Positions 1 through 64,000 of a DNA stretch of 64,000 nt are shown in pieces. This DNA is from Planococcus plakortidis (GTDB lineage: Bacteria; Bacillota; Bacilli; Bacillales_A; Planococcaceae). The notes below the pieces were generated by a model. That model had not been told where the DNA came from and did not search any database. It saw nothing but the letters and a program-made list of their open reading frames with translations. Both the position numbers and the translations under genes were made by a program. Location of the stretch: assembly GCF_001687605.2 (NCBI RefSeq), contig NZ_CP016539.2, positions 1,332,501 through 1,396,500 on the forward strand, in the 5' to 3' direction. The stretch's first letter is position 1, and every line of letters starts with the position of its first letter.

Positions 1-35
1 CAAAGATAAGGTCTCCCGTAGGTCGATCTTATCTT

Positions 36-192
36 TCCTGCGGGAATAGCGGGTTTGAGAGACCCTACAGGCAATGAATGAGCGAAGCTATGCTGAGCCT
101 ATTCATTTGCGACGCATCTGCTGGCAGATGTGGGAGCACAAGGGTTTTCGGTAGCGACCGAGGAGGCTCGATTCCCGCCCGCGGAAAGCGAT
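36..192. repeat. Dispersed intergenic repeat, family 2, copy 1
   Basis: This stretch shares several blocks, in the same order, with 50487-50602: a GGGTTTGAGAGACCC block (51-65), an AATGAGCG block, a GAGGAGGCTCGAT block near 160-172 and CCGCGGAAAGCG near 180-190. The inner arms GCGGG (49-53) and CCCGC (174-178) are complementary; at the other copy the arms read GTGGG/CCCAC, so the pairing is kept while a base pair changes. Similar GGAGGCT...CCGCGGAAAGCG repeats are, as I recall, common between genes of Bacillales. A 75-codon reading frame across it looks non-coding. Confidence 0.6.
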
Positions 193-240
193 CAATAAGC
201 TTTGGAAAATACGACTTCATAACTTTCTCGACAGCTTGGA

Positions 241-271
241 CTGCATTTCTTAAAAAGAAATGCAGTTTTTT
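241..271 (+). terminator. Intrinsic terminator of the upstream unit
   Basis: CTGCATTTCTT (241-251), a three-base loop and AAGAAATGCAG (255-265) form an 11-bp stem followed by six T. It would end transcription entering from left of the window and isolates the GntR-accDA unit. The rest of 1-357 holds only the repeat, this hairpin, a weak promoter candidate (273-301) and the operator; I see no gene. Confidence 0.8.
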
Positions 272-312
272 CTTTACGGCGGCCGAAATTTTTTGTAGAG
301 TATAGGAAGATT

Positions 313-327
313 AGTGGTCAGACCACT
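313..327. promoter_or_regulatory. GntR-type operator upstream of accDA operon
   Basis: AGTGGTCAGACCACT is a perfect 7-1-7 inverted repeat. Its TGGTC-n-GACCA core matches the operator form known for FadR-subfamily GntR regulators. It lies 30 bp before the regulator's start and just after a plausible promoter (TTTACG 273-278, 17 bp, TAGAGT 296-301, which is weak), a position suited to repression. Autoregulation is inferred from the position. Confidence 0.65.
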
Positions 328-357
328 TTCAAAAAAATGGAAACAAAAGGAGTTTTC

Positions 358-999
358 ATGAATCAGCCAAAGCGCTATTTAAATATCGTAAGTGAAATGC
401 GGGACATGATTCGGGAACAGGACATCCGGCCGGGCGACCGGATCCCGTCGGAACGGGAGCTGGCCGAGAAGCTGGCGGTCGGTCGTTCGACGATCCGCGA
501 GGCACTCCGGAGCCTGGAGTTGCTGGGGCTTATCGAAACACGACGCGGTGAAGGGACATTTTTGGCCGATCCGAGAAAGCACCGGCTTGTGGAATTGTTG
601 GCGACCTTCATACTGCAGGACAACAAGACGCTGGAAGATGTCCGCGTGACGATGTGCATACACGAAACCGCAGCCATCCAGGCGATCTGCGCAAGCGACG
701 CCGCGAAACTGCCTGTATGGGAAAGTTTCCGTGAACGGCTCGATGGCCATGAGTTCATAAGGGAGGATTTCGTCCGTGAATTGATGGTGCTGTCAGGCAA
801 CCGCCTATCGTTGAAAATCTGGTTCTTATTGAAGCAATACGGGGGCAATCCGTACGATGGCGAAGTCACGACGGAAGAGAAAACCCTGCTGAAGAATATC
901 CTGCAGGCGATCGAAAAACAGGATGCCGAAACAGCCATCCGGGATTTTAAAGCCTGGAGCAGCGTCTTAATCAAAGGAGAGAATGCACAATGGCAATGA
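358..999 (+). CDS. GntR/FadR-family transcriptional regulator
   Basis: The 213-residue product has an N-terminal winged helix (about residues 5-70) with the GntR signature [20 protein letters not shown] followed by [11 protein letters not shown], and an alpha-helical C-terminal region expected to bind a ligand. ATG 358 is chosen over the in-frame ATG 337 because AAAAGGAG lies 5 bp before 358 and nothing suitable precedes 337. The gene overlaps accD by 10 bp, so it is probably translated with accDA and may tune malonyl-CoA production. A perfect TGGTC/GACCA operator sits upstream. The effector cannot be read from the sequence; an acyl-CoA or an organic acid would be typical of the subfamily. 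The C-terminal domain is short and divergent. Confidence 0.85.
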
Positions 1000-1862
1000 T
1001 ACGCGATATATTCAAGCGAAAACGAGATGAAAAAGAAGCGACGATACCGTCCAAAGCGGCAAAAGATGTGCCGGAGGGTTTGATGACGAAATGCCCGAAC
1101 TGCAAGCACATCACCTTGACGAAGGAATTGGAGAATCTGAACAAAGTATGCCCGAAATGCGACCATCATTTCAAAATGACGGCCCATGAACGAATTGTGC
1201 ATCTGATGGATGATTCAAGCTTCGAATCGGTGGATGATCATTTGAAATCGGGAAACCCGTTGAATTTCCCGGGGTATAGCGAAAAAGTCCAGGCCGACAG
1301 TGAAAAGACCGGCTTGAACGAGGCGGTGCTCACAGGGACCGGTTCGATTAAAGGCCAGCAAGTAGTCGTGGCCGTAATGGATTCACATTTTAGAATGGGG
1401 TCGATGGGTTCGGTCGTAGGCGAGAAAATCACCCGTGCAGTTGAACTGGCCACCCGATTGAAAGTGCCGTTTTTGATCTTCACGGCAAGCGGCGGGGCGC
1501 GTATGCAAGAAGGCGTCTTATCGCTCATGCAGATGGCCAAGACGAGCGTCGCGTTAAAGCGCCATTCCAATGAAGGCTTGCTATTCGTCTCGATCTTGAC
1601 GCATCCGACAACTGGCGGCGTGTCCGCGAGCTTTGCTTCTGTCGGCGACATCAATTTGGCGGAGCCGAAAGCGTTGATCGGATTCGCGGGGCGCCGTGTC
1701 ATCGAGCAAACTGTGCGCGAGAAATTGCCGGAAGACTTCCAGACGGCGGAATTCCTACTGGATCACGGCCAACTCGATGCGGTTGTGCATCGCCAGAAAA
1801 TGCGCGAGACTTTATCGACCATCGTACGCTTGCATGTGAAAGGGGCTGAATCCGATGTCTAA
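990..1862 (+). CDS. accD: Acetyl-CoA carboxylase carboxyltransferase, beta subunit
   Basis: AccD forms the carboxyltransferase with AccA and moves the carboxyl group from biotin-BCCP to acetyl-CoA, giving malonyl-CoA for fatty-acid synthesis in the cytoplasm. The 290-residue protein has the family's N-terminal zinc ribbon (KCPNCK and VCPKCDHHF, about residues 34-60) and the crotonase-like core with [12 protein letters not shown] and [19 protein letters not shown] lies about 10 bp upstream of the ATG. The start overlaps the GntR gene and the stop overlaps accA by 8 bp, the usual coupling of two subunits made in equal amounts. Length and motifs are normal. Confidence 0.97.
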
Positions 1863-2820
1863 AAAGAAAATGAAGACGATGGCATTTGAAGAACCGCTGA
1901 TCGAATTGAGAAAGAAGATTTCCGAGCTGAAGGAATATACGGAAACGGCAGATGTCGACCTCAGTTCAGAAATCACTTCCCTCGAACAGCGTTTCGCTAA
2001 GCTAGAACAAGAGATTTATGAAAACATGAAGCCCTGGGACCGTGTCCAGGTGGCGCGCCATCCTGAACGCCCGACGACTTTGGATTATTTGCCGCTCATC
2101 TTCAAGGATTTCATTGAATTGCATGGAGACCGGGTCTACGGAGATGATGAAGCGATCATCGGCGGCATCGGGAGTTTTGAAGGGCAGCCGGTAACGATCA
2201 TCGGCCATCAGCGCGGCAAGGATACAAAAGAAAACGTCCGCCGCAATTTCGGGATGCCGCATCCTGAAGGCTACCGGAAAGCGTTGCGCTTGATGAAGCA
2301 GGCGGAGAAATTCGGCCGCCCGGTCATTTGCCTGATCGATACGAAAGGCGCATATCCAGGGAAGGCTGCGGAAGAACGCGGGCAAAGCGAAGCGATCGCC
2401 CGTAACCTCGTGGAGATGGCAGGGCTTGAAGTGCCGGTGCTGTCAATCGTCATCGGGGAAGGCGGCAGCGGCGGGGCACTCGCGCTTGGCGTCGGCAACC
2501 ACATCCTGATGCTTGAAAACTCGACGTTCTCGGTCATTTCACCGGAAGGGGCCGCATCGATTCTTTGGAAAGATGCAGCGCTTGCGAAAACCGCAGCGGA
2601 AGCCATGAAGATTACGGCTCCAGATCTATTGGAAATGGGGATTATCGAGCATATGATTCCAGAAGTCCGCGGGGGCGCCCATCACGACACGGCCCGCCAG
2701 GCCCAATTGATCAGCGGTGCCATCCGTCATTCATTGAAGGAACTGGAAAGCATGGATGCACAACAATTGATTGCCCAGCGATACGAGAAATTCAGGTCAA
2801 TCGGTGTCTTTTCGGAATAA
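1855..2820 (+). CDS. accA: Acetyl-CoA carboxylase carboxyltransferase, alpha subunit
   Basis: AccA is the partner of AccD and carries the CoA-side half of the carboxyltransferase site. The 321-residue protein shows the family hallmarks: a helical N-terminal region, [16 protein letters not shown], the [17 protein letters not shown] strand, and the glycine-rich oxyanion loop [16 protein letters not shown] followed by [13 protein letters not shown]. It starts inside accD (8-bp overlap) and is followed directly by a strong terminator, so accDA ends here. Fatty-acid synthesis in Bacillales is mainly set by FapR; here the GntR gene at the head of the operon suggests an additional input. Confidence 0.97.
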
Positions 2821-2826
2821 CAATCA

Positions 2827-2849
2827 GGCCGCACAGAGCGGCCTTTTTT
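2827..2849 (+). terminator. Terminator after accA
   Basis: GGCCGC, loop ACAGA, GCGGCC, then a run of T: a 6-bp G+C stem with a U-tract seven bases after the accA stop codon. Confidence 0.9.
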
Positions 2850-2878
2850 ATTTTTTCAAATCCAGCAAAAAACCCATG

Positions 2879-2925
2879 CCACGCAGGAGTTCTGGACTGA
2901 CAGCACAGGCCCTGCGTGGTAAGGT
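2879..2925 (+). promoter_or_regulatory. pfkA promoter wrapped in an inverted repeat
   Basis: CTGACA (2897-2902), a 17-bp spacer and TAAGGT (2920-2925) with an extended TG at 2917-2918 form a plausible sigma-A promoter. A perfect 9-bp inverted repeat, CCACGCAGG (2879-2887) and CCTGCGTGG (2911-2919), brackets the -35 box and abuts the -10 box. The arrangement resembles an operator occluding the promoter; no regulator is known to me for this sequence. Confidence 0.55.
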
Positions 2926-2931
2926 GAATAA

Positions 2932-3921
<990 letters not shown>

Positions 3922-3943
3922 ACAGTTAATTGGAGTGAGTCTA

Positions 3944-5704
3944 TTGAGAAAAACGAAAATCGTCTGCACCATTGGGCCGGCAAGTGAATCACCGGAAGTA
4001 TTGGAACAATTGATGAAAGCGGGCATGAACGTAGCACGCCTGAACTTCTCGCATGGCGACCATGAGGAGCACGCCTTGCGCATCAAACGCATCCGCGAAG
4101 CTTCTGAAAAGACCGGCATCACAGTAGGGATCCTTTTGGATACAAAAGGCCCGGAAATCAGAACCCATAAAATGGAAAATGATGCCATCGAACTCGAAAC
4201 CGACCAGGAAATCACGATTTCCATGACAGAAGTGCTGGGCACGAAAGAAATGTTCTCAATCACTTATGATAAATTGATCGAAGATGTCCATGAAGGCTCC
4301 ATAATCCTGCTGGATGACGGCCTGATCGAATTGCGCGTGACAAGCATCGATAAAGAACGCGGCCAGATCCATACGATCGTTGAAAATGCCGGCACGCTGA
4401 AAACGAAAAAAGGCGTCAACGTTCCTGGAGTTTCCGTTCAATTGCCGGGCATCACCGACAAAGACGCGGCTGATCTTTTGTTCGGGATTGAACAGGACGT
4501 CGATTTTGTCGCAGCTTCATTTGTCCGCAGACGTTCTGATGTCATGGAAATCCGTAGCCTGCTGGAACAAAACAATGGTTCTCACATCCAAATCATCCCG
4601 AAAATCGAAAACCAGGAAGGCGTCGACAATCTGGATGAAATTATCATGGTGTCTGACGGCTTGATGGTGGCGCGTGGAGACCTTGGGGTGGAAATTCCAG
4701 CGGAAGAAGTGCCGATCGTCCAGAAATCGATGATCGACAAATGCAATAGCGCAGGGAAGCCGGTCATCACGGCTACCCAGATGCTGGATTCCATGCAGCG
4801 CAACCCGCGTCCGACGCGTGCGGAAGCGAGCGATGTAGCGAACGCCATTTTTGATGGCACCGATGCGATCATGCTATCGGGTGAAACGGCAGCGGGGCTT
4901 TACCCGGTGGAGTCGGTCGAAACGATGCACCGCATCGCCGAAACGACTGAAGCTGCCCTGAACCATAAGCAAATCGTTTCCAACCGCCGGAAGGAAAAAG
5001 AATCGAACATGACAGAAGCGATCGGCCAAGCTGTCGCATACACCGCCCTGAATTTGCGCGTGCAGGCAATCCTTGCGCCGACCGAAAGCGGCCATACGGC
5101 AAAAATGATATCCAAGTACCGTCCGGGCTCGCCTGTCATCGCAGTGACATCGACTGCCCGTACTGCACGTAAATTGACATTGATCTGGGGCGTGCAGCCG
5201 ATTGTCGGGACACGCGTCGAATCGACGGATGAAATGCTTGAAGTCGCAGTAGAAGAAGCGCTTAAGCACGGATTAATCAAGCATGGAGACCTAGTGATCA
5301 TCACAGCTGGTGTTCCAGTCGGCGAAGCTGGCACGACCAACTTGATGAAACTGCGCGTCATCGGCGATATTTTGGCAAAAGGCCAAGGCATCGGCAAGAA
5401 TGTCGGCTTTGGGGAAGCGGTTGTCGTACGCAATGCTGAAGAGGCATTGGCGATGGATACCGAAGGAAAGATCATCGTCACGTACGGCACCGACCGCGAT
5501 ATGATGGATGCCATCAATAATTGCTCAGGCATCGTGACGGAAGAGGGCGGCTTGACAAGCCATGCTGCGGTCGTTGGGCTGAGCCTTGGGATCCCGGTGA
5601 TTGTCGGCGTCAAAGATGCGGTGGCGAAAGTGGAATCCGGCCAGGAAATCACGATCGATGCGGATGCCGGTGTCATTTACCACGGTCATGCAAGCGTATT
5701 GTAA
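3944..5704 (+). CDS. pyk: Pyruvate kinase, Bacillus type with extra C-terminal domain
   Basis: Pyk converts phosphoenolpyruvate and ADP to pyruvate and ATP. TTG 3944 is preferred to the in-frame GTG 3935 because GGAGTGA (3932-3938) is 5 bp upstream and the product then begins [15 protein letters not shown], as in relatives. The 586-residue length fits the Bacillus form, which carries an added PEP-utiliser-like domain (about residues 475-586; [18 protein letters not shown] carries the swivelling-domain TSHA signature). Core motifs [16 protein letters not shown] and [12 protein letters not shown] hold the catalytic lysine and metal ligands. It lies 22 bp after pfkA and is probably cotranscribed. 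Confidence 0.96.
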
Positions 5705-5728
5705 AGAAATTGTGGAGGCCGATTGACT

Positions 5729-6115
5729 ATGATGAAGTGGATTTTCCTGGCATTGGTGATCGTACCGACTCTTGAGCTTGCGATTTTGATCTGGGCAGGC
5801 GGGCAGATCGGATTTTTCTGGACGCTTGCGTTGATTGTCGCGACTGGGCTGCTCGGCGCTTATTTGGCGAAACGCCAGGGGCTTAAAGCGATACGGGACA
5901 TACAGTTGAGCATGAGCCAGATGCAGCCTCCCGGCGACCGCCTGATCGGCGCGGCCTTTATCCTGGTCGGCGGCGCTTTGCTGCTGACACCGGGATTCAT
6001 TTCGGATGCAGTCGGCTTCAGCTTGTTGTTCGGGCCGACGCAGAAGCTCTACAAGCCGTTCGTTTACCGGATGCTTCAGAAGAAGATGAAAAATACCCGG
6101 ATTATCGTAGGATAA
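5729..6115 (+). CDS. fxsA: FxsA family membrane protein
   Basis: The 128-residue protein has hydrophobic segments at about residues 3-22, 27-47 and 72-95 and a basic C-terminal tail, with the FxsA-type central region GLLGAYLAKRQGLKAIRD. E. coli FxsA modulates phage F exclusion; its normal role is unknown and it is probably cytoplasmic-membrane housekeeping. GGAGG (5714-5718) serves ATG 5729; a TTG at 5723 is only 4 bp from it. It follows pyk by 24 bp, as the counterpart ytzA does in B. subtilis, where ytvI comes next; here no ytvI is present before citZ. A hairpin overlaps its 3' end (6097-6121) but lacks a T-run. Confidence 0.8.
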   Translation: MMKWIFLALVIVPTLELAILIWAGGQIGFFWTLALIVATGLLGAYLAKRQGLKAIRDIQLSMSQMQPPGDRLIGAAFILVGGALLLTPGFISDAVGFSLLFGPTQKLYKPFVYRMLQKKMKNTRIIVG

Positions 6116-6156
6116 TTCCGGGTACATTCATCATTAGGCAATCGTTTTTAAATTTT

Positions 6157-6199
6157 ACCAAGCGTTTTCATTCACAAATTGTACAAAGTTGATTATAAT
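6157..6199 (+). promoter_or_regulatory. citZ promoter with upstream cre-like site
   Basis: TTCACA (6171-6176), a 17-bp spacer and TATAAT (6194-6199) give a strong sigma-A promoter. Directly upstream, ACCAAGCGTTTTCA (6157-6170) matches the CcpA cre consensus TGWAARCGYTWNCA at 11 of 14 positions, with a perfect right half. CcpA represses citZ in B. subtilis, so glucose repression is likely. The leader of about 95 nt carries a run of ten T (6256-6265) inside an imperfect inverted repeat. Confidence 0.65.
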
Positions 6200-6301
6200 G
6201 ACTAGGTAAGTCCATTTACGGAAAAGTGCATGAAAGCAGATGGCTCATTATTCTGTTTTTTTTTTGGAATGATGAAGTAGAATGTAGAAGGAGAGATTTA
6301 C

Positions 6302-7417
6302 ATGACATCATCAAAAGGTTTAGAAGGTGTAGTCGCAACACAATCGGCGATCAGTTCGATCATCGATGATACCCTTACATACGTCGGCTACAATATCGAC
6401 GATCTGGCGGACAACGCCAGCTTCGAAGAAGTGATCTACCTATTGTGGCACCAGCGTTTGCCGAAGGCGGACGAACTGGCCGAGCTCAAACAGCAGCTCG
6501 CGGACAACATGGCCGTACCGCAAGCGGTACTGGACCACTTCAAGACATACGACATCAAGAACGTCCACCCGATGGCGGCACTGCGCACTGCGGTCTCCAT
6601 GCTCGGCCTCTTCGATGAAGAAGCCGAAGTGATGGAACCGGAAGCAAACTACCGCAAAGCGGTGAAGATCCAGGCGAAGATCTCGACGCTCGTGACGGCA
6701 TTCGGCCGCATCCGCGCAGGGAAAGAGCCGATCCAGCCGAAAACGGACTACAGCTTCGCAGCGAACTTCCTATACATGCTGTCCGGCGAAGAGCCAAAAG
6801 ACATTGAAGTCGAAGCCTTCAACAAAGCGCTCGTGCTTCACGCAGATCACGAGCTGAACGCATCGACGTTCACGGCGCGTGTGGCGGTCGCGACCTTGTC
6901 TGACGTCTACTCCGGCGTAACCGCTGCGATCGGCGCCTTGAAAGGCCCGCTCCATGGCGGCGCTAACGAGCAGGTCATGAAGATGCTCACGGAAATCGGC
7001 TCTGTCGACAACGTCGAGCCTGTAATCAAGGAAAAGCTTGCGAACAAAGAGAAGATCATGGGCTTCGGCCACCGTGTCTATCGCCAAGGCGACCCGCGCG
7101 CGAAACATTTGCGCGACATGTCGAAAAAGCTCACCGAGCTTCGCGGCGAATCGAAATGGTATGAAATGTCCGTGAAAATCGAGGAATTGGTGACAAGCGA
7201 AAAACCGCTTCCGCCAAACGTCGATTTCTACTCGGCATCCGTCTACCATTCGCTCGACATCGAGCACGACCTGTTCACGCCGATCTTCGCGGTCTCCCGT
7301 GCCTCGGGCTGGCTCGCGCATATCCTGGAGCAATACTCGAACAACCGCTTGATCCGCCCGCGTGCGGAATACATCGGGCCTGGCATGCAGACCTACGTGC
7401 CGGTTGAAGAACGTTAA
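6302..7417 (+). CDS. citZ: Citrate synthase
   Basis: CitZ condenses oxaloacetate and acetyl-CoA to citrate, the entry step of the TCA cycle. The 371-residue protein is of the short Gram-positive type, with the catalytic histidines in LHADHELNASTF and GFGHRVYR, the PLHGGANE loop, and a catalytic Asp in PNVDFYS. AAGGAG lies 8 bp before the ATG. It heads the citZ-icd-mdh set. The codon choice is unusually rich in G/C-ending codons (gcg, ctc, acg), clearly different from icd immediately downstream. Confidence 0.97.
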   Translation: MTSSKGLEGVVATQSAISSIIDDTLTYVGYNIDDLADNASFEEVIYLLWHQRLPKADELAELKQQLADNMAVPQAVLDHFKTYDIKNVHPMAALRTAVSMLGLFDEEAEVMEPEANYRKAVKIQAKISTLVTAFGRIRAGKEPIQPKTDYSFAANFLYMLSGEEPKDIEVEAFNKALVLHADHELNASTFTARVAVATLSDVYSGVTAAIGALKGPLHGGANEQVMKMLTEIGSVDNVEPVIKEKLANKEKIMGFGHRVYRQGDPRAKHLRDMSKKLTELRGESKWYEMSVKIEELVTSEKPLPPNVDFYSASVYHSLDIEHDLFTPIFAVSRASGWLAHILEQYSNNRLIRPRAEYIGPGMQTYVPVEER

Positions 7418-7443
7418 TCTAAGCAATATAATAAAATTTGATG

Positions 7444-7465
7444 GGGCTGTCACACTGTGCAGCCC
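7444..7465 (+). other. Intercistronic hairpin between citZ and icd
   Basis: GGGCTG and CAGCCC enclose an inner CACA-C-TGTG stem, giving about 10 pairs with one bulged T and a one-base loop. No T-run follows, so it is unlikely to terminate; it lies 15 bp before the icd ribosome site. It could block 3' exonucleases or mark a processing site that sets the citZ:icd ratio. Confidence 0.55.
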
Positions 7466-7495
7466 TATGACTTTGAACTCAGGAGGAACTTACAC

Positions 7496-8764
7496 ATGAC
7501 GAACGGCGAAAAAATTTCTGTAGAAAATGGCGTCTTGAACGTCCCTAATAACGCGGTTATCCCATTCATTATCGGTGATGGAACTGGACCGGATATCTGG
7601 AATGCAGCTTCACGCGTACTTGAAGAAGCGGTAAACAAAGCTTATAACGGCGAAAAATCAATCGTATGGAAAGAAGTTTTGGCTGGCCAAAAAGCTTTCG
7701 ACGAAACAGGCGAGTGGCTTCCACAAGAAACGCTTGACGTTATCCGCGAATACTTGATCGCAATCAAAGGACCGCTTACTACGCCAATCGGCGGCGGTAT
7801 CCGTTCATTGAACGTGGCACTTCGCCAAGAGCTAGACCTATACACTTGCTTGCGTCCTGTACGCTATTTCGAAGGCGTGCCTTCACCGGTTAAACGCCCT
7901 GAAGATACAGACATGGTCATCTTCCGTGAAAACACTGAAGACATCTATGCTGGTATCGAATACGCTAACGGCAGCGACGAAGTGAAAAAATTGATCTCAT
8001 TCCTGACTGACGAAATGGGCGTTAAAAACATCCGCTTCCCTGAATCATCAGGTATCGGCATCAAACCGATTTCTGAAGAAGGAACAAAACGTTTGGTACG
8101 CGCTGCAATCAACTATGCGTTGACTGAAGGCCGCGACTCCGTAACGCTTGTCCACAAAGGGAACATCATGAAGTTCACTGAAGGAGCGTTCAAAAACTGG
8201 GGCTATGAAGTGGCTGAGCAAGAGTTCGGCGATAAAGTCTTCACATGGAACGAATACGATGCAATCAAAGACGAAAAAGGAACTGACGCTGCGAACAAAG
8301 CACAAGAAGAAGCTTTGGCTTCCGGCAAGATCCTTGTCAAAGATTCCATCGCTGATATCTTCCTTCAGCAGATCCTTACACGCCCAAGCGAGTTCGATGT
8401 TGTGGCAACAATGAACTTGAACGGCGACTACATCTCTGATGCGCTTGCTGCCCAAGTCGGCGGAATCGGAATCGCGCCTGGTGCGAACATCAACTATGAC
8501 ACAGGACACGCGATCTTCGAAGCGACTCACGGTACAGCCCCTAAATATGCTGGCCTTGATAAAGTAAACCCATCTTCTGTCATCTTGTCAGGCGTATTGA
8601 TGCTTGAACACCTTGGCTGGTCAGAAGCGGCGAAATTGATCTCTGAATCAATGGAGAAAACAATCGCGTCTAAAGTTGTCACTTATGACTTCGCACGTCT
8701 GATGGACGGCGCAACAGAAGTAAAAACATCTGCATTCGCTGATGAACTAATCAAAAACATGTAA
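7496..8764 (+). CDS. icd: NADP-dependent isocitrate dehydrogenase
   Basis: Icd oxidises isocitrate to 2-oxoglutarate, making NADPH. AGGAGG (7481-7486) fixes ATG 7496; an in-frame GTG at 7457 would run through the hairpin. The 422 residues match the B. subtilis/E. coli type. [19 protein letters not shown] holds the substrate Ser/Asn/Arg cluster, [13 protein letters not shown] the phosphosite loop region, NLNGDYISD the metal aspartates, and [11 protein letters not shown] the cofactor loop. Codon use is the A/T-tolerant style of highly expressed genes, unlike citZ. It is followed by a G+C hairpin with a weak T-run and then mdh. Confidence 0.97.
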
Positions 8765-8770
8765 AATGAA

Positions 8771-8797
8771 AGAGGAGGCTCCGGCCTCCTCTTTGTT
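8771..8797 (+). terminator. Hairpin between icd and mdh
   Basis: AGAGGAGGC, loop TCCG, GCCTCCTCT: a 9-bp stem followed by a short, interrupted T stretch. It is probably a partial terminator that reduces read-through into mdh, or a stabilising 3' hairpin for icd. Confidence 0.65.
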
Positions 8798-8826
8798 GTA
8801 TCATCCGACGGAAAGGGGAGTTTTAC

Positions 8827-9765
8827 ATGACATTCAAACGGAAAAAGATTTCGGTAATCGGTTCTGGTTTCACTGGTGCCACGACGGCATTCCTGCTGGC
8901 GCAGAAAGAGTTGGGGGATGTGGTCATCGTCGATATTCCGGCAATGGAAGACCCTGTTAAAGGGAAAGCGCTGGATATGGCAGAAGCGGCACCTGTATTG
9001 AATTTCGATGCACATATTACGGGGACTTCGGATTACGCGGATACGAAAGACTCCGACCTTGTCATCATTACGGCAGGCGTGGCCAGAAAACCGGGCATGA
9101 GCCGTGATGACTTAGTGCAGACCAACCAGAAAGTCATGAAATCCGTTACAAAAGAAATCGTCACTCACTCGCCAAATGCGACAATTCTTGTGCTGACCAA
9201 TCCGGTTGATGCGATGACCTACACTGTTTTCAAAGAATCCGGCTTTCCGAAAGAACGGGTGATCGGCCAGTCCGGGGTGCTCGATTCCGCGCGATTCCGC
9301 AGCTTCGTTGCCGAAGAGCTTAATTTGTCGGTTAAAGACGTTACCGGATTCGTGCTGGGCGGCCATGGAGATGATATGGTGCCGCTTGTCCGCTATTCAT
9401 TCGCCGGAGGCATCCCGCTTGAGACCCTGATTCCGAAAGGGCGCCTCGAGCAAATCGTGGAACGGACTCGAAAAGGCGGTGCCGAAATCGTCGACCTCCT
9501 TGGCAACGGCTCTGCTTATTATGCGCCGGCTGCCTCCTTGGTGGAAATGGCGGAAGCGATCCTGCTTGACCAAAAACGCGTCTTGCCGTCGATTGCCTAT
9601 TTGCAAGGTGAATACGGCATGGATGGAATCTATTTGGGTGTGCCGGCAGTCCTTGGGGCGTCCGGAATCGAGAAGGTCATCGAGATCGAGTTGAATGAAG
9701 AAGAAAAACAAGCGCTCGACAAGTCGGCTGCCTCGGTAAAAGCGGTCATGGATATATTGGCGTAA
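8827..9765 (+). CDS. mdh: Malate dehydrogenase, LDH-like type
   Basis: Mdh interconverts malate and oxaloacetate with NAD. The 312-residue protein belongs to the LDH-like tetrameric MDH group, with the Rossmann loop [17 protein letters not shown], the Asp of VDIP for NAD preference, the substrate arginines in [15 protein letters not shown], catalytic GGHGDDMVP with its His, and the loop [25 protein letters not shown] precedes the ATG. It closes the citZ-icd-mdh run and is followed by a strong terminator. Confidence 0.96.
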
Positions 9766-9772
9766 AACACGG

Positions 9773-9803
9773 AGCCGGGCAGGATTTCCTGTCCGGCTTT
9801 TTC
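9773..9803 (+). terminator. Terminator after mdh
   Basis: AGCCGGGCAGG, loop ATTT, CCTGTCCGGCT form an 11-bp stem with one internal G-T pairing, followed by T5. Confidence 0.9.
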
Positions 9804-9859
9804 TATATATCTATATAAGGGTTCGGCTGTTCATTCAATGGGCAGCAAAGCGAGCGAAC

Positions 9860-9889
9860 TTGCACTTGTGCGCATGGAATTGATACTAT
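9860..9889 (+). promoter_or_regulatory. Promoter of the maoC-phoPR unit
   Basis: TTGCAC (9860-9865), 18 bp, TACTAT (9884-9889). Transcription would begin near 9896, which rules out ATG 9896 as a normally led start and supports GTG 9923. Confidence 0.55.
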
Positions 9890-9922
9890 AAGGATATGAA
9901 ACACCTAGGGGAGGGAAAGCCT

Positions 9923-10399
9923 GTGTTGCTCGGGAAAAAGCGGAAACTAGGCAGAAAGATTGAAGATATCACAGTCGGCGAGAAGTTGAAGCTGACGGAA
10001 AAGATCGAGGATAAGGATTTGCTCTTGTATCTTGGGCTGACAAACGATGGAAATCCTTTATACATCCAGCATGACTTCGCTTCAACGACCAGTTTCGAGA
10101 AGCCGGTCGTGCCGAACATCATGTTAACGGGAATCATTACATCGGCAGTCTCCAAGTATATGCCGGGGCCGGGCTCATATATTTGCGAACAGCAACTGGT
10201 ATTCAAGAAGCCGGTTTACCATTACGCGACAGTCGATTTCCTTTTGGAAGTGACCGACGTGGATGTAAGGGGGAACTTGGTGACCATCCGTGTAGAAGGG
10301 ACGGATGAAGAAGGTAGCCTTTGCATAGAAGGAAAGATCGTGGCACAGCCGCCGAAGACGTCGACTCAATTGACGACCCAGGCGATGGAGAATTTCTAG
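9923..10399 (+). CDS. MaoC-like hotdog-fold protein
   Basis: The 158-residue product has a MaoC/R-hydratase-type hotdog fold: KIEDITVGEKLKLTEKIEDKDLLLYLGLTNDGNPLYIQHDFA contains the hydratase-2-like segment in which Asp and His act in catalytic members (here D and H around residues 52-60), followed by PVVPNIMLTGIITSAVSKYMPGPG. GTG 9923 is chosen because AGGGGAGGG lies 7 bp upstream and ATG 9896 coincides with the predicted transcript start. The substrate is not recognisable; enoyl-CoA hydration is the family's usual chemistry. It precedes phoP by 45 bp and is likely cotranscribed with the two-component system. Confidence 0.75.
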   Translation: MLLGKKRKLGRKIEDITVGEKLKLTEKIEDKDLLLYLGLTNDGNPLYIQHDFASTTSFEKPVVPNIMLTGIITSAVSKYMPGPGSYICEQQLVFKKPVYHYATVDFLLEVTDVDVRGNLVTIRVEGTDEEGSLCIEGKIVAQPPKTSTQLTTQAMENF

Positions 10400-10444
10400 A
10401 GCGGTTTGGGATGGGGGTTCCAAATTGAGTGTGGAGGATGCAAA

Positions 10445-11152
10445 ATGCCGAAGAAAATTTTGATCATTGAAGACGAACATTCGATTGCAACGCTGTTATC
10501 TTATAATTTGGTGCAGGCCGGATATGAGACGATTATCGCAAATGACGGGAAGCAAGGTTATGAACAGGCGCTCAGTGAGAACCCGGACTTGATCGTGCTG
10601 GATTTGATGCTTCCTTCAATGGATGGCGTGGAAGTGTGCAAATCATTGCGCCAGCAGAAAGTGAATACGCCGATCATCATGCTGACGGCAAAAGGCGATG
10701 AGTTCGATAAAGTTCTTGGCCTGGAGCTGGGCGCGGATGATTACATGACCAAGCCATTCAGCCCGCGTGAAGTGGTCGCCCGCATCAAAGCGGTACTGCG
10801 CAGGGCAGAAACGAGCCCTGTTATCCAGCAGGACGGTTCTGCCCCATATGTGTTCGGTAAGTTGCAGATTTTCCCGGATAGATTCGAAGTATTTTTGGAT
10901 GAAAAACAATTGGAATTTACGCCTAAAGAATTCGAACTGCTCGTCTACCTGGCAGAAAATAAAAACAGAGTGTTGACCCGCGACCAATTATTGAGTGCTG
11001 TGTGGAAATACGATTTCGCAGGCGATACGCGTATTGTTGACGTCCACGTCAGCCATCTGCGCGAAAAGATCGAAGCGAATACACGCAAGCCGACTTTTAT
11101 CAAGACCATCCGTGGCCTGGGCTATAAATTCGAGGAGCCGAAAAGTTCATGA
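10445..11152 (+). CDS. phoP: Response regulator PhoP
   Basis: The 235-residue OmpR/PhoB-type regulator has a receiver domain (about 1-120) with acidic E9-D10-E11, phosphoacceptor D53 in LDLMLPSMDG and the conserved lysine in MTKPFSPREV, followed by a winged-helix DNA-binding domain (about 130-232; PKEFELLVYLAENKNRVLTRDQLL). GTGGAGG precedes ATG 10445; an in-frame TTG at 10406 is upstream of the ribosome site. The last four bases overlap phoR. Position between mdh and polA matches phoP of B. subtilis, the phosphate-starvation regulator. A set of PhoP-box-like repeats lies at 13781-13808. Confidence 0.9.
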   Translation: MPKKILIIEDEHSIATLLSYNLVQAGYETIIANDGKQGYEQALSENPDLIVLDLMLPSMDGVEVCKSLRQQKVNTPIIMLTAKGDEFDKVLGLELGADDYMTKPFSPREVVARIKAVLRRAETSPVIQQDGSAPYVFGKLQIFPDRFEVFLDEKQLEFTPKEFELLVYLAENKNRVLTRDQLLSAVWKYDFAGDTRIVDVHVSHLREKIEANTRKPTFIKTIRGLGYKFEEPKSS

Positions 11153-12549
11153 CTTTCCGGCGCCGCCTGCTATTTTCCTTGCTGTTATGGATCGGTACGC
11201 TGCTCGTCGGTCTCTATTTGATTGTGCTCCAGTTCCTTCCATTATATGAAGAGGCGGAAAACAAATCCGCAGTCTGGGTGGCGCTTGGGCTTATTTTCCT
11301 GATCGGCCTGGGAATTTCCGCTGTCATCGGAAACCGCATAATCCGCCTGCAAGTAGAACCGGTGGAAAATGCGACAGAAACCGCAGTGGAACTGGTAAAA
11401 GGAAATTACCGCGCTCGCGCCTATGAATCCGATGCCCAGGGCAGCTTGGAGTTGAATAAGACGATCAATGTGCTTGCCCGGAACTTGCAGGAAGTCGCCG
11501 CTGTCCGCTTGATGGAACAGGAAAGGCTAAAAACATTGATCGAGAATATGGGCAGTGCTTTAGTGATGATTGACCGCCAGGGAACGATTTCATTGGTCAA
11601 CCGGGCGTTTCTCGAGGAAACCGGCCTGAGCAGTGAAGCGGTCCTTGGCAGCCTGTACAGGGAAATCGATATTGCGCCAGAGCTTAAATCCTTCATTGAA
11701 ACAGTATTCATGACAGAGACCCGTTCCCGCGACCAGATCGAGTTTGCCGAAGGGCTGAAAATGAAAAACTTGGATGTCTACGGGGCGCCGGTCATCGGAG
11801 AGCATGAGCGTTGGCTCGGGGTGGTCATCGTTTTCCACGATATTACCGAGTTGAAGAAATTGGAGCAGGTGCGCAAGGATTTCGTCGCGAATGTTTCCCA
11901 CGAATTGCGCACGCCCGTCACGTCGATCAAAGGTTTTTCAGAAACCTTGCTGGACGGGGCTTATCAGGACAAGGACACGTTATTGTCCTTTCTGGAAATC
12001 ATACAGACGGAAAGCAACCGATTGGAAATGCTTATCAATGATTTGCTTAACCTGTCGAATATGGAACGTTCCGCTTTCGAAATCGAATTGACGCCGACCG
12101 ACATGAAAGCCGTGATTGAATGGGCTGTCGAAACGGTACACCCGAAACTGGCAGAAAAGAATATAAGCCTTGAATTGGACCTCGCGCCAGTTATCGTCAA
12201 CGGCGACGGGAACCGGCTCATCCAAGTCATCGTCAATTTATTGATCAATGCCGCTACTTATTCACAGGAAAATACCACGGTGGCGATAGGGCTCTATGCT
12301 GAAGAGGGCCGCGCAATCGTGAAAGTGGCAGACCAGGGAATCGGCATCGAGGCGGCCGAAATCGGGCGCTTGTTTGAGCGTTTTTACCGTGTAGACCGTG
12401 CCCGCAGCCGGAATTCAGGGGGCACGGGACTTGGGCTTTCAATCGTCAAACATATCATTGAAGCGCATCATGGCAATGTCGAAGTCGAAAGCGAAGTCGG
12501 CGTAGGGACGACCTTTACTGTCTATTTGCCCCTTGCGGAAGAAATTTAG
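11149..12549 (+). CDS. phoR: Sensor histidine kinase PhoR, short form
   Basis: The 466-residue membrane kinase has TM1 at about residues 5-27, a tiny outside loop of about 12-15 residues, TM2 at about 42-62, HAMP, a PAS domain (about 125-225), the HisKA box SHELRTPVTSIKG with H251, and HATPase motifs (NLLINAATYS, ADQGIGI, GGTGLGLSIVK). B. subtilis PhoR is about 580 residues and has an extracellular PDC-like domain; that part is missing here, so sensing must be within the membrane or cytoplasm. ATGA overlap with phoP. The pairing with PhoP and chromosomal position support the name. Confidence 0.85.
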   Translation: MTFRRRLLFSLLLWIGTLLVGLYLIVLQFLPLYEEAENKSAVWVALGLIFLIGLGISAVIGNRIIRLQVEPVENATETAVELVKGNYRARAYESDAQGSLELNKTINVLARNLQEVAAVRLMEQERLKTLIENMGSALVMIDRQGTISLVNRAFLEETGLSSEAVLGSLYREIDIAPELKSFIETVFMTETRSRDQIEFAEGLKMKNLDVYGAPVIGEHERWLGVVIVFHDITELKKLEQVRKDFVANVSHELRTPVTSIKGFSETLLDGAYQDKDTLLSFLEIIQTESNRLEMLINDLLNLSNMERSAFEIELTPTDMKAVIEWAVETVHPKLAEKNISLELDLAPVIVNGDGNRLIQVIVNLLINAATYSQENTTVAIGLYAEEGRAIVKVADQGIGIEAAEIGRLFERFYRVDRARSRNSGGTGLGLSIVKHIIEAHHGNVEVESEVGVGTTFTVYLPLAEEI

Positions 12550-12558
12550 GAGGAACAT

Positions 12559-13779
12559 ATGGAAACCAAACACCCATTTTTGCCGATCATCGTCGGTACG
12601 GATATGAATGCATACAATATGGCGATTTCATTTCATGAAGCGTATGGCATCAAGCCGATCTTGATCGGGAAAGAGCCGTTGTCCTTTACGGAGATGAGCT
12701 CGATCACTGAAACCATCGAATTTGACAAGAAGTTGTCTGAACCGGAACATTTTGCGGATATTTTGATCGGCATGGCCGAGAAATACAGGGCCCCAGGAAA
12801 AACTTTATTGCTGGTCGGCACGAACGATCTATACGTGCGCTTGATCATCGAAAATGCCAAAGTGCTGCGCGAACATTATGTCTTCAATTACCCGACTGAA
12901 GAGTTGATGAACAAATTGCAGATGAAGGCGAATTTTTACGAACTATGCAAAGAACATGGGATCGACACACCGACGACGTATTTCTATAATTGCAGCCAGG
13001 ATGTCCCGTTCGACGATAGCGATATGATGTATCCGGTCGTCGTCAAACCGAGCAATGGCATCGAATACAGCCGCAACAAGTTCGAAGGGCAGGAAAAAGT
13101 CTTTAAAGTGGACAGCCCGAAAGCATTATTCGAAGTCATCCAGAAAATCAAGGCAAGCGGCTATCGCGACGAATTGATCATCCAGGATTTTATCCCAGGT
13201 GACGATACATATATGTGGGATTCCGTCATTTACGCCAATTCCAAAGGCCAGACGCAATTGGTGACGTTTGCGCAAGTCGTCTTGCAGGAGCACACCGTCA
13301 CGGCCATCGGCAATTACACGGCGCTCATCACGCGCTTCGACAAGGAAATGATGCAAAAGCTCCAGCATTTCCTTGAAGCGGTCGGCTATACCGGATTTGC
13401 CAATTTCGATTTGAAATACGATTCGCGCGATAAGAAATTCAAAGTCTTCGAAGTGAATATCCGTCAAGGCCGCTCGAGTTATTATGTAACCGCGCTCGGC
13501 CACAATATGGCAGAGTACCTGGTCGATGATTTGATCTACAAGATAGATAAGCCGATCACTTATTTGAATGAAGATTTCCTGTTCACGGTCGTCCCGAAAG
13601 TGGTATTGCGCAATTTCGTCCAAAACCAGGCGGTCCAAAAAGACATCAAGCGCTTGATCAAGGAAAAGAAATGGGGCAATCCGCTATTCTATAAAAAAGA
13701 TACCCATATGAAACGCAAGCTGTATCTTTTTGCGCGCCAAGTGAATTATTATAAGAAATACAAAAACAATCAATGGTAA
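12559..13779 (+). CDS. ATP-grasp carboxylate-amine ligase, D-amino-acid ligase-like
   Basis: The 406-residue protein begins with the pattern PIIVGTDMNAYNMAISFHEAYGI seen in the D-aspartate ligase/COG3919 type of ATP-grasp proteins. VVKPSNGIEYS and later FEVNIRQGRSSYYV carry the nucleotide and Mg ligands (K, E, N). In enterococci such an enzyme adds D-Asp to the peptidoglycan precursor; Planococcus cell walls are reported as L-Lys-D-Glu cross-bridged, so this is a good candidate for making that bridge (inference). AGGAGG-type site precedes ATG; it starts 9 bp after phoR and is in the same unit, which B. subtilis lacks. The exact substrate cannot be read. Confidence 0.75.
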   Translation: METKHPFLPIIVGTDMNAYNMAISFHEAYGIKPILIGKEPLSFTEMSSITETIEFDKKLSEPEHFADILIGMAEKYRAPGKTLLLVGTNDLYVRLIIENAKVLREHYVFNYPTEELMNKLQMKANFYELCKEHGIDTPTTYFYNCSQDVPFDDSDMMYPVVVKPSNGIEYSRNKFEGQEKVFKVDSPKALFEVIQKIKASGYRDELIIQDFIPGDDTYMWDSVIYANSKGQTQLVTFAQVVLQEHTVTAIGNYTALITRFDKEMMQKLQHFLEAVGYTGFANFDLKYDSRDKKFKVFEVNIRQGRSSYYVTALGHNMAEYLVDDLIYKIDKPITYLNEDFLFTVVPKVVLRNFVQNQAVQKDIKRLIKEKKWGNPLFYKKDTHMKRKLYLFARQVNYYKKYKNNQW

Positions 13780-13780
13780 G

Positions 13781-13808
13781 TTTACAATGGCTTAACACCA
13801 GCTTCACA
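13781..13808 (+). promoter_or_regulatory. PhoP-box-like direct repeats
   Basis: TTTACA (13781-13786), TTAACA (13792-13797) and TTCACA (13803-13808) are separated by exactly 5 bp each, the arrangement known for PhoP binding in Bacillus (TTHACA repeats at 11-bp period). A possible -10, TATTCT (13819-13824), lies 10 bp downstream. Transcription from it would run straight into the hairpin at 13855-13883. Confidence 0.55.
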
Positions 13809-13854
13809 ATCGGGTGCTATTCTTTAATAGAACCCCCTTCAACCGCATGACTTG

Positions 13855-13883
13855 AAAAAGAGCCCCTCCCCGGGCTCTTTTTC
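13855..13883. terminator. Terminator between the pho unit and hflK
   Basis: AAAAAGAGCCC and GGGCTCTTTTT form an 11-bp stem with a six-base loop; the A-run and T-run on either side would let it work in both directions. Confidence 0.85.
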
Positions 13884-13900
13884 CATTTTCCTGAAACTAT

Positions 13901-13931
13901 TTCACAATCATTCCGTATACATAGATATAAA
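13901..13931 (+). promoter_or_regulatory. Weak candidate promoter for hflKC
   Basis: TTCACA (13901-13906) and TATAAA (13926-13931), 19 bp apart, between the terminator and the hflK ribosome site. The spacing is long, so the assignment is uncertain. Confidence 0.35.
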
Positions 13932-13950
13932 GATAAAAGGGGGAAACACC

Positions 13951-14922
13951 ATGACGACAAAACGAGTGCTGTCGATTATCGGCTTATCGATTGCGGGCAT
14001 ACTTTTATTGGTCGCTGTCTTCACTTCCTGGTATACCGTCGATGAATCGGAGCAGGCAGTCATCATCACATTCGGTGAAGCGGGGGAACCGGTGACGGAA
14101 TCGGGGCTTCATTTCAAGATGCCTTGGCCGATCCAAAAAGCGGAAGTGATGTCAAAAGAAACGTATAGCCTTCAATTTGGCTATGACCAAAATGCGGACG
14201 GGGAAGTTACATCCTACGATAAGGAAACCAAAATGATCACGGGAGACGAGAACATTGTCCTGACGGATCTTGTGGTCCAGTGGAAAATCACCGACCCGAA
14301 AAAATTCCTGTTCAATGCCGAAGACCCCCGTGAAATGCTTCACGATGCCACATCCGCCTCCATCCGGTCGATCATTGGCAGTTCCTTGATCGATGATGCC
14401 CTAACTTCAGGGAAAGCGGAAATCGAAGCGGAAACACGTGACTTGCTGTCATCGCTTATCGAGGAATACGATATCGGCATTTCGGTGTTGGCTGTGAAGT
14501 TGCAGGATGTAGAGCTGCCGAACGAAGAAGTCCGCGCGGCGTTCACGAACGTGACGGACGCACGTGAGACGATGAACACCAAAATCAACGAAGCGAATAA
14601 ATACGAAAACCAGAAGCGCAACGAAGCGTTGGGTGAAAAATCCGCCATCAATTCCCGGGCGGAAGCGCAAAAAGTCGAGCGCGTCGAACAGGCTCGAGGA
14701 GACGTTGCCGTATTCGATAAACTCTACGCCGAATATGAAAGCAACCCGGAAGTAACAAGACAGCGTTTGATCATGGAAACCCTGGAATCGGTATTGCCGG
14801 ACGCCAAGCTGTATATCATGAATGACGACGAAGGAACGATGAAATATCTGCCGCTCGGCGAAATGCAGACCGCGATACCGCCGGCAACAGAAGAACAAAC
14901 TGAAGAAGGGGGCGGCAACTGA
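13951..14922 (+). CDS. hflK: SPFH-family protein HflK
   Basis: HflK forms with HflC a membrane-anchored SPFH cage; in E. coli it surrounds FtsH and controls its access to substrates. The 323-residue protein has one N-terminal TM (about 8-28), the SPFH/band-7 domain (about 30-230, ESEQAVIITFGE at its start), and a coiled-coil segment rich in A/E/K/R/Q (about 205-275). ATG 13951 follows AAAAGGGGG; the longer reading frame from 13852 would run through the terminator. hflC starts at the last base of its stop codon (TGATG), so the two are translationally coupled. Confidence 0.88.
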   Translation: MTTKRVLSIIGLSIAGILLLVAVFTSWYTVDESEQAVIITFGEAGEPVTESGLHFKMPWPIQKAEVMSKETYSLQFGYDQNADGEVTSYDKETKMITGDENIVLTDLVVQWKITDPKKFLFNAEDPREMLHDATSASIRSIIGSSLIDDALTSGKAEIEAETRDLLSSLIEEYDIGISVLAVKLQDVELPNEEVRAAFTNVTDARETMNTKINEANKYENQKRNEALGEKSAINSRAEAQKVERVEQARGDVAVFDKLYAEYESNPEVTRQRLIMETLESVLPDAKLYIMNDDEGTMKYLPLGEMQTAIPPATEEQTEEGGGN

Positions 14923-15902
14923 TGGATCCGAAACAGCCATTCGGCAATTCCAATACAACGGATATCTTCGGCAATAAGAACCGGGCGAAAAAACCGAGAG
15001 AGCAGAGGGAACCGATCAATTACAGGAAATACTGGAAACCGATCCTTATCTCGACCATCTTATTTTTCGCTTTGTTGATCGTCCTGACCAATACCTATGT
15101 CGTGAAAGAAAATGAATACCGGGTCGTCCGGCAATTCGGCGAAGTTGTCAAAGTCCAGGAAGAACCGGGCATCAAGATGAAAATCCCGTTCATCCAAAGC
15201 GTCACGACCATTCCGAAATATCAGATGACCTATGACGTAACGGAAGCGGAGATCAATACGAAAGACAAAAAGCGCATTTTGATCGATAATTACGCTGTCT
15301 GGCGAGTAACCGACCCGCTGAGCATGATCTCGAACGCCGGTACAATCATCAATGCCGAATCGCGCATGGAAGAGTTCATCTATTCCGTGGTGCGGACCGA
15401 GCTCGGGCAGCTGAATTATGACGAAATCATCAATGATGAGAATTCATCTCGGGGCAGCCTGAACGACACAGTGACGGAAAGGGTCAATGAATTGCTCGAA
15501 ACCGACCATTACGGCATCAAAGTCGTCGACGTCCGCATGAAGCGGACCGATTTGCCGGCAGAAAACGAACAAGCCGTCTTTACGCGCATGATCTCAGAGC
15601 GGGATTCAACGGCACAGGATTATTTGTCGCAAGGGGACGCGCGCAAGCGTGAAATCGAAGCGCAAGCCGACCGCGAGGCACAGGAAGTGATCGCGACCGC
15701 CAAAAAAGAAGCGGCCTTGATCCAAGCGGATGGGGAATCGGAAGCAGCCCAAATCTATAACGAATCGTTCTCGAAAGACCCTGAGTTTTATGAGCTGTAC
15801 CGTTCACTCGAATCATATTCGAAAACGGTCGGTGAAGATACGGTGATCATCATGCCGTCGGATTCTCCTTATGCAAGGCTGCTATCCGGAAATCTTGAAT
15901 AG
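14922..15902 (+). CDS. hflC: SPFH-family protein HflC
   Basis: Partner of HflK. The 326-residue protein has a cytoplasmic basic N-terminus (about 40 residues), one TM (about 43-63), the band-7 domain beginning VKENEYRVVRQFGEVVKV, and a long coiled coil (about 215-285: RKREIEAQADREAQEVIATAKKEAA in parts). The start overlaps the hflK stop by one base. The insertion of hflKC between phoR and polA differs from B. subtilis, where these two genes adjoin. A long-loop terminator follows. Confidence 0.87.
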   Translation: MDPKQPFGNSNTTDIFGNKNRAKKPREQREPINYRKYWKPILISTILFFALLIVLTNTYVVKENEYRVVRQFGEVVKVQEEPGIKMKIPFIQSVTTIPKYQMTYDVTEAEINTKDKKRILIDNYAVWRVTDPLSMISNAGTIINAESRMEEFIYSVVRTELGQLNYDEIINDENSSRGSLNDTVTERVNELLETDHYGIKVVDVRMKRTDLPAENEQAVFTRMISERDSTAQDYLSQGDARKREIEAQADREAQEVIATAKKEAALIQADGESEAAQIYNESFSKDPEFYELYRSLESYSKTVGEDTVIIMPSDSPYARLLSGNLE

Positions 15903-15908
15903 CTGACG

Positions 15909-15968
15909 AGCCGTCATTTCTCTTCTATTTGCCTGCGTGGTAAAATAAAGGGAATGACGGCTTTTTTT
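15909..15968 (+). terminator. Long-loop terminator with the polA promoter in its loop
   Basis: AGCCGTCATT (15909-15918) pairs with AATGACGGCT (15953-15962), followed by T7, with a 34-base loop. The loop holds an extended -10 element, TGG-TAAAAT (15938-15946), likely the polA start site. The same CTGCGTGGTAA string occurs at the pfkA promoter (2912-2922). Confidence 0.65.
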
Positions 15969-15986
15969 ATGGAAAGGGGTAATTTT

Positions 15987-18605
15987 GTGTCAAAGAAAAT
16001 TCTATTGCTCGATGGCAACAGCCTGGCATACCGTGCATTTTTCGCGCTGCCATTATTGACGAATGACAACGGGGTGCACACGAATGCAGTATACGGTTTT
16101 ACAACGATGCTGCAAAAGCTATTGGAGGAAGAAAAGCCGACCCATATGATGGTGGCATTCGATGCCGGAAAGACGACATTCCGCAACGAAGCTTTTAAAG
16201 AATACAAAGGTGGCCGGCAAAAGACCCCACCGGAGCTGTCTGAGCAATTCCCGTATTTGCGCAAATTGCTTTCAGCTTACCAAATCAAACAATACGAACT
16301 CGATAATTATGAGGCGGATGATATCATCGGCACGCTGAGCCTTCAAGCCGAACAGGCAGGCGACCAAGTCGTTGTCGTTTCCGGCGACAAGGATTTAACG
16401 CAACTCGCCTCGGATTCAACGGTCGTCTACATCACGCGAAAAGGCATCACCGATATCGAGAAATATACGGTGGACCATATCCAAGAGAAATACGGCCTGA
16501 CGCCGCTGCAGATCATCGACATGAAAGGCTTGATGGGCGATTCATCCGATAACATTCCGGGCGTTCCGGGCGTCGGGGAAAAAACGGCGTTGAAACTGCT
16601 CGCCAAATACGGGTCCGTGGAAGGCGTCTACGGGGCGATCGAAGAGCAGAAGGGCAAAATGAAGGAAAAGCTCGTGGAAAACGAGGAGCTCGCCTATTTG
16701 TCTAAGAAGCTCGCGACGATCGAGCGCCAAGCGCCGGTGGAAGTGTCGATCGATGAACTCGATTATGCAGGGCCGGACCAGGATGAACTGGTGCGCATCT
16801 GGAACGAGCTTGCTTTTAAATCATTGCTGGAGAAGCTGGATTACACGACAGAAAAAACCGAGAAGGAAGACTTGAAATTCGATGTGCTCGATACAGTCGA
16901 TGCGGGCCTGCTTGAAGACGGCATGGCGGTCCATCTCGAACTGTACGATGAGCATTACCATAGCTGTGATTTGCTCGGCGTTTCATTGGCATCCGAAAAA
17001 GCGACATATGTCATCCCGATGGAAGTCGCGGAACAATCAGAAGCGCTGAAAGCCTGGCTCGAGGATCCGTCGGCGAAGAAATACATGTCCGATTCAAAAG
17101 CGGCGACAGCGGCGTTCCTCAGAAACGGCATCAAGATCGATGGGGTCGACTTCGATTTGATGCTTGGCGCCTATATCGTCAATCCTTCGCTGAAGTATAC
17201 GGATTTGGCTGATATTGTCCGTGAATATGGTTATTCGGATGTGTCGACCAATGAACAGGTTTACGGCAAAGGAGCGAAGAAAAAAATCCCTGAAGCGGCT
17301 GATTTGAATGAGCACATGGCGAGAAAAGCGAGAGCGATCTACAACGTGCGCCCCGTCGTCGTCAAAAAGCTGGAAGAAAATGAGCAATTCGATTTATACG
17401 ATAAATTGGAACTGCCGCTCGCCAAAGTGCTCGGCGAAATGGAATCGCTCGGCGTGAAGGTGGACCGTGGGCAATTGGCGGATATGGGCGTGGAATTAAA
17501 GCGCCAGCTCGGCATGATCGAACAGGAAATCTATTCGCTGGCCGGCCAGGAGTTCAACATCAATTCGCCGAAACAGCTCGGAGTCATCCTTTTCGAGCAG
17601 CTTGGCTTGCCGGTAATCAAAAAAACGAAGACCGGTTACTCGACTGCAGCGGATGTATTGGAGAAACTTGAAGGCAAACATGAAATCATCCACCATATCC
17701 TCATGTACCGCCAGCTGGGCAAATTGCTGTCGACATATATCGAAGGCTTATTGAAAGAGATCCATGAGGACGGCAAGATCCATACCCGTTTCCAGCAGGC
17801 GTTGACGACGACCGGCAGGCTCAGTTCGACCAACCCGAACTTGCAGAACATTCCGGTGCGCCTGGAAGAGGGGCGCAAGATCCGCAAAGCATTCGTCCCA
17901 TCAGAATCCGGATGGGTGATGGTCGCAGCAGACTATTCCCAGATCGAATTGCGCGTACTCGCCCATATGTCGAAAGACAAGAGCTTGATCGAAGCTTTTA
18001 AGGCAGACCTTGACATCCATACGAAAACGGCGAGCGATGTCTTCAATGTCACGCTGGAAGAAGTGACATCGGATATGCGCCGCGCCGCCAAAGCGGTAAA
18101 CTTCGGCATCGTTTATGGCATCAGCGATTATGGCTTGTCCCAAAGCCTGAATATCACCCGGAAAGAAGCGGCTGATTTCATCGAGAAATATTTAGCCAGC
18201 TTCCCGGGCGTCCAGGGCTATATGAGTTCAATCGTCGAACAGGCAAAAAAAGACGGCTATGTCACAACCCTGATGAACCGTCGCCGCTATTTGCCGGACA
18301 TCAATAGCTCGAACTTCAATTTGCGCAGCTTTGCCGAACGTACCGCGATGAATACGCCGATACAGGGCAGTGCAGCCGATATCATCAAACAGGCGATGAT
18401 CGAAATGGATGCGGCGCTTGAGCGTGAAGGCTTAAAATCGAGAATGCTCCTGCAGGTCCACGATGAGCTCATTTTCGAAGCGCCGCCCGAAGAAATCGAT
18501 CGATTAATGAAGCTGGTACCCGAAATCATGGAATCTGCAGTGGAACTGAATGTCCCGTTAAAAGTGGATATCGCGACCGGGGACACCTGGTACGATACCA
18601 AATAA
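15987..18605 (+). CDS. polA: DNA polymerase I
   Basis: PolA fills gaps in repair and Okazaki processing. GTG 15987 is chosen because GGAAAGGGGT lies 7 bp upstream; ATG 15954 lies in the terminator arm. The 872-residue protein has an N-terminal 5'-nuclease domain (about 1-290, with DNYEADDIIGT and VSGDKDLTQL), a middle exonuclease-like domain and the polymerase (motif A AADYSQIELRV, motif B RRAAKAVNFGIVYGIS, motif C LQVHDELIFE). In the middle domain the catalytic DxE segment is replaced by VHLELYDEH, so 3'-5' proofreading is predicted absent, as in B. subtilis and B. stearothermophilus Pol I. mutM follows by 13 bp. Confidence 0.96.
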   Translation: MSKKILLLDGNSLAYRAFFALPLLTNDNGVHTNAVYGFTTMLQKLLEEEKPTHMMVAFDAGKTTFRNEAFKEYKGGRQKTPPELSEQFPYLRKLLSAYQIKQYELDNYEADDIIGTLSLQAEQAGDQVVVVSGDKDLTQLASDSTVVYITRKGITDIEKYTVDHIQEKYGLTPLQIIDMKGLMGDSSDNIPGVPGVGEKTALKLLAKYGSVEGVYGAIEEQKGKMKEKLVENEELAYLSKKLATIERQAPVEVSIDELDYAGPDQDELVRIWNELAFKSLLEKLDYTTEKTEKEDLKFDVLDTVDAGLLEDGMAVHLELYDEHYHSCDLLGVSLASEKATYVIPMEVAEQSEALKAWLEDPSAKKYMSDSKAATAAFLRNGIKIDGVDFDLMLGAYIVNPSLKYTDLADIVREYGYSDVSTNEQVYGKGAKKKIPEAADLNEHMARKARAIYNVRPVVVKKLEENEQFDLYDKLELPLAKVLGEMESLGVKVDRGQLADMGVELKRQLGMIEQEIYSLAGQEFNINSPKQLGVILFEQLGLPVIKKTKTGYSTAADVLEKLEGKHEIIHHILMYRQLGKLLSTYIEGLLKEIHEDGKIHTRFQQALTTTGRLSSTNPNLQNIPVRLEEGRKIRKAFVPSESGWVMVAADYSQIELRVLAHMSKDKSLIEAFKADLDIHTKTASDVFNVTLEEVTSDMRRAAKAVNFGIVYGISDYGLSQSLNITRKEAADFIEKYLASFPGVQGYMSSIVEQAKKDGYVTTLMNRRRYLPDINSSNFNLRSFAERTAMNTPIQGSAADIIKQAMIEMDAALEREGLKSRMLLQVHDELIFEAPPEEIDRLMKLVPEIMESAVELNVPLKVDIATGDTWYDTK

Positions 18606-18618
18606 GGAGGAATATGCG

Positions 18619-19488
18619 ATGCCGGAACTTCCGGAAGTAGAAGGGGTGGTCCGGCAAATCCGCCCCGTATCGATCGGCAAGCGGATCGTTTCGGTCGATG
18701 TGTCCGATACGATCCGAAAATCAAAGCAAGCAGGCAAGGATGCGATCTTGAAGCGCATCGAAGCGGATGATTTCCAAGAACGGCTGGCCGGAGCCCAAAT
18801 ACTCGCCGTCGAACGGCGCAGCAAATATATCTATATGACCATGAAAAACGAGCAGGAATTCCTGCTCGTCAACCATTTGGGGATGTCGGGGGCCTGGTTT
18901 TTCGTCGATAGCCTGCTGGCGATCCCGGAAGATAAGTTCAGGCGCCACGTCCATGTGGTGCTGACGCTTGATGATGGCAACCTGCTGGCCTTCTCGGACA
19001 TCCGGCGTTTTGGGGAGATGCGGGTGCTGGAGACCGAAGCCGATTTCCCGCCGCTCCTATTGATGGCGCCGGAGCCGTTTGCAGACGGGGCGCTGGAGTG
19101 GTTTTTACAGCAAGCGGAAAGCCCGAAATTCCGCAACAAGCCGATCAAGGAAGTCATCATGGACGGCACGGTCATCTCGGGATGCGGCAATATATACGCC
19201 ACCGAAGCCTTGTTCCGCATGAAGATCCATCCGAAGCGTGCCGCAAGCCGCATCAGCCGCAAGCGGAAAATTGAATTGTTCCAGGCGATAGCCGCCATTT
19301 TGCTTGAGAGCATTGAAGCGGGTGGCAGCACGATTTCCGATTACCGCAACATCAACGGGGAGTCGGGCAGCATGCAGAACCGTTTCGGCATGTACGGCAA
19401 GAAGACGTGCACAATTTGCGGCACAGAGACCAAAACAGTGAAAATTGCGAGCCGGGCGTCTGTCTATTGCCCGTCTTGCCAGAAATGA
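18619..19488 (+). CDS. mutM: Formamidopyrimidine-DNA glycosylase
   Basis: MutM removes oxidised purines (8-oxoG, FapyG) and nicks the strand. The 289-residue protein starts MPELPEVE, which supplies the catalytic Pro/Glu, has the conserved K in the RRSKYIYM region, the H2TH segment (SGCGNIYATEALF) and a C-terminal zinc finger CTICG...YCPSCQK. AAGGAGG precedes the ATG. Placed directly behind polA and ahead of coaE, as in B. subtilis, so base excision and gap filling are expressed together. Confidence 0.96.
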   Translation: MPELPEVEGVVRQIRPVSIGKRIVSVDVSDTIRKSKQAGKDAILKRIEADDFQERLAGAQILAVERRSKYIYMTMKNEQEFLLVNHLGMSGAWFFVDSLLAIPEDKFRRHVHVVLTLDDGNLLAFSDIRRFGEMRVLETEADFPPLLLMAPEPFADGALEWFLQQAESPKFRNKPIKEVIMDGTVISGCGNIYATEALFRMKIHPKRAASRISRKRKIELFQAIAAILLESIEAGGSTISDYRNINGESGSMQNRFGMYGKKTCTICGTETKTVKIASRASVYCPSCQK

Positions 19489-19497
19489 GGAAACTAC

Positions 19498-20094
19498 ATG
19501 ATCATTGGACTCACGGGTAGCATCGCGAGCGGCAAAAGCACTGTCTCGCAGATGCTCAAGGAATTGGGATATCCGGTCGTTGACGCCGACCTGGTCGCCA
19601 GGCAAGTCGTCGAACCCGGAACGGAAACCTTGCAGAGCATCGAGCAAGCATTCGGCCCGGAAGTGATACGTGCGGATGGCTCGATGGACCGCGAGAAAGT
19701 CGGGGCGATCATCTTCAATGATCCTGCGAGCCGAAAAAAACTGAATGATATCATCCACCCGGCAATACGCCGGGAGATGCTTAGGCAGCGCCAAGCATTT
19801 TTGGCTGAAGGATATGAAACCGTTATCATGGACATCCCGCTCCTATTTGAAAGCAAGCTCCAGCATATGGTCGATAAGATCCTGGTCGTCAGCGTATCGG
19901 AACAAGAACAATTGAAACGCCTCATGGAGCGTAACGGCTTGACTGAACAGGAGGCAAAGGCGCGGATCGCCTCGCAATTGCCGATGGTCGTCAAAGAAGA
20001 AGGGGCGGATGAAGTGCTCGACAACAACGGTTCCGTGGATGATACAAAACGCCAATTGAAGCGCATATTGGACAATTGGCTGACACATCCGTAA
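19498..20094 (+). CDS. coaE: Dephospho-CoA kinase
   Basis: CoaE phosphorylates the 3'-OH of dephospho-CoA, the last step of coenzyme A synthesis. The 198-residue protein starts with the P-loop LTGSIASGKST, has the VVDADLVAR segment, HPAIRREM and the adenine-lid region RLMERNGLTEQEAKARIASQ. It starts 9 bp after mutM and ends the polA-mutM-coaE set. Confidence 0.95.
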   Translation: MIIGLTGSIASGKSTVSQMLKELGYPVVDADLVARQVVEPGTETLQSIEQAFGPEVIRADGSMDREKVGAIIFNDPASRKKLNDIIHPAIRREMLRQRQAFLAEGYETVIMDIPLLFESKLQHMVDKILVVSVSEQEQLKRLMERNGLTEQEAKARIASQLPMVVKEEGADEVLDNNGSVDDTKRQLKRILDNWLTHP

Positions 20095-20123
20095 AAAAGT
20101 ATGCGCTTTCTTCTGTTTTCAGG

Positions 20124-20151
20124 TTCTCTAAAGAGAATAATGTGTTATACT
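20124..20151 (+). promoter_or_regulatory. gapB promoter with CcpN-like operator
   Basis: An extended -10, TGT-TATACT (20143-20151), lacks a good -35. TGTGTTATACT (20141-20151) fits the CcpN operator consensus TRTGHYATAYW as I recall it, exactly over the -10 box. A perfect palindrome TTCTCT-AA-AGAGAA (20124-20137) lies just upstream. CcpN represses gapB on glucose in B. subtilis, so the same control is likely. Confidence 0.6.
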
Positions 20152-20204
20152 ATATATCGAATTGAAAAATATGAGTATGACTTATTTAATTGGAGGACAA
20201 ATAC

Positions 20205-21224
20205 ATGACAGTTTCGATTGCAATTAACGGGTTTGGCCGCATCGGCCGTATGGTTTTCAGACAAGCGGTATTGATGGATGACGTGACAATTTCGGCGGTA
20301 AATGCCAGTTATCCGGCTGAAACGCTTGCTCATTTGATTAAGTATGACACAAACCACGGTACTTTTGCCGGAGAAGTGAAAGCTGAAGAAAATGCGTTGG
20401 TTGTAAACGGAAAGCGTATTCAATTGGTGAGCGAGCGCGATCCATTGAAACTCCCATGGGGCGAAATGGGCGTCGACATCGTCATCGAAGCCACAGGCAA
20501 GTTCAATTCGCGCGATAAAGCGGCGCTTCATCTGGAAGCCGGCGCGAAAAAAGTCATCCTGACTGCTCCTGGTAAAAATGAGGACATCACGATCGTCATG
20601 GGCGTCAACGATGATAAATTGGATGTCGAGAAACACGATATCATCTCGAATGCCAGCTGCACGACCAATTGCCTGGCTCCTGTCGCGAAAGTCTTGAACG
20701 ATGCATTCGGCATCGAAAATGGCTTGATGACGACTGTCCATGCCTATACCAACGACCAGAAGAACCTGGATAACCCGCATAAGGACCTTCGCCGCGCCCG
20801 CGCTTGTGCACAGTCGATCATCCCGACTTCCACAGGGGCTGCAAAAGCATTGTCGCTGGTTCTTCCTGAGCTGGAAGGGAAATTGCATGGCCTGGCACTG
20901 CGTGTACCGACGCCGAATGTGTCACTTGTCGACCTGGTCGTCGATGTCCAGCAGGATGTCACGGTAGAACAGGTCAACCGCGCATTCACGGAAGCATCGG
21001 AAGGCGCGCTTGCGGGCATCCTCGATTTGACCATGGAACCGCTCGTGTCGATCGATTTCAATACGAACCCAAGCTCTGCAATCGTTGATGGATTGACCAC
21101 CATTGTCATGGGCGACCGCAAAGTGAAAGTGCTCGCTTGGTATGATAACGAATGGGGCTACTCGGCCCGCGTTGTCGACTTGATGAAAAAAGTAGCCAAT
21201 TCCATGGCTGTCGCTTCAAAATAA
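20205..21224 (+). CDS. gapB: Glyceraldehyde-3-phosphate dehydrogenase, GapB type
   Basis: The 339-residue enzyme resembles B. subtilis GapB, the NADP-preferring gluconeogenic GAPDH, including NASYPAETLAHLIKYDTNHG, SNASCTTNCLAPVAK (catalytic Cys) and NEWGYSARVVDL. ATG 20205 follows TTGGAGG; a TTG 15 bp upstream overlaps the ribosome site. The cofactor-loop region NASY in place of an NAD-selective Asp agrees with NADP use. The neighbouring CcpN-like operator and the position before speD, as in B. subtilis, both support GapB. A glycolytic gapA is not in the window. Confidence 0.92.
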   Translation: MTVSIAINGFGRIGRMVFRQAVLMDDVTISAVNASYPAETLAHLIKYDTNHGTFAGEVKAEENALVVNGKRIQLVSERDPLKLPWGEMGVDIVIEATGKFNSRDKAALHLEAGAKKVILTAPGKNEDITIVMGVNDDKLDVEKHDIISNASCTTNCLAPVAKVLNDAFGIENGLMTTVHAYTNDQKNLDNPHKDLRRARACAQSIIPTSTGAAKALSLVLPELEGKLHGLALRVPTPNVSLVDLVVDVQQDVTVEQVNRAFTEASEGALAGILDLTMEPLVSIDFNTNPSSAIVDGLTTIVMGDRKVKVLAWYDNEWGYSARVVDLMKKVANSMAVASK

Positions 21225-21230
21225 TGCTGA

Positions 21231-21274
21231 AAGATTCCGCATTCCTCCTTATTGGAAGAGCGGAATCTTTTTTG
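21231..21274 (+). terminator. Terminator after gapB
   Basis: AAGATTCCGC and GCGGAATCTT form a 10-bp stem with a 19-base loop, followed by T6. Confidence 0.88.
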
Positions 21275-21315
21275 TTTTTATATTGAAAAAATTTTTCTTC
21301 GGGAGCATTTATTTA

Positions 21316-21344
21316 TTGCATTTCGAAAACATTCATCATATACT
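21316..21344 (+). promoter_or_regulatory. speD promoter
   Basis: TTGCAT (21316-21321), exactly 17 bp, TATACT (21339-21344). The transcript start near 21351 leaves a leader of about 187 nt. Confidence 0.7.
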
Positions 21345-21350
21345 ATGAAT

Positions 21351-21537
21351 CGTAGCCGGAAACGGATGCCACTTCTCAATTTCTATTTATCATGTAGAGC
21401 AAGGAATTAGGAGCGTATATACTTATTCTTATGGCTGCTTAAAGGGTTAGGACCTCTCTGGACTAACTTTCCCCCGTGGTAGTCAACTTTGAATATTTTG
21501 CGCAAAACCAAAATGTTATCAAAGGGGGAAACGAACC
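21351..21537 (+). ncRNA. Structured speD leader, possible riboregulator
   Basis: The leader is G+C richer than the region around its promoter. It contains a hairpin GTTAG-n-CTAAC (21446-21467) with an inner CC/GG pairing, preceded by AAGG...AGC/GCT-CTT pairings. TTTCCCCC (21468-21475) is a perfect complement of GGGGGAAA (21524-21531), which is the speD Shine-Dalgarno region. No intrinsic terminator is present, so control would be of translation. I do not recognise it as a named riboswitch. SAM or polyamine sensing would fit the gene; this is inference. Confidence 0.45.
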
Positions 21538-21921
21538 ATGGAAACTATGGGACGTCACGTAATCGCAGAACTTTGGCAGTGTGATTTTGACAAATTAAAC
21601 GATATGGATTATATCGAAAAGACTTTTGTTGATGCAGCACTCAAATCAGGTGCGGAAATCCGCGAAGTCGCTTTTCATAAATTTGCACCACAGGGTGTCA
21701 GCGGCGTAGTCATCATTTCGGAATCACACCTGACCATCCACAGCTTCCCGGAACACGGCTATGCAAGTGTCGATGTGTATACTTGCGGAGATCTTGATCC
21801 GACAATTGCAGCTGATTACATCGCACAAGCTTTGGATTCAAAGCAGAGCGAAGTAACGGAAGTGCCACGCGGCATGGGGCCAGTCGGCGCTGGAGCGACC
21901 AAAGTGTCACTGACAGTGTAA
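21538..21921 (+). CDS. speD: S-adenosylmethionine decarboxylase proenzyme
   Basis: SpeD supplies decarboxylated SAM, the aminopropyl donor for spermidine. The 127-residue proenzyme is the short class 1B form. It cleaves itself in [12 protein letters not shown] between E62 and S63, and S63 becomes the pyruvoyl group; H68 and C83 are the expected processing and proton-donor residues. AAAGGGGGAAAC precedes the ATG. The order gapB-speD-nrdR matches B. subtilis. No speE lies in the window. A terminator follows at 21947. Confidence 0.95.
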
Positions 21922-21946
21922 CCGGCCGTTAATAATGCAAAACACA

Positions 21947-21974
21947 AGCAGAGGAGAAAATCCTCTGCTTTTTC
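21947..21974 (+). terminator. Terminator after speD
   Basis: AGCAGAGGA, loop GAAAA, TCCTCTGCT followed by T5. Confidence 0.9.
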
Positions 21975-21994
21975 TAATGTTTGGGGAATTTTTT

Positions 21995-22003
21995 TGTTAT
22001 ACT
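21995..22003 (+). promoter_or_regulatory. Extended -10 promoter of nrdR-dnaB-dnaI
   Basis: TGT-TATACT is an extended -10 element; the -35 region is poor. It lies 25 bp before the nrdR ribosome site. Confidence 0.5.
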
Positions 22004-22042
22004 GTTACTACTAGATAGAGAATTTTCGGGGAGATGTCTACC

Positions 22043-22519
22043 ATGAAATGTCCAGCTTGCCAGCATAACGGCACCCGCGTAGTAGATTCGCGGCCAATAG
22101 ACGAAATGAAATCAATCCGCAGGCGCCGTGAATGCGAAGCTTGCGGCTACCGCTTCACTACGTTCGAGAAGGTGGAGGAAATGCCGCTGATCGTCGTGAA
22201 GAAAGACGGCTCCCGTGAGGAATTCAGCCGCGAGAAAGTGTTGCGCGGCTTGATCAGGGCATGTGAAAAACGGCCGGTCTCGCTCGATAGGCTTGAAGAG
22301 GTCGTATTCGATATTGAAAAAGAACTTCGCCGCAGCGGCAATCCTGAAGTGAAATCAGAAGAGGTCGGAGAACTGGTCATGAACCGCTTGGCGGATATCG
22401 ATGAAGTCGCCTATGTCCGCTTCGCTTCCGTCTATCGCCAGTTCAAAGACATTACGGTCTTTATCGATGAACTGAAAGAACTGCTCGACCGCAATCCCGG
22501 CGACAAAGACAGTAAATAA
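22043..22519 (+). CDS. nrdR: Transcriptional repressor NrdR
   Basis: NrdR binds NrdR boxes and represses ribonucleotide reductase genes when dATP is high. ATG 22043 is chosen: GGGGAG (22028-22033) is 9 bp upstream and the protein then begins [18 protein letters not shown], as in the family; ATG 22034 is directly against the ribosome site. The 158 residues comprise a zinc ribbon (CPAC...CEAC, residues 3-33) and an ATP-cone (about 47-140; [20 protein letters not shown]). Cotranscribed with dnaB and dnaI, linking dNTP control to replication start. Confidence 0.95.
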
Positions 22520-22531
22520 GGCGGTGAGCAC

Positions 22532-23902
22532 ATGATGTTATACAATGAACTCCAGCCCGCCGATTCGTACCGGATCCGCATGCCATACCCGTTCTCCAAT
22601 TATGACCGTCAATTGCTGACGCTGCTCTATCAGCCGATGGTCGGTCCGGATGCCGTCTCCCTCTATTTGACGCTATGGGCAGACGGGGAGATGGGCTCTG
22701 GGGATTCGACGCATTACGCATTGATGAACACGCTCGGAAAACCGGTCAAGGCGATTTTTGAATCCCGTATCCAGCTCGAAGCGATCGGGTTATTGAAAAC
22801 TTTCCGCAAGGACGGGGAAGGCCGTTCTTTCATATATGAACTGTGCCCGCCGCTCGACCCGAAAACTTTTTTTGCCGATCCGCTTTTGTCGATGTTCTTG
22901 TTCAGCAAGGTCGGGGAATCTTCGTATCGCCGGGTCCGTGACCGGTTCCTCATACAGACGCCGCTCGCCGAAGGATATGAAGAAGTCTCCAGGACCTTCA
23001 CCGATATTTTCCAGCCAGTGCACGCCAAGTCTGGCTACCCTGCAGATCAACAAGATTTTGAAGCGCGGACGGACGGGAAATACGAGATGGAGCAGGATTT
23101 CGATTTTGCGCTGTTGCGACAAGGTCTCTCCGAGCAGCTTGTGCCGAAGCGTGTATTGACGCCGGCCATCCGTAACTTTATCGTAAAGCTTTCGTTTCTC
23201 TACGGGTTTGGCCCGCTTGAGATGCAAAAAGTCATCTTGCTGGCGATTGAAGATGATTACCGGATAGATGAGGAAGGGCTGCGCAAGGCTGCTTCCGATT
23301 ATTATAAGATGACCGTCACCACCACTGCGCCAAAGCTGGAGCCAGTCAAGGAGGCAGAGCCGACAGCGAAGGAACCAAAAACGACACAGTCGTCGTCAAA
23401 CAAAGAAGACGAGTTGATCGCTTATTTGGAATCGGCATCGCCGATCCAAGTATTGCGGGATATCGCAGACGGAAAAGAACCGCTGCCAGCGGATGTGCAA
23501 TTGGCGAACCAATTGGTAACGCAGCATGGCATGGAGCCGGCTGTCGTCAATGTGCTGCTTCAATACGTCCTGTTGCGTACGGATATGAAATTGACGAAAG
23601 CATATGTAGAAAAGATTGCATCGCATTGGTTGAGAAAAAATGTCACGACAGCCAAGCAGGCGATGGAATTTGCACGTATCGAACACGAGCAATACATGAA
23701 ATGGAAAAACGAATCAAGTACCGCACCGAAACGTGCGCCATCTTCCGGCCGCAAGCCGATCCGCGAAGAAAAATTACCGGAATGGTTCAATAAAAAAGAT
23801 GAAGTGGAAACACCTGTGCAAGGGGCTTCGAGCGAACAGCTCGAACAAGAAAAGCAGAAGATGCTTGCGAAGCTTGCGTTGAAGAGAAGGAAGGGTGATT
23901 AA
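22532..23902 (+). CDS. dnaB: Replication initiation and membrane attachment protein DnaB
   Basis: Gram-positive DnaB is a co-loader of the replicative helicase with DnaD and DnaI and tethers the origin to the membrane; it is unrelated to E. coli DnaB helicase. The 456-residue protein has an N-terminal winged-helix domain (about 10-110), a linker rich in Glu/Pro/Lys (about 270-290), and a DnaD/DnaB C-terminal DDBH2-type helical region (about 295-400), with a charged tail. It starts 12 bp after nrdR and ends immediately before dnaI (stop and start adjacent). Confidence 0.93.
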   Translation: MMLYNELQPADSYRIRMPYPFSNYDRQLLTLLYQPMVGPDAVSLYLTLWADGEMGSGDSTHYALMNTLGKPVKAIFESRIQLEAIGLLKTFRKDGEGRSFIYELCPPLDPKTFFADPLLSMFLFSKVGESSYRRVRDRFLIQTPLAEGYEEVSRTFTDIFQPVHAKSGYPADQQDFEARTDGKYEMEQDFDFALLRQGLSEQLVPKRVLTPAIRNFIVKLSFLYGFGPLEMQKVILLAIEDDYRIDEEGLRKAASDYYKMTVTTTAPKLEPVKEAEPTAKEPKTTQSSSNKEDELIAYLESASPIQVLRDIADGKEPLPADVQLANQLVTQHGMEPAVVNVLLQYVLLRTDMKLTKAYVEKIASHWLRKNVTTAKQAMEFARIEHEQYMKWKNESSTAPKRAPSSGRKPIREEKLPEWFNKKDEVETPVQGASSEQLEQEKQKMLAKLALKRRKGD

Positions 23903-24844
23903 ATGGAACCGATTCGTGAAACGATGAAGCGAGTTGTCAATGCGCCCTCATTTTCCGAGCGCTATGATGCAATGAAGAAAGAAGTGCTGGAACATCCCGG
24001 CGTCCTCAAGTTCCTGAAAGAACATGAAGAGGAAATTGACGGGCCGACAGTGGAAAAAGGCATGGGCAAGCTATATGAGTATATTGACCAGTCGCATGAC
24101 TGCAATAAATGCCCAAATCTCGGTGGCTGCATCAATCATTTAAAAGGATTCGAACCGAATCTGGTGCTAGAGCGGGGCAATATCGGCATCTCCTACACGA
24201 AATGCCGTTTGAAAGCAGTGGAAGACAATAAGCGCCACGCGTCATCGTTGATCCACAGCATGTACATGCCAAAAGAAGTCATGCAGGCGAGATTCGAAAG
24301 TTTTGAATTGGATGACCGGAGGCTCCCTGCCTTCCGGGCAGTCGATGAATTCTTGGAACAAGCGAACGGCCCGGATTCCCTTCCGGAAAAAGGATTGTAT
24401 CTGTACGGGAAATTCGGTACCGGCAAATCATATTTGCTCGGCGCAGTGGCGAATGAACTGGCGGAAGTCAATGTCAAATCGGTTCTAGTGTTCGTTCCGG
24501 AATTCATGCGCGAAATGAAGCAGGCGATCGGCGACCATACGCTCCAGGAGAAAATCGAATACGTCAAAAAGGCCGACGTCCTCATGCTCGATGACATCGG
24601 GGCTGAAGCGATGTCGAGCTGGACGCGCGATGAAGTGCTTGGCACAATCCTTCATTACCGGATGGCGGAAAAATTGCCGACATTCATGAGTTCGAACTTC
24701 AGTTATTCAGAACTTGCGCACCATCTGACGTATTCACAGCGCGGCGAAAAAGAAGACTTGAAAGCAGCGCGCATCATGGAACGGATCCAGGCGCTGACAG
24801 TCCCGGTCAAACTTGAAGGCGAAAACCGCCGCAACAAGCAATAG
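23903..24844 (+). CDS. dnaI: Primosomal protein DnaI, helicase loader
   Basis: DnaI loads the DnaC helicase ring at the origin and at restart. The 313-residue protein has an N-terminal zinc-binding module (HDCNKCPNLGGCINH, about residues 64-80) and an AAA+ ATPase (Walker A YGKFGTGKSYLLG, Walker B VLMLDDIGAEAMSSW, sensor region FMSSNFSYSEL, arginine-bearing SQRGEKEDLKAARIMERI). ATG follows the dnaB TAA with no gap. Its stop codon lies in the left arm of a short terminator whose right arm is the -35 box of the thrS leader promoter. Confidence 0.94.
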   Translation: MEPIRETMKRVVNAPSFSERYDAMKKEVLEHPGVLKFLKEHEEEIDGPTVEKGMGKLYEYIDQSHDCNKCPNLGGCINHLKGFEPNLVLERGNIGISYTKCRLKAVEDNKRHASSLIHSMYMPKEVMQARFESFELDDRRLPAFRAVDEFLEQANGPDSLPEKGLYLYGKFGTGKSYLLGAVANELAEVNVKSVLVFVPEFMREMKQAIGDHTLQEKIEYVKKADVLMLDDIGAEAMSSWTRDEVLGTILHYRMAEKLPTFMSSNFSYSELAHHLTYSQRGEKEDLKAARIMERIQALTVPVKLEGENRRNKQ

Positions 24845-24868
24845 AAACTATTGCCTTTTGATTTTTTT
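24838..24868 (+). terminator. Short terminator across the dnaI stop codon
   Basis: GCAATAG, loop AAA, CTATTGC (24848-24854), then CTTTTGATTTTTTT. The stem includes the stop codon; it is only 7 bp, so efficiency may be partial. Confidence 0.65.
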
Positions 24869-24879
24869 CATCGTATAGT
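24851..24879 (+). promoter_or_regulatory. thrS leader promoter
   Basis: TTGCCT (24851-24856), 17 bp, TATAGT (24874-24879). The -35 lies in the right arm of the dnaI terminator. Confidence 0.65.
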
Positions 24880-24885
24880 AAGAAT

Positions 24886-25145
24886 CATCAATATTGATTT
24901 ACATGCAATGACAAGGACATGATCGATTGCGCATGGCACACAGAGAGGGAAGACATGGCTGAAAGCTTCCCGGCACAGCGTTTTCGGTTACCCCCTTCGA
25001 GCAGCGCCTGCGAACTCCAGTAGCAGGCGACGGTACCGGCCCGTTAGCCGATGCAGAGCTTCATTCCGCGCGCAAGAACGGTGCGGAAGAGAAGAAGGGT
25101 GGAACCACGAACAGAGCTTCGTCCCTTTTGGGATGGAGCTTTTTG
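24886..25145 (+). ncRNA. T-box leader of thrS, tRNA-Thr sensing
   Basis: AAGGGTGGAACCACG (25095-25109) is the T-box antiterminator core that pairs with the uncharged tRNA end. The terminator AGCTTCGTCCC / GGGATGGAGCT with T4 follows at 25113-25145. The stem I region (about 24900-25040) contains the GA-rich ACAGAGAGGGAAG element, and ACC at 24990-24992 fits a threonine specifier codon. When tRNA-Thr is uncharged, the terminator is prevented and thrS is expressed. Specifier assignment is inferred. Confidence 0.88.
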
Positions 25146-25156
25146 TGTGGAAAAAA

Positions 25157-25278
25157 AGAAAAGCGGAAGCTGCCGTTATGCTCCGACAGGCGTAAGCCGG
25201 GTTCCCGAAGCGGCGCTTTTTGCTGCATAGGGAAACTGGCTTACGACCCGAGGAGCAGGCAGCTGAAGCTAGACACCA
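25157..25278. repeat. Structured dispersed repeat, family 1, copy A
   Basis: A 122-bp unit repeated in tandem directly downstream (copy B) and again at 28414. Outer arms AGCTGCC (25168-25174) / GGCAGCT (25258-25264), inner arms GTAAGCC (25192-25198) / GGCTTAC (25238-25244) and an apical GCGGC/GCTGC hairpin predict one long stem. It lies between the T-box terminator and the thrS start, thus in the thrS mRNA. Confidence 0.75.
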
Positions 25279-25400
25279 AGAAAAGCGGAAGCTGCCGTTA
25301 TGCTCTGACAGGCGTAAGGCAGGGTTCCGAAGCGGCGCTGTTTGCCGCACAAGGAGGCTGGCTTACGACCCGAGGAGCAGGCAGCTGTAGCTGGACACCA
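25279..25400. repeat. Structured dispersed repeat, family 1, copy B
   Basis: Exact-length (122 bp) tandem copy of 25157-25278, about nine-tenths identical by eye. Apical hairpin GCGGC/GCCGC here has perfect pairs where copy A has a G-U. A truncated start of a third copy (AGAAAGCCGG) follows at 25401-25410. Confidence 0.75.
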
Positions 25401-25471
25401 AGAAAGCCGGAAACGCTGAACCAGACCCTGTGGTTCGCGATTCACCCAAATCACTTAAAGGAGAGATTCAT

Positions 25472-27400
25472 ATGACAGACATGATTCAACTAACATTTCC
25501 GGATGGCGCAGTAAAAGAGTTCGAAAAAGGAACATCCACTGAAGAGATCGCTCAATCGATCAGCCCCGGCCTTCGCAAAAAAGCGGTAGCGGGCAAACTG
25601 TCAGGCAAGTTGGTCGACTTGAAAGCCCCACTCGAAGAGGACGGCGATATCGCGATCATCACTCCGGAATCCGAAGAAGCCTTGGAAGTGCTGCGCCACA
25701 GTTCAGCGCATTTGATGGCCCAAGCAGTCAAACGCCTGTATCCCGACGCCAAGCTTGGCGTTGGGCCAGTCATCGAAAATGGTTTCTATTACGATATCGA
25801 TACTGAATCGGCGATCACAAGTGAAGATCTGCCGGTCATCGAGAAAGAAATGAAGAAAATCATCAATGAGAACTTGGACATCGTCCGTGTGGAAGTCTCG
25901 AGAAACGAAGCGCAACAACGTTTTGAAGCAATCAGCGATCCTTACAAACTGGAGTTGCTTGAAGCAATTCCTGAAGATGAGCAAGTATCGATCTACGAAC
26001 AAGGTGAATTTTTCGACCTGTGCCGCGGCATCCACGTGCCATCGACTGGTAAATTGAAGGAATTCAAATTGTTGAGTGTCGCAGGTGCCTACTGGCGCGG
26101 TGATAGCGACAACAAGATGCTCCAGCGCATCTACGGCACAGCGTTCTTCAAAAAAGAAGAACTGAAAGCTCATCTTGAAATGCTGGAAGAAGCGAAAGAA
26201 CGTGACCACCGCAAAATCGGCAAGGAGCTCAATTTATTCATGAACTCCCAAAAAGTCGGGCAAGGCTTGCCGATGTGGCTGCCGAAAGGCGCGACCATCC
26301 GCCGCATCATCGAGCGCTATATCGTCGACAAAGAAGAGCGCATGGGCTATGACCACGTCTACACGCCGGTCATGGGCAGTGTTGAACTGTACAAGACTAG
26401 CGGCCACTGGGATCACTACCAGGAAAACATGTTCCCCGTCATGAGCATGGACAATGAAGACCTTGTGCTGCGCCCGATGAACTGCCCGCATCACATGATG
26501 ATTTATAAACAGGGCATCCATTCTTATCGCCAATTGCCGATCCGCATCGCAGAACTGGGGCTCATGCACCGCTACGAGATGTCAGGTGCCTTGTCCGGCC
26601 TGCAGCGCGTACGCGGCATGACATTGAACGATGCGCATCTATTCGTGCGTCCGGACCAGATCAAAGAAGAGTTCAAGCGCGTCGTCAATCTCGTGATCGA
26701 AGTGTACAAAGACTTCGATCTGAAAGATTATTCATTCCGGGTATCCTACCGCGACCCGGAAGACAAAGAAAAATACTATGACGATGACGCCATGTGGAAC
26801 CGAGCGCAATCGATGCTGAAAGAAGCGATGGATGAACTTGGCCTCGATTATTTCGAAGCAGAAGGTGAAGCGGCATTCTACGGTCCGAAACTCGACGTTC
26901 AAGTGAAAACAGCACTTGGCAAAGAGGAAACGTTATCGACTGTCCAGCTCGACTTCCTATTGCCGGAGAAATTCGATTTGACGTATATCGGCGAAGACGG
27001 CAAACAGCATCGCCCGGTCGTTATCCACCGCGGGGTCGTGTCCACGATGGAACGTTTCGTCGCTTTCCTGATCGAAGAATACAAAGGCGCTTTCCCGACT
27101 TGGCTCGCACCAGTGCAGGTGGAAATCATCCCGGTATCGCTTGATGTACACAGCGAATATGCAAAAGAGCTTCAAGAGAAAATGCAGCAGCATAAATTGC
27201 GCGTCGACATCGATGAGCGTGATGAAAAGCTGGGCTATAAAATCCGCGAAGCCCAAATGCAGAAAGTTCCTTATATGCTCGTTATCGGGGATAAGGAACT
27301 GGAAAGCGGCTCGGTCAACGTCCGCAAATACGGAGAGCAGAAGTCGGAGAGCATGCCATTTGAAGACTTCCTCAAACTCGTCCAGTCCGAACTTCGTTAA
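25472..27400 (+). CDS. thrS: Threonine-tRNA ligase
   Basis: ThrS charges tRNA-Thr. ATG 25472 follows AAAGGAG (25457-25463). The 642-residue protein has the TGS domain (about 1-65), the editing/second additional domain with [17 protein letters not shown] (HxxxH), the class II core (motif 2 [25 protein letters not shown] in parts, zinc ligand in RPMNCPHHM, motif 3 [14 protein letters not shown]) and the anticodon-binding domain (about 540-642). Controlled by a T-box leader. The distance from terminator to start is unusually long, 320 bp, because of two inserted repeats. Confidence 0.97.
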
Positions 27401-27405
27401 AGTGC

Positions 27406-27434
27406 TTGACAGTGAAAACACTGCGTGCTATTCT
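27406..27434 (+). promoter_or_regulatory. Promoter of infC-rpmI-rplT
   Basis: TTGACA (consensus, 27406-27411), 17 bp, TATTCT (27429-27434), starting just after the thrS stop codon. Confidence 0.8.
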
Positions 27435-27440
27435 TATTTA

Positions 27441-27662
27441 GGTTATTGAATACTTATATGTGCAAGCAGGAGCGCCCGCTTCTCACCTGATCGACCGATT
27501 GTTGGCAGGTAGACACGATTGACTTTTACATGCAGTTAGCATGTGTCATATTATGGCGGGCGGACTCCTCGGGGTTCGCCCGCTTTTTGTTTGCGCCTGT
27601 GAACCGGAAGATCCGGTTTACACATTTAAGCTATTCGCGACACTACCCGGAGGTGGATCATT
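27441..27662 (+). ncRNA. L20 leader (autoregulatory) with terminator
   Basis: The 220-nt leader before infC contains long-range pairable segments and a strong terminator GCGGGCG (27556-27562) / CGCCCGC (27577-27583) plus T5. It lies where B. subtilis has the L20 leader, in which ribosomal protein L20 binding promotes termination. Placement, length and terminator support the same control; the L20-binding site was not folded in detail. Confidence 0.75.
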
Positions 27663-28181
27663 ATTAGCAGAGACAACAATGTAAACGAAGGCATTCGTGC
27701 ACGTGAATTACGGGTTATTGACCAAAATGGTGAACAGCTCGGCATCAAATCACGCAACGAGGCGCTCGAGATTGCAGCCCGTGTCAATTTGGATCTAGTG
27801 CTTGTGGCTCCTCAAGCTAAGCCACCGGTCGCACGGATCATGGACTACGGCAAGTTCAAATTTGAACAGCAAAAGAAAGAGCGCGAAATTCGTAAAAACC
27901 AAAAAATCATCAATGTGAAAGAGGTTCGTTTGAGCCCTGGCATCGATGACCATGATTTTAACACGAAGCTCCGCAATGCCATCAAGTTCCTTGAAAAAGG
28001 CGACAAAGTGAAAGCTTCAATCCGTTTCAAAGGCCGTGCGATCACGCACAAGGAAATCGGACAACGCGTCCTTGAACGCTTCGCAGAAGAGTGCAAGGAA
28101 GTCGCGACGGTTGAACAGCGCCCGAAAATGGAAGGCCGCAGCATGTTCCTGATGCTGAACCCGGTCAACGAGAAGGAATAA
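27663..28181 (+). CDS. infC: Translation initiation factor IF-3, ATT start
   Basis: IF-3 keeps 30S subunits free and checks start codons. No ATG is usable: GGAGGTG (27649-27655) lies 7 bp before ATT 27663, and the product then reads (M)[19 protein letters not shown], like B. subtilis IF-3, which also starts at ATT. ATT 27660 is a second in-frame option. The 172 residues comprise the N-domain (1-75), a lysine-rich linker and the C-domain (85-172, [17 protein letters not shown]). The next ATG (27789) would remove a quarter of the protein. The rare start lets IF-3 discriminate against its own mRNA. Confidence 0.93.
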
Positions 28182-28209
28182 TAGCATAATTGTTTAGGAG
28201 GAACCCGAA

Positions 28210-28410
28210 ATGCCAAAAATGAAAAGCCACAGTGGAGCGTCTAAACGCTTCAAGAAAACTGGAACTGGTAAAGTAAAACGCAACCGTTCCCACACAAGCC
28301 ACTTGTTCGCGAACAAGTCAACTAAGCAAAAACGCAAGCTCCGCAAGAGTTCATTGGTTTCTGCCGGCGACTTGAAACGCATCAAATCTTTGATCTACAA
28401 CATGAAGTAA
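28210..28410 (+). CDS. rpmI: 50S ribosomal protein L35
   Basis: The 66-residue, very basic protein ([21 protein letters not shown] at its start) is full length for bL35, a late-binding protein of the large subunit. AGGAGG precedes the ATG. Second gene of infC-rpmI-rplT and probably controlled by the L20 leader. A family 1 repeat separates it from rplT, an unusual interruption of this operon. Confidence 0.96.
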
Positions 28411-28413
28411 GAA

Positions 28414-28536
28414 CGAAAAGCGAAAACGGCCGTTTCAGCTCCGGCAGGCTTAAGATGAACTTCCGAAGCGGCGCCCTATGCCGCACAGGATGGGCAGCTT
28501 GAGGCCGAGGAGTTGGCCGTTGCAGTCTAGACACAA
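28414..28536. repeat. Structured dispersed repeat, family 1, copy C
   Basis: Same architecture as 25157-25400 but with different arms that still pair: outer AACGGCC (28425-28431) / GGCCGTT (28515-28521), inner CTTAAG/CTTGAG, apical GCGGC/GCCGC; the end TCTAGACAC matches CTAGACAC of copy A. Covariation of arms indicates that the fold, not just the sequence, is kept. It sits inside the rpmI-rplT spacer. Confidence 0.7.
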
Positions 28537-28585
28537 ACAACTACAAAAATCGAATTTTTCATATTCAAGCAGGAGGTAATTCAAT

Positions 28586-28945
28586 ATGCCACGCGTAAAA
28601 GGCGGAACAGTGACGCGCAAGCGTCGTAAAAGAGTATTAAAATTAGCTAAAGGTTATTACGGTTCTAAACACTTACTATTTAAAGTAGCGAACCAACAAG
28701 TCATGAAGTCAGGTAACTATGCTTACCGTGACCGTCGCAACAAAAAACGTGATTTCCGTAAATTGTGGATCACACGCATCAATGCAGCAGCTCGTATGAA
28801 CGATATTTCATACAGCCGTTTGATGCACGGATTGAAACTTGCTGGCATCGACATCAACCGCAAAATGCTAGCTGAAATCGCTGTATCTGATGCAGCTGCT
28901 TTCACAGCTTTGGTTGACCAAGCGAAAAAAGCATCTAACAACTAA
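28586..28945 (+). CDS. rplT: 50S ribosomal protein L20
   Basis: The 119-residue basic protein is full-length bL20 ([23 protein letters not shown] in its start region), essential for early 50S assembly. In Bacillus it also binds its leader RNA and represses infC-rpmI-rplT. CAGGAGG precedes the ATG. Codon choice is typical of highly expressed genes. A strong terminator follows at 28981. Confidence 0.96.
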
Positions 28946-28980
28946 TTCACACTGGGCCTAGCGCCTGGTTGGATAGAAGG

Positions 28981-29008
28981 AAGGCCGGCTGATTGCCGGC
29001 CTTTTTTT
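28981..29008 (+). terminator. Terminator after rplT
   Basis: AAGGCCGGC, loop TGATT, GCCGGCCTT and T7: a 9-bp G+C-rich stem. Confidence 0.93.
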
Positions 29009-29034
29009 ATTGAAACCGTCCGGGAGGGAAGACC

Positions 29035-29298
29035 ATGGTCATTTTGGCAGCGTATTTAGCCGCTATGTCGAGTTTTGCCTTTATCATGATGTGGGCAGAT
29101 AAGCGTCAGGCTCAAGCCCGCGGCCCGCGCATTCCTGAAAAACGCCTATGGCTCGTCGCAGCAATCGGCGGCGGCATCGGGGCCTATTCGGGGATGATGC
29201 TGTTCAGACACAAAACAAAGCACACGAATTTCCGCATCGGATTTTTTGCTTTGGCAGTTGTTCAGGCCGGCTTGCTCATATGGTTCGCAACGGCATAA
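29035..29298 (+). CDS. DUF1294 family membrane protein, YsdA-like
   Basis: The 87-residue protein has two or three hydrophobic segments (about 3-20, 38-58, 68-86), with the DUF1294 pattern WADKRQAQARGPRIPEKRLW, then GGGIGAYSGMMLFRHKTKH. Function unknown. It follows rplT exactly as ysdA does in B. subtilis. GGGAGGG precedes the ATG. It converges on the ysdB-like gene with a shared bidirectional terminator. Confidence 0.85.
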   Translation: MVILAAYLAAMSSFAFIMMWADKRQAQARGPRIPEKRLWLVAAIGGGIGAYSGMMLFRHKTKHTNFRIGFFALAVVQAGLLIWFATA

Positions 29299-29299
29299 G

Positions 29300-29336
29300 A
29301 AAAGAGGGGGAAGCTCAGGCTTCTCCCTCTTTTTTC
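29300..29336. terminator. Bidirectional terminator
   Basis: AAAGAGGGGGAAGC and GCTTCTCCCTCTTTTTT pair over about 14 positions with a four-base loop and one imperfect pair; A- and T-runs on both sides serve the convergent genes. It overlaps the last codons of the minus-strand gene. Confidence 0.85.
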
Positions 29337-29707
29337 ATCAATTGTTCAATTGGGCTTTTCCAGGAGATGTCTGCGTCGGGGTAATTCATGCGGATTTCCT
29401 TCTCCAGAAAATGAAAATCCTCTTTTGTGAAACCGATCAGCTTATCAGGCGTCTCGGTCCACACGAAAATGGACACGACATCAAAAGCTTCTTTCGTCGT
29501 CCCCAGATACTTCTCGCCTTCAAACAGGACGCCGCGCATGGCAATGAAAAAATTCCTGCGGACGTTCCCCACGTCGTCATGAAAATAATAAGTGCCGGAT
29601 TCAAGCGCGGCATCGAGCTTGCGCTTCGGATCGAAAATGAATTTCAGGAGACGGTAAAACAGGTAAATGATCAAGGCGATGATGATCAAGCGGATCAAAA
29701 ATGCCAT
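29315..29707 (-). CDS. ysdB: YsdB-like sigma-W pathway protein
   Basis: The 130-residue protein has one N-terminal TM (about 3-22, very Ile/Leu rich) followed by a soluble domain (YYFHDDVGNVRRNFFIAMRG, GEKYLGTTKEAFDVVSIFVW). It corresponds in size, position and orientation to B. subtilis YsdB, a sigma-W regulon member also linked to FtsH/anti-sigma control. A textbook sigma-W promoter lies upstream on the same strand (29769-29744). AAGGGGG precedes the ATG. The biochemical role is unknown. Confidence 0.8.
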   Translation of the reverse strand: MAFLIRLIIIALIIYLFYRLLKFIFDPKRKLDAALESGTYYFHDDVGNVRRNFFIAMRGVLFEGEKYLGTTKEAFDVVSIFVWTETPDKLIGFTKEDFHFLEKEIRMNYPDADISWKSPIEQLMKKEGEA

Positions 29708-29743
29708 CGGATTGCCCCCTTATCGAGATAGTCTTGTGTATAA

Positions 29744-29769
29744 TACGTAACAGGAACCTGAAAGTTTCA
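29744..29769 (-). promoter_or_regulatory. Sigma-W-type promoter of ysdB
   Basis: Read on the minus strand: TGAAAC, 16 bp, CGTA, which is the full ECF sigma-W consensus with ideal spacing. Predicted transcript start is about 30 bp before the ysdB start codon. A plus-strand TATAAT (29739-29744) overlaps it and may serve the dUTPase gene. Confidence 0.8.
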
Positions 29770-29795
29770 TTATTTTATCGAAAAGGGGAAAGCCT

Positions 29796-30281
29796 ATGAA
29801 CCTCCAGGAATTATTTCACATGCAGCGGGAGCTCGACCGCTATATCCAGTCGAACCGGAACGTCGAGGAATCCGTGTTCCGCAAGAAAGTATTGGCTCTC
29901 CAAGTCGAATTATCAGAGCTCGCGAATGAAACGAGATGCTTCAAGTTCTGGAGCACGAAAGGACCGTCGGGCAAAGAGACTTTATTGGAAGAGTATGTCG
30001 ATTGCATTCATTTCATCCTGTCGCTTGGCATAGAGAAGGGCTTTGATTCACTGGAGCAATGGCCCGAACCGTCCGCTGAACAAGATTTGACAGAACTGTT
30101 CCTCGCTGCCCACCAAGAAGTCGGGCGCTTCGCTCAGCAAGCGACTCTGGAACAATACCGGAACTTGTGGCGGGTATTCGGTGCATTGGCAAAAGCGCTC
30201 GGCTTCAGCTATGGGGACGTGCTGACGGCATATGTGGAAAAGAATGAGACCAATTACAAACGCCAGCAGCAAGGATATTGA
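29796..30281 (+). CDS. dUTPase, dimeric all-alpha type
   Basis: The 161-residue protein is of the dimeric dUTPase/MazG-like all-alpha superfamily: LQVELSELANETRCFKFWS gives the first ExxE-type metal motif and LLEEYVDCIHFILSLGIEKG the second (EExxD). It would hydrolyse dUTP to dUMP to keep uracil out of DNA. It is unrelated in sequence to trimeric Dut. AAAGGGGAAA precedes the ATG. Overlapping divergent promoters separate it from ysdB. Confidence 0.85.
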   Translation: MNLQELFHMQRELDRYIQSNRNVEESVFRKKVLALQVELSELANETRCFKFWSTKGPSGKETLLEEYVDCIHFILSLGIEKGFDSLEQWPEPSAEQDLTELFLAAHQEVGRFAQQATLEQYRNLWRVFGALAKALGFSYGDVLTAYVEKNETNYKRQQQGY

Positions 30282-30291
30282 ATGAATCTTT

Positions 30292-30320
30292 TGATAAGGG
30301 TAGCGCTTTCATATATACTA
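30292..30320 (+). promoter_or_regulatory. Promoter of the M42 peptidase gene
   Basis: TTGATA (30292-30297), 17 bp, TATACT (30315-30320). The spacer contains GGGTAGCGCTTTCA (30299-30312), a cre-like sequence with a good right half (11 of 14 positions); the CcpA link is weak. Confidence 0.6.
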
Positions 30321-30352
30321 AAAAAGCAATGACTATTTAGGAGGTCGAAATA

Positions 30353-31441
30353 ATGTCGAAACTAGATGAAACACAACAAATGTTGAAAGAGCTAACAGAT
30401 GCGAATGGCATTCCCGGCAACGAACGCCAATCACGCGAGGTCATGAAGAAATACATAGAGCCGTTTGCTGACACGATCGAAACGGATAACCTCGGCAGCT
30501 TGATCGCCAAAAAAGAAGGGCTTGCAGACGGACCGAAAATCATGGTCGCCGGGCACTTGGATGAAGTCGGTTTCATGATTTCCCAGATCGACGACAAAGG
30601 ATTCCTGAAATTCCAAACGGTCGGCGGCTGGTGGAACCAGGTCATGCTAGCCCAGCGCGTGACGATCACGACACGCAGCGGGGAAGAAATCACAGGAGTC
30701 ATCGGATCCAAACCGCCGCATATCCTGTCTCCGGAAGCACGAAAAAAACCGGTGGAAATCAAGGATATGTTCATCGATATCGGCGCCTCTTCACGTGAAG
30801 AAGCAAAAGAATGGGGCGTCACCCCAGGCGATATGGTCACTCCTTATTTCGAGTTCACGGTCATGAACAACGACAAACTGTTGATGGCAAAAGCTTGGGA
30901 CAACCGCATCGGCTGTGCTATCGCCATCGATGTCTTGAAAGGCTTGAAAGGCGTCGACCACCCGAACGTCGTGTATGGCGTGGGGACGGTCCAGGAAGAA
31001 GTCGGCTTGCGCGGTGCGAAAACGGCAACTTCATACATCCAGCCGGATATCGGTTTTGCAGTGGATGTAGGGATTGCGGGAGACACTCCTGGCGTCACAT
31101 CAAAAGAATCCAACAGCAAAATGGGCGATGGCCCGCAAATCCTGTTGTTCGACGCTTCAATGGTCTCTCACCGCGGCTTGCGTGAGTTGGTAGTCGATAC
31201 AGCGGAAGCGTCAGGAATCCCGTACCAGTTCGAAACGATCGCGGGCGGCGGAACAGATGCCGGCTCGATCCACTTGACGGCAAACGGCGTGCCGGCCTTA
31301 TCAATTGGTGTAGCGACACGCTACATCCACTCGCACGCAGGCATTTTGCACCGCGACGATTACGAAAACGCGGTGAAATTGATTGTAGAAGTGATCAAGA
31401 AATTGGATAAAGACACTGTCACACGCATTACATTTGATTGA
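30353..31441 (+). CDS. ysdC: M42 family metallopeptidase
   Basis: The 362-residue protein is a glutamyl/cellulase-like M42 aminopeptidase. Metal ligands are visible: [11 protein letters not shown] (His), [11 protein letters not shown] (Asp, bridging), [11 protein letters not shown] (catalytic Glu-Glu), FAVDVGIAG (Asp) and [13 protein letters not shown] (His). Such enzymes form dodecameric tetrahedra that trim N-terminal residues from peptides in the cytoplasm. AGGAGG precedes ATG. Counterpart of ysdC after ysdAB. Followed by a strong terminator and then by accessory DNA. Confidence 0.9.
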
Positions 31442-31451
31442 ATAATGAAAA

Positions 31452-31480
31452 CCCCTCCAACTTTTGTGGAGGGGCTTTTT
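31452..31480 (+). terminator. Terminator after the M42 gene
   Basis: CCCCTCCA and TGGAGGGG form an 8-bp stem with a seven-base loop, then CT5. Confidence 0.92.
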
Positions 31481-31500
31481 GTTGGGCGGAAGCCGAAGAC

Positions 31501-31626
31501 GAATCGGCAAAATAAGGTTTATATTTCGCAAATAAACTAAGCCGGCTCGCAATCAACCAGAGGAATACCGCAAATAAATCATGGGGTTTTGCAAAGAACG
31601 GTAACCATCCCGCAAACAAAATGATT
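31501..31626. repeat. 21-bp-period array 1, six units
   Basis: The core GCAAATAA or a close variant starts at 31507, 31528, 31549, 31570, 31591 and 31612, exactly 21 bp apart. The six bases before the core tend to end in TC or CC; the rest of each unit varies. 21 bp is two DNA turns, so all cores face the same side. In one minus-strand frame the units read as heptads with a repeated Phe-Ala. Same orientation and length (126 bp) as array 2. Confidence 0.85.
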
Positions 31627-31708
31627 GGAAAAGTCCATAAGTGTCAATTGGTGGTGAAAGAGACTTTGCGGGATGCTATACTTCAATTATCATACTAGGA
31701 GGTGTTCA

Positions 31709-32671
31709 ATGGGCAAAAAAGAAATAGCGTTATTAACTGAAATGGAGTCATTGGAGCGGTTGTTATATCGATTGCCTGACAATCATTCACGCCGGGAATT
31801 TATCCAAGTTGAAGCTTTTAAAGCAGCTGCCGGAAAAAGAGGGGAAAAGAGACTGCACCGGAAGCTGGTTGAATTCGAGATGGAGGAGCAGTACCGATTT
31901 TTGAAAAATGTATGCTTGTCGAGAGGGCAGTGGAAAGTCCAAATGGATGGGTTGTTATTGACGGAGCGCGGTGCGATTGTCATTGAATCGAAAAATATTA
32001 GCGGCCAACTTTATTTTGATGATAAAACCGGCGAATTTTCAAGAACCAATATAGAAGGTGTAAAAACGATAATGGAAGATCCGACGATTCAGTTGAACAA
32101 GCATATTCGTTTCTTGACCTTGTTTTTCAAACAGCAGAAAATCGATTTGCCCATTTCGGGAATTGTCGTATTTACATCCAAACACTGTGAATTTCTGGCG
32201 AAGCCAGTCCACCATCACATCTGCAAAACGTATCAATTGGTCGATTATTTATTCAACATCCTTCAGGAATTCCCCCTAAAAAGCAACCCTCACGATTTAT
32301 CGGAAATTCAGAAACTCCTCGAACGATCCCAGGCCCCTTATGAGAGGAAACCGTTGTGCCATTTATATTCAATAGCAGAAACCGAACTGCTTACGGGCAT
32401 CTTGTGCAAAAACTGTAAAAACCTTAACGTGATGCGAAAGCATAAGAAAGGATGGGTTTGTGCCGACTGCCAAGCGGTGGATCCGCTCGCTTTTCAACAT
32501 GCAGTCCAGGAATATTTTTCCCTGGTTCATACACATCTAAGCAATAGGCAACTCCGGAAATTTTGCAAGATCGAATCGCCTTATATAACTTCCCGTTTGT
32601 TGGCCGTATATGATTTAGGGACTGCTGGTGCTTTGCGCAACCGGACATACTATTTAAAGAAAAAAGACTAG
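31709..32671 (+). CDS. NERD-domain nuclease-like protein with zinc ribbon
   Basis: The 320-residue protein has an N-terminal NERD domain (about 40-150) with the PD-(D/E)xK-like set GKRGE (E46), QMDG (D80) and VIESKN (E93, K95) intact, so nuclease activity is possible. A C4 zinc ribbon follows at about 240-262 (CKNCKN...GWVCADCQ) and a basic C-terminal tail. ATG 31709 is set by AGGAGGTG (31697-31704); an extended -10, TGC-TATACT (31674-31682), lies upstream. Codon use is clearly richer in A/T than neighbours, and two 21-bp-period arrays bracket it, suggesting acquisition. Its role is unknown; DNA processing or defence is possible. Confidence 0.8.
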   Translation: MGKKEIALLTEMESLERLLYRLPDNHSRREFIQVEAFKAAAGKRGEKRLHRKLVEFEMEEQYRFLKNVCLSRGQWKVQMDGLLLTERGAIVIESKNISGQLYFDDKTGEFSRTNIEGVKTIMEDPTIQLNKHIRFLTLFFKQQKIDLPISGIVVFTSKHCEFLAKPVHHHICKTYQLVDYLFNILQEFPLKSNPHDLSEIQKLLERSQAPYERKPLCHLYSIAETELLTGILCKNCKNLNVMRKHKKGWVCADCQAVDPLAFQHAVQEYFSLVHTHLSNRQLRKFCKIESPYITSRLLAVYDLGTAGALRNRTYYLKKKD

Positions 32672-32700
32672 CTTTTCGCGAAATGCGGAAAGCTTTTTTT
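32670..32700 (+). terminator. Terminator after the NERD gene
   Basis: AGCTTTTCGC and GCGGAAAGCT pair over 10 positions (one G-T) with loop GAAAT, then T7. Array 2 begins 3 bp later. Confidence 0.85.
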
Positions 32701-32702
32701 GC

Positions 32703-32840
32703 GGTTTTGCAAATAACTTGAGGTATTCTGCAAAAAAAGAATAGTTTTCCGCAAATAACTTAAGGGATTTCACAAATAACCTCATACATTCGGCAAATAA
32801 TCATCTATAATCCGCAAACATATCGAAACTCCGCAATTAA
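32703..32840. repeat. 21-bp-period array 2, six units plus a shifted seventh
   Basis: Cores GCAAATAA or variants start at 32709, 32730, 32751, 32772 (ACAAATAA), 32793 and 32814, again exactly 21 bp apart; a seventh core (GCAATTAA) is at 32833, 19 bp on. On the minus strand one frame reads L-F-A-E/K heptads through several units. No promoter or gene is evident inside; together with 32841-32870 it fills the gap before the HTH operator. Confidence 0.85.
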
Positions 32841-32873
32841 ATAATTGCTTCTAGATTAGCTTTACTTGATAAA

Positions 32874-32914
32874 ATGTTAAGTTTAATGTACATTATGTAA
32901 TGTAAACATAACAT
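32874..32914. promoter_or_regulatory. Operator-like inverted repeat before the HTH gene
   Basis: ATGTTAAGTTTA (32874-32885) and TAAACATAACAT (32903-32914) are complementary at 11 of 12 positions; the 17-bp centre holds the palindrome ATGTACAT. It is placed 22 bp before the HTH gene, a typical site for autorepression. Confidence 0.6.
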
Positions 32915-32936
32915 ATTTGAAAAAAGGGTGAAGCGG

Positions 32937-33137
32937 ATGCTGAGAAACCGGGTGAAAGAGCTGCGGGCGCGCTATGGGTACACGCAAAGCGACTTGGGCA
33001 AGCAAGTGGATGTGACGCGGCAGACGATCGCGTTCATCGAGAAAGGCGAATTTTCACCGTCGATTACATTGTCTTTGAAGCTCGCTAAAGTCTTGCAGGT
33101 GGAAGTAGGCGAATTATTTTGGCTGGAGGAGGAGTAA
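32937..33137 (+). CDS. XRE-family HTH regulator, small
   Basis: The 66-residue protein is a single Cro/C1-type helix-turn-helix (RVKELRARYGYTQSDLGKQV, then DVTRQTIAFIEKGEFSPS). ATG 32937 is preferred over GTG 32928, which overlaps the AAAAGGGTG ribosome site. It is followed after 2 bp by a membrane protein gene. Small XRE regulators of this type are commonly paired with membrane proteins in Firmicutes. A large inverted repeat upstream is a likely operator. Target genes beyond its own unit are unknown. Confidence 0.85.
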   Translation: MLRNRVKELRARYGYTQSDLGKQVDVTRQTIAFIEKGEFSPSITLSLKLAKVLQVEVGELFWLEEE

Positions 33138-33139
33138 AG

Positions 33140-33634
33140 ATGAAACAGGATTTTCGCATGACATACCCGCTTTGGAATATGGCATTTATCTTAATATTGG
33201 CGGTGATGGCGGTCGGGTTCACTTCAAGTTTTGTCAATGTCTCGAAGACTGATTCGAGTTTGAGCATCGAAGCGCAAGCGGTGGAAGGGTTCTTGCTATT
33301 CATAGCACTGATCGCGTATTTAGTTTTGATCACGATCTATTTGATCGCTCTGCAGTCGTACAACCGAAAAAATCCAGAAAGAAAAATACCGGCGTTCTCG
33401 ATCCGCCCCCCTGAGTATATGGAACAAGATGAAGGAATGACCTTCATCACGAGAAAGGCCGTGCAGAAAGTCTATACATTCATCACGTGGTCACTGCCGT
33501 TTTTGGCGCTCATCGTCATGCTGGCGCCGATTCCAAAACTGTTGATCGTCTGGGGGATCCTCGCGGTCGCATTCGGCCAGAACTTGATTTACTATGTGGA
33601 GATGCGCAGGCATCTCAAGGGGGCGGCTGAATGA
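33140..33634 (+). CDS. Predicted four-TM membrane protein, HTH partner
   Basis: The 164-residue protein is not one I can assign to a named family. It has TM segments at about residues 10-31, 48-72, 112-131 and 134-154, separated by a central soluble stretch (NRKNPERKIPAFSIRPPEYM). ATG 33140 follows GGAGGAGG; it begins just after the HTH gene and its stop overlaps the next gene by ATGA. The coupling suggests that the regulator's activity may depend on this protein, or the regulator controls it; both are inference. Confidence 0.65.
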   Translation: MKQDFRMTYPLWNMAFILILAVMAVGFTSSFVNVSKTDSSLSIEAQAVEGFLLFIALIAYLVLITIYLIALQSYNRKNPERKIPAFSIRPPEYMEQDEGMTFITRKAVQKVYTFITWSLPFLALIVMLAPIPKLLIVWGILAVAFGQNLIYYVEMRRHLKGAAE

Positions 33635-34074
33635 TTTATGAATACGCATTAATATTCCTCGGGGCGGCGATTCCGTGGTTTGAAATCGCGCTCGTCATCC
33701 CGCTCGGCATCGTATGGGGCTTGTCGCCGGCGTGGGTCATGATCACCGCATTCGTTGGCAATATGCTGACGGTGTTGCTGCTCATTGTCGGCTTCGATAA
33801 ATTCCGCATCTGGTACGATAAGCGCCGGGAAGCGAAAGGCAAAGAGCCGTCGAAGAAAAATGAACGCGCGGTGCGCATCTGGAATAAATACGGGCTACCG
33901 GGGCTCTCGCTTTTAGGGCCAATCTTGATCGGCACGCATATCGCGGCGTTCATCGGCATGACTTTGGGTGCGACAAAACGCAATACGACCGTCTGGATGG
34001 TCATCAGCATCGGGGCCTGGACGCTCGCGTTCGGCATTTTGACAGCGCTCGGCTTTGATTTCTTCACTGCGTAA
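33631..34074 (+). CDS. Small multi-drug export family protein
   Basis: The 147-residue protein matches the Sm_multidrug_ex (COG2426) pattern: a hydrophobic N-terminal hairpin (PWFEIALVIPLGIVWGL), a charged cytoplasmic loop (DKRREAKGKEPSKKNE), WNKYGLPGLSLLGPILIGTHIAA and a last TM. The family name rests on thin experimental evidence; transport is plausible but the substrate is unknown. It overlaps the preceding gene by four bases, making an HTH-membrane-transporter unit in the accessory region. Confidence 0.8.
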   Translation: MIYEYALIFLGAAIPWFEIALVIPLGIVWGLSPAWVMITAFVGNMLTVLLLIVGFDKFRIWYDKRREAKGKEPSKKNERAVRIWNKYGLPGLSLLGPILIGTHIAAFIGMTLGATKRNTTVWMVISIGAWTLAFGILTALGFDFFTA

Positions 34075-34126
34075 ATCGGGCCTATGCTATACTGAAGCTA
34101 TTCTTTGAAAAAGTGGTGAACGCATT

Positions 34127-34900
34127 ATGAAACGAATTGAATCATTGCAGAACTCGCTCGTCAAACATTGGAAGAAACTGAGCACAACCCGTAAAGAGCG
34201 CGATAAATTCGGGGAATTTCTCATCGAAGGCTTTCATTTGACGGAAGAGGCGTTGAATGAGAAAGACGGCATCAAAGGCTTGATCGTCCGCGAAGGTACG
34301 GATATTCCGGATGCTTGGGACATCGAAGGCCTCACGCTTTATGTGGTGACGGCACAGATTGCCAAAGAAATTGCGGAAACCGAACATACGCAAGGCATTT
34401 TCGCGCATTGCGCACAGCCAGAGTACGATGAATCTATTCAGGCACAATGGCAGACGCTGCTGTTGATCGACGCGGTACAGGACCCGGGCAATGTCGGCAC
34501 GATGATCCGCACCGCGGCAGCTGCCGGAATCGACGCAGTCGTTCTCGGCAAAGGTTCAGCAGATGCCTATAATCCGAAAACGGTGCGCTCGGCGCAAGGC
34601 GCCCATTTCCAGGTACCGATCGTCAAAGGCGATTTATTCGACTGGGTCGAACGCTTGAAGAGCCGAGACGTCCCGGTTTATGGCACGGCGCTATACCAAT
34701 CGGTGCCAATGTATGAGGCGGAGTCGAAAGAGCGGTTTGCGCTCATCGTCGGCAACGAAGGAAGCGGCGTCGAGCCGCAACTGCTCGAGCAGACCGACCA
34801 GAACCTCATGGTGCCGCTTTACGGCCCGGCAGAATCATTGAACGTAGCCGTAGCAACTGGAATTCTATTGTATAGCCTCGTTCCCAAAACTGGTGTTTGA
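34127..34900 (+). CDS. ysgA: TrmH/SpoU-family RNA 2'-O-methyltransferase
   Basis: The 257-residue protein has an N-terminal RNA-binding domain (about 1-95) and the knotted SPOUT methyltransferase with all three motifs: DAVQDPGNVGTMIRTAAAAG, ALIVGNEGSGV and VPLYGPAESLNVAVATGILLY. It probably methylates a ribose of rRNA; the exact target is not readable. It precedes the pheS T-box, as ysgA does in B. subtilis. Its stop codon overlaps the -35 box of the pheS promoter. Confidence 0.88.
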   Translation: MKRIESLQNSLVKHWKKLSTTRKERDKFGEFLIEGFHLTEEALNEKDGIKGLIVREGTDIPDAWDIEGLTLYVVTAQIAKEIAETEHTQGIFAHCAQPEYDESIQAQWQTLLLIDAVQDPGNVGTMIRTAAAAGIDAVVLGKGSADAYNPKTVRSAQGAHFQVPIVKGDLFDWVERLKSRDVPVYGTALYQSVPMYEAESKERFALIVGNEGSGVEPQLLEQTDQNLMVPLYGPAESLNVAVATGILLYSLVPKTGV

Positions 34901-34925
34901 TTAACCGGCGGAAGTTCATTATAAT
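34897..34925 (+). promoter_or_regulatory. pheS leader promoter
   Basis: TTGATT (34897-34902), exactly 17 bp, TATAAT (34920-34925); the -35 overlaps the previous stop codon. Confidence 0.8.
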
Positions 34926-34931
34926 AGAAGA

Positions 34932-35183
34932 GAAATAAACAAGCGTTGACCGGGAAAAGTACGTAGTTCCCTGCATCCAAGGAAGTCCGCCCTCGACTGA
35001 AAGCGCGGATATGCAGGAACTCCGGAAGTTCACCCCGCGAGCTGCTAGACGGGGACCGGCCGCGTGCCGTAAAGTCTGGCCGGTGATGAGCCGTTATTCA
35101 ATGAAGTGATCGCATGCGTGCGATAACTAGGGTGGTACCGCGAATCAATGCCTCGTCCCTTTTTGGGGGCGGGGCTTTTTTAT
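34932..35183 (+). ncRNA. T-box leader of pheST, tRNA-Phe sensing
   Basis: AGGGTGGTACCGCG (35129-35142) is a perfect T-box core. The terminator GCCTCGTCCC / GGGGCGGGGC plus T6 spans 35150-35181. TTC at 35029-35031, in GGAAGTTCACCCC on the 3' side of stem I, fits the phenylalanine specifier. Uncharged tRNA-Phe would prevent termination and raise pheST. It explains the 300-bp gap before pheS. Confidence 0.93.
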
Positions 35184-35201
35184 GTTCAAGGAGGAGAGAA
35201 A

Positions 35202-36239
35202 ATGGAAGCAAGATTGCAGGAATTGAAAAATGAAGCCTTGGAGAAAATCCAGGCAGCGCAAACAGTCAAGGAATTGACGGACGTGCGCGTCGCATATTTA
35301 GGGAAAAAAGGGCCGATCACCGATGTCTTGAAAGGCATGGGGAAATTGCCGGCAGAAGAACGACCGAAAATGGGTGCGCTCGCAAATGAAGTGCGTGCGG
35401 AAGTGACAGAATCACTCGATGCGCGCATGACACTGTTGGAAGAACAAGCAATCAATGAAAAGCTTCAAAGCGAAACGATCGATATTTCCTTGCCAGGGCG
35501 TCCAGCGAAAACGGGCAACCCGCATCCATTGACGCGCGTCGTCGAGGAGATTGAAGACCTGTTCCTGTCGATGGGTTACGAGATCGCGGAAGGCCCGGAA
35601 GTCGAAAAGGATTATTATAATTTCGAAGCGCTCAATTTGCCAAAAGGCCATCCGGCACGCGATATGCAGGATTCCTTCTATATAACGGAAGACATTTTGC
35701 TGCGCACACACACTTCACCGGTGCAGGCACGCACGATGGAAGCGAAAGGCGGAGAGCCGATCAAGATCATCTGCCCGGGCAAAGTGTATCGCCGCGATAA
35801 CGATGACGCGACGCATTCGCATCAATTCACGCAAATCGAAGGGCTCGTAGTCGGCGAGGATATCCGCATGAGCGATTTGAAAGGGACCTTGTCCGTCTTC
35901 GCCAAGAAGATGTTCGGCGAAGACCGTGAAATACGCTTGCGCCCAAGCTTCTTCCCGTTCACGGAGCCTTCTGTTGAAATGGACATCTCTTGTTTTAAAT
36001 GCGGCGGCGACGGCTGCAATGTCTGCAAAAAGACCGGCTGGATCGAAATTCTCGGCGCCGGCATGGTGCATCCGAACGTTCTGGAAATGGCCGGCTATGA
36101 TTCGAAGCGCCTGACAGGATTCGCATTCGGCATGGGGCCGGAGCGCATTGCGATGCTGAAATACGGCATCGAGGACATCCGCCATTTCTACACGAACGAC
36201 GTGCGTTTCTTGACGCAATTTCAACGGACGGAACTTTAA
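35202..36239 (+). CDS. pheS: Phenylalanine-tRNA ligase, alpha subunit
   Basis: PheS carries the catalytic site of the alpha2beta2 enzyme. ATG 35202 follows AAGGAGGAGA; a longer frame from 35148 would run through the terminator. The 345-residue protein has an N-terminal coiled coil (about 1-85) and the class II core ([17 protein letters not shown], motif 2 [21 protein letters not shown], motif 3 [18 protein letters not shown]). ATP and Phe binding residues are in place. pheT follows by 12 bp. Confidence 0.97.
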
Positions 36240-36251
36240 GGAGGAACATTC

Positions 36252-38651
36252 ATGTTAGTATCGACAAAATGGTTGAAAGAATACGTAAATACACAAGATT
36301 TGCCCCCTGCGGAACTCGGGGAGAAAATCACGCGCGCAGGTATCGAAGTCGACGCGGTAATCGACCGTTCGGAAGGATTAGCGAATTTGGTCGTCGGTTA
36401 TGTGACGGATTGCGTGAAGCATCCGGAAGCCGATAAACTGTCGATCTGCCAAGTGGACGTCGGCGGCGGGGAAATCGACCAGATCATCTGCGGTGCACCG
36501 AACATCGCGCGGGGCCAGTCGGTCATCGTGGCACGTCCTGGCGCGAAACTTCCGGGTGGCATGAAGATCAAAAAAGCGAAGCTGCGCGGGGAAGTGTCAA
36601 ACGGCATGATCTGCTCATTGCAGGAGCTTGGCATCGAAACGAAATTGGTGCCAAAAAGCTATGCGGAAGGCATTTATGTCTTGCCTGAAAAAGCGGAGCC
36701 TGGCACAGATGTGCTGCCGTATCTGGACTTGGACGATACGGTCTTGGAACTTGGCCTCACGCCGAACCGTGCGGATGCGATGAGCATGCTCGGTGTCGCA
36801 TATGAAGTCGGCGCGATTTTGGAAGAAGACGTTAGCTTACCGGAAATCAGCTATGCCGAAGCGGCAGAGCGCGCGGAAAGCATGCTGTCGCTTGAAGTGG
36901 ATGCGCCAGATGCGAACCCTCTCTATGTCGCGAAAGTCGTGCGCAACGTCGAAGTGAAGGAATCCCCGCTATGGCTGCAGCAGCGCTTGATGGCAGCGGG
37001 TGTGCGCCCGCATAATAATGTCGTTGACGTGACGAACTATATTTTGATGGAATACGGCCAGCCGCTCCATGCGTTCGACTATGATTCCCTTGGTTCCGGT
37101 AACATCACCGTGCGCCAGGCCAAAGAGGGCGAAAAGATCACGACGCTCGATGACACAGAGCGCACATTGTCTGCTCATCAATTGGTCATCACCAATGGCA
37201 CGGATCCTGTCGCGCTGGCAGGAGTCATGGGCGGCGCGAATTCAGAAGTGAGCGACGAAACGACAACGGTCGTCATCGAGTCCGCTTATTTTGCTTCCGA
37301 TTCGATCCGCCGTACATCGAAAGACCATAACCTGAGAAGCGATGCGAGTTCACGCTACGAAAAAGGCGTCGACCCGAACCGCGTTATCCCGGCCGCGGAA
37401 CGTGCCGCACAATTATTGGCTGAACTGGCTGATGGTGAAGTGCTGGCTGGATCGCTCATCTTCGACCAGCTCGATAAGCAAGAGCGCATCGTCAAAGTTT
37501 CACCGGATTTCATCAATAGCCGCCTTGGCATGAAGATCCGCCTCGAGGACATGCTCGACATCCTCAGCCGCCTGAAGTTCAAGACGGAAGCGGTGAACAA
37601 CCAATTGATCATCGAAGTGCCTACGCGCCGTCAAGACATCCAGATCGAAGAAGACGTCGTGGAAGAAATCGCACGCCTTTACGGCTACGACGAGATTCCG
37701 GCAACTTTGCCGCGCACCGATGCCACACCGGGCGGATTGAGCCCTTACCAGGCGAAACGCCGCATCGCGCGCCACTTCCTTGAAGGTGCTGGGCTACTTC
37801 AAGCAACGACTTATTCCTTGACTTCGGAAGCGGCAGCGACGCAATTTGCGCTGGAGCCGACGGAAACGACGCGGCTTTTGATGCCGATGAGCGAAGAGCG
37901 CAGCATTTTGCGCCAAAGCCTGTTGCCTCATTTGCTCGAATCGCTTTCGTACAATACGGCACGCCGCATCGATTCGGCTGCTTTGTATGAAACGGGGTCG
38001 GTGTTCTTGAAAGGGCAGGAGGAACTGCTTGACGAGCAAGAACATTTGGCGATCGTCATGACCGGGTTGTGGGTCGATCACAGTTGGCAAGGCGAAAAGA
38101 AAGCCGTCGACTTTTTCGTGGCAAAAGGCATCGTGGAAGGGTTGGCTGGAAAGCTGGGCCTTGAATTAACGTTTGAACGCGGCGAAATGGACGGCTTGCA
38201 TCCAGGCAGAACCGCTTTTATCCTGCTTGATGGCAAGCGCATCGGCGTCATCGGCGCATTGCACCCGTCCGAGCAGAAAAAGCGTGATTTGAAAGAAACG
38301 ATTGCCGTGGAATTGAACTTGGCGACTTTGCTGACGCGCGAAACGGAAGCGCTTGTCTATACACAAGTGTCCCGTTATCCGACGATTTCACGCGACGTAG
38401 CTCTGGTCCTGTCGAATATCGTGGAAGCACAGACGATTGAAGGTGTCATCCGCAAAGCGGGCGGCAAGCTTTTGAAAGATGTCCGCGTCTTCGATTTATA
38501 CGAAGGTGACCGGATGGAACAAGGCAAGAAATCCTTGGCATTCTCGCTAAAGTATTTCGATCCGGAGAAAACATTGACCGATGACGAAGTGAACGCAGTG
38601 CATGAGAAAATCATCAAAGCGCTCACGGAATCAGGAGCGGAACTCCGCTAA
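36252..38651 (+). CDS. pheT: Phenylalanine-tRNA ligase, beta subunit
   Basis: PheT is the structural and editing subunit. The 799-residue protein shows an N-terminal tRNA-binding OB domain (about 40-155; CVKHPEADKLSICQVDVG), B3/B4 editing region (about 200-370; HAFDYDSLGSGNITVRQA), B5 (about 405-480), catalytic-like fold and the C-terminal FDX-ACB domain (about 705-799; YPTISRDVALVLS). Length is normal. A strong bidirectional terminator follows. Confidence 0.97.
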   Translation: MLVSTKWLKEYVNTQDLPPAELGEKITRAGIEVDAVIDRSEGLANLVVGYVTDCVKHPEADKLSICQVDVGGGEIDQIICGAPNIARGQSVIVARPGAKLPGGMKIKKAKLRGEVSNGMICSLQELGIETKLVPKSYAEGIYVLPEKAEPGTDVLPYLDLDDTVLELGLTPNRADAMSMLGVAYEVGAILEEDVSLPEISYAEAAERAESMLSLEVDAPDANPLYVAKVVRNVEVKESPLWLQQRLMAAGVRPHNNVVDVTNYILMEYGQPLHAFDYDSLGSGNITVRQAKEGEKITTLDDTERTLSAHQLVITNGTDPVALAGVMGGANSEVSDETTTVVIESAYFASDSIRRTSKDHNLRSDASSRYEKGVDPNRVIPAAERAAQLLAELADGEVLAGSLIFDQLDKQERIVKVSPDFINSRLGMKIRLEDMLDILSRLKFKTEAVNNQLIIEVPTRRQDIQIEEDVVEEIARLYGYDEIPATLPRTDATPGGLSPYQAKRRIARHFLEGAGLLQATTYSLTSEAAATQFALEPTETTRLLMPMSEERSILRQSLLPHLLESLSYNTARRIDSAALYETGSVFLKGQEELLDEQEHLAIVMTGLWVDHSWQGEKKAVDFFVAKGIVEGLAGKLGLELTFERGEMDGLHPGRTAFILLDGKRIGVIGALHPSEQKKRDLKETIAVELNLATLLTRETEALVYTQVSRYPTISRDVALVLSNIVEAQTIEGVIRKAGGKLLKDVRVFDLYEGDRMEQGKKSLAFSLKYFDPEKTLTDDEVNAVHEKIIKALTESGAELR

Positions 38652-38656
38652 AAACC

Positions 38657-38697
38657 AAAAACAGTCTTGGGCTCATCGCGAGCCCAAGACTGTTTTT
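38657..38697. terminator. Bidirectional terminator between pheT and rnhC
   Basis: AAAAACAGTCTTGGGCTC and GAGCCCAAGACTGTTTTT form a perfect 18-bp stem with a five-base loop. It also ends the minus-strand rnhC, whose last codon it touches. Confidence 0.95.
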
Positions 38698-39631
38698 ATG
38701 TGCGTTTTTTCTTTGCTGCCAAAACTTGCGCTTTCTTCGTGTTGGCAAAATGGGCTTTCGTGATGTTTTTCAGGAACACTTCCCCGCGCGACAGCAGGAT
38801 CTTCGCGGCGGCTTCGTCAACGATCGCCCCGGCGCCTTTTGGCAAGGTGACACCGGCAATCGTGCTGAGCCGGTCCATTTCCTCTAAGAAAGCGACCCGT
38901 GCGATGATCGATGCGCAGGCAACCGATACATGGAGATTTTCCGCTTTCGTGGAAAACAGCACATTCTCGCGGATGATCTCCGCCTCATGGGCGATATGTC
39001 GATAGTAAATGCCGCGCTCTGCGAATTGGTCGATCAGGATCGCTTCGGGTTTTTCCGGCGCTATTTTCCGCAGCACATGCTTCAAGGCCTGGTTATGGAG
39101 CAAGGCCTTGATCTTTCCTTGCGACCAGCCCTGCGCCTGCACTTGATTGTATTTCTCGTTATTCAAGGTCAGCACACTATGGGGAAATGCCGCTTTTAAG
39201 TCAGGGGCGATTTTCCGCATATAGTCATCCGTCAATTGCTTGGAATCCTTGACGCCAAGCTCTTTGGCGAGTTCGACTTGCTGTGCAGGGACGTAACATG
39301 CGGCGACCGTGATCGGGCCGAAAAAATCGCCCGTGCCCGTTTCATCGGAACCGAGCACGGAGCGTTTGGCGAAATCAGGAGGAAGCTCATCGCCTTTTGT
39401 CTTGGCTGTTTTTTCCTTGCTGCTGTTGGCGGCACCCCATTTAGCGGATTCGCGTTCGGCGCCAGCGCCTTGGAACATGACTTTTCCGGATGAGTAGACG
39501 GTAATCATCGCATCCGGCAGCTTAGCGGCAAAGCGGGCGTGGGGATTTTTGGTTTTTATTTCCTTATTACGGTAATGGTCCATTAACCGTTTCAAGGCTT
39601 CTTCAGGCAGTTTCAGGACGCTATTGGTCAT
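38696..39631 (-). CDS. rnhC: Ribonuclease HIII
   Basis: RnhC removes RNA from RNA-DNA hybrids. The 311-residue minus-strand protein has the N-terminal TBP-like substrate-binding domain (about 1-90) typical of HIII and the catalytic core starting [15 protein letters not shown], with Asp and Glu in the family's DExG form (D, E) and later acidic residues in ILIDQFAE. Divergent from zapA across a short region with overlapping promoters, the same order as in B. subtilis. Confidence 0.93.
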
Positions 39632-39652
39632 AGGGAGTCCCCTTTCTTATGA

Positions 39653-39682
39653 TTCACAATCGGCTCGTGTTCGTGTTATGAT
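39653..39682 (+). promoter_or_regulatory. zapA promoter
   Basis: TTCACA (39653-39658), 18 bp, TATGAT (39677-39682) with an extended TGT (39674-39676). It overlaps the region upstream of the divergent rnhC. Confidence 0.6.
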
Positions 39683-39713
39683 GGTCTATAGAATTCCAAA
39701 GGGGGAACGCGCA

Positions 39714-39974
39714 TTGCAGGAGCAGCATAAAATTCGCACTGTCGTTGATATATATGGCCATACCTACAAGATGCTCGGTACTGAGACATCCGGCCATATG
39801 CGGCTTGTCGCTTCCATGGTCGACAGCAAGATGCGGGAGATCAACGCCGCCAATCCATCGCTTGACCAGGCGAAACTAGCCGTATTGACCGCGGTAAATG
39901 CGACACATGAATATCTTAAACTGAAAGAGCAGCTAGAACAAATGGAAATTGAATTGAATAACTTGAAGGGCTGA
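39714..39974 (+). CDS. zapA: Cell division protein ZapA, TTG start
   Basis: ZapA bundles FtsZ filaments. TTG 39714 is chosen because AAAGGGGG (39698-39705) lies 8 bp upstream and the product, [20 protein letters not shown] at its start, is 86 residues, the family size; the longer frame from 39624 covers the promoter. The N-terminal half is the ZapA globular domain, the C-terminal half a coiled coil ([18 protein letters not shown]). Followed closely by cvpA. Confidence 0.9.
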
Positions 39975-39979
39975 CGGAT

Positions 39980-40516
39980 ATGCTTGATTTAATCTTATTG
40001 GTATTGCTTCTGGCCGGGATCCTGGTCGGCTTCAAGAGAGGGCTTGTGCTGCAGTTCTTGCACATGGTCGGTTTCATCGTCGCCCTCATTGTCGCCTATA
40101 CGTACTATAAACCGCTAGCAGAAAACTTTGTGTTATGGGTTCCATACCCGACGGTCGACGAAACATCGCGCTTTGCGATTGCCGTCGAACAATTGAACCT
40201 GGACGAAACCTTTTACCAGCTCTTGGCATTTGCACTTATTTTCTTTGTTGTGAAATTTTTGCTGACGCTGATCGCTTCCATGTTCGATTTCATTAAATAC
40301 ATACCGGTGCTCGGATTCCTGAGCCGGATTTTTGGTGGGATCCTCGGGCTCATCGAAGCGCACATCCTGTTGTTCATCGGCTTGTATGTATTTGCGCTCT
40401 TGCCGATCGACGGGATTCAAAATCAGATCGAAAACTCCGGGATCGCACGGACCATCCTGGAGCACACGCCTTATTTCTCTGAGAAAGTGAAGGAATGGTG
40501 GTATATTTATATGTAG
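39980..40516 (+). CDS. CvpA family membrane protein
   Basis: The 178-residue protein has four predicted TM segments (about 2-18, 26-44, 75-98, 112-135) and the CvpA pattern GFKRGLVLQFLHMVGFIVALIVAYTYYKPLAE. In E. coli CvpA is needed for colicin V production; its role here is unknown. It lies 5 bp after zapA, as yshB does in B. subtilis. A short hairpin terminator follows. Confidence 0.85.
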   Translation: MLDLILLVLLLAGILVGFKRGLVLQFLHMVGFIVALIVAYTYYKPLAENFVLWVPYPTVDETSRFAIAVEQLNLDETFYQLLAFALIFFVVKFLLTLIASMFDFIKYIPVLGFLSRIFGGILGLIEAHILLFIGLYVFALLPIDGIQNQIENSGIARTILEHTPYFSEKVKEWWYIYM

Positions 40517-40520
40517 TAGG

Positions 40521-40549
40521 AACTTCTCTCTTACGAGGGAAGTTTTTTT
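40521..40549 (+). terminator. Terminator after cvpA
   Basis: AACTTCTCTC and GAGGGAAGTT pair with one mismatch around loop TTAC, then T7. Confidence 0.8.
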
Positions 40550-40577
40550 ATGAACCGATTAGGGAGGTTTGTTTCGC

Positions 40578-42281
40578 ATGAATAAAAAAATCATTATCCG
40601 CACATTGGAAAATATTGCGTTATATATGGAATTAAAGGGGGACAACCCGTTTAAAGTATCGGCTTTCCGCAAAGCTGCCCAAGCACTCGAACTCGACCAG
40701 CGCAGCTTAGATGAGATTGATGATGTCACGAAGCTGAAAGGCATTGGCAAAGGGACGGGCGATGTCATAACGGAATTGCTCAACGACGGCAAATCGTCTG
40801 TCCTCGAAGAACTCCAGGAAGAAGTGCCGAAAGGGCTTGTACCGATGCTCAAGCTGCAAGGGCTTGGCGGCAAGAAAATCGCCAAGCTTTACAAAGAACT
40901 CGGCGTGGATTCGATGGAATCCTTGAAGCAGGCATGCATCGACGGGCGCGTCCAGGCGCTTCCGGGATTCGGCAAGAAATCAGAGGAGAAAATCCTGCTC
41001 GAACTGGAAAACTTTGAAACCGATCCGGGCCGACACCCCATCTGGAAAACGGAAGAAACCGTCGCTTTCATCGAAAACCTGTTGACGACGATTTCCGATG
41101 TCGCGGAATTTTCAGTTGCCGGAAGCTTCCGCCGCACGAAAGAGACGAGCAAAGACCTCGATTTCATCGTGGCGACCGATGAACCGGCGAAAGTGAAAGA
41201 GCAGCTGCTCGCCGGCCTCCCTGTAAAGGAAACCATCGCTTCAGGAGATACGAAAGTGTCTGTAGCGGTGGAAGTGGTCGAGCCGATCGATGTCGATTTC
41301 CGGCTGGTCGCACCTGAAGAATTCGCGACGGCGCTGCATCATTTCACCGGCTCGAAAGACCATAATGTAAGGATGCGCCAACTGGCCAAGGCGAAAAAAG
41401 AGAAAATCAGCGAGTACGGGGTGGAGCAGGAAGACGGTTCTGTCTTGACGTTCGAATCGGAAGAAGCATTCTTTGCCCATTTCGATTTGTCGTTCATCCC
41501 GCCGACCGTACGTGAGGATGGCCGCGAAATCGACCGCATCGATGAATTGCCACACCTTGTCACAGTTGATGATATCCGCGGTGATTTGCATATGCACACG
41601 ACCTGGTCGGACGGGGCGCATTCCATCGATGAAATGATTGACGCGTGCCGCGGGGAAGGATACGAATACATGGTCATCACCGATCATTCGCAATACCTGA
41701 AAGTCGCGAACGGCTTGACGCCTGAGCGCTTGATTGAACAAAACGGGAAAATACGCGAAGCGAATAAACGCCATGAGGGCATCGAAGTATTGTCCGGTAC
41801 GGAAATGGACATCTTGCCGGATGGCAGTTTGGATTTTGATGACGAAGTGCTCGCAAAACTGGATTTTGTCATCGCGAGCATCCATTCAAGTTTCCAGCAA
41901 CCGCAAGAACAGATCATGGCGCGTATCTTGACGGCGATGAAGAACCCGTACGTCCATATGATCGCGCATCCGACCGGCCGTATCGTCGGGAAACGCGATG
42001 GCTACAACCCCGATGTCGAGCAGATCCTCGACTGGGCCAAGGAATACGGCAAAATCGTCGAGTTGAACGCGAGCCCATATCGCCTCGACCTCGCAGTCGA
42101 ATGGCTCGTCATGGCACAGGAAAAAGGCGTCCCGGTCGCCATCAATACCGATGCCCACTCAATCGAAGGATTGGACGTCATGGCAACAGGCGTCCGCCAC
42201 GCACAGAAAGCATGGCTGAAAAAAGACAATGTGGTCAATACATGGCCGCTTGAGAAGTTAAGAGATTTCTTGAAACGATAA
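40578..42281 (+). CDS. polX: DNA polymerase/3'-5' exonuclease PolX
   Basis: PolX fills short gaps in base excision repair. ATG 40578 follows GGGAGGT; a TTG at 40569 would add three residues. The 567-residue protein has an N-terminal 8-kDa-like domain with helix-hairpin-helix repeats ([34 protein letters not shown]), the X-family palm ([20 protein letters not shown] with two Asp and VDVDFRLV-like third Asp in PIDVDFRLV), and a C-terminal PHP exonuclease domain ([31 protein letters not shown]). All catalytic metal ligands are present. Confidence 0.95.
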
Positions 42282-42294
42282 AGGAGGAGTTTAT

Positions 42295-44655
42295 ATGATC
42301 GCAGAGCGCGCATTACGAACTCTCGAATTCTATAAAATCCGCGAAGAAGTGGCGGCATTCTGCACCTCATCACTTGGAAAAGGGTTAGTGAAAGAATTGC
42401 TGCCGTCCACTGACATCGCGGAAGTGAACCGCTTGCTCGAGGAAATGGACGAAGCAGCGCAATTATTGCGCGTCAAGAATAATGTGCCCATGGGCGGCAT
42501 TTCCGATATCCGCCCCCATGCGAAACGCGCACAAATTGGTGGCTCTTTGAGTCCGGTAGAATTGATGGAAGTCTCGTCAACGATCCGCGCGAGCCGCATT
42601 TTACGGCATTTCCTTGAAGCGTTCGACGCAGAAGAAGATGCCCCCATCCCCCATTTCATGGAGAAAAAAGAAAGCATGCCGATTTTGACACAGCTCGAAC
42701 ATGACATCAACGCATGCATCGATGACAACGGCGCAGTGGTCGACAGCGCAAGCCCGGAACTTCGCAGCATTCGCCAATCGCTGCGTGCGCAGGAAAGCCG
42801 CGTACGCGAAAAACTCGAAAGCCTGATCCGCGGGCGCAATGCCTCGAAAATGCTGTCGGACTCAATAGTCACCATCCGCAATGACCGCTTTGTCATCCCG
42901 GTCAAGCAGGAATACAGAAGCCATTATGGCGGCATCGTCCACGATCAATCATCTTCTGGCCAGACATTGTTCATCGAGCCGAATGCTGTCGTACAGGCGA
43001 ATAATGAAGTGCGCCGCCTCAAGCTGAAAGAAAAAGAAGAGATCGACCGCATTCTCCAGATGCTGTCTGCCAAAGTGCAGGAAGTCGCGCATGAATTGTT
43101 TACCTTGGTCGGCGTATTGGCAGAGGTGGATTTGATTCTTGCGAAAGCGAAATACGGGCAAGCCCATAAATGTTCGACTCCCGAAATGAACACGGAAGGC
43201 TATATCAATTTGAAGAAAGCGCGCCATCCGCTCATCCCGCAGGACGAAGTGGTGCCGAACGATATCGAGTTCGGGAGGGACATCACCGCAATTGTCATCA
43301 CCGGCCCAAATACAGGCGGGAAAACCGTCACCTTGAAAACGGTCGGCCTGTCGACTTTGATGGCACAGGCAGGGCTGCCCGTGCCGGCACTCGAAGGATC
43401 GGAACTGGCCGTATTCGATCAGGTTTTCGCTGATATCGGCGATGAGCAATCAATCGAGCAAAGCTTGAGTACGTTCTCGTCCCATATGGTCAACATCGTC
43501 GACATCCTCGAGAAATTCGACGAGAATTCACTCGTCATTTTCGATGAGCTCGGAGCCGGCACCGATCCCCAGGAAGGGGCGGCGCTTGCCATTTCATTGC
43601 TGGACGAGGTGCATGGCAGAGGCGCACGCGTCATCGCGACGACCCATTATCCGGAACTGAAAGCGTATGGCTACAACCGGGAAGGGGTCGCCAATGCCAG
43701 CGTCGAGTTCGACGTGGAGACATTGAGCCCGACGTACCGGTTGCTGATCGGCGTGCCGGGGCGCAGCAACGCATTCGAAATTTCCAAGCGTCTCGGCTTG
43801 CCGGAACATATCATTTCCCATGCGAAGAGCTTCACGGGAACCGACCGCAAAGAAGTCGACTCGATGATCGCCTCGCTCGAGAAGAGCCGGCGAGAAGCTG
43901 AACGGGATGCGGAAGAAACCCGTTCCGTGTTAGAAGAATCTGAGGCCTTGAAAGAAGGATTGGCAAAACGCCTCGCGGAGTATGAAAGCCGCAAGGAACA
44001 ACTCGAAGATAAAGCGAAAGAAAAAGCGCGCAAAATCGTCGACCAGGCACGGGCGGAAGCAGACGCCGTCATCAAGGAACTGCGCCAGATGCAACTTGCC
44101 CAGCAGACAGGCGTAAAAGAACATCAGCTGATCGATGCGAAAAAACGGCTGGAAGATGCCATGCCGGAAAACCGCGTCTTGAAAAAAGCGAAAAAGAAAA
44201 ACGAACCGGTCGCCCTGAAACCGAACGACGAAGTGAAAGTGCTGTCCTATGGCCAAAAAGGGACATTGGTCGAAAAGGTTTCAGATACGGAATGGATCGT
44301 ACAGGTCGGCATCTTGAAAATGAAGCTGCCGGAATCCGACCTCAGCTATACGAAGCCCGAAAAGCAAAAGGAAACACGCACGATGACCAGCTTGAAAGGC
44401 CGCGAAGGCTATACGAAAATGGAGCTGGACCTTCGCGGGGAGCGGTACGAAGATGCCTTGTCGCGCGTGGAGAAGTATTTGGACGATGCCTTGCTGGCGA
44501 ATTACCATCAAGTCTCCATCATCCACGGAAAAGGGACGGGCGCGCTTCGCCAAGGCGTGCAGCAATACTTGAAAAAACATCCGCGCGTCAAAAGTTACCG
44601 TTTTGGCGAAGCGGGTGAAGGCGGCTCGGGTGTAACGGTCGCTGAATTGAAGTAA
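42295..44655 (+). CDS. mutS2: Endonuclease MutS2 with Smr domain
   Basis: MutS2 in Bacillus acts on branched DNA and on stalled, collided ribosomes. The 786-residue protein has the MutS-like core and ATPase (Walker [16 protein letters not shown], Walker [27 protein letters not shown]), a long charged coiled coil (about 515-620) with KOW-like segment, and the C-terminal Smr nuclease domain ([16 protein letters not shown]...[13 protein letters not shown]). It follows polX by 13 bp and its length is normal. Confidence 0.96.
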
Positions 44656-44676
44656 GGGCGGAAGGGGAGCTTGCAG

Positions 44677-45090
44677 ATGTTCGAAGAAGGATTTTGGACC
44701 CACCCGCTCGTCGAGACAGCTGGCTATTTCAGTGTGGTGGTGCTGTGCTTGATCGTGGCGATGGTCATTTTTGAAATCGTGACGAAGTATAAGAACTGGG
44801 AAGAAATCAAGAGCGGCAACTTGGCCGTGGCAATGGCGACAGGCGGGAAGATTTTCGGTGTCACGAATATTTTCCGCTTCTCGATCGAACAGCACACGAC
44901 ACTGTTCGAAATGATCGGCTGGGGACTATTCGGTTTCGTGCTCTTGATCTTTGCTTATCTCCTCTTTGAGTTTCTGACACCGAAATTCAAGGTGGACGAA
45001 GAAATTGCCCGTGACAACCGTTCGGTCGGCTTGATTTCGATGACCATTTCGGTCGGCTTATCGTACGTTATCGGGGCAAGTATTTCATAG
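44677..45090 (+). CDS. yshE: DUF350 family membrane protein
   Basis: The 137-residue protein has four hydrophobic segments (about 13-34, 49-62, 78-103, 115-137), with DUF350-like NLAVAMATGGKIFGVTNIFRF. Function unknown. ATG 44677 follows GGAAGGGGAG; an in-frame TTG at 44671 lies too near the ribosome site. Position behind mutS2 matches yshE in B. subtilis. A microprotein gene follows 12 bp later. Confidence 0.8.
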   Translation: MFEEGFWTHPLVETAGYFSVVVLCLIVAMVIFEIVTKYKNWEEIKSGNLAVAMATGGKIFGVTNIFRFSIEQHTTLFEMIGWGLFGFVLLIFAYLLFEFLTPKFKVDEEIARDNRSVGLISMTISVGLSYVIGASIS

Positions 45091-45102
45091 GAGTTGGAAC
45101 GA

Positions 45103-45183
45103 ATGGAAAACCTGATCAAAATCTTAATCGTTTTTTGTATCTTGTTCGTGCTTGTAGGAATCGTCTTCCTATTTATCTTTTGA
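45103..45183 (+). CDS. 26-residue membrane microprotein
   Basis: The reading frame codes MENLIKILIVFCILFVLVGI plus six more hydrophobic residues, one continuous TM helix (about 5-26). AGGAGTT lies 8 bp before the ATG and begins in the stop codon of the DUF350 gene. A terminator starts at the stop codon, so the frame lies precisely between a ribosome site and the end of the transcript. It may be a partner of the DUF350 protein. Its role is unknown. Confidence 0.65.
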   Translation: MENLIKILIVFCILFVLVGIVFLFIF

Positions 45184-45211
45184 AAACGGCCTTTGTGCCG
45201 TTTTTTTTTTT
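45183..45211 (+). terminator. Terminator after the microprotein gene
   Basis: AAAACGGC, loop CTTTGT, GCCGTTTT within a run of 11 T. The rest of 45212-45461 holds a short inverted repeat (GAGCGAT/ATCGCTC-like, 45263-45280) and the lcfA promoter. Confidence 0.93.
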
Positions 45212-45381
45212 AATCGAATAAAACAAGGCGAAAATTAAACCGGAAAGTGAATACAGAAAAATAGAGCGATCAAATCGCTCCAGGCGGACGCTTTTATGCC
45301 TGCCGGAAAGACGGAGGTGTTATAGAATAGTACTAGGGCTGAATATAAAATGAAGAGTTCCTCCTTTATAGAAAATAATGT

Positions 45382-45410
45382 TTGAAAGCGCTATCATAAT
45401 TCTTTATACT
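45382..45410 (+). promoter_or_regulatory. lcfA promoter with an overlapping cre
   Basis: TTGAAA (45382-45387), exactly 17 bp, TATACT (45405-45410). TGAAAGCGCTATCA (45383-45396) fits the cre consensus TGWAARCGYTWNCA at all defined positions and covers the -35 box, so CcpA should repress fatty-acid activation on preferred sugars. Confidence 0.82.
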
Positions 45411-45461
45411 TAATGTAGGAATATTCTCACGATTCCGATAACAGAGGGGGAGGTAGAAAGT

Positions 45462-47153
45462 ATGTCCGAAAAACCGTGGTTAGCCCATTACCCGCCGGAA
45501 GTACCGCACACGCTTACGTATCCGAGCATACCGGTCCAGGATTATTTAACGAAAGCCTATGAAGACTTTCCGCAGAAAACCGCCATCCATTTCCTGGGCA
45601 AGGACATTAGCTATGAAGAGTTGTATCAATCTGCCATGAAAATGGCGAATTACCTTCAAAAGCTGGGCATCGAAAAAGGGGACCGGGTATCCATCATGTT
45701 GCCAAACTGCCCACAGGCGGTCATCAGCTTCTATGGAATCCTTTACGCTGGGGGTGTCGTCGTCATGACGAATCCGCTTTATACGGAGCGGGAAATTGCC
45801 TACCAGATGAAAGATTCCGGTGCGAAGGCAATCATCGCACTTGATATTTTGTTCCCGCGGATCAACAAAGTGATCAAAGAAACGGATCTTGAGAATGTTA
45901 TCGTTACGGGTATCAAGGATTATTTATCATTCCCGAAAAACCTGGTCTACCCGTTCATCCAGAAAAAGCAATATGGCATGACTGTGAAAGTCGAACACCG
46001 GGGAATCAATCACCTCTTCACGGAAATCATGAAAACAGCTTCGCCGCAAATCACACAGCCACCATTCGATTTCGACGAAGATTTAGCGCTTTTGCAATAC
46101 ACCGGCGGAACGACCGGCTCGCCAAAAGGCGTCATGCTGACACACCGCAATTTAATCTCCAATGCGACGATGTGCGACGCTTGGCTCTATAAATCGAAGC
46201 ATGGCGAAGAGACGATCATGGGGATCATCCCCCTATTCCATGTATATGGATTGACGACTGTCCTGATCTTGTCCGTCATGCAAGGCAATAAGATGGTGCT
46301 ATTGCCGAAATTCGATCCAGAGCAGGCCTTGAAGACCATCAATAAGCAAAAGCCGACACTGTTCCCTGGCGCACCGACGCTTTACATCGGTTTGTTGAAC
46401 CACCCGGATATCCAGAAATACGACCTGTCTTCGATTGAAGCATGCTTGAGCGGATCAGCGCCGCTGCCGACGGAAGTGCAGGAGAAATTCGAACGCATCA
46501 CGGGCGGCAAGCTCGTCGAAGGCTACGGCCTGACCGAAACCTCACCGGTTACCCACTCGAATCTCGTATGGGGTGAACGGACAAAAGGCTCGATCGGCAT
46601 GCCGTATCCGGATACGGATTGCGAAATTTTCCTCCCAGGGACTACTGATCCGGTACCGAACGGCCAGATCGGTGAAATCGCCATCAAAGGGCCGCAGGTG
46701 ATGAAGGGCTATTGGAACCGTCCTGATGCAACGGCAGCTACGATCGTCGATGGCTGGCTATTGACTGGCGATCTTGGCTACATGGATGACGAAGGGCATT
46801 TCTTTATCGTCGACCGTAAAAAAGACATGATCATCGCCGGGGGCTTCAATATCTATCCAAGGGAAATCGAGGAAGTGCTGTATGAACACGAAGCGATACA
46901 GGAATGTGTCGTCGCCGGAATCCCGGACCCGTACCGCGGTGAAACGGTAAAGGCATACATCGTGGCCAAAGAAGGGTATACTGTTACAGAAGAGCAATTG
47001 GATAAGCATTGCCGCGAACATCTTGCAGCTTTCAAAGTGCCGCGTATCTACGAGTTCCGTAAAGAACTTCCGAAAACGGCAGTCGGCAAGATTCTGCGCA
47101 GATCGCTGGTGGATGAAGAAATCGCCAAACGCAACGAAGCGGTGCCTTCGTAA
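45462..47153 (+). CDS. lcfA: Long-chain fatty-acid-CoA ligase
   Basis: The enzyme activates fatty acids to acyl-CoA with ATP, feeding beta-oxidation. The 563-residue ANL-superfamily protein has YTGGTTGSPKGVMLTH (AMP/ATP loop), GYGLTETSPVTH, the hinge region GDLGYMDDEGHFFIVDRKKDMI and the C-terminal catalytic lysine in PKTAVGKILRR. GGGGGAGG precedes the ATG. It matches lcfA of B. subtilis and lies upstream of fadR, its likely repressor; the promoter is covered by a cre. Confidence 0.93.
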   Translation: MSEKPWLAHYPPEVPHTLTYPSIPVQDYLTKAYEDFPQKTAIHFLGKDISYEELYQSAMKMANYLQKLGIEKGDRVSIMLPNCPQAVISFYGILYAGGVVVMTNPLYTEREIAYQMKDSGAKAIIALDILFPRINKVIKETDLENVIVTGIKDYLSFPKNLVYPFIQKKQYGMTVKVEHRGINHLFTEIMKTASPQITQPPFDFDEDLALLQYTGGTTGSPKGVMLTHRNLISNATMCDAWLYKSKHGEETIMGIIPLFHVYGLTTVLILSVMQGNKMVLLPKFDPEQALKTINKQKPTLFPGAPTLYIGLLNHPDIQKYDLSSIEACLSGSAPLPTEVQEKFERITGGKLVEGYGLTETSPVTHSNLVWGERTKGSIGMPYPDTDCEIFLPGTTDPVPNGQIGEIAIKGPQVMKGYWNRPDATAATIVDGWLLTGDLGYMDDEGHFFIVDRKKDMIIAGGFNIYPREIEEVLYEHEAIQECVVAGIPDPYRGETVKAYIVAKEGYTVTEEQLDKHCREHLAAFKVPRIYEFRKELPKTAVGKILRRSLVDEEIAKRNEAVPS

Positions 47154-47166
47154 CTCAGGCAAAAGC

Positions 47167-47195
47167 TTGACACAATTTATACAAAACGATAATAT
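47167..47195 (+). promoter_or_regulatory. fadR-fadB-etfBA promoter
   Basis: TTGACA (47167-47172, consensus), 17 bp, TAATAT (47190-47195). A FadR-type operator follows immediately. Confidence 0.82.
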
Positions 47196-47232
47196 GAAAA
47201 TATGAATGAATCGCCATTCATATTTTCATATT
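47191..47232. promoter_or_regulatory. FadR operator inside an 18-bp perfect palindrome
   Basis: AATATGAAAATATGAATG (47191-47208) and CATTCATATTTTCATATT (47215-47232) are perfectly complementary around AATCGC. The centre TGAATGAATCGCCATTCA (47203-47220) fits the FadR consensus TGAATGA-n-TCATTCA type of B. subtilis. It overlaps the -10 and start site, so FadR bound without acyl-CoA would block its own operon. As RNA it folds to a long A+U hairpin followed by T, which could also end lcfA read-through. Confidence 0.82.
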
Positions 47233-47250
47233 TTTTTGGGTGGTGACAGG

Positions 47251-47835
47251 ATGGTAAAGAAGGATAAACCGAAATATAAGCAAATCATCGATGCTGCGGT
47301 CATCGTCATCGCAGAAAATGGTTACCACCAAGCGCAAGTCTCGAAAATTGCCAAGCAAGCCGGTGTAGCGGACGGGACGATTTATTTGTATTTCAAGAAT
47401 AAGGAAGACATTCTCATTTCCGTTTTCCAGGAGAAGATGGGCGTGTTCGTCAGCGAATTGGAAAAGATCATCGCGAAAGATGCAAGTGCAGCCGACAAGC
47501 TGGGCATGATGATCAACAGCCATTTCAGCTTGCTCGCAAGCGATCTGCATCTGGCGATCGTGACGCAGCTGGAACTTCGCCAGTCCAATCACGATATCCG
47601 CATGAAAATCAATAATGTCTTGCGGGGGTATTTGAAATTGATGGACCGGATCCTGGTCAGCGGCATGGAATCAGGAGAATTTGATCAAAATATGGATATT
47701 CGTTTAGCCCGGCAGATGGTTTTTGGTACAATGGATGAGACCATTACTACCTGGGTGATGAACGATCACAAGTATGATTTGGTCGAACTCGCACCGAAAG
47801 TGCAGCGCTTATTGCTGAAAGGCATGCAAGCGTAA
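47251..47835 (+). CDS. fadR: TetR-family fatty-acid degradation repressor FadR
   Basis: The 194-residue protein matches B. subtilis FadR (YsiA) in size: an N-terminal TetR helix-turn-helix ([22 protein letters not shown]) and a helical acyl-CoA-binding domain. ATG 47251 is preferred; the longer frame from 47206 starts within the operator. In Bacillus it represses fad/lcf genes until long-chain acyl-CoA binds. It is the first gene of a fadR-fadB-etfB-etfA operon and its own operator lies in the promoter. Confidence 0.92.
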
Positions 47836-47852
47836 AGGGAGGGGATGAGCAG

Positions 47853-48626
47853 GTGGAATTTATCAGTTGGAAAAAAGAAGATGGGGTAGCGATCGCGACG
47901 ATCAACCGGCCGCCGGCAAATGCATTGTCTCGCGCGCTGATCTTGGAAGTCGATGCACTTCTGGATGAGGTGAAAAACGACCCCGATGTCCGGGCAATCG
48001 TCCTGCACGGGGAAGGGCGTTTCTTCTCGGCGGGCGCAGACATCAAGGAGTTCACGGAAGTGACTTCAGGCGAGGAATTCTCGAAACTGTCAGCAAGCGG
48101 CCAAGCCGTATTCGAGCGTGTGGAAACATTCCATAAGCCGGTCATCGCCGCAATCCACGGCGCCGCACTCGGGGGCGGCTTGGAGCTTGCGATGAGCTGC
48201 CATATGCGTTTTGTCACGGAAAATGCTAAACTGGGATTGCCGGAACTGCAACTCGGCTTGATACCTGGATTTGCAGGGACACAGCGCCTGCCGCGCTATG
48301 TCGGAGTGGCAAAAGCCGCTGAAATGCTCTTGACGAGCGATCCGGTCACAGGCAAAGAAGCGGTGCAGCTCGGTCTTGCCAACCGTTCCTTCGGCGAAGA
48401 AGACCTTCTTCCGCAAACGCTTTCAATTGCGAAGAAAATTGCGAAAAAGAGCCCGGTTTCCGTGAAGGCGGCAATCGACATGCTTCAGTATTCGAAGCGC
48501 GGCGCTTTTGATGAAGGCGTCAAAGCAGAAGCGGATTCATTCGGTACAGTGTTCGTATCGGAAGATGCAAAGGAAGGCATCGGCGCTTTCCTGGAAAAAC
48601 GCGAAGCACAATTTAAAGGGAAATAA
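47853..48626 (+). CDS. fadB: Enoyl-CoA hydratase
   Basis: The crotonase-family enzyme hydrates trans-2-enoyl-CoA in beta-oxidation. The 257-residue protein has the oxyanion loop [13 protein letters not shown] and [17 protein letters not shown], and the Glu in [19 protein letters not shown] that polarises water, so it is a true hydratase rather than an isomerase. GTG 47853 follows AGGGAGGGGA. Second gene of the fadR operon. Confidence 0.9.
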
Positions 48627-48646
48627 TACTTGGGAGGTTTACGTTC

Positions 48647-49420
48647 ATGAACATTTATGTATTGGTAAAACGCACGTTCGACACAGAGGAAAAACTGGTT
48701 GTCTCCGGTGGCCAGATCCAGGAAGATGGCGCGGAATTCATCATCAACCCATATGACGAGTATGCGATCGAAGAGGCCATCACGGTCCGCGACGCTCACG
48801 GCGGCGAAGTGACGGTTGTCACAATCGGTGATGAGGAAGCTGAAAAGCAATTGCGCACAGCTCTTGCCATGGGTGCTGATAAAGCAGTCTTGATCAACAC
48901 AGAAGACGATGTGGAGGAAATGGACCAGTTTACGGCAGCTTACATACTGGCAGAGTACTTGAAAGACAAAGACGCGGACTTGATCCTTGCAGGGAACGTC
49001 GCAATCGACGGCGGGTCCGGCCAGGTCGGGCCACGCGTCGCCGATTTGCTTGACATCAACTACGTAACGACAATCACAAGCCTTGAAATCGAAGGTGAAA
49101 CGGTGAAAATCGTCCGTGATATCGAAGGGGATGCAGAAGAGCTCGAAACTTCATTGCCGCTATTGGTAACTGCCCAGCAAGGCTTGAACGAGCCGCGCTA
49201 TCCGTCTCTTCCAGGAATCATGAAAGCGAAGAAAAAGCCGCTTGAAGAGCTTGAGCTCGACGACCTGGATATCGACGAAGACGATGTAGAAGCGAAAACG
49301 GAAACGATCGAAGTATACTTGCCGCCGAAAAAAGAAGCCGGCCGCATTTTGGAAGGCGAAATTCCTAGCCAAGTCTCTGAATTGGTCAGCCTGCTTCGCT
49401 CTGAAGCCAAAGTAATATAA
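48647..49420 (+). CDS. etfB: Electron transfer flavoprotein, beta subunit
   Basis: EtfB binds AMP and, with EtfA, passes electrons from acyl-CoA dehydrogenases to the respiratory chain. The 257-residue protein shows INPYDEYAIEEAI, MGADKAVLI, and GNVAIDGGSGQVGPRVADLL, followed by the signature SLEIEGETVKIVRDIEG. GGGAGG precedes the ATG. It lies 20 bp after fadB and 49 bp before etfA. Confidence 0.95.
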   Translation: MNIYVLVKRTFDTEEKLVVSGGQIQEDGAEFIINPYDEYAIEEAITVRDAHGGEVTVVTIGDEEAEKQLRTALAMGADKAVLINTEDDVEEMDQFTAAYILAEYLKDKDADLILAGNVAIDGGSGQVGPRVADLLDINYVTTITSLEIEGETVKIVRDIEGDAEELETSLPLLVTAQQGLNEPRYPSLPGIMKAKKKPLEELELDDLDIDEDDVEAKTETIEVYLPPKKEAGRILEGEIPSQVSELVSLLRSEAKVI

Positions 49421-49469
49421 ATATACGCCAATCATTTATTTTCACATCTACTTAGGGGGTTAACGGACT

Positions 49470-50438
49470 ATGTCGAAAAAAGTATTAGTATTGGGCGAAA
49501 CGCGTGAAGGCGCTTTGCGCAACGTATCATTTGAAGCAATTGCCGCAGCCAAGAAAATTTCAGGCGGCGGGGAAATCGTCGCTGTCCTGCTTGGGGAAGC
49601 GGTGAGCGAATTCGGCAACGAATTGGTAGCGTACGGCGCAGACCGTGTCATCACAGTGGAGCACCCACACTTGAAATCCTATACATCCGATGGCTACGGC
49701 CAGGCATTCATGGCGGTCGTCGACCAGGAGCAGCCGGAAGCGATCGTCTTCGGCCACACTGCGGTCGGCAAGGACTTGTCGCCGAAAATTGCCTCGAAAT
49801 TGCAAACGGGCTTGATCTCCGATGTGACGGATATCGAAGGGGAGGGCGATGACGCTGTCTTCATCCGCCCGATCTATTCCGGTAAAGCTTTCGAAAAAGT
49901 GAAACTGAAAGAAGACGGCGTTCTCTTCGTTACCGTGCGCCCGAACAACATCGCGCCGCTTGAGCGCGAAGAGCGTTCCGGCGACGTATCGAGCTTGTCG
50001 GTCGATATCACGAACTTGCGCACGATCATCAAAAATGTGGTCCGCAAATCCGCAGAAGGCGTCGACCTTTCCGAAGCGAAAGTCATCATCGCAGGCGGGC
50101 GCGGCGTCAAGAGCAAGGAAGGATTCGAGCCATTGCAGGAATTGGCTGACCTTCTCGGCGGTGCAGTCGGAGCTTCACGCGGCGCGTGCGACGCAGATTA
50201 CTGCGATTATTCCTTGCAGATCGGCCAGACAGGGAAAGTCGTTACACCTGATCTCTACATCGCAGCAGGAATTTCCGGCGCGATCCAGCACATGGCCGGG
50301 ATGTCCAATTCCAAGGTCATCGTGGCGATCAACAAAGACCCTGAAGCGAACATCTTCAAAGTGGCAGACTACGGAATCGTCGGGGACCTATTCGACGTCA
50401 TCCCATTGCTCACGGAAGAATTCAAGAAAGTGATGTAA
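49470..50438 (+). CDS. etfA: Electron transfer flavoprotein, alpha subunit
   Basis: EtfA binds the active FAD. The 322-residue protein has the N-terminal nucleotide-fold domain and the C-terminal FAD domain with VGASRGACDADY, IGQTGKVVTPDLYIAAGISGAIQHMAGM and VAINKDPEANIFKVADYGIVGD, as in the family. TTAGGGGG precedes the ATG. Last gene of the fadR operon; a terminator follows. Confidence 0.95.
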   Translation: MSKKVLVLGETREGALRNVSFEAIAAAKKISGGGEIVAVLLGEAVSEFGNELVAYGADRVITVEHPHLKSYTSDGYGQAFMAVVDQEQPEAIVFGHTAVGKDLSPKIASKLQTGLISDVTDIEGEGDDAVFIRPIYSGKAFEKVKLKEDGVLFVTVRPNNIAPLEREERSGDVSSLSVDITNLRTIIKNVVRKSAEGVDLSEAKVIIAGGRGVKSKEGFEPLQELADLLGGAVGASRGACDADYCDYSLQIGQTGKVVTPDLYIAAGISGAIQHMAGMSNSKVIVAINKDPEANIFKVADYGIVGDLFDVIPLLTEEFKKVM

Positions 50439-50443
50439 TCACG

Positions 50444-50471
50444 ACAGCCCGCAATTTAGCGGGCTGTTTTT
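50444..50471 (+). terminator. Terminator after etfA
   Basis: ACAGCCCGC and GCGGGCTGT form a 9-bp stem with a six-base loop, then T5. Confidence 0.92.
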
Positions 50472-50486
50472 ATTCTGCAACTCGAG

Positions 50487-50602
50487 ATGGAGCGGAAGGG
50501 GCCGACTCCTGCAGATAAAGTGGGTTTGAGAGACCCCGGAATGAGCGTAGCGAATGAGGAGGCTCGATGCCCACTCCGCGGAAAGCGTGCCCCTGCAGCG
50601 GA
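50487..50602. repeat. Dispersed intergenic repeat, family 2, copy 2
   Basis: Shares GGGTTTGAGAGACCC (50522-50536), AATGAGCG, GAGGAGGCTCGAT and CCGCGGAAAGCG with 36-192. Inner arms AGTGGG (50519-50524) and CCCACT (50570-50575) pair; ends GGGGC/GCCCC also pair. It occupies most of the 320-bp gap between etfA and trxA; the remainder holds the trxA promoter and nothing else I can identify. Confidence 0.6.
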
Positions 50603-50711
50603 ATCTCCTGGTCTTTAATTACATTGACTGCATCAAACCGAGGCAGTTTAACGGAAACAACAGCCGGGTATGGAAGGACTAGGCAAATAAATAGCTAGCG
50701 TAAATCACGTC

Positions 50712-50720
50712 TGCTATAAT
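50712..50720 (+). promoter_or_regulatory. trxA promoter, extended -10
   Basis: TGC-TATAAT (50712-50720), an ideal extended -10; the -35 region is poor. The leader is about 30 nt to the AAGGAGG ribosome site. Confidence 0.6.
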
Positions 50721-50759
50721 CGAAATATAGTTTGGTTATCACTTAAGGAGGAATTATAC

Positions 50760-51074
50760 ATGGCAATCGTTAAAGGTACAGACCAGAATTTCAAACAGGA
50801 AGTTTCAGAAGGACTCGTATTGGTAGACTTTTGGGCAGCATGGTGCGGGCCTTGTAAAATGATCGCTCCAGTTCTTGAAGAACTCGATGCGGATATGGAC
50901 GATAAAGTGAAAATCGTGAAATTGGATGTTGATGAAAACCAACAGACAGCTAGCGAATACGGCATCATGTCCATCCCGACACTTCTTTTGATGAAAAACG
51001 GCGAAACAGTCGATAAAGTAGTCGGCTTCCGTCCGAAAGAAGCTTTGGCTGAATTGGTTGAAAAACACGCATAA
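50760..51074 (+). CDS. trxA: Thioredoxin
   Basis: The 104-residue protein is a classical thioredoxin with WCGPC at residues 29-33 ([12 protein letters not shown] region reads [12 protein letters not shown]) and the cis-Pro in [12 protein letters not shown]. It reduces cytoplasmic disulfides and supplies ribonucleotide reductase and peroxiredoxins. AAGGAGG precedes the ATG. It lies between etfA and uvrC as in B. subtilis, with its own terminator. Confidence 0.97.
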
Positions 51075-51078
51075 TTCC

Positions 51079-51112
51079 AAAACCGGGTCCCATTCGTGGA
51101 ACCCGGTTTTTT
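51079..51112 (+). terminator. Terminator after trxA
   Basis: AAAACCGGGTCC and GGAACCCGGTTTT pair with one bulge, followed by T-rich sequence; loop CATTCGT. Confidence 0.9.
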
Positions 51113-51127
51113 AAATAGGGTGAGGAA

Positions 51128-52921
51128 ATGAAAAATGAAATGATTCAACATAAATTGGCAGTTTTGCCGGACCAGCCAGGCTGCTATTTGATGAAGGACC
51201 GGCAAGGGACGGTCATCTATGTAGGCAAGGCGAAAGTGTTGAAGAACCGTGTGCGTTCCTATTTCACAGGCAGCCACGACACGAAAACACAGCGCCTTGT
51301 CAATGAAATCGAGGATTTTGAATACATCGTCACGTCTTCCGACAAAGAAGCATTGATCCTTGAATTGAACTTGATCAAAAAGCATGATCCGAAATACAAT
51401 ATTCGCCTGAAAGACAATAAGACCTATCCGTATTTGAAAATCACGGGCGAACGCCATCCGAAATTGGTCATCACGAGACAGGTCAAAAAAGACAAAGGGA
51501 AATATTTTGGCCCTTATCCGAACGCCTACGCGGCAAGTGAGACAAAAAAGCTGCTAGACCGTTTGTATCCACTCCGCAAATGCCATACAATGCCGGACCG
51601 CGTCTGCCTGTATTACCATCTCGGCCAATGCCTTGCGCCTTGCGTGAAGCCGGTGGAAAAAGATACGTACAGGGAAATGATCGACGGCATCAGCCGATTC
51701 CTGAACGGCGGCTTCCGCGAAGTGAAGCAGGAGCTGACCGAAAAGATGAGCGAGGCGGCGGAGAATCTGGAGTTCGAACGGGCGAAAGAATACCGAGACC
51801 AGATCAGCCATATCGAATCGGTCATGGAAAAACAGAAAATGGCCATGAATGATTTTACCAACCGCGACGTCTTTGCCTACGCTGTCGACAAGGGCTGGAT
51901 GTGCGTACAGGTATTTTTCGTGCGGCAGGGAAAGCTGATCGAGCGCGAAGTGTCGATGTTCCCGTTGTACCGCGACCCGGAAGAGGAATTCTTGACCTTC
52001 CTCGGCCAGTTCTATGAAAAGCCGGATCACATCAAACCGAATGAAATCCTGCTTCCGGAAGCGGAAGATGAAGTATTCCTGAAAGAATGGCTCGGCGCGA
52101 AAGTGCTTGTCCCGCAGCGCGGCAAGAAAAAAGATTTGGTACAACTCGCGCAAAAAAACGCGGAAATCGCCATCAAAGAAAAGTTCCAGCTGCTCGAGCG
52201 CCAGGAAGAACGGACGGTCGGTGCCTGCAATGAACTGGGCGATGCGATGAACATCCACACGCCGCTGCGCATCGAAGCATTCGATAATTCCCATATCCAA
52301 GGGGCGGATGCCGTATCGGCGATGGTCGTCTTCGTCGACGGCAAGCCATCGAAGAAGGATTACCGGAAATACAAGACACGTTCCGCGGAAAAACCGGATG
52401 ACTATGCGGCGATGCGTGAAGTGGTCCGCAGGCGTTACAGCCGTGTGTTGAAGGATGGATTGCCGCTGCCCGACTTGATCATCATCGATGGGGGCAAAGG
52501 CCAGATCGAAGCGGCACGTGAAATCGTTGAAGACGAACTCGGGCTCGATATCCCGATTGCGGGCCTTGCAAAAGATGCCAAGCACCAAACGTCTCAACTT
52601 TTGTACGGCAGCCCGATCGAAATGGTGGAACTCAAACGCACAAGTGAAGCATTTTATTTATTGCAGCGCATCCAAGACGAAGTCCACCGTTTTGTCATCA
52701 CATTCCACCGCCAATTGCGCGGCAAGAATTCGATTCAATCGGCGTTGGATGGGCTCCAAGGCGTCGGCCCGAAACGCAAGCAGCAATTGCTCAAGCATTT
52801 CGGGTCCGTCCGGAAAATCAAGGAAGCGACAGCTGGCGAAATCCAAGAAGCGGGGATCCCCGAGAAGCTGGCAGCTGAAATCGAACGGCATTTCAAGGAA
52901 CAGCCGTTGCAACAGGAATAA
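51128..52921 (+). CDS. uvrC: Excinuclease ABC subunit C
   Basis: UvrC makes both incisions in nucleotide excision repair. The 597-residue protein has the GIY-YIG nuclease (about 15-95: [21 protein letters not shown]), a Cys-rich segment, the UVR/UvrB-binding motif (about 195-235), the RNase H-like endonuclease ([18 protein letters not shown] and [10 protein letters not shown] with catalytic Asp residues) and C-terminal (HhH)2 ([18 protein letters not shown]). Start ATG 51128 follows AGGGTGAGG closely; ATG 51140 is an alternative. Confidence 0.95.
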
Positions 52922-52935
52922 CTTCATGGTATTGT
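52907..52935 (+). promoter_or_regulatory. lysC leader promoter
   Basis: TTGCAA (52907-52912, inside the uvrC end), 17 bp, TATTGT (52930-52935) with an extended TGG before it. The start near 52942 leads into the lysine riboswitch. Confidence 0.65.
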
Positions 52936-52963
52936 AATAACACAATTGAATCACTTGTAAAAA

Positions 52964-53203
52964 GTGATGATAGAGGAGCGGACGTCAATAGTAAGCATTC
53001 CGAGATTTGCAGAATCTGTGAAGGATGCCGAAAGGGACGCCCGCCGAAGTTTACGCGCACTGCTTGCGCGTATGCTGGTCCTGCATTTAAGAGATGCAGG
53101 GCTGTCAGAGTTTGACTCTGGAGGGCTATCTCACATGGACGCTTGAAATCGTACATGAGAAGAGAGGTAGCTTGCCGGGCAATCGGCAAGTTGCCTCTTT
53201 TTT
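52964..53203 (+). ncRNA. Lysine riboswitch (L box) with terminator
   Basis: The P1 arms GTGATGATAG (52964-52973) and GGCTATCTCAC (53124-53134) enclose the L-box landmarks: AGAGGAGCG (52972-52980), an AGTA segment, GATGCCGAAAGGG (53024-53036), G+C hairpins at 53050-53070 and 53085-53110, and GGAGGGCTATC. A terminator GAGGTAGCTTGCCG / CGGCAAGTTGCCTC with T7 follows (53164-53203). Lysine binding should favour termination ahead of lysC. Confidence 0.93.
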
Positions 53204-53239
53204 ATTGAGGGCCACTTACTTTAAGTGGGAGTGAAGAGA

Positions 53240-54466
53240 ATGACAACAATCGTAATGAAATTCGGGGGGACGTCCGTGGCGTCCCCGGAGAAAATCGTGG
53301 GCGTGGCAAAGCGTGCCATCCGTGAAAAACAGCAAGGCAAGCGCGTCGTCATCGTGGTGTCGGCGATGGGCAAAACGACGGACACGCTGCTCGGCCTCGC
53401 CGGGGAGATTTCCGCCGAGCCGCCTAAGCGTGAAATGGACATGCTGCTCGCGACAGGGGAACAAGTGACCATCTCGCTATTGGCGATGGCATTTAAAGAA
53501 CTCGGCCATGATGCCTTGAGTTTCACGGGATGGCAGGCGGGCATCGAAACGGAATCCGTCCCGCGCAATGCTCGTATCGAGACGATCCATACGCAGCGCT
53601 TGGAAGAGGCGCTCGATCTCGGCTTGTTCTGCGTAGTCGCAGGTTTCCAAGGCGTCGACAAGAACGGCAACATCACGACGCTCGGCCGCGGCGGATCCGA
53701 TACGACTGCGGTAGCGCTGGCGGCTGCTTTGGGCGCTGAGAAGTGCGAGATCTACACGGATGTCGACGGGGTCTACACGTCCGACCCGCGTTATGTTACA
53801 GGCGCGCGCAAGCTCGAACAGATTTCATACGACGAAATGCTCGAACTGGCGAACCTCGGAGCGGGAGTCCTTCATCCGCGAGCCGTGGAATTCGCCAAAA
53901 ACAACCAAGTGCCCCTCTCTGTGCGGGCCAGCTACTCGGATGAACCGGGGACTATCATACAAGAGGTGATCACTGTGGAAAAAAATCTTATCGTGCGTGG
54001 TGTGGCATTCGAAAACGACATCGCCCGCATCACTGTCAGTTACACCAAGCCGTTTAATGGGTCGCTTGCCAATATATTCACGGTCTTGGCGGACCAGCTG
54101 ATCGATGTCGACATCATCGTCCAAAGCATCAGTGAGGAGTTTCCGCCGTCCGTCTCGTTCTCGATCAAGGAAGACAGCCTGGCAGAAGCGCAGCGCGTGT
54201 TGTCGAAAGCGCAGGAGCAGATCGGCTACAACGCCCTCGATATCGAAACCGGCTTGGCGAAAGTATCGATCGTCGGCTCCGGCATGGTGTCGAATCCCGG
54301 CGTCGCAGCGAAGATGTTCGACATACTCCGCGGGCAGAACGTGCCTGTGAAAATGGTCAGCACATCCGAAATCAAAGTGTCTGTCGTCGTGCCGGCGAGT
54401 GAGATGGAACGCTCGGCAAATGCGCTCCACGATGCATACGGCCTGACGCCAGCGACAGTACAGTAA
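53240..54466 (+). CDS. lysC: Aspartokinase II, alpha and beta subunits
   Basis: LysC phosphorylates aspartate, the first step toward lysine, methionine and threonine. ATG 53240 is preferred to GTG 53225, which lies upstream of the GTGAAGAG ribosome region. The 408-residue alpha subunit has the kinase domain (KFGGTSVASPEKI, LGRGGSDTTAVALAAAL, TDVDGVYTSDPR) and two C-terminal ACT domains. The lysine-sensing type II form is typical of Bacillus. It is preceded by a lysine riboswitch and contains an internal start for the beta subunit. B. subtilis has yslB downstream; here sdhC follows directly. Confidence 0.95.
   Translation: MTTIVMKFGGTSVASPEKIVGVAKRAIREKQQGKRVVIVVSAMGKTTDTLLGLAGEISAEPPKREMDMLLATGEQVTISLLAMAFKELGHDALSFTGWQAGIETESVPRNARIETIHTQRLEEALDLGLFCVVAGFQGVDKNGNITTLGRGGSDTTAVALAAALGAEKCEIYTDVDGVYTSDPRYVTGARKLEQISYDEMLELANLGAGVLHPRAVEFAKNNQVPLSVRASYSDEPGTIIQEVITVEKNLIVRGVAFENDIARITVSYTKPFNGSLANIFTVLADQLIDVDIIVQSISEEFPPSVSFSIKEDSLAEAQRVLSKAQEQIGYNALDIETGLAKVSIVGSGMVSNPGVAAKMFDILRGQNVPVKMVSTSEIKVSVVVPASEMERSANALHDAYGLTPATVQ
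53975..54466 (+). other. Internal start of the LysC beta subunit
   Basis: GTG at codon 246 (53975) follows GAGGTG (53963-53968) at 6 bp. The product would have 163 residues and contain just the two ACT domains, the size known for the beta subunit of B. subtilis aspartokinase II, which also starts at codon 246. It completes an alpha2beta2 enzyme from one gene. Confidence 0.75.
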
Positions 54467-54468
54467 GC

Positions 54469-54549
54469 AAAAGCCCTGCTGGGTGGTGCGTCCTGAAAGT
54501 TGGCATTTTAGCCTGACCTTCAGGAAGCGCTACACTTGGCAGGGCTTTT
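54469..54549 (+). terminator. Branched terminator after lysC
   Basis: AAAAGCCCTGC (54469-54479) and GCAGGGCTTTT (54539-54549) form an 11-bp stem. Its 59-base interior holds a second stem, TCCTGAA / TTCAGGA, with a further GGC/GCC pairing, so the terminator is unusually large and branched. Confidence 0.8.
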
Positions 54550-54565
54550 ATAAGTTTCCGAAAGT

Positions 54566-54583
54566 TTGTGTAAAAATTCACAA
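54566..54583. promoter_or_regulatory. Rex-like operator upstream of sdhCAB
   Basis: TTGTGTAAAAATTCACAA matches the Rex consensus TTGTGAAWWWWTTCACAA at 17 of 18 positions. It lies 12 bp before a candidate distal sdh promoter. Rex responds to NADH/NAD; control of succinate dehydrogenase by it is inference. Confidence 0.6.
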
Positions 54584-54587
54584 TTTG

Positions 54588-54623
54588 TTCAAATTTGAAA
54601 TCTTGCCATTATGGCCCTATATT
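54588..54623 (+). promoter_or_regulatory. Candidate distal sdh promoter with palindrome
   Basis: TTGAAA (54595-54600), 17 bp, TATATT (54618-54623). The perfect palindrome TTCAAATTTGAA (54588-54599) overlaps the -35 box. The region 54624-54766 is A+T rich and I see nothing else in it. Confidence 0.5.
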
Positions 54624-54766
54624 TGCTCATAAAAGCTCGGAACAGATGCCTGTATCCCGCTTGTTTTAAAATAAAAATATAGCTTTTCGTGAATTCTTTC
54701 CTATTTAATATCCCAAAACGCCTTCCAAAAGCCCGGACAGTATGCGCCCAAAAAGCTTTCCTTGCC

Positions 54767-54795
54767 TTGACGCTCCCAAAAGTGGGGAGTACAAT
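54767..54795 (+). promoter_or_regulatory. Proximal sdhCAB promoter
   Basis: TTGACG (54767-54772), exactly 17 bp, TACAAT (54790-54795). The spacer contains the inverted repeat CTCCC / GGGAG. The leader to sdhC is about 100 nt. Confidence 0.7.
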
Positions 54796-54902
54796 AAATA
54801 TGTCATATTCTTGTACATGATGCTTGCAGTATCGCAGAGATATTTTCCTGATATAGGAAAGTTTTGCGGTGCCAACTAAAGTTTTTGAGGGGGGTAAAAT
54901 TT

Positions 54903-55514
54903 TTGGATAACAATCGTGAATTTTTAATGCGCAGGCTGCACTCTTTACTCGGGGTCATTCCAATCGGTTTGTTCTTGACGCAGCATTTGATCGTCAACCA
55001 TTTCGCTACGCAAGGCGTGGAAGCGTTTAACCAAGCTGCCCACTTCTTGGCAAATCTCCCATTCGTCATCTTCCTGGAGATTTTCGTCATCTACTTGCCG
55101 CTCATGTATCATGCTTTCTACGGATTATACATAGCGTTCACAGCGAAAAACAACCCGGGGCATTACAGCTACATGCGCAACATCCTGTTTGTTGCACAGC
55201 GTTACACCGGGGTTTTCCTTGTGGTCTTTATCGCATGGCACGTGTTTGAGACAAGGTTCCAAGTTGCGATTGGTGCAGCAGAGGCAGATTTCAACATGAT
55301 GGAAAACATCCTGTCGAATCCGTTCATGTTCGCCTTCTACGTATTGGGTGTCCTGTCCGCGACGTTCCACTTGGCGAACGGATTGTGGTCTTTCTTTGTG
55401 ACGTGGGGAATCACGGTTTCGGAGAAAGCACAGCGCTACTCAACTTACTTCACACTTCTAGTCTTTATTGTATTATCGATCATTGGTATCAGAGCATTGT
55501 TTGCATTCATTTAA
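54903..55514 (+). CDS. sdhC: Succinate dehydrogenase cytochrome b558 subunit
   Basis: SdhC anchors the complex in the membrane and holds the hemes. TTG 54903 is chosen: GAGGGGGGT (54888-54896) is 6 bp upstream and the product, starting MDNNREFLMRRLHSLLGVIP, aligns in length (203 residues) with B. subtilis SdhC; an earlier in-frame codon at 54864 lies before the ribosome site. Five TM helices are visible (about 13-30, 55-80, 95-115, 140-165, 180-203) with heme-ligand histidines in LHSLLG, TQHL, YHAFYG and WHVFET. Confidence 0.93.
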   Translation: MDNNREFLMRRLHSLLGVIPIGLFLTQHLIVNHFATQGVEAFNQAAHFLANLPFVIFLEIFVIYLPLMYHAFYGLYIAFTAKNNPGHYSYMRNILFVAQRYTGVFLVVFIAWHVFETRFQVAIGAAEADFNMMENILSNPFMFAFYVLGVLSATFHLANGLWSFFVTWGITVSEKAQRYSTYFTLLVFIVLSIIGIRALFAFI

Positions 55515-55559
55515 GGATGTCCCAAACATTGGTGAATTAAAAGAGGAGTGAACACTACA

Positions 55560-57308
55560 ATGGCGAAAGGCAAAATTTCTATCGTCGGTGGGGGCCTAGC
55601 AGGTCTAATGGCAGCGATCAAAGTTGCCGAAGCAGGGTCACCTGCCGACCTATTTTCCATCGTTCCCGTTAAACGCTCCCACTCTGTGTGCGCACAGGGC
55701 GGCATTAACGGTGCGGTGAATACAAAAGGTGAAGGGGATTCACCGGACATTCACTTTGATGACACCGTTTACGGCGGTGATTTCCTGGCGAACCAAAAGC
55801 CGGTCAAAGCGATGGCGGATGCAGCACCTGGCATCATCCGTTTGCTCGACCGCATGGGCGTCATGTTCAACCGGACGCCGGAAGGTCTTCTTGACTTCCG
55901 CCGTTTCGGCGGCACGATGCACCACAGAACGGCTTTTGCCGGTGCTACCACTGGCCAGCAATTGCTATATGCACTCGATGAGCAAGTCCGCCGCTATGAA
56001 GTGGCTGGGCTCATCACGAAATACGAAGGCTGGGAATTCCTTGGCCTGGTTCTTGACGATAACGGCGTGTCCCGCGGAATCACTGCACAGAACTTGACGA
56101 CGATGGAGATCAAATCGTTCCGTTCGGATGCGGTCATCATGGCAACCGGCGGACCGGGGATCATCTTCGGAAAATCCACGAACTCTGTCATCAACACAGG
56201 ATCTGCAGCATCGATCGTTTATCAGCAAGGCGCATACTATGCGAACGGCGAATTCATCCAAATCCACCCGACAGCGATCCCTGGCGACGACAAGCTCCGC
56301 TTGATGTCAGAATCTGCACGCGGTGAAGGCGGACGGATCTGGACGTATAAAGACGGCAAGCCTTGGTACTTCCTCGAGGAAAAATATCCGGCTTACGGAA
56401 ATCTCGTGCCACGTGATATCGCGACTCGCGAAATCTTCGATGTGTGCGTTAACCAGAAGCTCGGCATCAACGGCGAGAACATGGTGTACTTGGACCTTTC
56501 CCATAAGGATTCAAAAGAACTCGACATCAAACTGGGCGGGATCATCGAAATCTATGAGAAATTCACAGGTGACGACCCTCGCAAAGTACCGATGAAAATC
56601 TTCCCGGCTGTCCATTATTCAATGGGCGGGCTATGGGTCGACGATCATCAAATGACAAGCATCCCTGGCGTTCTTGCAGCTGGTGAGTGCGATTACTCGC
56701 AGCACGGCGCAAACCGTCTTGGCGCAAACTCGCTATTGTCTGCCATCTATGGCGGAATGGTTGCAGGGCCGTACGCTTTGGATTATGTCAAAGGCTTGGA
56801 CGTCCTGGCCGAAGATCTTCCAAACGATATTTACGAGAAGCACGAAGCTGAAGAGCAGCGTAAATGGGAAGAGATCCTGGCATTGGATGGAACTGAAAAT
56901 GCCTACATCCTGCATAAAGAGCTTGGCGAATGGATGACGGACAACGTGACGGTCGTGCGCTATAACGATCGCCTCGAAGAAACGGACCGCAAAATCCAGG
57001 AGCTTCTCGAACGCTTCAACCACATCAGCATGACGGATACGCAACTTTGGAGCAACCAAGGGGCTATGTTTACACGCCAGCTGAAAAATATGCTACATTT
57101 AGCACGTGTCATCACGCTTGGCGCATTGAAACGCAACGAAAGCCGCGGTGCTCATTACAAGCCGGAATTCCCGGAACGTAATGACGAGGAATTCCTTAAG
57201 ACGACAATGGCGAAATTCAACGGTTACGATGAGCCGATCTTCCATTATGAAGATGTCGACACTTCTTTGATCCCGCCACGCAAACGCGATTATTCCGCGA
57301 AAGCATAG
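55560..57308 (+). CDS. sdhA: Succinate dehydrogenase flavoprotein subunit
   Basis: SdhA oxidises succinate to fumarate with covalently bound FAD. ATG 55560 follows AAGAGGAGTG. The 582-residue protein has the FAD loop VGGGLAGLMAAIKVAEAG, the flavin-linking His in KRSHSVCAQGGINGA, HPTAIPGDDKLRLMSESARGEGG (active site), and the Arg-containing C-terminal domain. Length is full. Middle gene of sdhCAB; the complex feeds electrons to menaquinone. Confidence 0.97.
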   Translation: MAKGKISIVGGGLAGLMAAIKVAEAGSPADLFSIVPVKRSHSVCAQGGINGAVNTKGEGDSPDIHFDDTVYGGDFLANQKPVKAMADAAPGIIRLLDRMGVMFNRTPEGLLDFRRFGGTMHHRTAFAGATTGQQLLYALDEQVRRYEVAGLITKYEGWEFLGLVLDDNGVSRGITAQNLTTMEIKSFRSDAVIMATGGPGIIFGKSTNSVINTGSAASIVYQQGAYYANGEFIQIHPTAIPGDDKLRLMSESARGEGGRIWTYKDGKPWYFLEEKYPAYGNLVPRDIATREIFDVCVNQKLGINGENMVYLDLSHKDSKELDIKLGGIIEIYEKFTGDDPRKVPMKIFPAVHYSMGGLWVDDHQMTSIPGVLAAGECDYSQHGANRLGANSLLSAIYGGMVAGPYALDYVKGLDVLAEDLPNDIYEKHEAEEQRKWEEILALDGTENAYILHKELGEWMTDNVTVVRYNDRLEETDRKIQELLERFNHISMTDTQLWSNQGAMFTRQLKNMLHLARVITLGALKRNESRGAHYKPEFPERNDEEFLKTTMAKFNGYDEPIFHYEDVDTSLIPPRKRDYSAKA

Positions 57309-57333
57309 TAATAAAGAAGGGAGCTAATTTACC

Positions 57334-58104
57334 ATGGGTGAAGCAGCAAAAACGGTTATTTTTGAAATCGAACGCCGCAATTCCACAGACGAAAATTCGT
57401 ACTGGGAAAAGTTCGAATTACCATATCGCGCCAATATGAACGTCATTTCCGCATTGATGGAAATCCGGCGCAACCCGGTCAACATGGACGGGAAGAAAAC
57501 GACGCCAGTCAACTGGGACATGAACTGCCTGGAGGAAGTATGTGGCGCATGTTCAATGGTCATCAACGGCAAAGCGCGCCAGTCGTGCACAGCTCTTGTC
57601 GACCAGCTGGAACAGCCAATCCGCCTTCAGCCGATGAAGACATTCCCGGTCGTCCGCGACTTGATCGTAGACCGCAGCCGCATGTTCGATTCGTTGAAAA
57701 AAGTCAAAGCGTGGGTGCCGATCGACGGTACGCATGACCTTGGCGAAGGTCCGCGTATGCCTGAGCGCAAACGCCAATGGGCTTATGAATTGTCTAAATG
57801 CATGACGTGCGGCGTATGCCTCGAGGCGTGCCCGAACGTCAACGACAAATCCGACTTCATCGGTGCGGCTCCGCTTTCCCAAGTCCGCTTGATGAACGCG
57901 CATCCAACAGGTGCCATGAACCGTGACGAGCGTTTGAACGCGATCATGGGTGAAGGCGGCCTTGCGGATTGCGGTAACTCCCAGAACTGCGTGGAATCTT
58001 GCCCGAAAGGCATTCCTTTGACGACTTCCATCGCAGCTTTGAACCGCGACACGAACATCCAAATGTTCCGCAACTTCTTCGGAAGCGATCACATGGTCGA
58101 CTGA
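57334..58104 (+). CDS. sdhB: Succinate dehydrogenase iron-sulfur subunit
   Basis: SdhB carries electrons from FAD to the membrane subunit. The 256-residue protein has ligands for a [2Fe-2S] cluster (CLEEVCGACSMVINGKARQSC region, about 66-90), and CMTCGVCLEACPNV plus CGNSQNCVESCP for the [4Fe-4S] and [3Fe-4S] clusters. GGGAG precedes the ATG. Last gene of sdhCAB, followed by a strong terminator. Confidence 0.97.
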   Translation: MGEAAKTVIFEIERRNSTDENSYWEKFELPYRANMNVISALMEIRRNPVNMDGKKTTPVNWDMNCLEEVCGACSMVINGKARQSCTALVDQLEQPIRLQPMKTFPVVRDLIVDRSRMFDSLKKVKAWVPIDGTHDLGEGPRMPERKRQWAYELSKCMTCGVCLEACPNVNDKSDFIGAAPLSQVRLMNAHPTGAMNRDERLNAIMGEGGLADCGNSQNCVESCPKGIPLTTSIAALNRDTNIQMFRNFFGSDHMVD

Positions 58105-58109
58105 TCCAC

Positions 58110-58137
58110 ACTCCGCCTTTTAGGCGGAGTTTTTTTG
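58110..58137 (+). terminator. Terminator after sdhB
   Basis: ACTCCGCC, loop TTTTA, GGCGGAGT, then T7. Confidence 0.94.
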
Positions 58138-58192
58138 TTTCACCTGAAAATGCCCAAGCTTGGCTGAAACTGATGTTCTTTGCGCGAGTTTT

Positions 58193-58201
58193 TGCTATAC
58201 T
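58193..58201 (+). promoter_or_regulatory. Extended -10 promoter of the thioesterase gene
   Basis: TGC-TATACT, 35 bp before the ATG; no clear -35 box. Confidence 0.45.
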
Positions 58202-58235
58202 TACAAAATGAGTAACATATACAGGGGGAACTGGA

Positions 58236-58703
58236 ATGAGAGCGTCTTACATAGAGGATTTAAACAAATGGCAGGAAGGCTTTTCGTTTTATGCACCGGT
58301 GCACGTGCGATTTTCAGAGACGGATATGTTCGGCCATGTCAACAACACGGTCCCGATCGCCTATTTCGAGTATGCGCGGATCGAGTTCATGAAAGAGATC
58401 GGCTTGATGCAAAGATGGCTCTCCAAGGACAGCGATTTGATTCCCGTCGTGGCGGATATGCAAGTCGATTTCGTCCGGCAGGTATTCTTCGACGAACAAT
58501 TGAAGATTTATGTCAAAGTGGATACGATCGGGAATTCTTCCGCAGATGTCCATTATTGGGCAGTGAACGATGAGCAGGAGACGTGTTTCACCGGCAGGGG
58601 CGCAATCGTCCAAATCTCCAAAACTAGCGGCAAAGGCCATCCATGGAGCGATGCGGAGAAGGTGATGTTGCGGAGCGGGAGTTTGGCTTCCTCCGGCAAA
58701 TGA
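58236..58703 (+). CDS. ysmA: Acyl-CoA thioesterase, 4HBT type
   Basis: The 155-residue hotdog protein has the 4-hydroxybenzoyl-CoA thioesterase signature around HVRFSETDMFGHVNNTVPIAYFEYARIEF, with the catalytic Asp of the TDMFGHVNN loop. It probably hydrolyses acyl-CoA thioesters; the substrate is unknown. It corresponds to ysmA of B. subtilis. There gerE comes next; here a MarR gene follows after 74 bp, with no spore gene. Confidence 0.85.
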   Translation: MRASYIEDLNKWQEGFSFYAPVHVRFSETDMFGHVNNTVPIAYFEYARIEFMKEIGLMQRWLSKDSDLIPVVADMQVDFVRQVFFDEQLKIYVKVDTIGNSSADVHYWAVNDEQETCFTGRGAIVQISKTSGKGHPWSDAEKVMLRSGSLASSGK

Positions 58704-58777
58704 AGCAATCCTTGCCTTATTGGGACGAAAGCGTCATTATGGAAAAAATACCAGTAGCTAGGGAGTGAACCAAGTCC

Positions 58778-59230
58778 ATGACTGAAGACAACTCAAACCG
58801 CCGCCACGACTTGGAGCGTGTGGCATTTATGGAAAAGGAATTGCGTTACATATCGGGGATCATCAAACAGAAAGGCCGCGAAATCCTGAATTCGTATACC
58901 ATTACGCCGCCGCAGTTCGTGGCGCTTCAATGGCTGTTCGAACATGGCGACATGACCATCGGCGACTTGTCGAACAAAATGTTCTTGGCGTTCAGCACGA
59001 CGACCGACCTGGTTGACCGGATGGAAAAGAACGATTTGGTCGTCCGTATCCGCGAAGAGCAGGACCGCCGTGTGGTGCGCATTAAATTATTGGAAGAGGG
59101 CGAGCGGATCATCGAAGAAGTGATCAAGAAGCGCCAGGATTATTTAGAGGCAGTACTCGAAGACTTCAGCGAAGAGGAAGTCGAGCAATTTTCAAGCTTG
59201 TTGGAGAAAATGCATATCAACATGAAATAG
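58778..59230 (+). CDS. ysmB: MarR-family transcriptional regulator
   Basis: The 150-residue protein has a MarR winged helix (about 40-115): TPPQFVALQWLFEHGDMTIGDLSNKMFLAFSTTTDLVDRMEKNDLVVRIREEQDRRVVRIKL is its core, read in segments, with the wing DRR. The ligand and targets are unknown. It lies 10 bp upstream of racE and is the counterpart of ysmB in B. subtilis. Confidence 0.87.
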   Translation: MTEDNSNRRHDLERVAFMEKELRYISGIIKQKGREILNSYTITPPQFVALQWLFEHGDMTIGDLSNKMFLAFSTTTDLVDRMEKNDLVVRIREEQDRRVVRIKLLEEGERIIEEVIKKRQDYLEAVLEDFSEEEVEQFSSLLEKMHINMK

Positions 59231-59240
59231 GAGCGGGGCT

Positions 59241-60050
59241 ATGACATTGAATGCGCCAATCGGAGTCATCGATTCGGGCGTCGGGGGGTTGACCGTCGCC
59301 AAGGAAATCATGGAACTTTTGCCAAACGAAAAAATCTGTTACATCGGCGACAATGCACGCTGCCCTTATGGCCCGAGACCCCTTGCGGAAGTTAGGCGCT
59401 ATACGTGGCAAATGGCAGAAGCGCTCATGAAAATGAATATCAAGATGCTGGTCATCGCCTGCAATACGGCAACGGCGGCAGCGCTCAATTCCTTGCAGAA
59501 GAGATTGCCGATCCCGGTCATCGGCGTCATTTTTCCGGGAGCCCGCGCTGCCATCAAGTCTTCTTCGACGAAGAAAATCGCGGTGCTCGGCACGGCAGGG
59601 ACCGTAAAAAGCGGAGCGTACGAAAAAGCGCTCAAGTCGCTCGTCTCAGCGTCGGATGTCATCCAATTGGCATGCCCGCGTTTTGTCCCGCTCGTTGAAA
59701 GTGATGAGTACGAAGGGGAGTTCGCCCGGCGCATGGTGGCGGAAACCTTATCGGCAATCAAATCCAAGGAGTTCGACACCGCCATTCTCGGATGTACCCA
59801 TTATCCGTTGTTACAGCGCTTTATCGAGCAGGAACTCGGTGATACGGTGACGGTGCTGTCGTCGGCCCAGGAGACGGCTAAGGATGTATCGCGCCACTTG
59901 AGCTATCAGGATAAATTTGCGGACCGCCGCAAACCGCCCGTCCATCAATTTTATACGTCCGGTTCGACGGAGATTTTCCGCACGATCATACGAAAGTGGC
60001 TTGCCATCGACGATCCGTGCATCCGTTCGATCAAGTTCCCGAAAACCTGA
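59241..60050 (+). CDS. racE: Glutamate racemase
   Basis: RacE/MurI makes D-glutamate for peptidoglycan. The 269-residue protein has IDSGVGGLTVAKEI, the two catalytic cysteines in VIACNTATAAA and ILGCTHYPLL, and a conserved Asp-Ser at the start. In an organism with D-Glu cross-bridges the demand for this product would be doubled (see the ATP-grasp ligase at 12559). GGAGCGGG precedes the ATG. A short terminator follows. B. subtilis has gerM after it; here rph follows. Confidence 0.95.
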   Translation: MTLNAPIGVIDSGVGGLTVAKEIMELLPNEKICYIGDNARCPYGPRPLAEVRRYTWQMAEALMKMNIKMLVIACNTATAAALNSLQKRLPIPVIGVIFPGARAAIKSSSTKKIAVLGTAGTVKSGAYEKALKSLVSASDVIQLACPRFVPLVESDEYEGEFARRMVAETLSAIKSKEFDTAILGCTHYPLLQRFIEQELGDTVTVLSSAQETAKDVSRHLSYQDKFADRRKPPVHQFYTSGSTEIFRTIIRKWLAIDDPCIRSIKFPKT

Positions 60051-60071
60051 CGGCCTAGCCGCCGGGTTTTT
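60042..60071 (+). terminator. Terminator after racE
   Basis: AAACC-CGGC / GCCG-GGGTTT form a stem with small internal loops, starting in the last codons of racE and followed by T5. Confidence 0.7.
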
Positions 60072-60123
60072 GTCGTCAAAGCAGAATTATGGTAAGATTT
60101 TTTGAGTACATGAGGAGGATTCA

Positions 60124-60876
60124 ATGATGACAAGAATTGATAATAGACAAGCAGATGAACTGCGCCCGGTGGAAGTGGAGACGGATTACCTGATCCACCC
60201 GGAAGGATCGGTCCTGATTACAGTGGGCCAGACGAAAGTGATCTGCACAGCGACAATCGAATCGCGTGTCCCGAGCTTCTTGAGAGGGCAAGGCAAAGGT
60301 TGGGTAACAGCGGAATATTCCATGCTCCCGCGCGCAACGGGTAGCCGCAACCAGCGCGAAGCGACGCGCGGCAAGCTCGGCGGGCGCACGATGGAAATCC
60401 AGCGCCTGATCGGACGTTCATTGCGTGCTGTCGTGGACCTCGAGAAGATCGGTGATCGCACGCTATGGATCGATTGCGACGTCATCCAGGCGGACGGGGG
60501 GACGCGTACTGCTTCCATCACCGGGGCGTTTATCGCGATGACCATCGCGCTCGGCAAATTGGATGTGCCGGTATTCCCGGTGACGGATTATTTGGCTGCC
60601 ACAAGCGTCGGCATCAACAGCAATAAGCAAGCCATCCTGGACTTGAACTACGAAGAAGACTCCACGGCAGCGGTCGATATGAACCTGGTCATGACCGGAT
60701 CTGGCGAATTCGTCGAGATGCAAGGCACCGGCGAGGAAGCGACATTCAGCCGCAAGGACTTGAACGAGATGCTCGACCTCGGCGAAGCCGGAATCCGGCA
60801 ATTGATCCAGATCCAAAAACAAGCGATCGGTGATTTGTCTGCGCGGATCGGCGAAAAGGCGGAGACGGCATTATGA
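60124..60876 (+). CDS. rph: Ribonuclease PH
   Basis: Rph is a phosphorolytic exonuclease that trims tRNA 3' ends. The 250-residue protein has [55 protein letters not shown] (read in parts; arginines for phosphate and RNA) and [22 protein letters not shown], all typical. AGGAGG precedes the ATG; ATG 60127 is possible. It overlaps rdgB by four bases. Confidence 0.96.
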
Positions 60877-61469
60877 AAAAAATCGTCATTGCGACACAGA
60901 ACAAAGGAAAAGCGAAAGACTTCGAAACCTTGCTCTCCCCTCTGGGCTATGAAGTGCTGACCTTGAGAGATATCGCAAAAGACCTCGATATCGAAGAAAC
61001 CGGCACGACATTCGAAGCCAATGCCATACTGAAGGCGGAAGGGGTCGCAAAAGAACTCGGCATCCCGGTCATCGCCGACGACAGCGGCCTGGAGATCGAC
61101 GCCTTGGACGGCGAGCCCGGCGTCTATTCCGCGCGCTATGCGGGAGGCGAGAAAAGCGACGATGCCAATATCGATAAAGTGCTGGAGAAATTGGCGAAAG
61201 TGCCGGACGGTGAACGCACAGCGCGTTTCCGCTGCGTGTTGGCGGTCGCGGTTCCTGGGGAAGAGACGCAGACGTTCTCTGGTTCCTGTGAAGGCGAGAT
61301 CTTGCGCATACGCAGGGGTGACAACGGCTTCGGCTACGACCCGATCTTTTACGTGCCTGCCCAGGAACGTGCCATGGCGGAGCTCGAACCCGAAGAAAAA
61401 GCGGCGATTTCTCACCGAGGACAGGCGCTCAGCAAGCTCAGCGAAGCAATGCCGGAGTGGCTGAAATAA
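60873..61469 (+). CDS. rdgB: XTP/dITP diphosphatase
   Basis: RdgB hydrolyses deaminated purine nucleotides (dITP, XTP). The 198-residue protein has the Ham1 motifs [59 protein letters not shown] in parts, [11 protein letters not shown] and ISHRGQAL. The four-base ATGA overlap with rph couples the two. Counterpart of ysnA. A tRNA gene follows. Confidence 0.95.
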
Positions 61470-61496
61470 GAAAAAAGATATTTTTTTGAAATAGCA

Positions 61497-61525
61497 TTGA
61501 CTTTTCTCTGGATGATTTCTATAAT
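61497..61525 (+). promoter_or_regulatory. tRNA-Arg promoter
   Basis: TTGACT (61497-61502), 17 bp, TATAAT (61520-61525), 28 bp before the tRNA. Confidence 0.88.
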
Positions 61526-61553
61526 TAAAATTGTCTTTCGTGAGGAAAGTCAT

Positions 61554-61627
<74 letters not shown>

Positions 61628-61631
61628 TTCC

Positions 61632-61669
61632 AAACCTTGTTTTCCCATTATGGGGAAACAAGGTTTTTT
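61632..61669 (+). terminator. Terminator after tRNA-Arg
   Basis: AACCTTGTTTTCCC and GGGGAAACAAGGTT pair over 14 positions (one G-T) with a short loop, then T6. The rest up to 61790 contains a TATAAT (61741-61746) likely serving the next gene. Confidence 0.92.
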
Positions 61670-61790
61670 ATTTGATGGAAAGTGCATGTGTAAAAATGAT
61701 GGACATTTGATTTTTCGCTGTTTATTTGTGTGGCATGACGTATAATGGAAAAAGATAGAGAAAAAACAGACCTAAAGGTGGAAATGTAAG

Positions 61791-62390
61791 GTGTTCAAAA
61801 AATATTGGAAGCGGATTTTGCTTGTTCTTTCATTTATCCAACTCATCCTGATCGCTGCAACGGCGGTGAGCATCTGGTCATTTTCCGGTGAATCGGAATT
61901 GCTGGAAGCCGACGCGGCGATCGTGCTCGGCACGAAAGTCATCGGCGGGGAGCCCTCTCCGGTGCTCGAGCAGCGCATCCGCCACGCCATCGATTTATAC
62001 GAAGCGGGCTATGTCGAGAAAATCATCTTTACAGGCGGCATTACAGATGGGGCGGATTTTGCCGAGTCGGTCGTGAGCCGGGATTTCGCGATCCGCAATA
62101 ATATCCCTGAAGAAGATATCCTGATCGAGACCGAATCGCTCATAACCGAAGAGAACTTCCTCTTCGCCGGTGAAGTAGCCAAAGAAAATGGCTTGTCGAG
62201 TTTTCTTGTCGTCAGCGATCCCTTACATATGAAGCGTGCGCTGCTCATGGCAGAACACGCCGGAATCGACGCCCATTCTTCGCCGACGCCATCAACCGAA
62301 TTCAAGGATTTTACGAACATCGCCCCGTTCTTCGCGCGTGAAGTCGTCTGCTATATGGCGTATGTTGCAATGCATACTATCATTTCATGA
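61791..62390 (+). CDS. YdcF-like/DUF218 membrane-anchored protein
   Basis: The 199-residue protein has a basic N-terminus and one TM (about 8-32), then an extracytoplasmic DUF218 domain: DAAIVLGTKVIGGEPSPVLEQRIRHAIDLYEAG, IIFTGGITDGADFAES and SFLVVSDPLHMKRA are the family blocks, read in parts. E. coli SanA/YdcF relatives are linked to envelope integrity; the reaction is unknown. GTG 61791 follows AAAGGTGGAA. Terminator at 62391. Confidence 0.82.
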   Translation: MFKKYWKRILLVLSFIQLILIAATAVSIWSFSGESELLEADAAIVLGTKVIGGEPSPVLEQRIRHAIDLYEAGYVEKIIFTGGITDGADFAESVVSRDFAIRNNIPEEDILIETESLITEENFLFAGEVAKENGLSSFLVVSDPLHMKRALLMAEHAGIDAHSSPTPSTEFKDFTNIAPFFAREVVCYMAYVAMHTIIS

Positions 62391-62421
62391 AACTGTCCCG
62401 CTGATGCGCGGGCAGTTTTTT
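62391..62421 (+). terminator. Terminator after the DUF218 gene
   Basis: AACTGTCCCGC and GCGGGCAGTT pair with one bulge around loop TGATGC-like bases, then T6; it begins at the base after the stop codon. Confidence 0.87.
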
Positions 62422-62489
62422 CATTTAACAGATGAACACCGCAGCTTCAGGTGATACACTAATAAAAAGCTGTGAGGGGTGTGTTGTGC

Positions 62490-62924
62490 ATGGAAACCGA
62501 TCAACTGAAACTCAGCACGAAATGGCAAGGGGATTTTGTATTTGAAGCTACGGGACAGGGTGGGCACACCCTCCGGATGGATGCCCATCAAGGAGTCGGG
62601 AACGATCAAGGAATCCTTCCGATGCAAGCGATGCTCGGATCGCTTGCCGGATGTGTCGGCATGGACGTCGTGATGATCTTGCGCGCAAAGATGAAAGTCG
62701 TGCGCTCCATCGAAATCGTCACGGAAGGAGACAAGCGCCGGAACCCGCCGAAGGAATTATTGGCGATCATGGTGACGTTTATCATTGAAGGCGACATCGA
62801 CCAGGAGAAAGCCTGGCATGCCATCGAAGTGAGCGGGGAGAAGTATTGCCCGGTGGCCCATTCCTTGAAAGCGGAAGTCACTTACAAACTGGTCTTGAAC
62901 GGCAAGGAAGCTGGCGCAAAATAG
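62490..62924 (+). CDS. OsmC family protein
   Basis: The 144-residue protein has the OsmC/Ohr fold with two conserved cysteines, in LAGCVGMDVVMILR and EKYCPVAHSL, which reduce hydroperoxides in active members. It is closer to the OsmC subgroup called YhfA-like than to Ohr (inference from the short length and the spacing). ATG 62490 follows GTGAGGGGTG. Its stop codon lies in the loop of a terminator. Confidence 0.85.
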   Translation: METDQLKLSTKWQGDFVFEATGQGGHTLRMDAHQGVGNDQGILPMQAMLGSLAGCVGMDVVMILRAKMKVVRSIEIVTEGDKRRNPPKELLAIMVTFIIEGDIDQEKAWHAIEVSGEKYCPVAHSLKAEVTYKLVLNGKEAGAK

Positions 62925-62942
62925 CGCCGGCTTTCGTTTTCA
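62910..62942 (+). terminator. Terminator overlapping the osmC-like stop codon
   Basis: GCTGGCGC and GCGCCGGC (one G-T) form an 8-bp stem with the stop codon in the loop, followed by TTTCGTTTT. Confidence 0.75.
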
Positions 62943-62988
62943 CAGTGCATTTTCCTATGGTATGATGAATGGACAAAGAGGTGGTAGG

Positions 62989-63969
62989 ATGCGGAAGAAG
63001 TTTGGGGATTTGAAGCGCAGGGGCAATGTCATCGTTTTCCCGACGACAGTCACACGGCTGCTATCGGAAGGGATGACCAGTTTAAAGAATGAACAATACG
63101 ATGATGCGCGCGATAAGTTATACCAAGTGCTCGTCTACGAGCCGGAACATGCAGCGGCGCTAGGTGGCTACGCATACAGCTTGTACGAGCTGGGGGAATT
63201 CGAGGAAGCGCTCGAAGTGGTACAGGAATTGCTGCGCATTGGGCCGATCCATTATTTGGAGACGATGGAGCTATACATAAGCATTTTAATGCAAGTGAAG
63301 GAATTCGAGGAAGCCGAGAAGATGATCGAAGTGCTGATTGAGGAAAATGTCCTGCCGAAAGAGCGTTTGGAGCAATTCCACCAATTGCGCGATCTGAACG
63401 AACGCATTGCCGAAAGCACCGCCTCGGCCAAAAAGGAAACGGGCCAATTCAGCTTGGAGCAATTTCTGCCGCTCAGCGCTGCCGAGCAAGAGCAACGTGT
63501 GACCGAATTGCCGAAAGAAGCTTATGAAGCCATGAAGAACCAATTGATAGAACTGATTGGGCACCCTGAAGTGGATTGGGTGGCAAAATCCTATTTGCTG
63601 CTCATGCTTCGTGAACAACAGATAAGCGGGACTGTGCGCGTAGAAAAATTCTACTATCACAATGAATTGGCAATCGAGGAATTGCCAGACCCATTGAAAG
63701 ACAGCCGGCTGCTCGGGATCCGCATGCGTTTGGAAGAGTCTTTGGAAAAAGAGCCGGCCAAGCTGCAGATGGCGATGGAACTTGTCGACCGGCACATCTA
63801 CCTGCTCTATCCGTTTTTCTGGGAAGAGTTCGAGGAAGCGGAGATTGCCGAAGCTTACCATGCGTATCTCGATAGTCTGTTCAGCGTTGAAGCGGCAGCA
63901 AAAGCCGATCCCAAACTGCTGGAAATGCTCATGCAGGCCGAGGCATACATAGAATTGCGCAATGGATAG
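62989..63969 (+). CDS. ysoA: TPR-repeat protein, YsoA-like
   Basis: The 326-residue protein has tetratricopeptide-type helical repeats in its first half (about 30-130: LLSEGMTSLKNEQYDDARDKLYQVL, ALGGYAYSLYELGEFEEALEVV, LYISILMQVKEFEEAEKMIEVLI, read separately) and an acidic all-helical C-terminal half. ATG 62989 is set by AAAGAGGTGGT; the frame from 62962 is upstream of it. It matches ysoA of B. subtilis, which lies before tig. Partners are unknown. The window ends 31 bases after the stop. Confidence 0.82.
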   Translation: MRKKFGDLKRRGNVIVFPTTVTRLLSEGMTSLKNEQYDDARDKLYQVLVYEPEHAAALGGYAYSLYELGEFEEALEVVQELLRIGPIHYLETMELYISILMQVKEFEEAEKMIEVLIEENVLPKERLEQFHQLRDLNERIAESTASAKKETGQFSLEQFLPLSAAEQEQRVTELPKEAYEAMKNQLIELIGHPEVDWVAKSYLLLMLREQQISGTVRVEKFYYHNELAIEELPDPLKDSRLLGIRMRLEESLEKEPAKLQMAMELVDRHIYLLYPFFWEEFEEAEIAEAYHAYLDSLFSVEAAAKADPKLLEMLMQAEAYIELRNG

Positions 63970-64000
63970 AAATAGTTGAACCTGCTCGTATGTATGATAT

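Follow-up and report, generated by a model that had tools for sequence, protein, structure and literature searches.

Most NERD-family genes of Bacillus-like bacteria apparently adjoin their own phased arrays of short direct repeats

Several described systems combine a DNA-acting protein with regularly arranged DNA sites. AspA, TubR and plasmid Rep are winged-helix proteins with iteron-type arrays; they are plasmid-borne and are not known to have a nuclease domain. In Tn7, the protein TnsA joins a PD-(D/E)xK endonuclease to a C-terminal winged helix, and regular protein-binding sites lie at the ends of the element. The REP/RAYT system comes closest to what is reported below. According to the available part of the paper that describes it, the enzyme gene lies between copies of a repeat that also occurs dispersed at intergenic positions, the enzyme coevolves with its repeat, and the presence of a RAYT correlates with the abundance of its cognate REP repeat; RAYTs are relatives of the IS200/IS605 transposases, and the palindromic REPs flank the gene as inverted copies (PMC2817692). 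The NERD domain (PF08378) is found in SmdA of Staphylococcus, a membrane-attached morphology factor that is without several of the most conserved NERD residues, and for which the available part of the paper mentions no arrays (PMC9040797). The literature covered, with most subscription journals and bioRxiv outside its scope, includes the available parts of PMC12802215, PMC11407518, PMC10910872 and PMC9040797 and yielded no description of NERD genes with arrays. What follows is apparently an undescribed system in Bacillus-like bacteria, in which most NERD-family genes adjoin their own phased DNA sites.

The locus lies in a window of 64,000 nucleotides from Planococcus plakortidis (the whole stretch of DNA that was analysed) and has the following features:

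30353..31441, plus strand: M42-family aminopeptidase gene (Pfam PF05343, E 8e-117), the upstream neighbour and landmark of the locus
31452..31480, plus strand: intrinsic terminator of the M42 gene, just before array 1 (hairpin and T-run by reading; the terminator scan agrees)
31507..31632, plus strand: array 1, six 21-bp units with a GCAAAYAA-like core, upstream of the NERD gene (E 3.9e-20 with model R1, which was built from 20 arrays including this one and array 2)
31709..32671, plus strand: NERD nuclease gene, 320 aa (Pfam, alignment A3, AlphaFold2 and fold matches)
32671..32700, plus strand: intrinsic terminator of the NERD gene, just before array 2 (hairpin and T-run by reading; the terminator scan agrees)
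32709..32840, plus strand: array 2, six 21-bp units and an extra core 19 bp on, downstream of the NERD gene (E 2.5e-22 with the same model R1; lag-21 z 7.2)
32937..33137, plus strand: HTH_3 regulator gene (Pfam), the downstream neighbour

The M42 gene is present in all 20 other congeneric genomes queried, and the HTH_3 gene follows closely downstream of it in several genomes that lack the NERD gene, e.g. G042. The cores were read directly at 31507, 31528, 31549, 31570, 31591 and 31612 in array 1 and at 32709, 32730, 32751, 32772, 32793 and 32814 in array 2, with a shifted core, GCAATTAA, at 32833. Thus the exact 21-bp step, the six units per array and the additional shifted unit are all as the first-pass annotation had reported. 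Its statement that every unit is the core or a one-base variant holds generally, with the exception of the first core, GCAAAATA, which is two mismatches away from GCAAAYAA. The arrays are direct repeats of non-palindromic cores, on one strand and on both sides of the NERD gene. Within the 64 kb, a six-unit run with a period of 21 begins at two positions (at most two mismatches per core against GCAAAYAA, both strands), and at the same tolerance per core the periods 15-20 and 22-30 gave no six-unit run. Single cores are ordinary: with one mismatch allowed there are 84 matches, and shuffled sequence has 72 on average. What is special is the phased run. Tandem Repeats Finder reported neither window array. 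A scan by self-similarity only, which scores array 2 at z 7.2, did not find array 1 at z>5.5, and array 1 is therefore the more degenerate of the two.

In seven species of the window clade conservation is higher in the cores than in the spacers: the identity for arrays 1 and 2 is 91.6% and 90.0% in cores, 79.9% and 83.8% in spacers and 84.9% and 86.7% in flanks. The only indels between the first and last core in these aligned species are the loss of one 21-bp unit in array 2 of L063 and an 11-bp deletion in L057, which extends into the last core of array 1. For orphan arrays, i.e. those away from a NERD gene, the comparison of core and spacer was discarded as evidence of selection because the detector requires the core.

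Other identities of the arrays were considered. That they are coding, with heptad-repeat peptides on the minus strand as the first-pass annotation had allowed, is extremely improbable: 21 bp does equal seven codons and short minus-strand ORFs overlap array 1, but every one of the six frames is interrupted by a stop in 11-19 of the 20 arrays, spacings of 19, 20 and 22 bp are also seen among the arrays of the genus, and other NERD genes have 20-bp arrays. An RNA element was rejected after RNAalifold on the 20 arrays gave three pairs with no covariation and Rfam, run on five related loci, gave two T-box leaders but no family at the arrays. A CRISPR array was rejected as well, on its 8-bp cores, 13-bp spacers, six units and spacers that are some 80-84% identical between species at the same locus; no cas gene is found among the three window genes put to Pfam.

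The gene between the arrays is A/T-richer than its surroundings, as had been claimed (42.2% GC, versus 52.1, 51.7, 47.9 and 53.4% in four neighbouring genes and 50.6% in the window). Its assignment as NERD nuclease-like is borne out by a PF08378 match of 61.5 bits (cut-off 22.1) over residues 42-156, with E 1.3e-16, and NERD is the sole family that Pfam detects in the protein. The PD-(D/E)xK site residues D80, E93 and K95 are all present. In addition, there is a C4 zinc ribbon (C233/C236/C251/C254). In alignment A3 (70 rows) D80, K95, C251 and C254 are invariant, and E93, C233 and C236 occur at 90% or more. An AlphaFold2 model of the protein (mean pLDDT 96.5) predicts a winged-helix-like fold at the C-terminus, built as helix-helix-helix-hairpin, and the fold matches of residues 37-190 are chiefly PD-(D/E)xK enzymes. 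Among solved structures, the best relative by sequence has an E of 0.52. The protein thus shares with Tn7 TnsA the combination of a PD-(D/E)xK domain and a (here predicted) C-terminal winged helix. In contrast to the Tn7 ends, the NERD arrays are direct and not inverted; neither TnsB nor TnsC is found among the three window genes put to Pfam, and the fold matches listed include no TnsA chain, which excludes nothing.

A known anti-phage defence system was rejected, as PADLOC gave no defence family at E<=1 for the window protein. A plasmid or phage origin was likewise rejected, with no relative at E<=1e-5 among 72,556 plasmid and 50,697 phage records. The absence from plasmids, together with the presence of several array types per chromosome, sets the NERD family apart from the iteron and partition systems.

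A scan by self-similarity at fixed lag, which is blind to the sequence of the core, revealed a linkage between NERD genes and arrays across the Bacilli. For 41 of 63 NERD genes an array of 20-22 bp, or the double of that, lies no more than 500 bp away at z>6, versus 2 of 222 control genes, which encode 200 aa or more and were taken from 400 kb of related genomes (Fisher p 6e-31, with kinship between genomes ignored). The 63 loci consist of 20 from the NERD match list of the genus, where the array near L297, L298 and L302 was already known (13/20), of the best match in each of 23 non-genus genomes (L324-L346; 16/23) and of 20 loci picked blind to their flanks (L347-L366; 12/20); the seven genus loci L317-L323 were excluded. 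Repeats at other lags alone add five controls and three NERD loci, the latter with 52-53 bp. At z>5 the proportions become 53/63 and 5/222, and the array is found on both sides at 12 of these 53 loci, downstream only at 30 and upstream only at 11, while 10 of the 63 NERD genes are without an array at that threshold. In further genomes, 27 of 30 NERD loci, read out of more than 100 match rows in 17 genomes and with no separate control set, have an array at z>5. The cassette of the first-pass annotation, with arrays on both sides, two helical turns per unit and no known description, therefore holds for the window and generalises to other NERD loci.

The lags that reached z>6 near the 63 NERD genes, when lags of 10-60 were tested, were 20 (7), 21 (30), 40 (6), 41 (6), 42 (13), 52 (4) and 53 (2), which is two, four or five helical turns. 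The repeats with a period of 52-53 bp adjoin three more distant NERDs (L356, L359 and L362). The units at L356 hold an inverted GGGTAA...TTACCC pair.

The array family itself is widely distributed. The GCAAA-type core at 21-bp spacing was seen, among the matches listed, in Neobacillus, Filobacillus, Fictibacillus, Metabacillus, Cytobacillus, Lysinibacillus and Ureibacillus. The named Bacillales records outside Planococcus that contain the GCAAAnAA pattern (MAGs excluded) represent 17 genomes, one of them known beforehand to have a NERD gene, and all 17 contain this NERD family, versus at least 56 of 250 genomes of the class, where the profiles and cut-offs differ (A3 at 1e-12 versus A2 at 1e-15). 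These genomes have up to 14 NERD matches each, some of which are fragments, and in 6 of the 17 one of the NERDs that were read (one or two in each genome) has at least two GCAAAnAA pairs on one side. Within Planococcus, the arrays commonly have six cores, are intergenic and are often found at the same positions in related species; the P. halocryophilus array in L094 is identical letter for letter to the one at G009:C2:11418. At L037, L042 and L055 successive arrays are separated by one or two small genes, and neighbouring arrays have spacer sequences in common, which suggests local duplication or gene conversion.

The cores differ between paralogs. The core is GCAAAYAA at the window gene and GGACAGTATT, TGATCATAGAA, CGCTCATAG or others elsewhere, and the core-blind scan found AGTTGCTCGTATA, AATCGCGCATA, TGAACGCGGATATA, TGATCATAGAATC, TTCGGACAGTATT and AATCGCTGATAAAC in 20-21-bp arrays beside further Planococcus NERDs, some genomes having up to 11 NERD matches among the matches listed. 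All three core families that were followed genome-wide recur as orphan arrays. Similarity between cores, taken in NERD-sense orientation, is related to similarity between the proteins (Mantel r 0.137, p 0.008; 49/72 loci with arrays), versus r 0.017 and p 0.396 for reverse-complement cores; the effect is modest. By region, r was 0.154 with the nuclease domain, 0.161 with the linker, 0.026 with the zinc ribbon (p 0.338) and 0.160 with the winged helix (p 0.024).

The pairing of core and protein could be followed for individual families. SGACAGTA is the core of the L312-type NERD, which in G006 is flanked by two such arrays in a genome with 14 SGACAGTA loci (our count). Among the matches listed, 25 of the 46 genus genomes have SGACAGTA arrays; nine genomes have a window-type gene as their only NERD match, and all nine are without such arrays. 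The same matches, with a cut for the L312 type that was chosen after viewing the match lists, distribute as 20 genomes with both the NERD and the arrays, 3 with the NERD only, 5 with the arrays only and 18 with neither; the cognate NERD is thus unclear in 5 of the 25 genomes with arrays, and the arrays are missing in 3 of the 23 with the NERD, which speaks against a strict pairing. CGCTCATAG, the core beside the L326 NERD, has 664 triple matches (at most two mismatches) in G247 and 9 in one congener, versus none in eight other genomes queried and none for the reversed control. The stretches of G247 (L455 onward) show an extreme expansion of this array family. A further departure concerns G012, G017, G026, G034, G038 and G045, where GCAAAYAA arrays are strong, the best NERD among the matches listed is less than 50% identical, and such NERDs as were read, one or two, either adjoin different cores or stand without an array.

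The two components tend to be present or missing jointly. Model R1 was made from sequence only, with 20 arrays of G000, G002, G005, G006 and G008, and is therefore biased to the core of these genomes; it found arrays in 38 of the 46 genus genomes among the matches listed. These 38 are among the 39 genomes that have a NERD match at E<=1e-30, a cut chosen after viewing the match lists, and none of the seven genomes without such a match has R1 arrays among the matches listed (Fisher p 1.5e-7). On a tree of the M42 gene (31 genomes, one gene, midpoint root) the presence of NERD changes at least four times and that of arrays at least five times, the extra change being G024.

The M42 locus shows the same in detail. 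Among the matches listed, this is the one locus of the window-type NERD; in 20 genomes R1 arrays flank it on either side, and G040 has them on a single side. A comparison with 20 other genomes (G026 was excluded, as its contig ends there) revealed neither NERD nor recognisable array in G019, G028, G041, G042, G035, G030 and G032. GCAAAYAA array remnants without a NERD gene are retained in G034, G017 and G045, with possibly degenerate ones in G025 and G033, and G013 has a TGATCATAGAA array and no NERD. In G003, G010, G038 and G024 the locus contains a NERD that is 38-40% identical to that of the window, with TGATCATAGAA-type arrays (TGCTCATAGAA in G038), and in G004 a NERD of 53% identity with GCAAGTAA cores. 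NERD type and array type therefore change together at this position. Lag-21 scores of 4.7-5.7 in the promoter region of the HTH gene in the NERD-less G019, G028 and G041, and in G025, are a weak counter-signal; there is no GCAAAYAA core, and they are taken as chance.

A similar relation was found at an orphan site, where the window genome has its other array locus; it precedes a LacI-type gene (L036). With the strict core pattern there are 10, 4, 5 and 5 cores in the NERD-positive G000, G014, G040 and G005, and none in the NERD-negative G019, G028, G041 and G042. When degenerate cores are included, the former have about 12 (in two arrays), 5, 7 and 7 units, whereas the latter have a single residual ATTCC-ACAAAA unit next to the same CCGCACC-type flank, shortened in G028; on the other flank only about a dozen bases are common. 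G035 was excluded, and the LacI-type gene is missing from five genomes. In these eight genomes the number of units follows the NERD gene, either via contraction after its loss or through lack of expansion.

The first-pass annotation had held that arrays at many unrelated loci would mark a generic repeat. GCAAA triples at 21-bp spacing do occur at many loci, in 25 of 46 Planococcus genomes (the reversed pattern had no match in 44 of the 46), and the eight exact-pattern matches that were read from other phyla or MAGs resemble plain tandem or coding repeats. It is nevertheless very improbable that the arrays are generic intergenic repeats unrelated to NERD, placed near it by chance or by a common preference for intergenic gaps. 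The repeat is not generic because the same geometry with other cores is found at most NERD paralogs, the core follows the NERD type, with exceptions, and Planococcus genomes without a close NERD have no R1 arrays among the matches listed; the excess over control genes and the contrast at the orphan site argue in the same direction.

Some observations stand apart from this comparison. A palindrome like GCTTTTCGC-NN-GCGAAAAGC adjoins arrays at L040, L054, L307, L319, L406 and L411 and also follows the M42 gene in G012, where it is all that is found at the locus, and in G013, the NERD gene being missing from both; it is possibly an operator or an old terminator. At 25156-25412 the window contains a 122-bp tandem repeat in two copies, just upstream of the threonyl-tRNA synthetase gene, and in L036 and L440-L443 a sequence resembling it (GCTTTTCGGCTGCG...) is found close to the orphan arrays at the LacI-type gene; judged by this resemblance it is perhaps a separate interspersed repeat family. 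In G002 (L047, 2751-4083), ORFs that by eye are like IS3-type transposases lie between the M42 and NERD genes, just past a short piece of the upstream array. Among viral contigs, 59 stretches (L212-L270) match the three-core pattern. The pattern also occurs on many contigs of the Spirochaetaceae MAG Pc512_bin53 (L095, L105, L108, L115, L116, L118, L123, L124, L141, L144 and L167), of which the two that were read, L095 and L116, contain tandem copies of the 21-bp unit GCAAACAAACTTATTTTGCT(C/A/G) that are almost identical; a phmmer search of these stretches gave no NERD ORF, and they are probably unrelated.

The arrangement of array, NERD gene and array could also be that of a transposon-like or homing cassette, whose nuclease mobilises either the cassette or the arrays. 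Recombination between the two direct arrays would then remove the gene and leave a solo array behind as an orphan. The direct arrays on both sides of the gene would fit, as would the remnants without a gene at the M42 locus (G013, G017, G034, G045, possibly G025 and G033), the two NERD types with different arrays at the same spot, and the massive spread of one core in G247. However, the family has no relative in the plasmid and phage records, the window-type NERD is confined to one locus (20 genomes and G040, among the matches listed), many orphan sites are common to several species, and at the NERD locus the spacers have diverged further than the cores. We therefore consider a mobile element unlikely.

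The reading that we consider probable is a system of two parts, a chromosomal NERD-zinc ribbon-winged helix protein and its cognate arrays, in which a short core commonly recurs about six times in direct orientation, every 20-21 bp; the protein, a predicted nuclease, would bind to these arrays. At this spacing all cores are on one face of the DNA. The C-terminal winged helix, possibly together with the ribbon, would read its own core, and several copies of the protein may line up along that face. The PD-(D/E)xK nuclease would thus be placed beside the gene that encodes it and at dispersed sites between genes, often immediately 3' of a gene. Arrays would last mainly while NERD is present, the protein either keeping them useful or actively maintaining and expanding them, in the latter case by cutting or nicking inside the units. 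What was observed is the geometry, the linkage, the difference between cores, the joint presence and absence and the single-unit sites in genomes that lack NERD; binding, multimers, cutting, maintenance of the arrays by the nuclease and a benefit to the cell are what we infer.

A variant of this explanation takes the arrays as a regulon and the protein mainly as a DNA-binding regulator or roadblock, for transcription or replication forks, at the ends of genes, with the nuclease domain used rarely or structurally; it includes a version at the RNA level, in which the protein binds read-through RNA. In its favour, the arrays occupy intergenic positions, frequently 3' of a gene. More specifically, of 26 array loci in Bacillales outside Planococcus (10 of which end at record boundaries, with long ORFs taken as genes), 13 are in sense orientation between co-directional genes, 1 is antisense, 2 are convergent and none is divergent, versus 32 divergent among 118 control gaps, and several arrays come straight after an intrinsic terminator. 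The preference is weaker for the SGACAGTA arrays, so we claim no general orientation rule, and sense orientation is here indistinguishable from the direction of replication. Moreover, the near-invariance of the catalytic residues and the absence of a conserved RNA fold argue against the variant, which we regard as rather unlikely.

For this two-part system REP/RAYT is the closest working analogy, with three signatures in common: repeats that flank the gene, coevolution, and a repeat abundance tied to the enzyme. Both have a chromosomal gene for a DNA-cleaving enzyme (here predicted), flanking repeats and orphan copies between genes, and as with RAYTs the abundance of the repeat follows the cognate gene, both for R1 arrays and for SGACAGTA and CGCTCATAG, among the matches listed. 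The NERD enzyme, however, combines PD-(D/E)xK, zinc ribbon and winged helix, with no Y1/HUH tyrosine transposase by Pfam or fold, and its repeats are phased direct arrays of non-palindromic cores. As enzyme class and repeat type both differ, the NERD system is not a member of REP/RAYT. It would represent a second, unrelated solution to the combination of an enzyme with cognate scattered repeats.

We tentatively extend this to a large family of array-addressed nucleases, a possibility to which we give less weight than to the two-part system itself, in which each paralog has its own address, many operate in parallel within one genome, and in-phase cutting maintains and expands the arrays that serve as docking platforms. 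If this is true, the flanks of most NERD genes would reveal the address code. The present findings propose partner DNA sites for a widespread protein family that occurs in at least 56 of 250 Bacilli genomes, and with dozens of naturally occurring pairs of protein and core, binding specificity is open to direct tests. In addition, the system offers a natural experiment in the retention and loss of repeat arrays.
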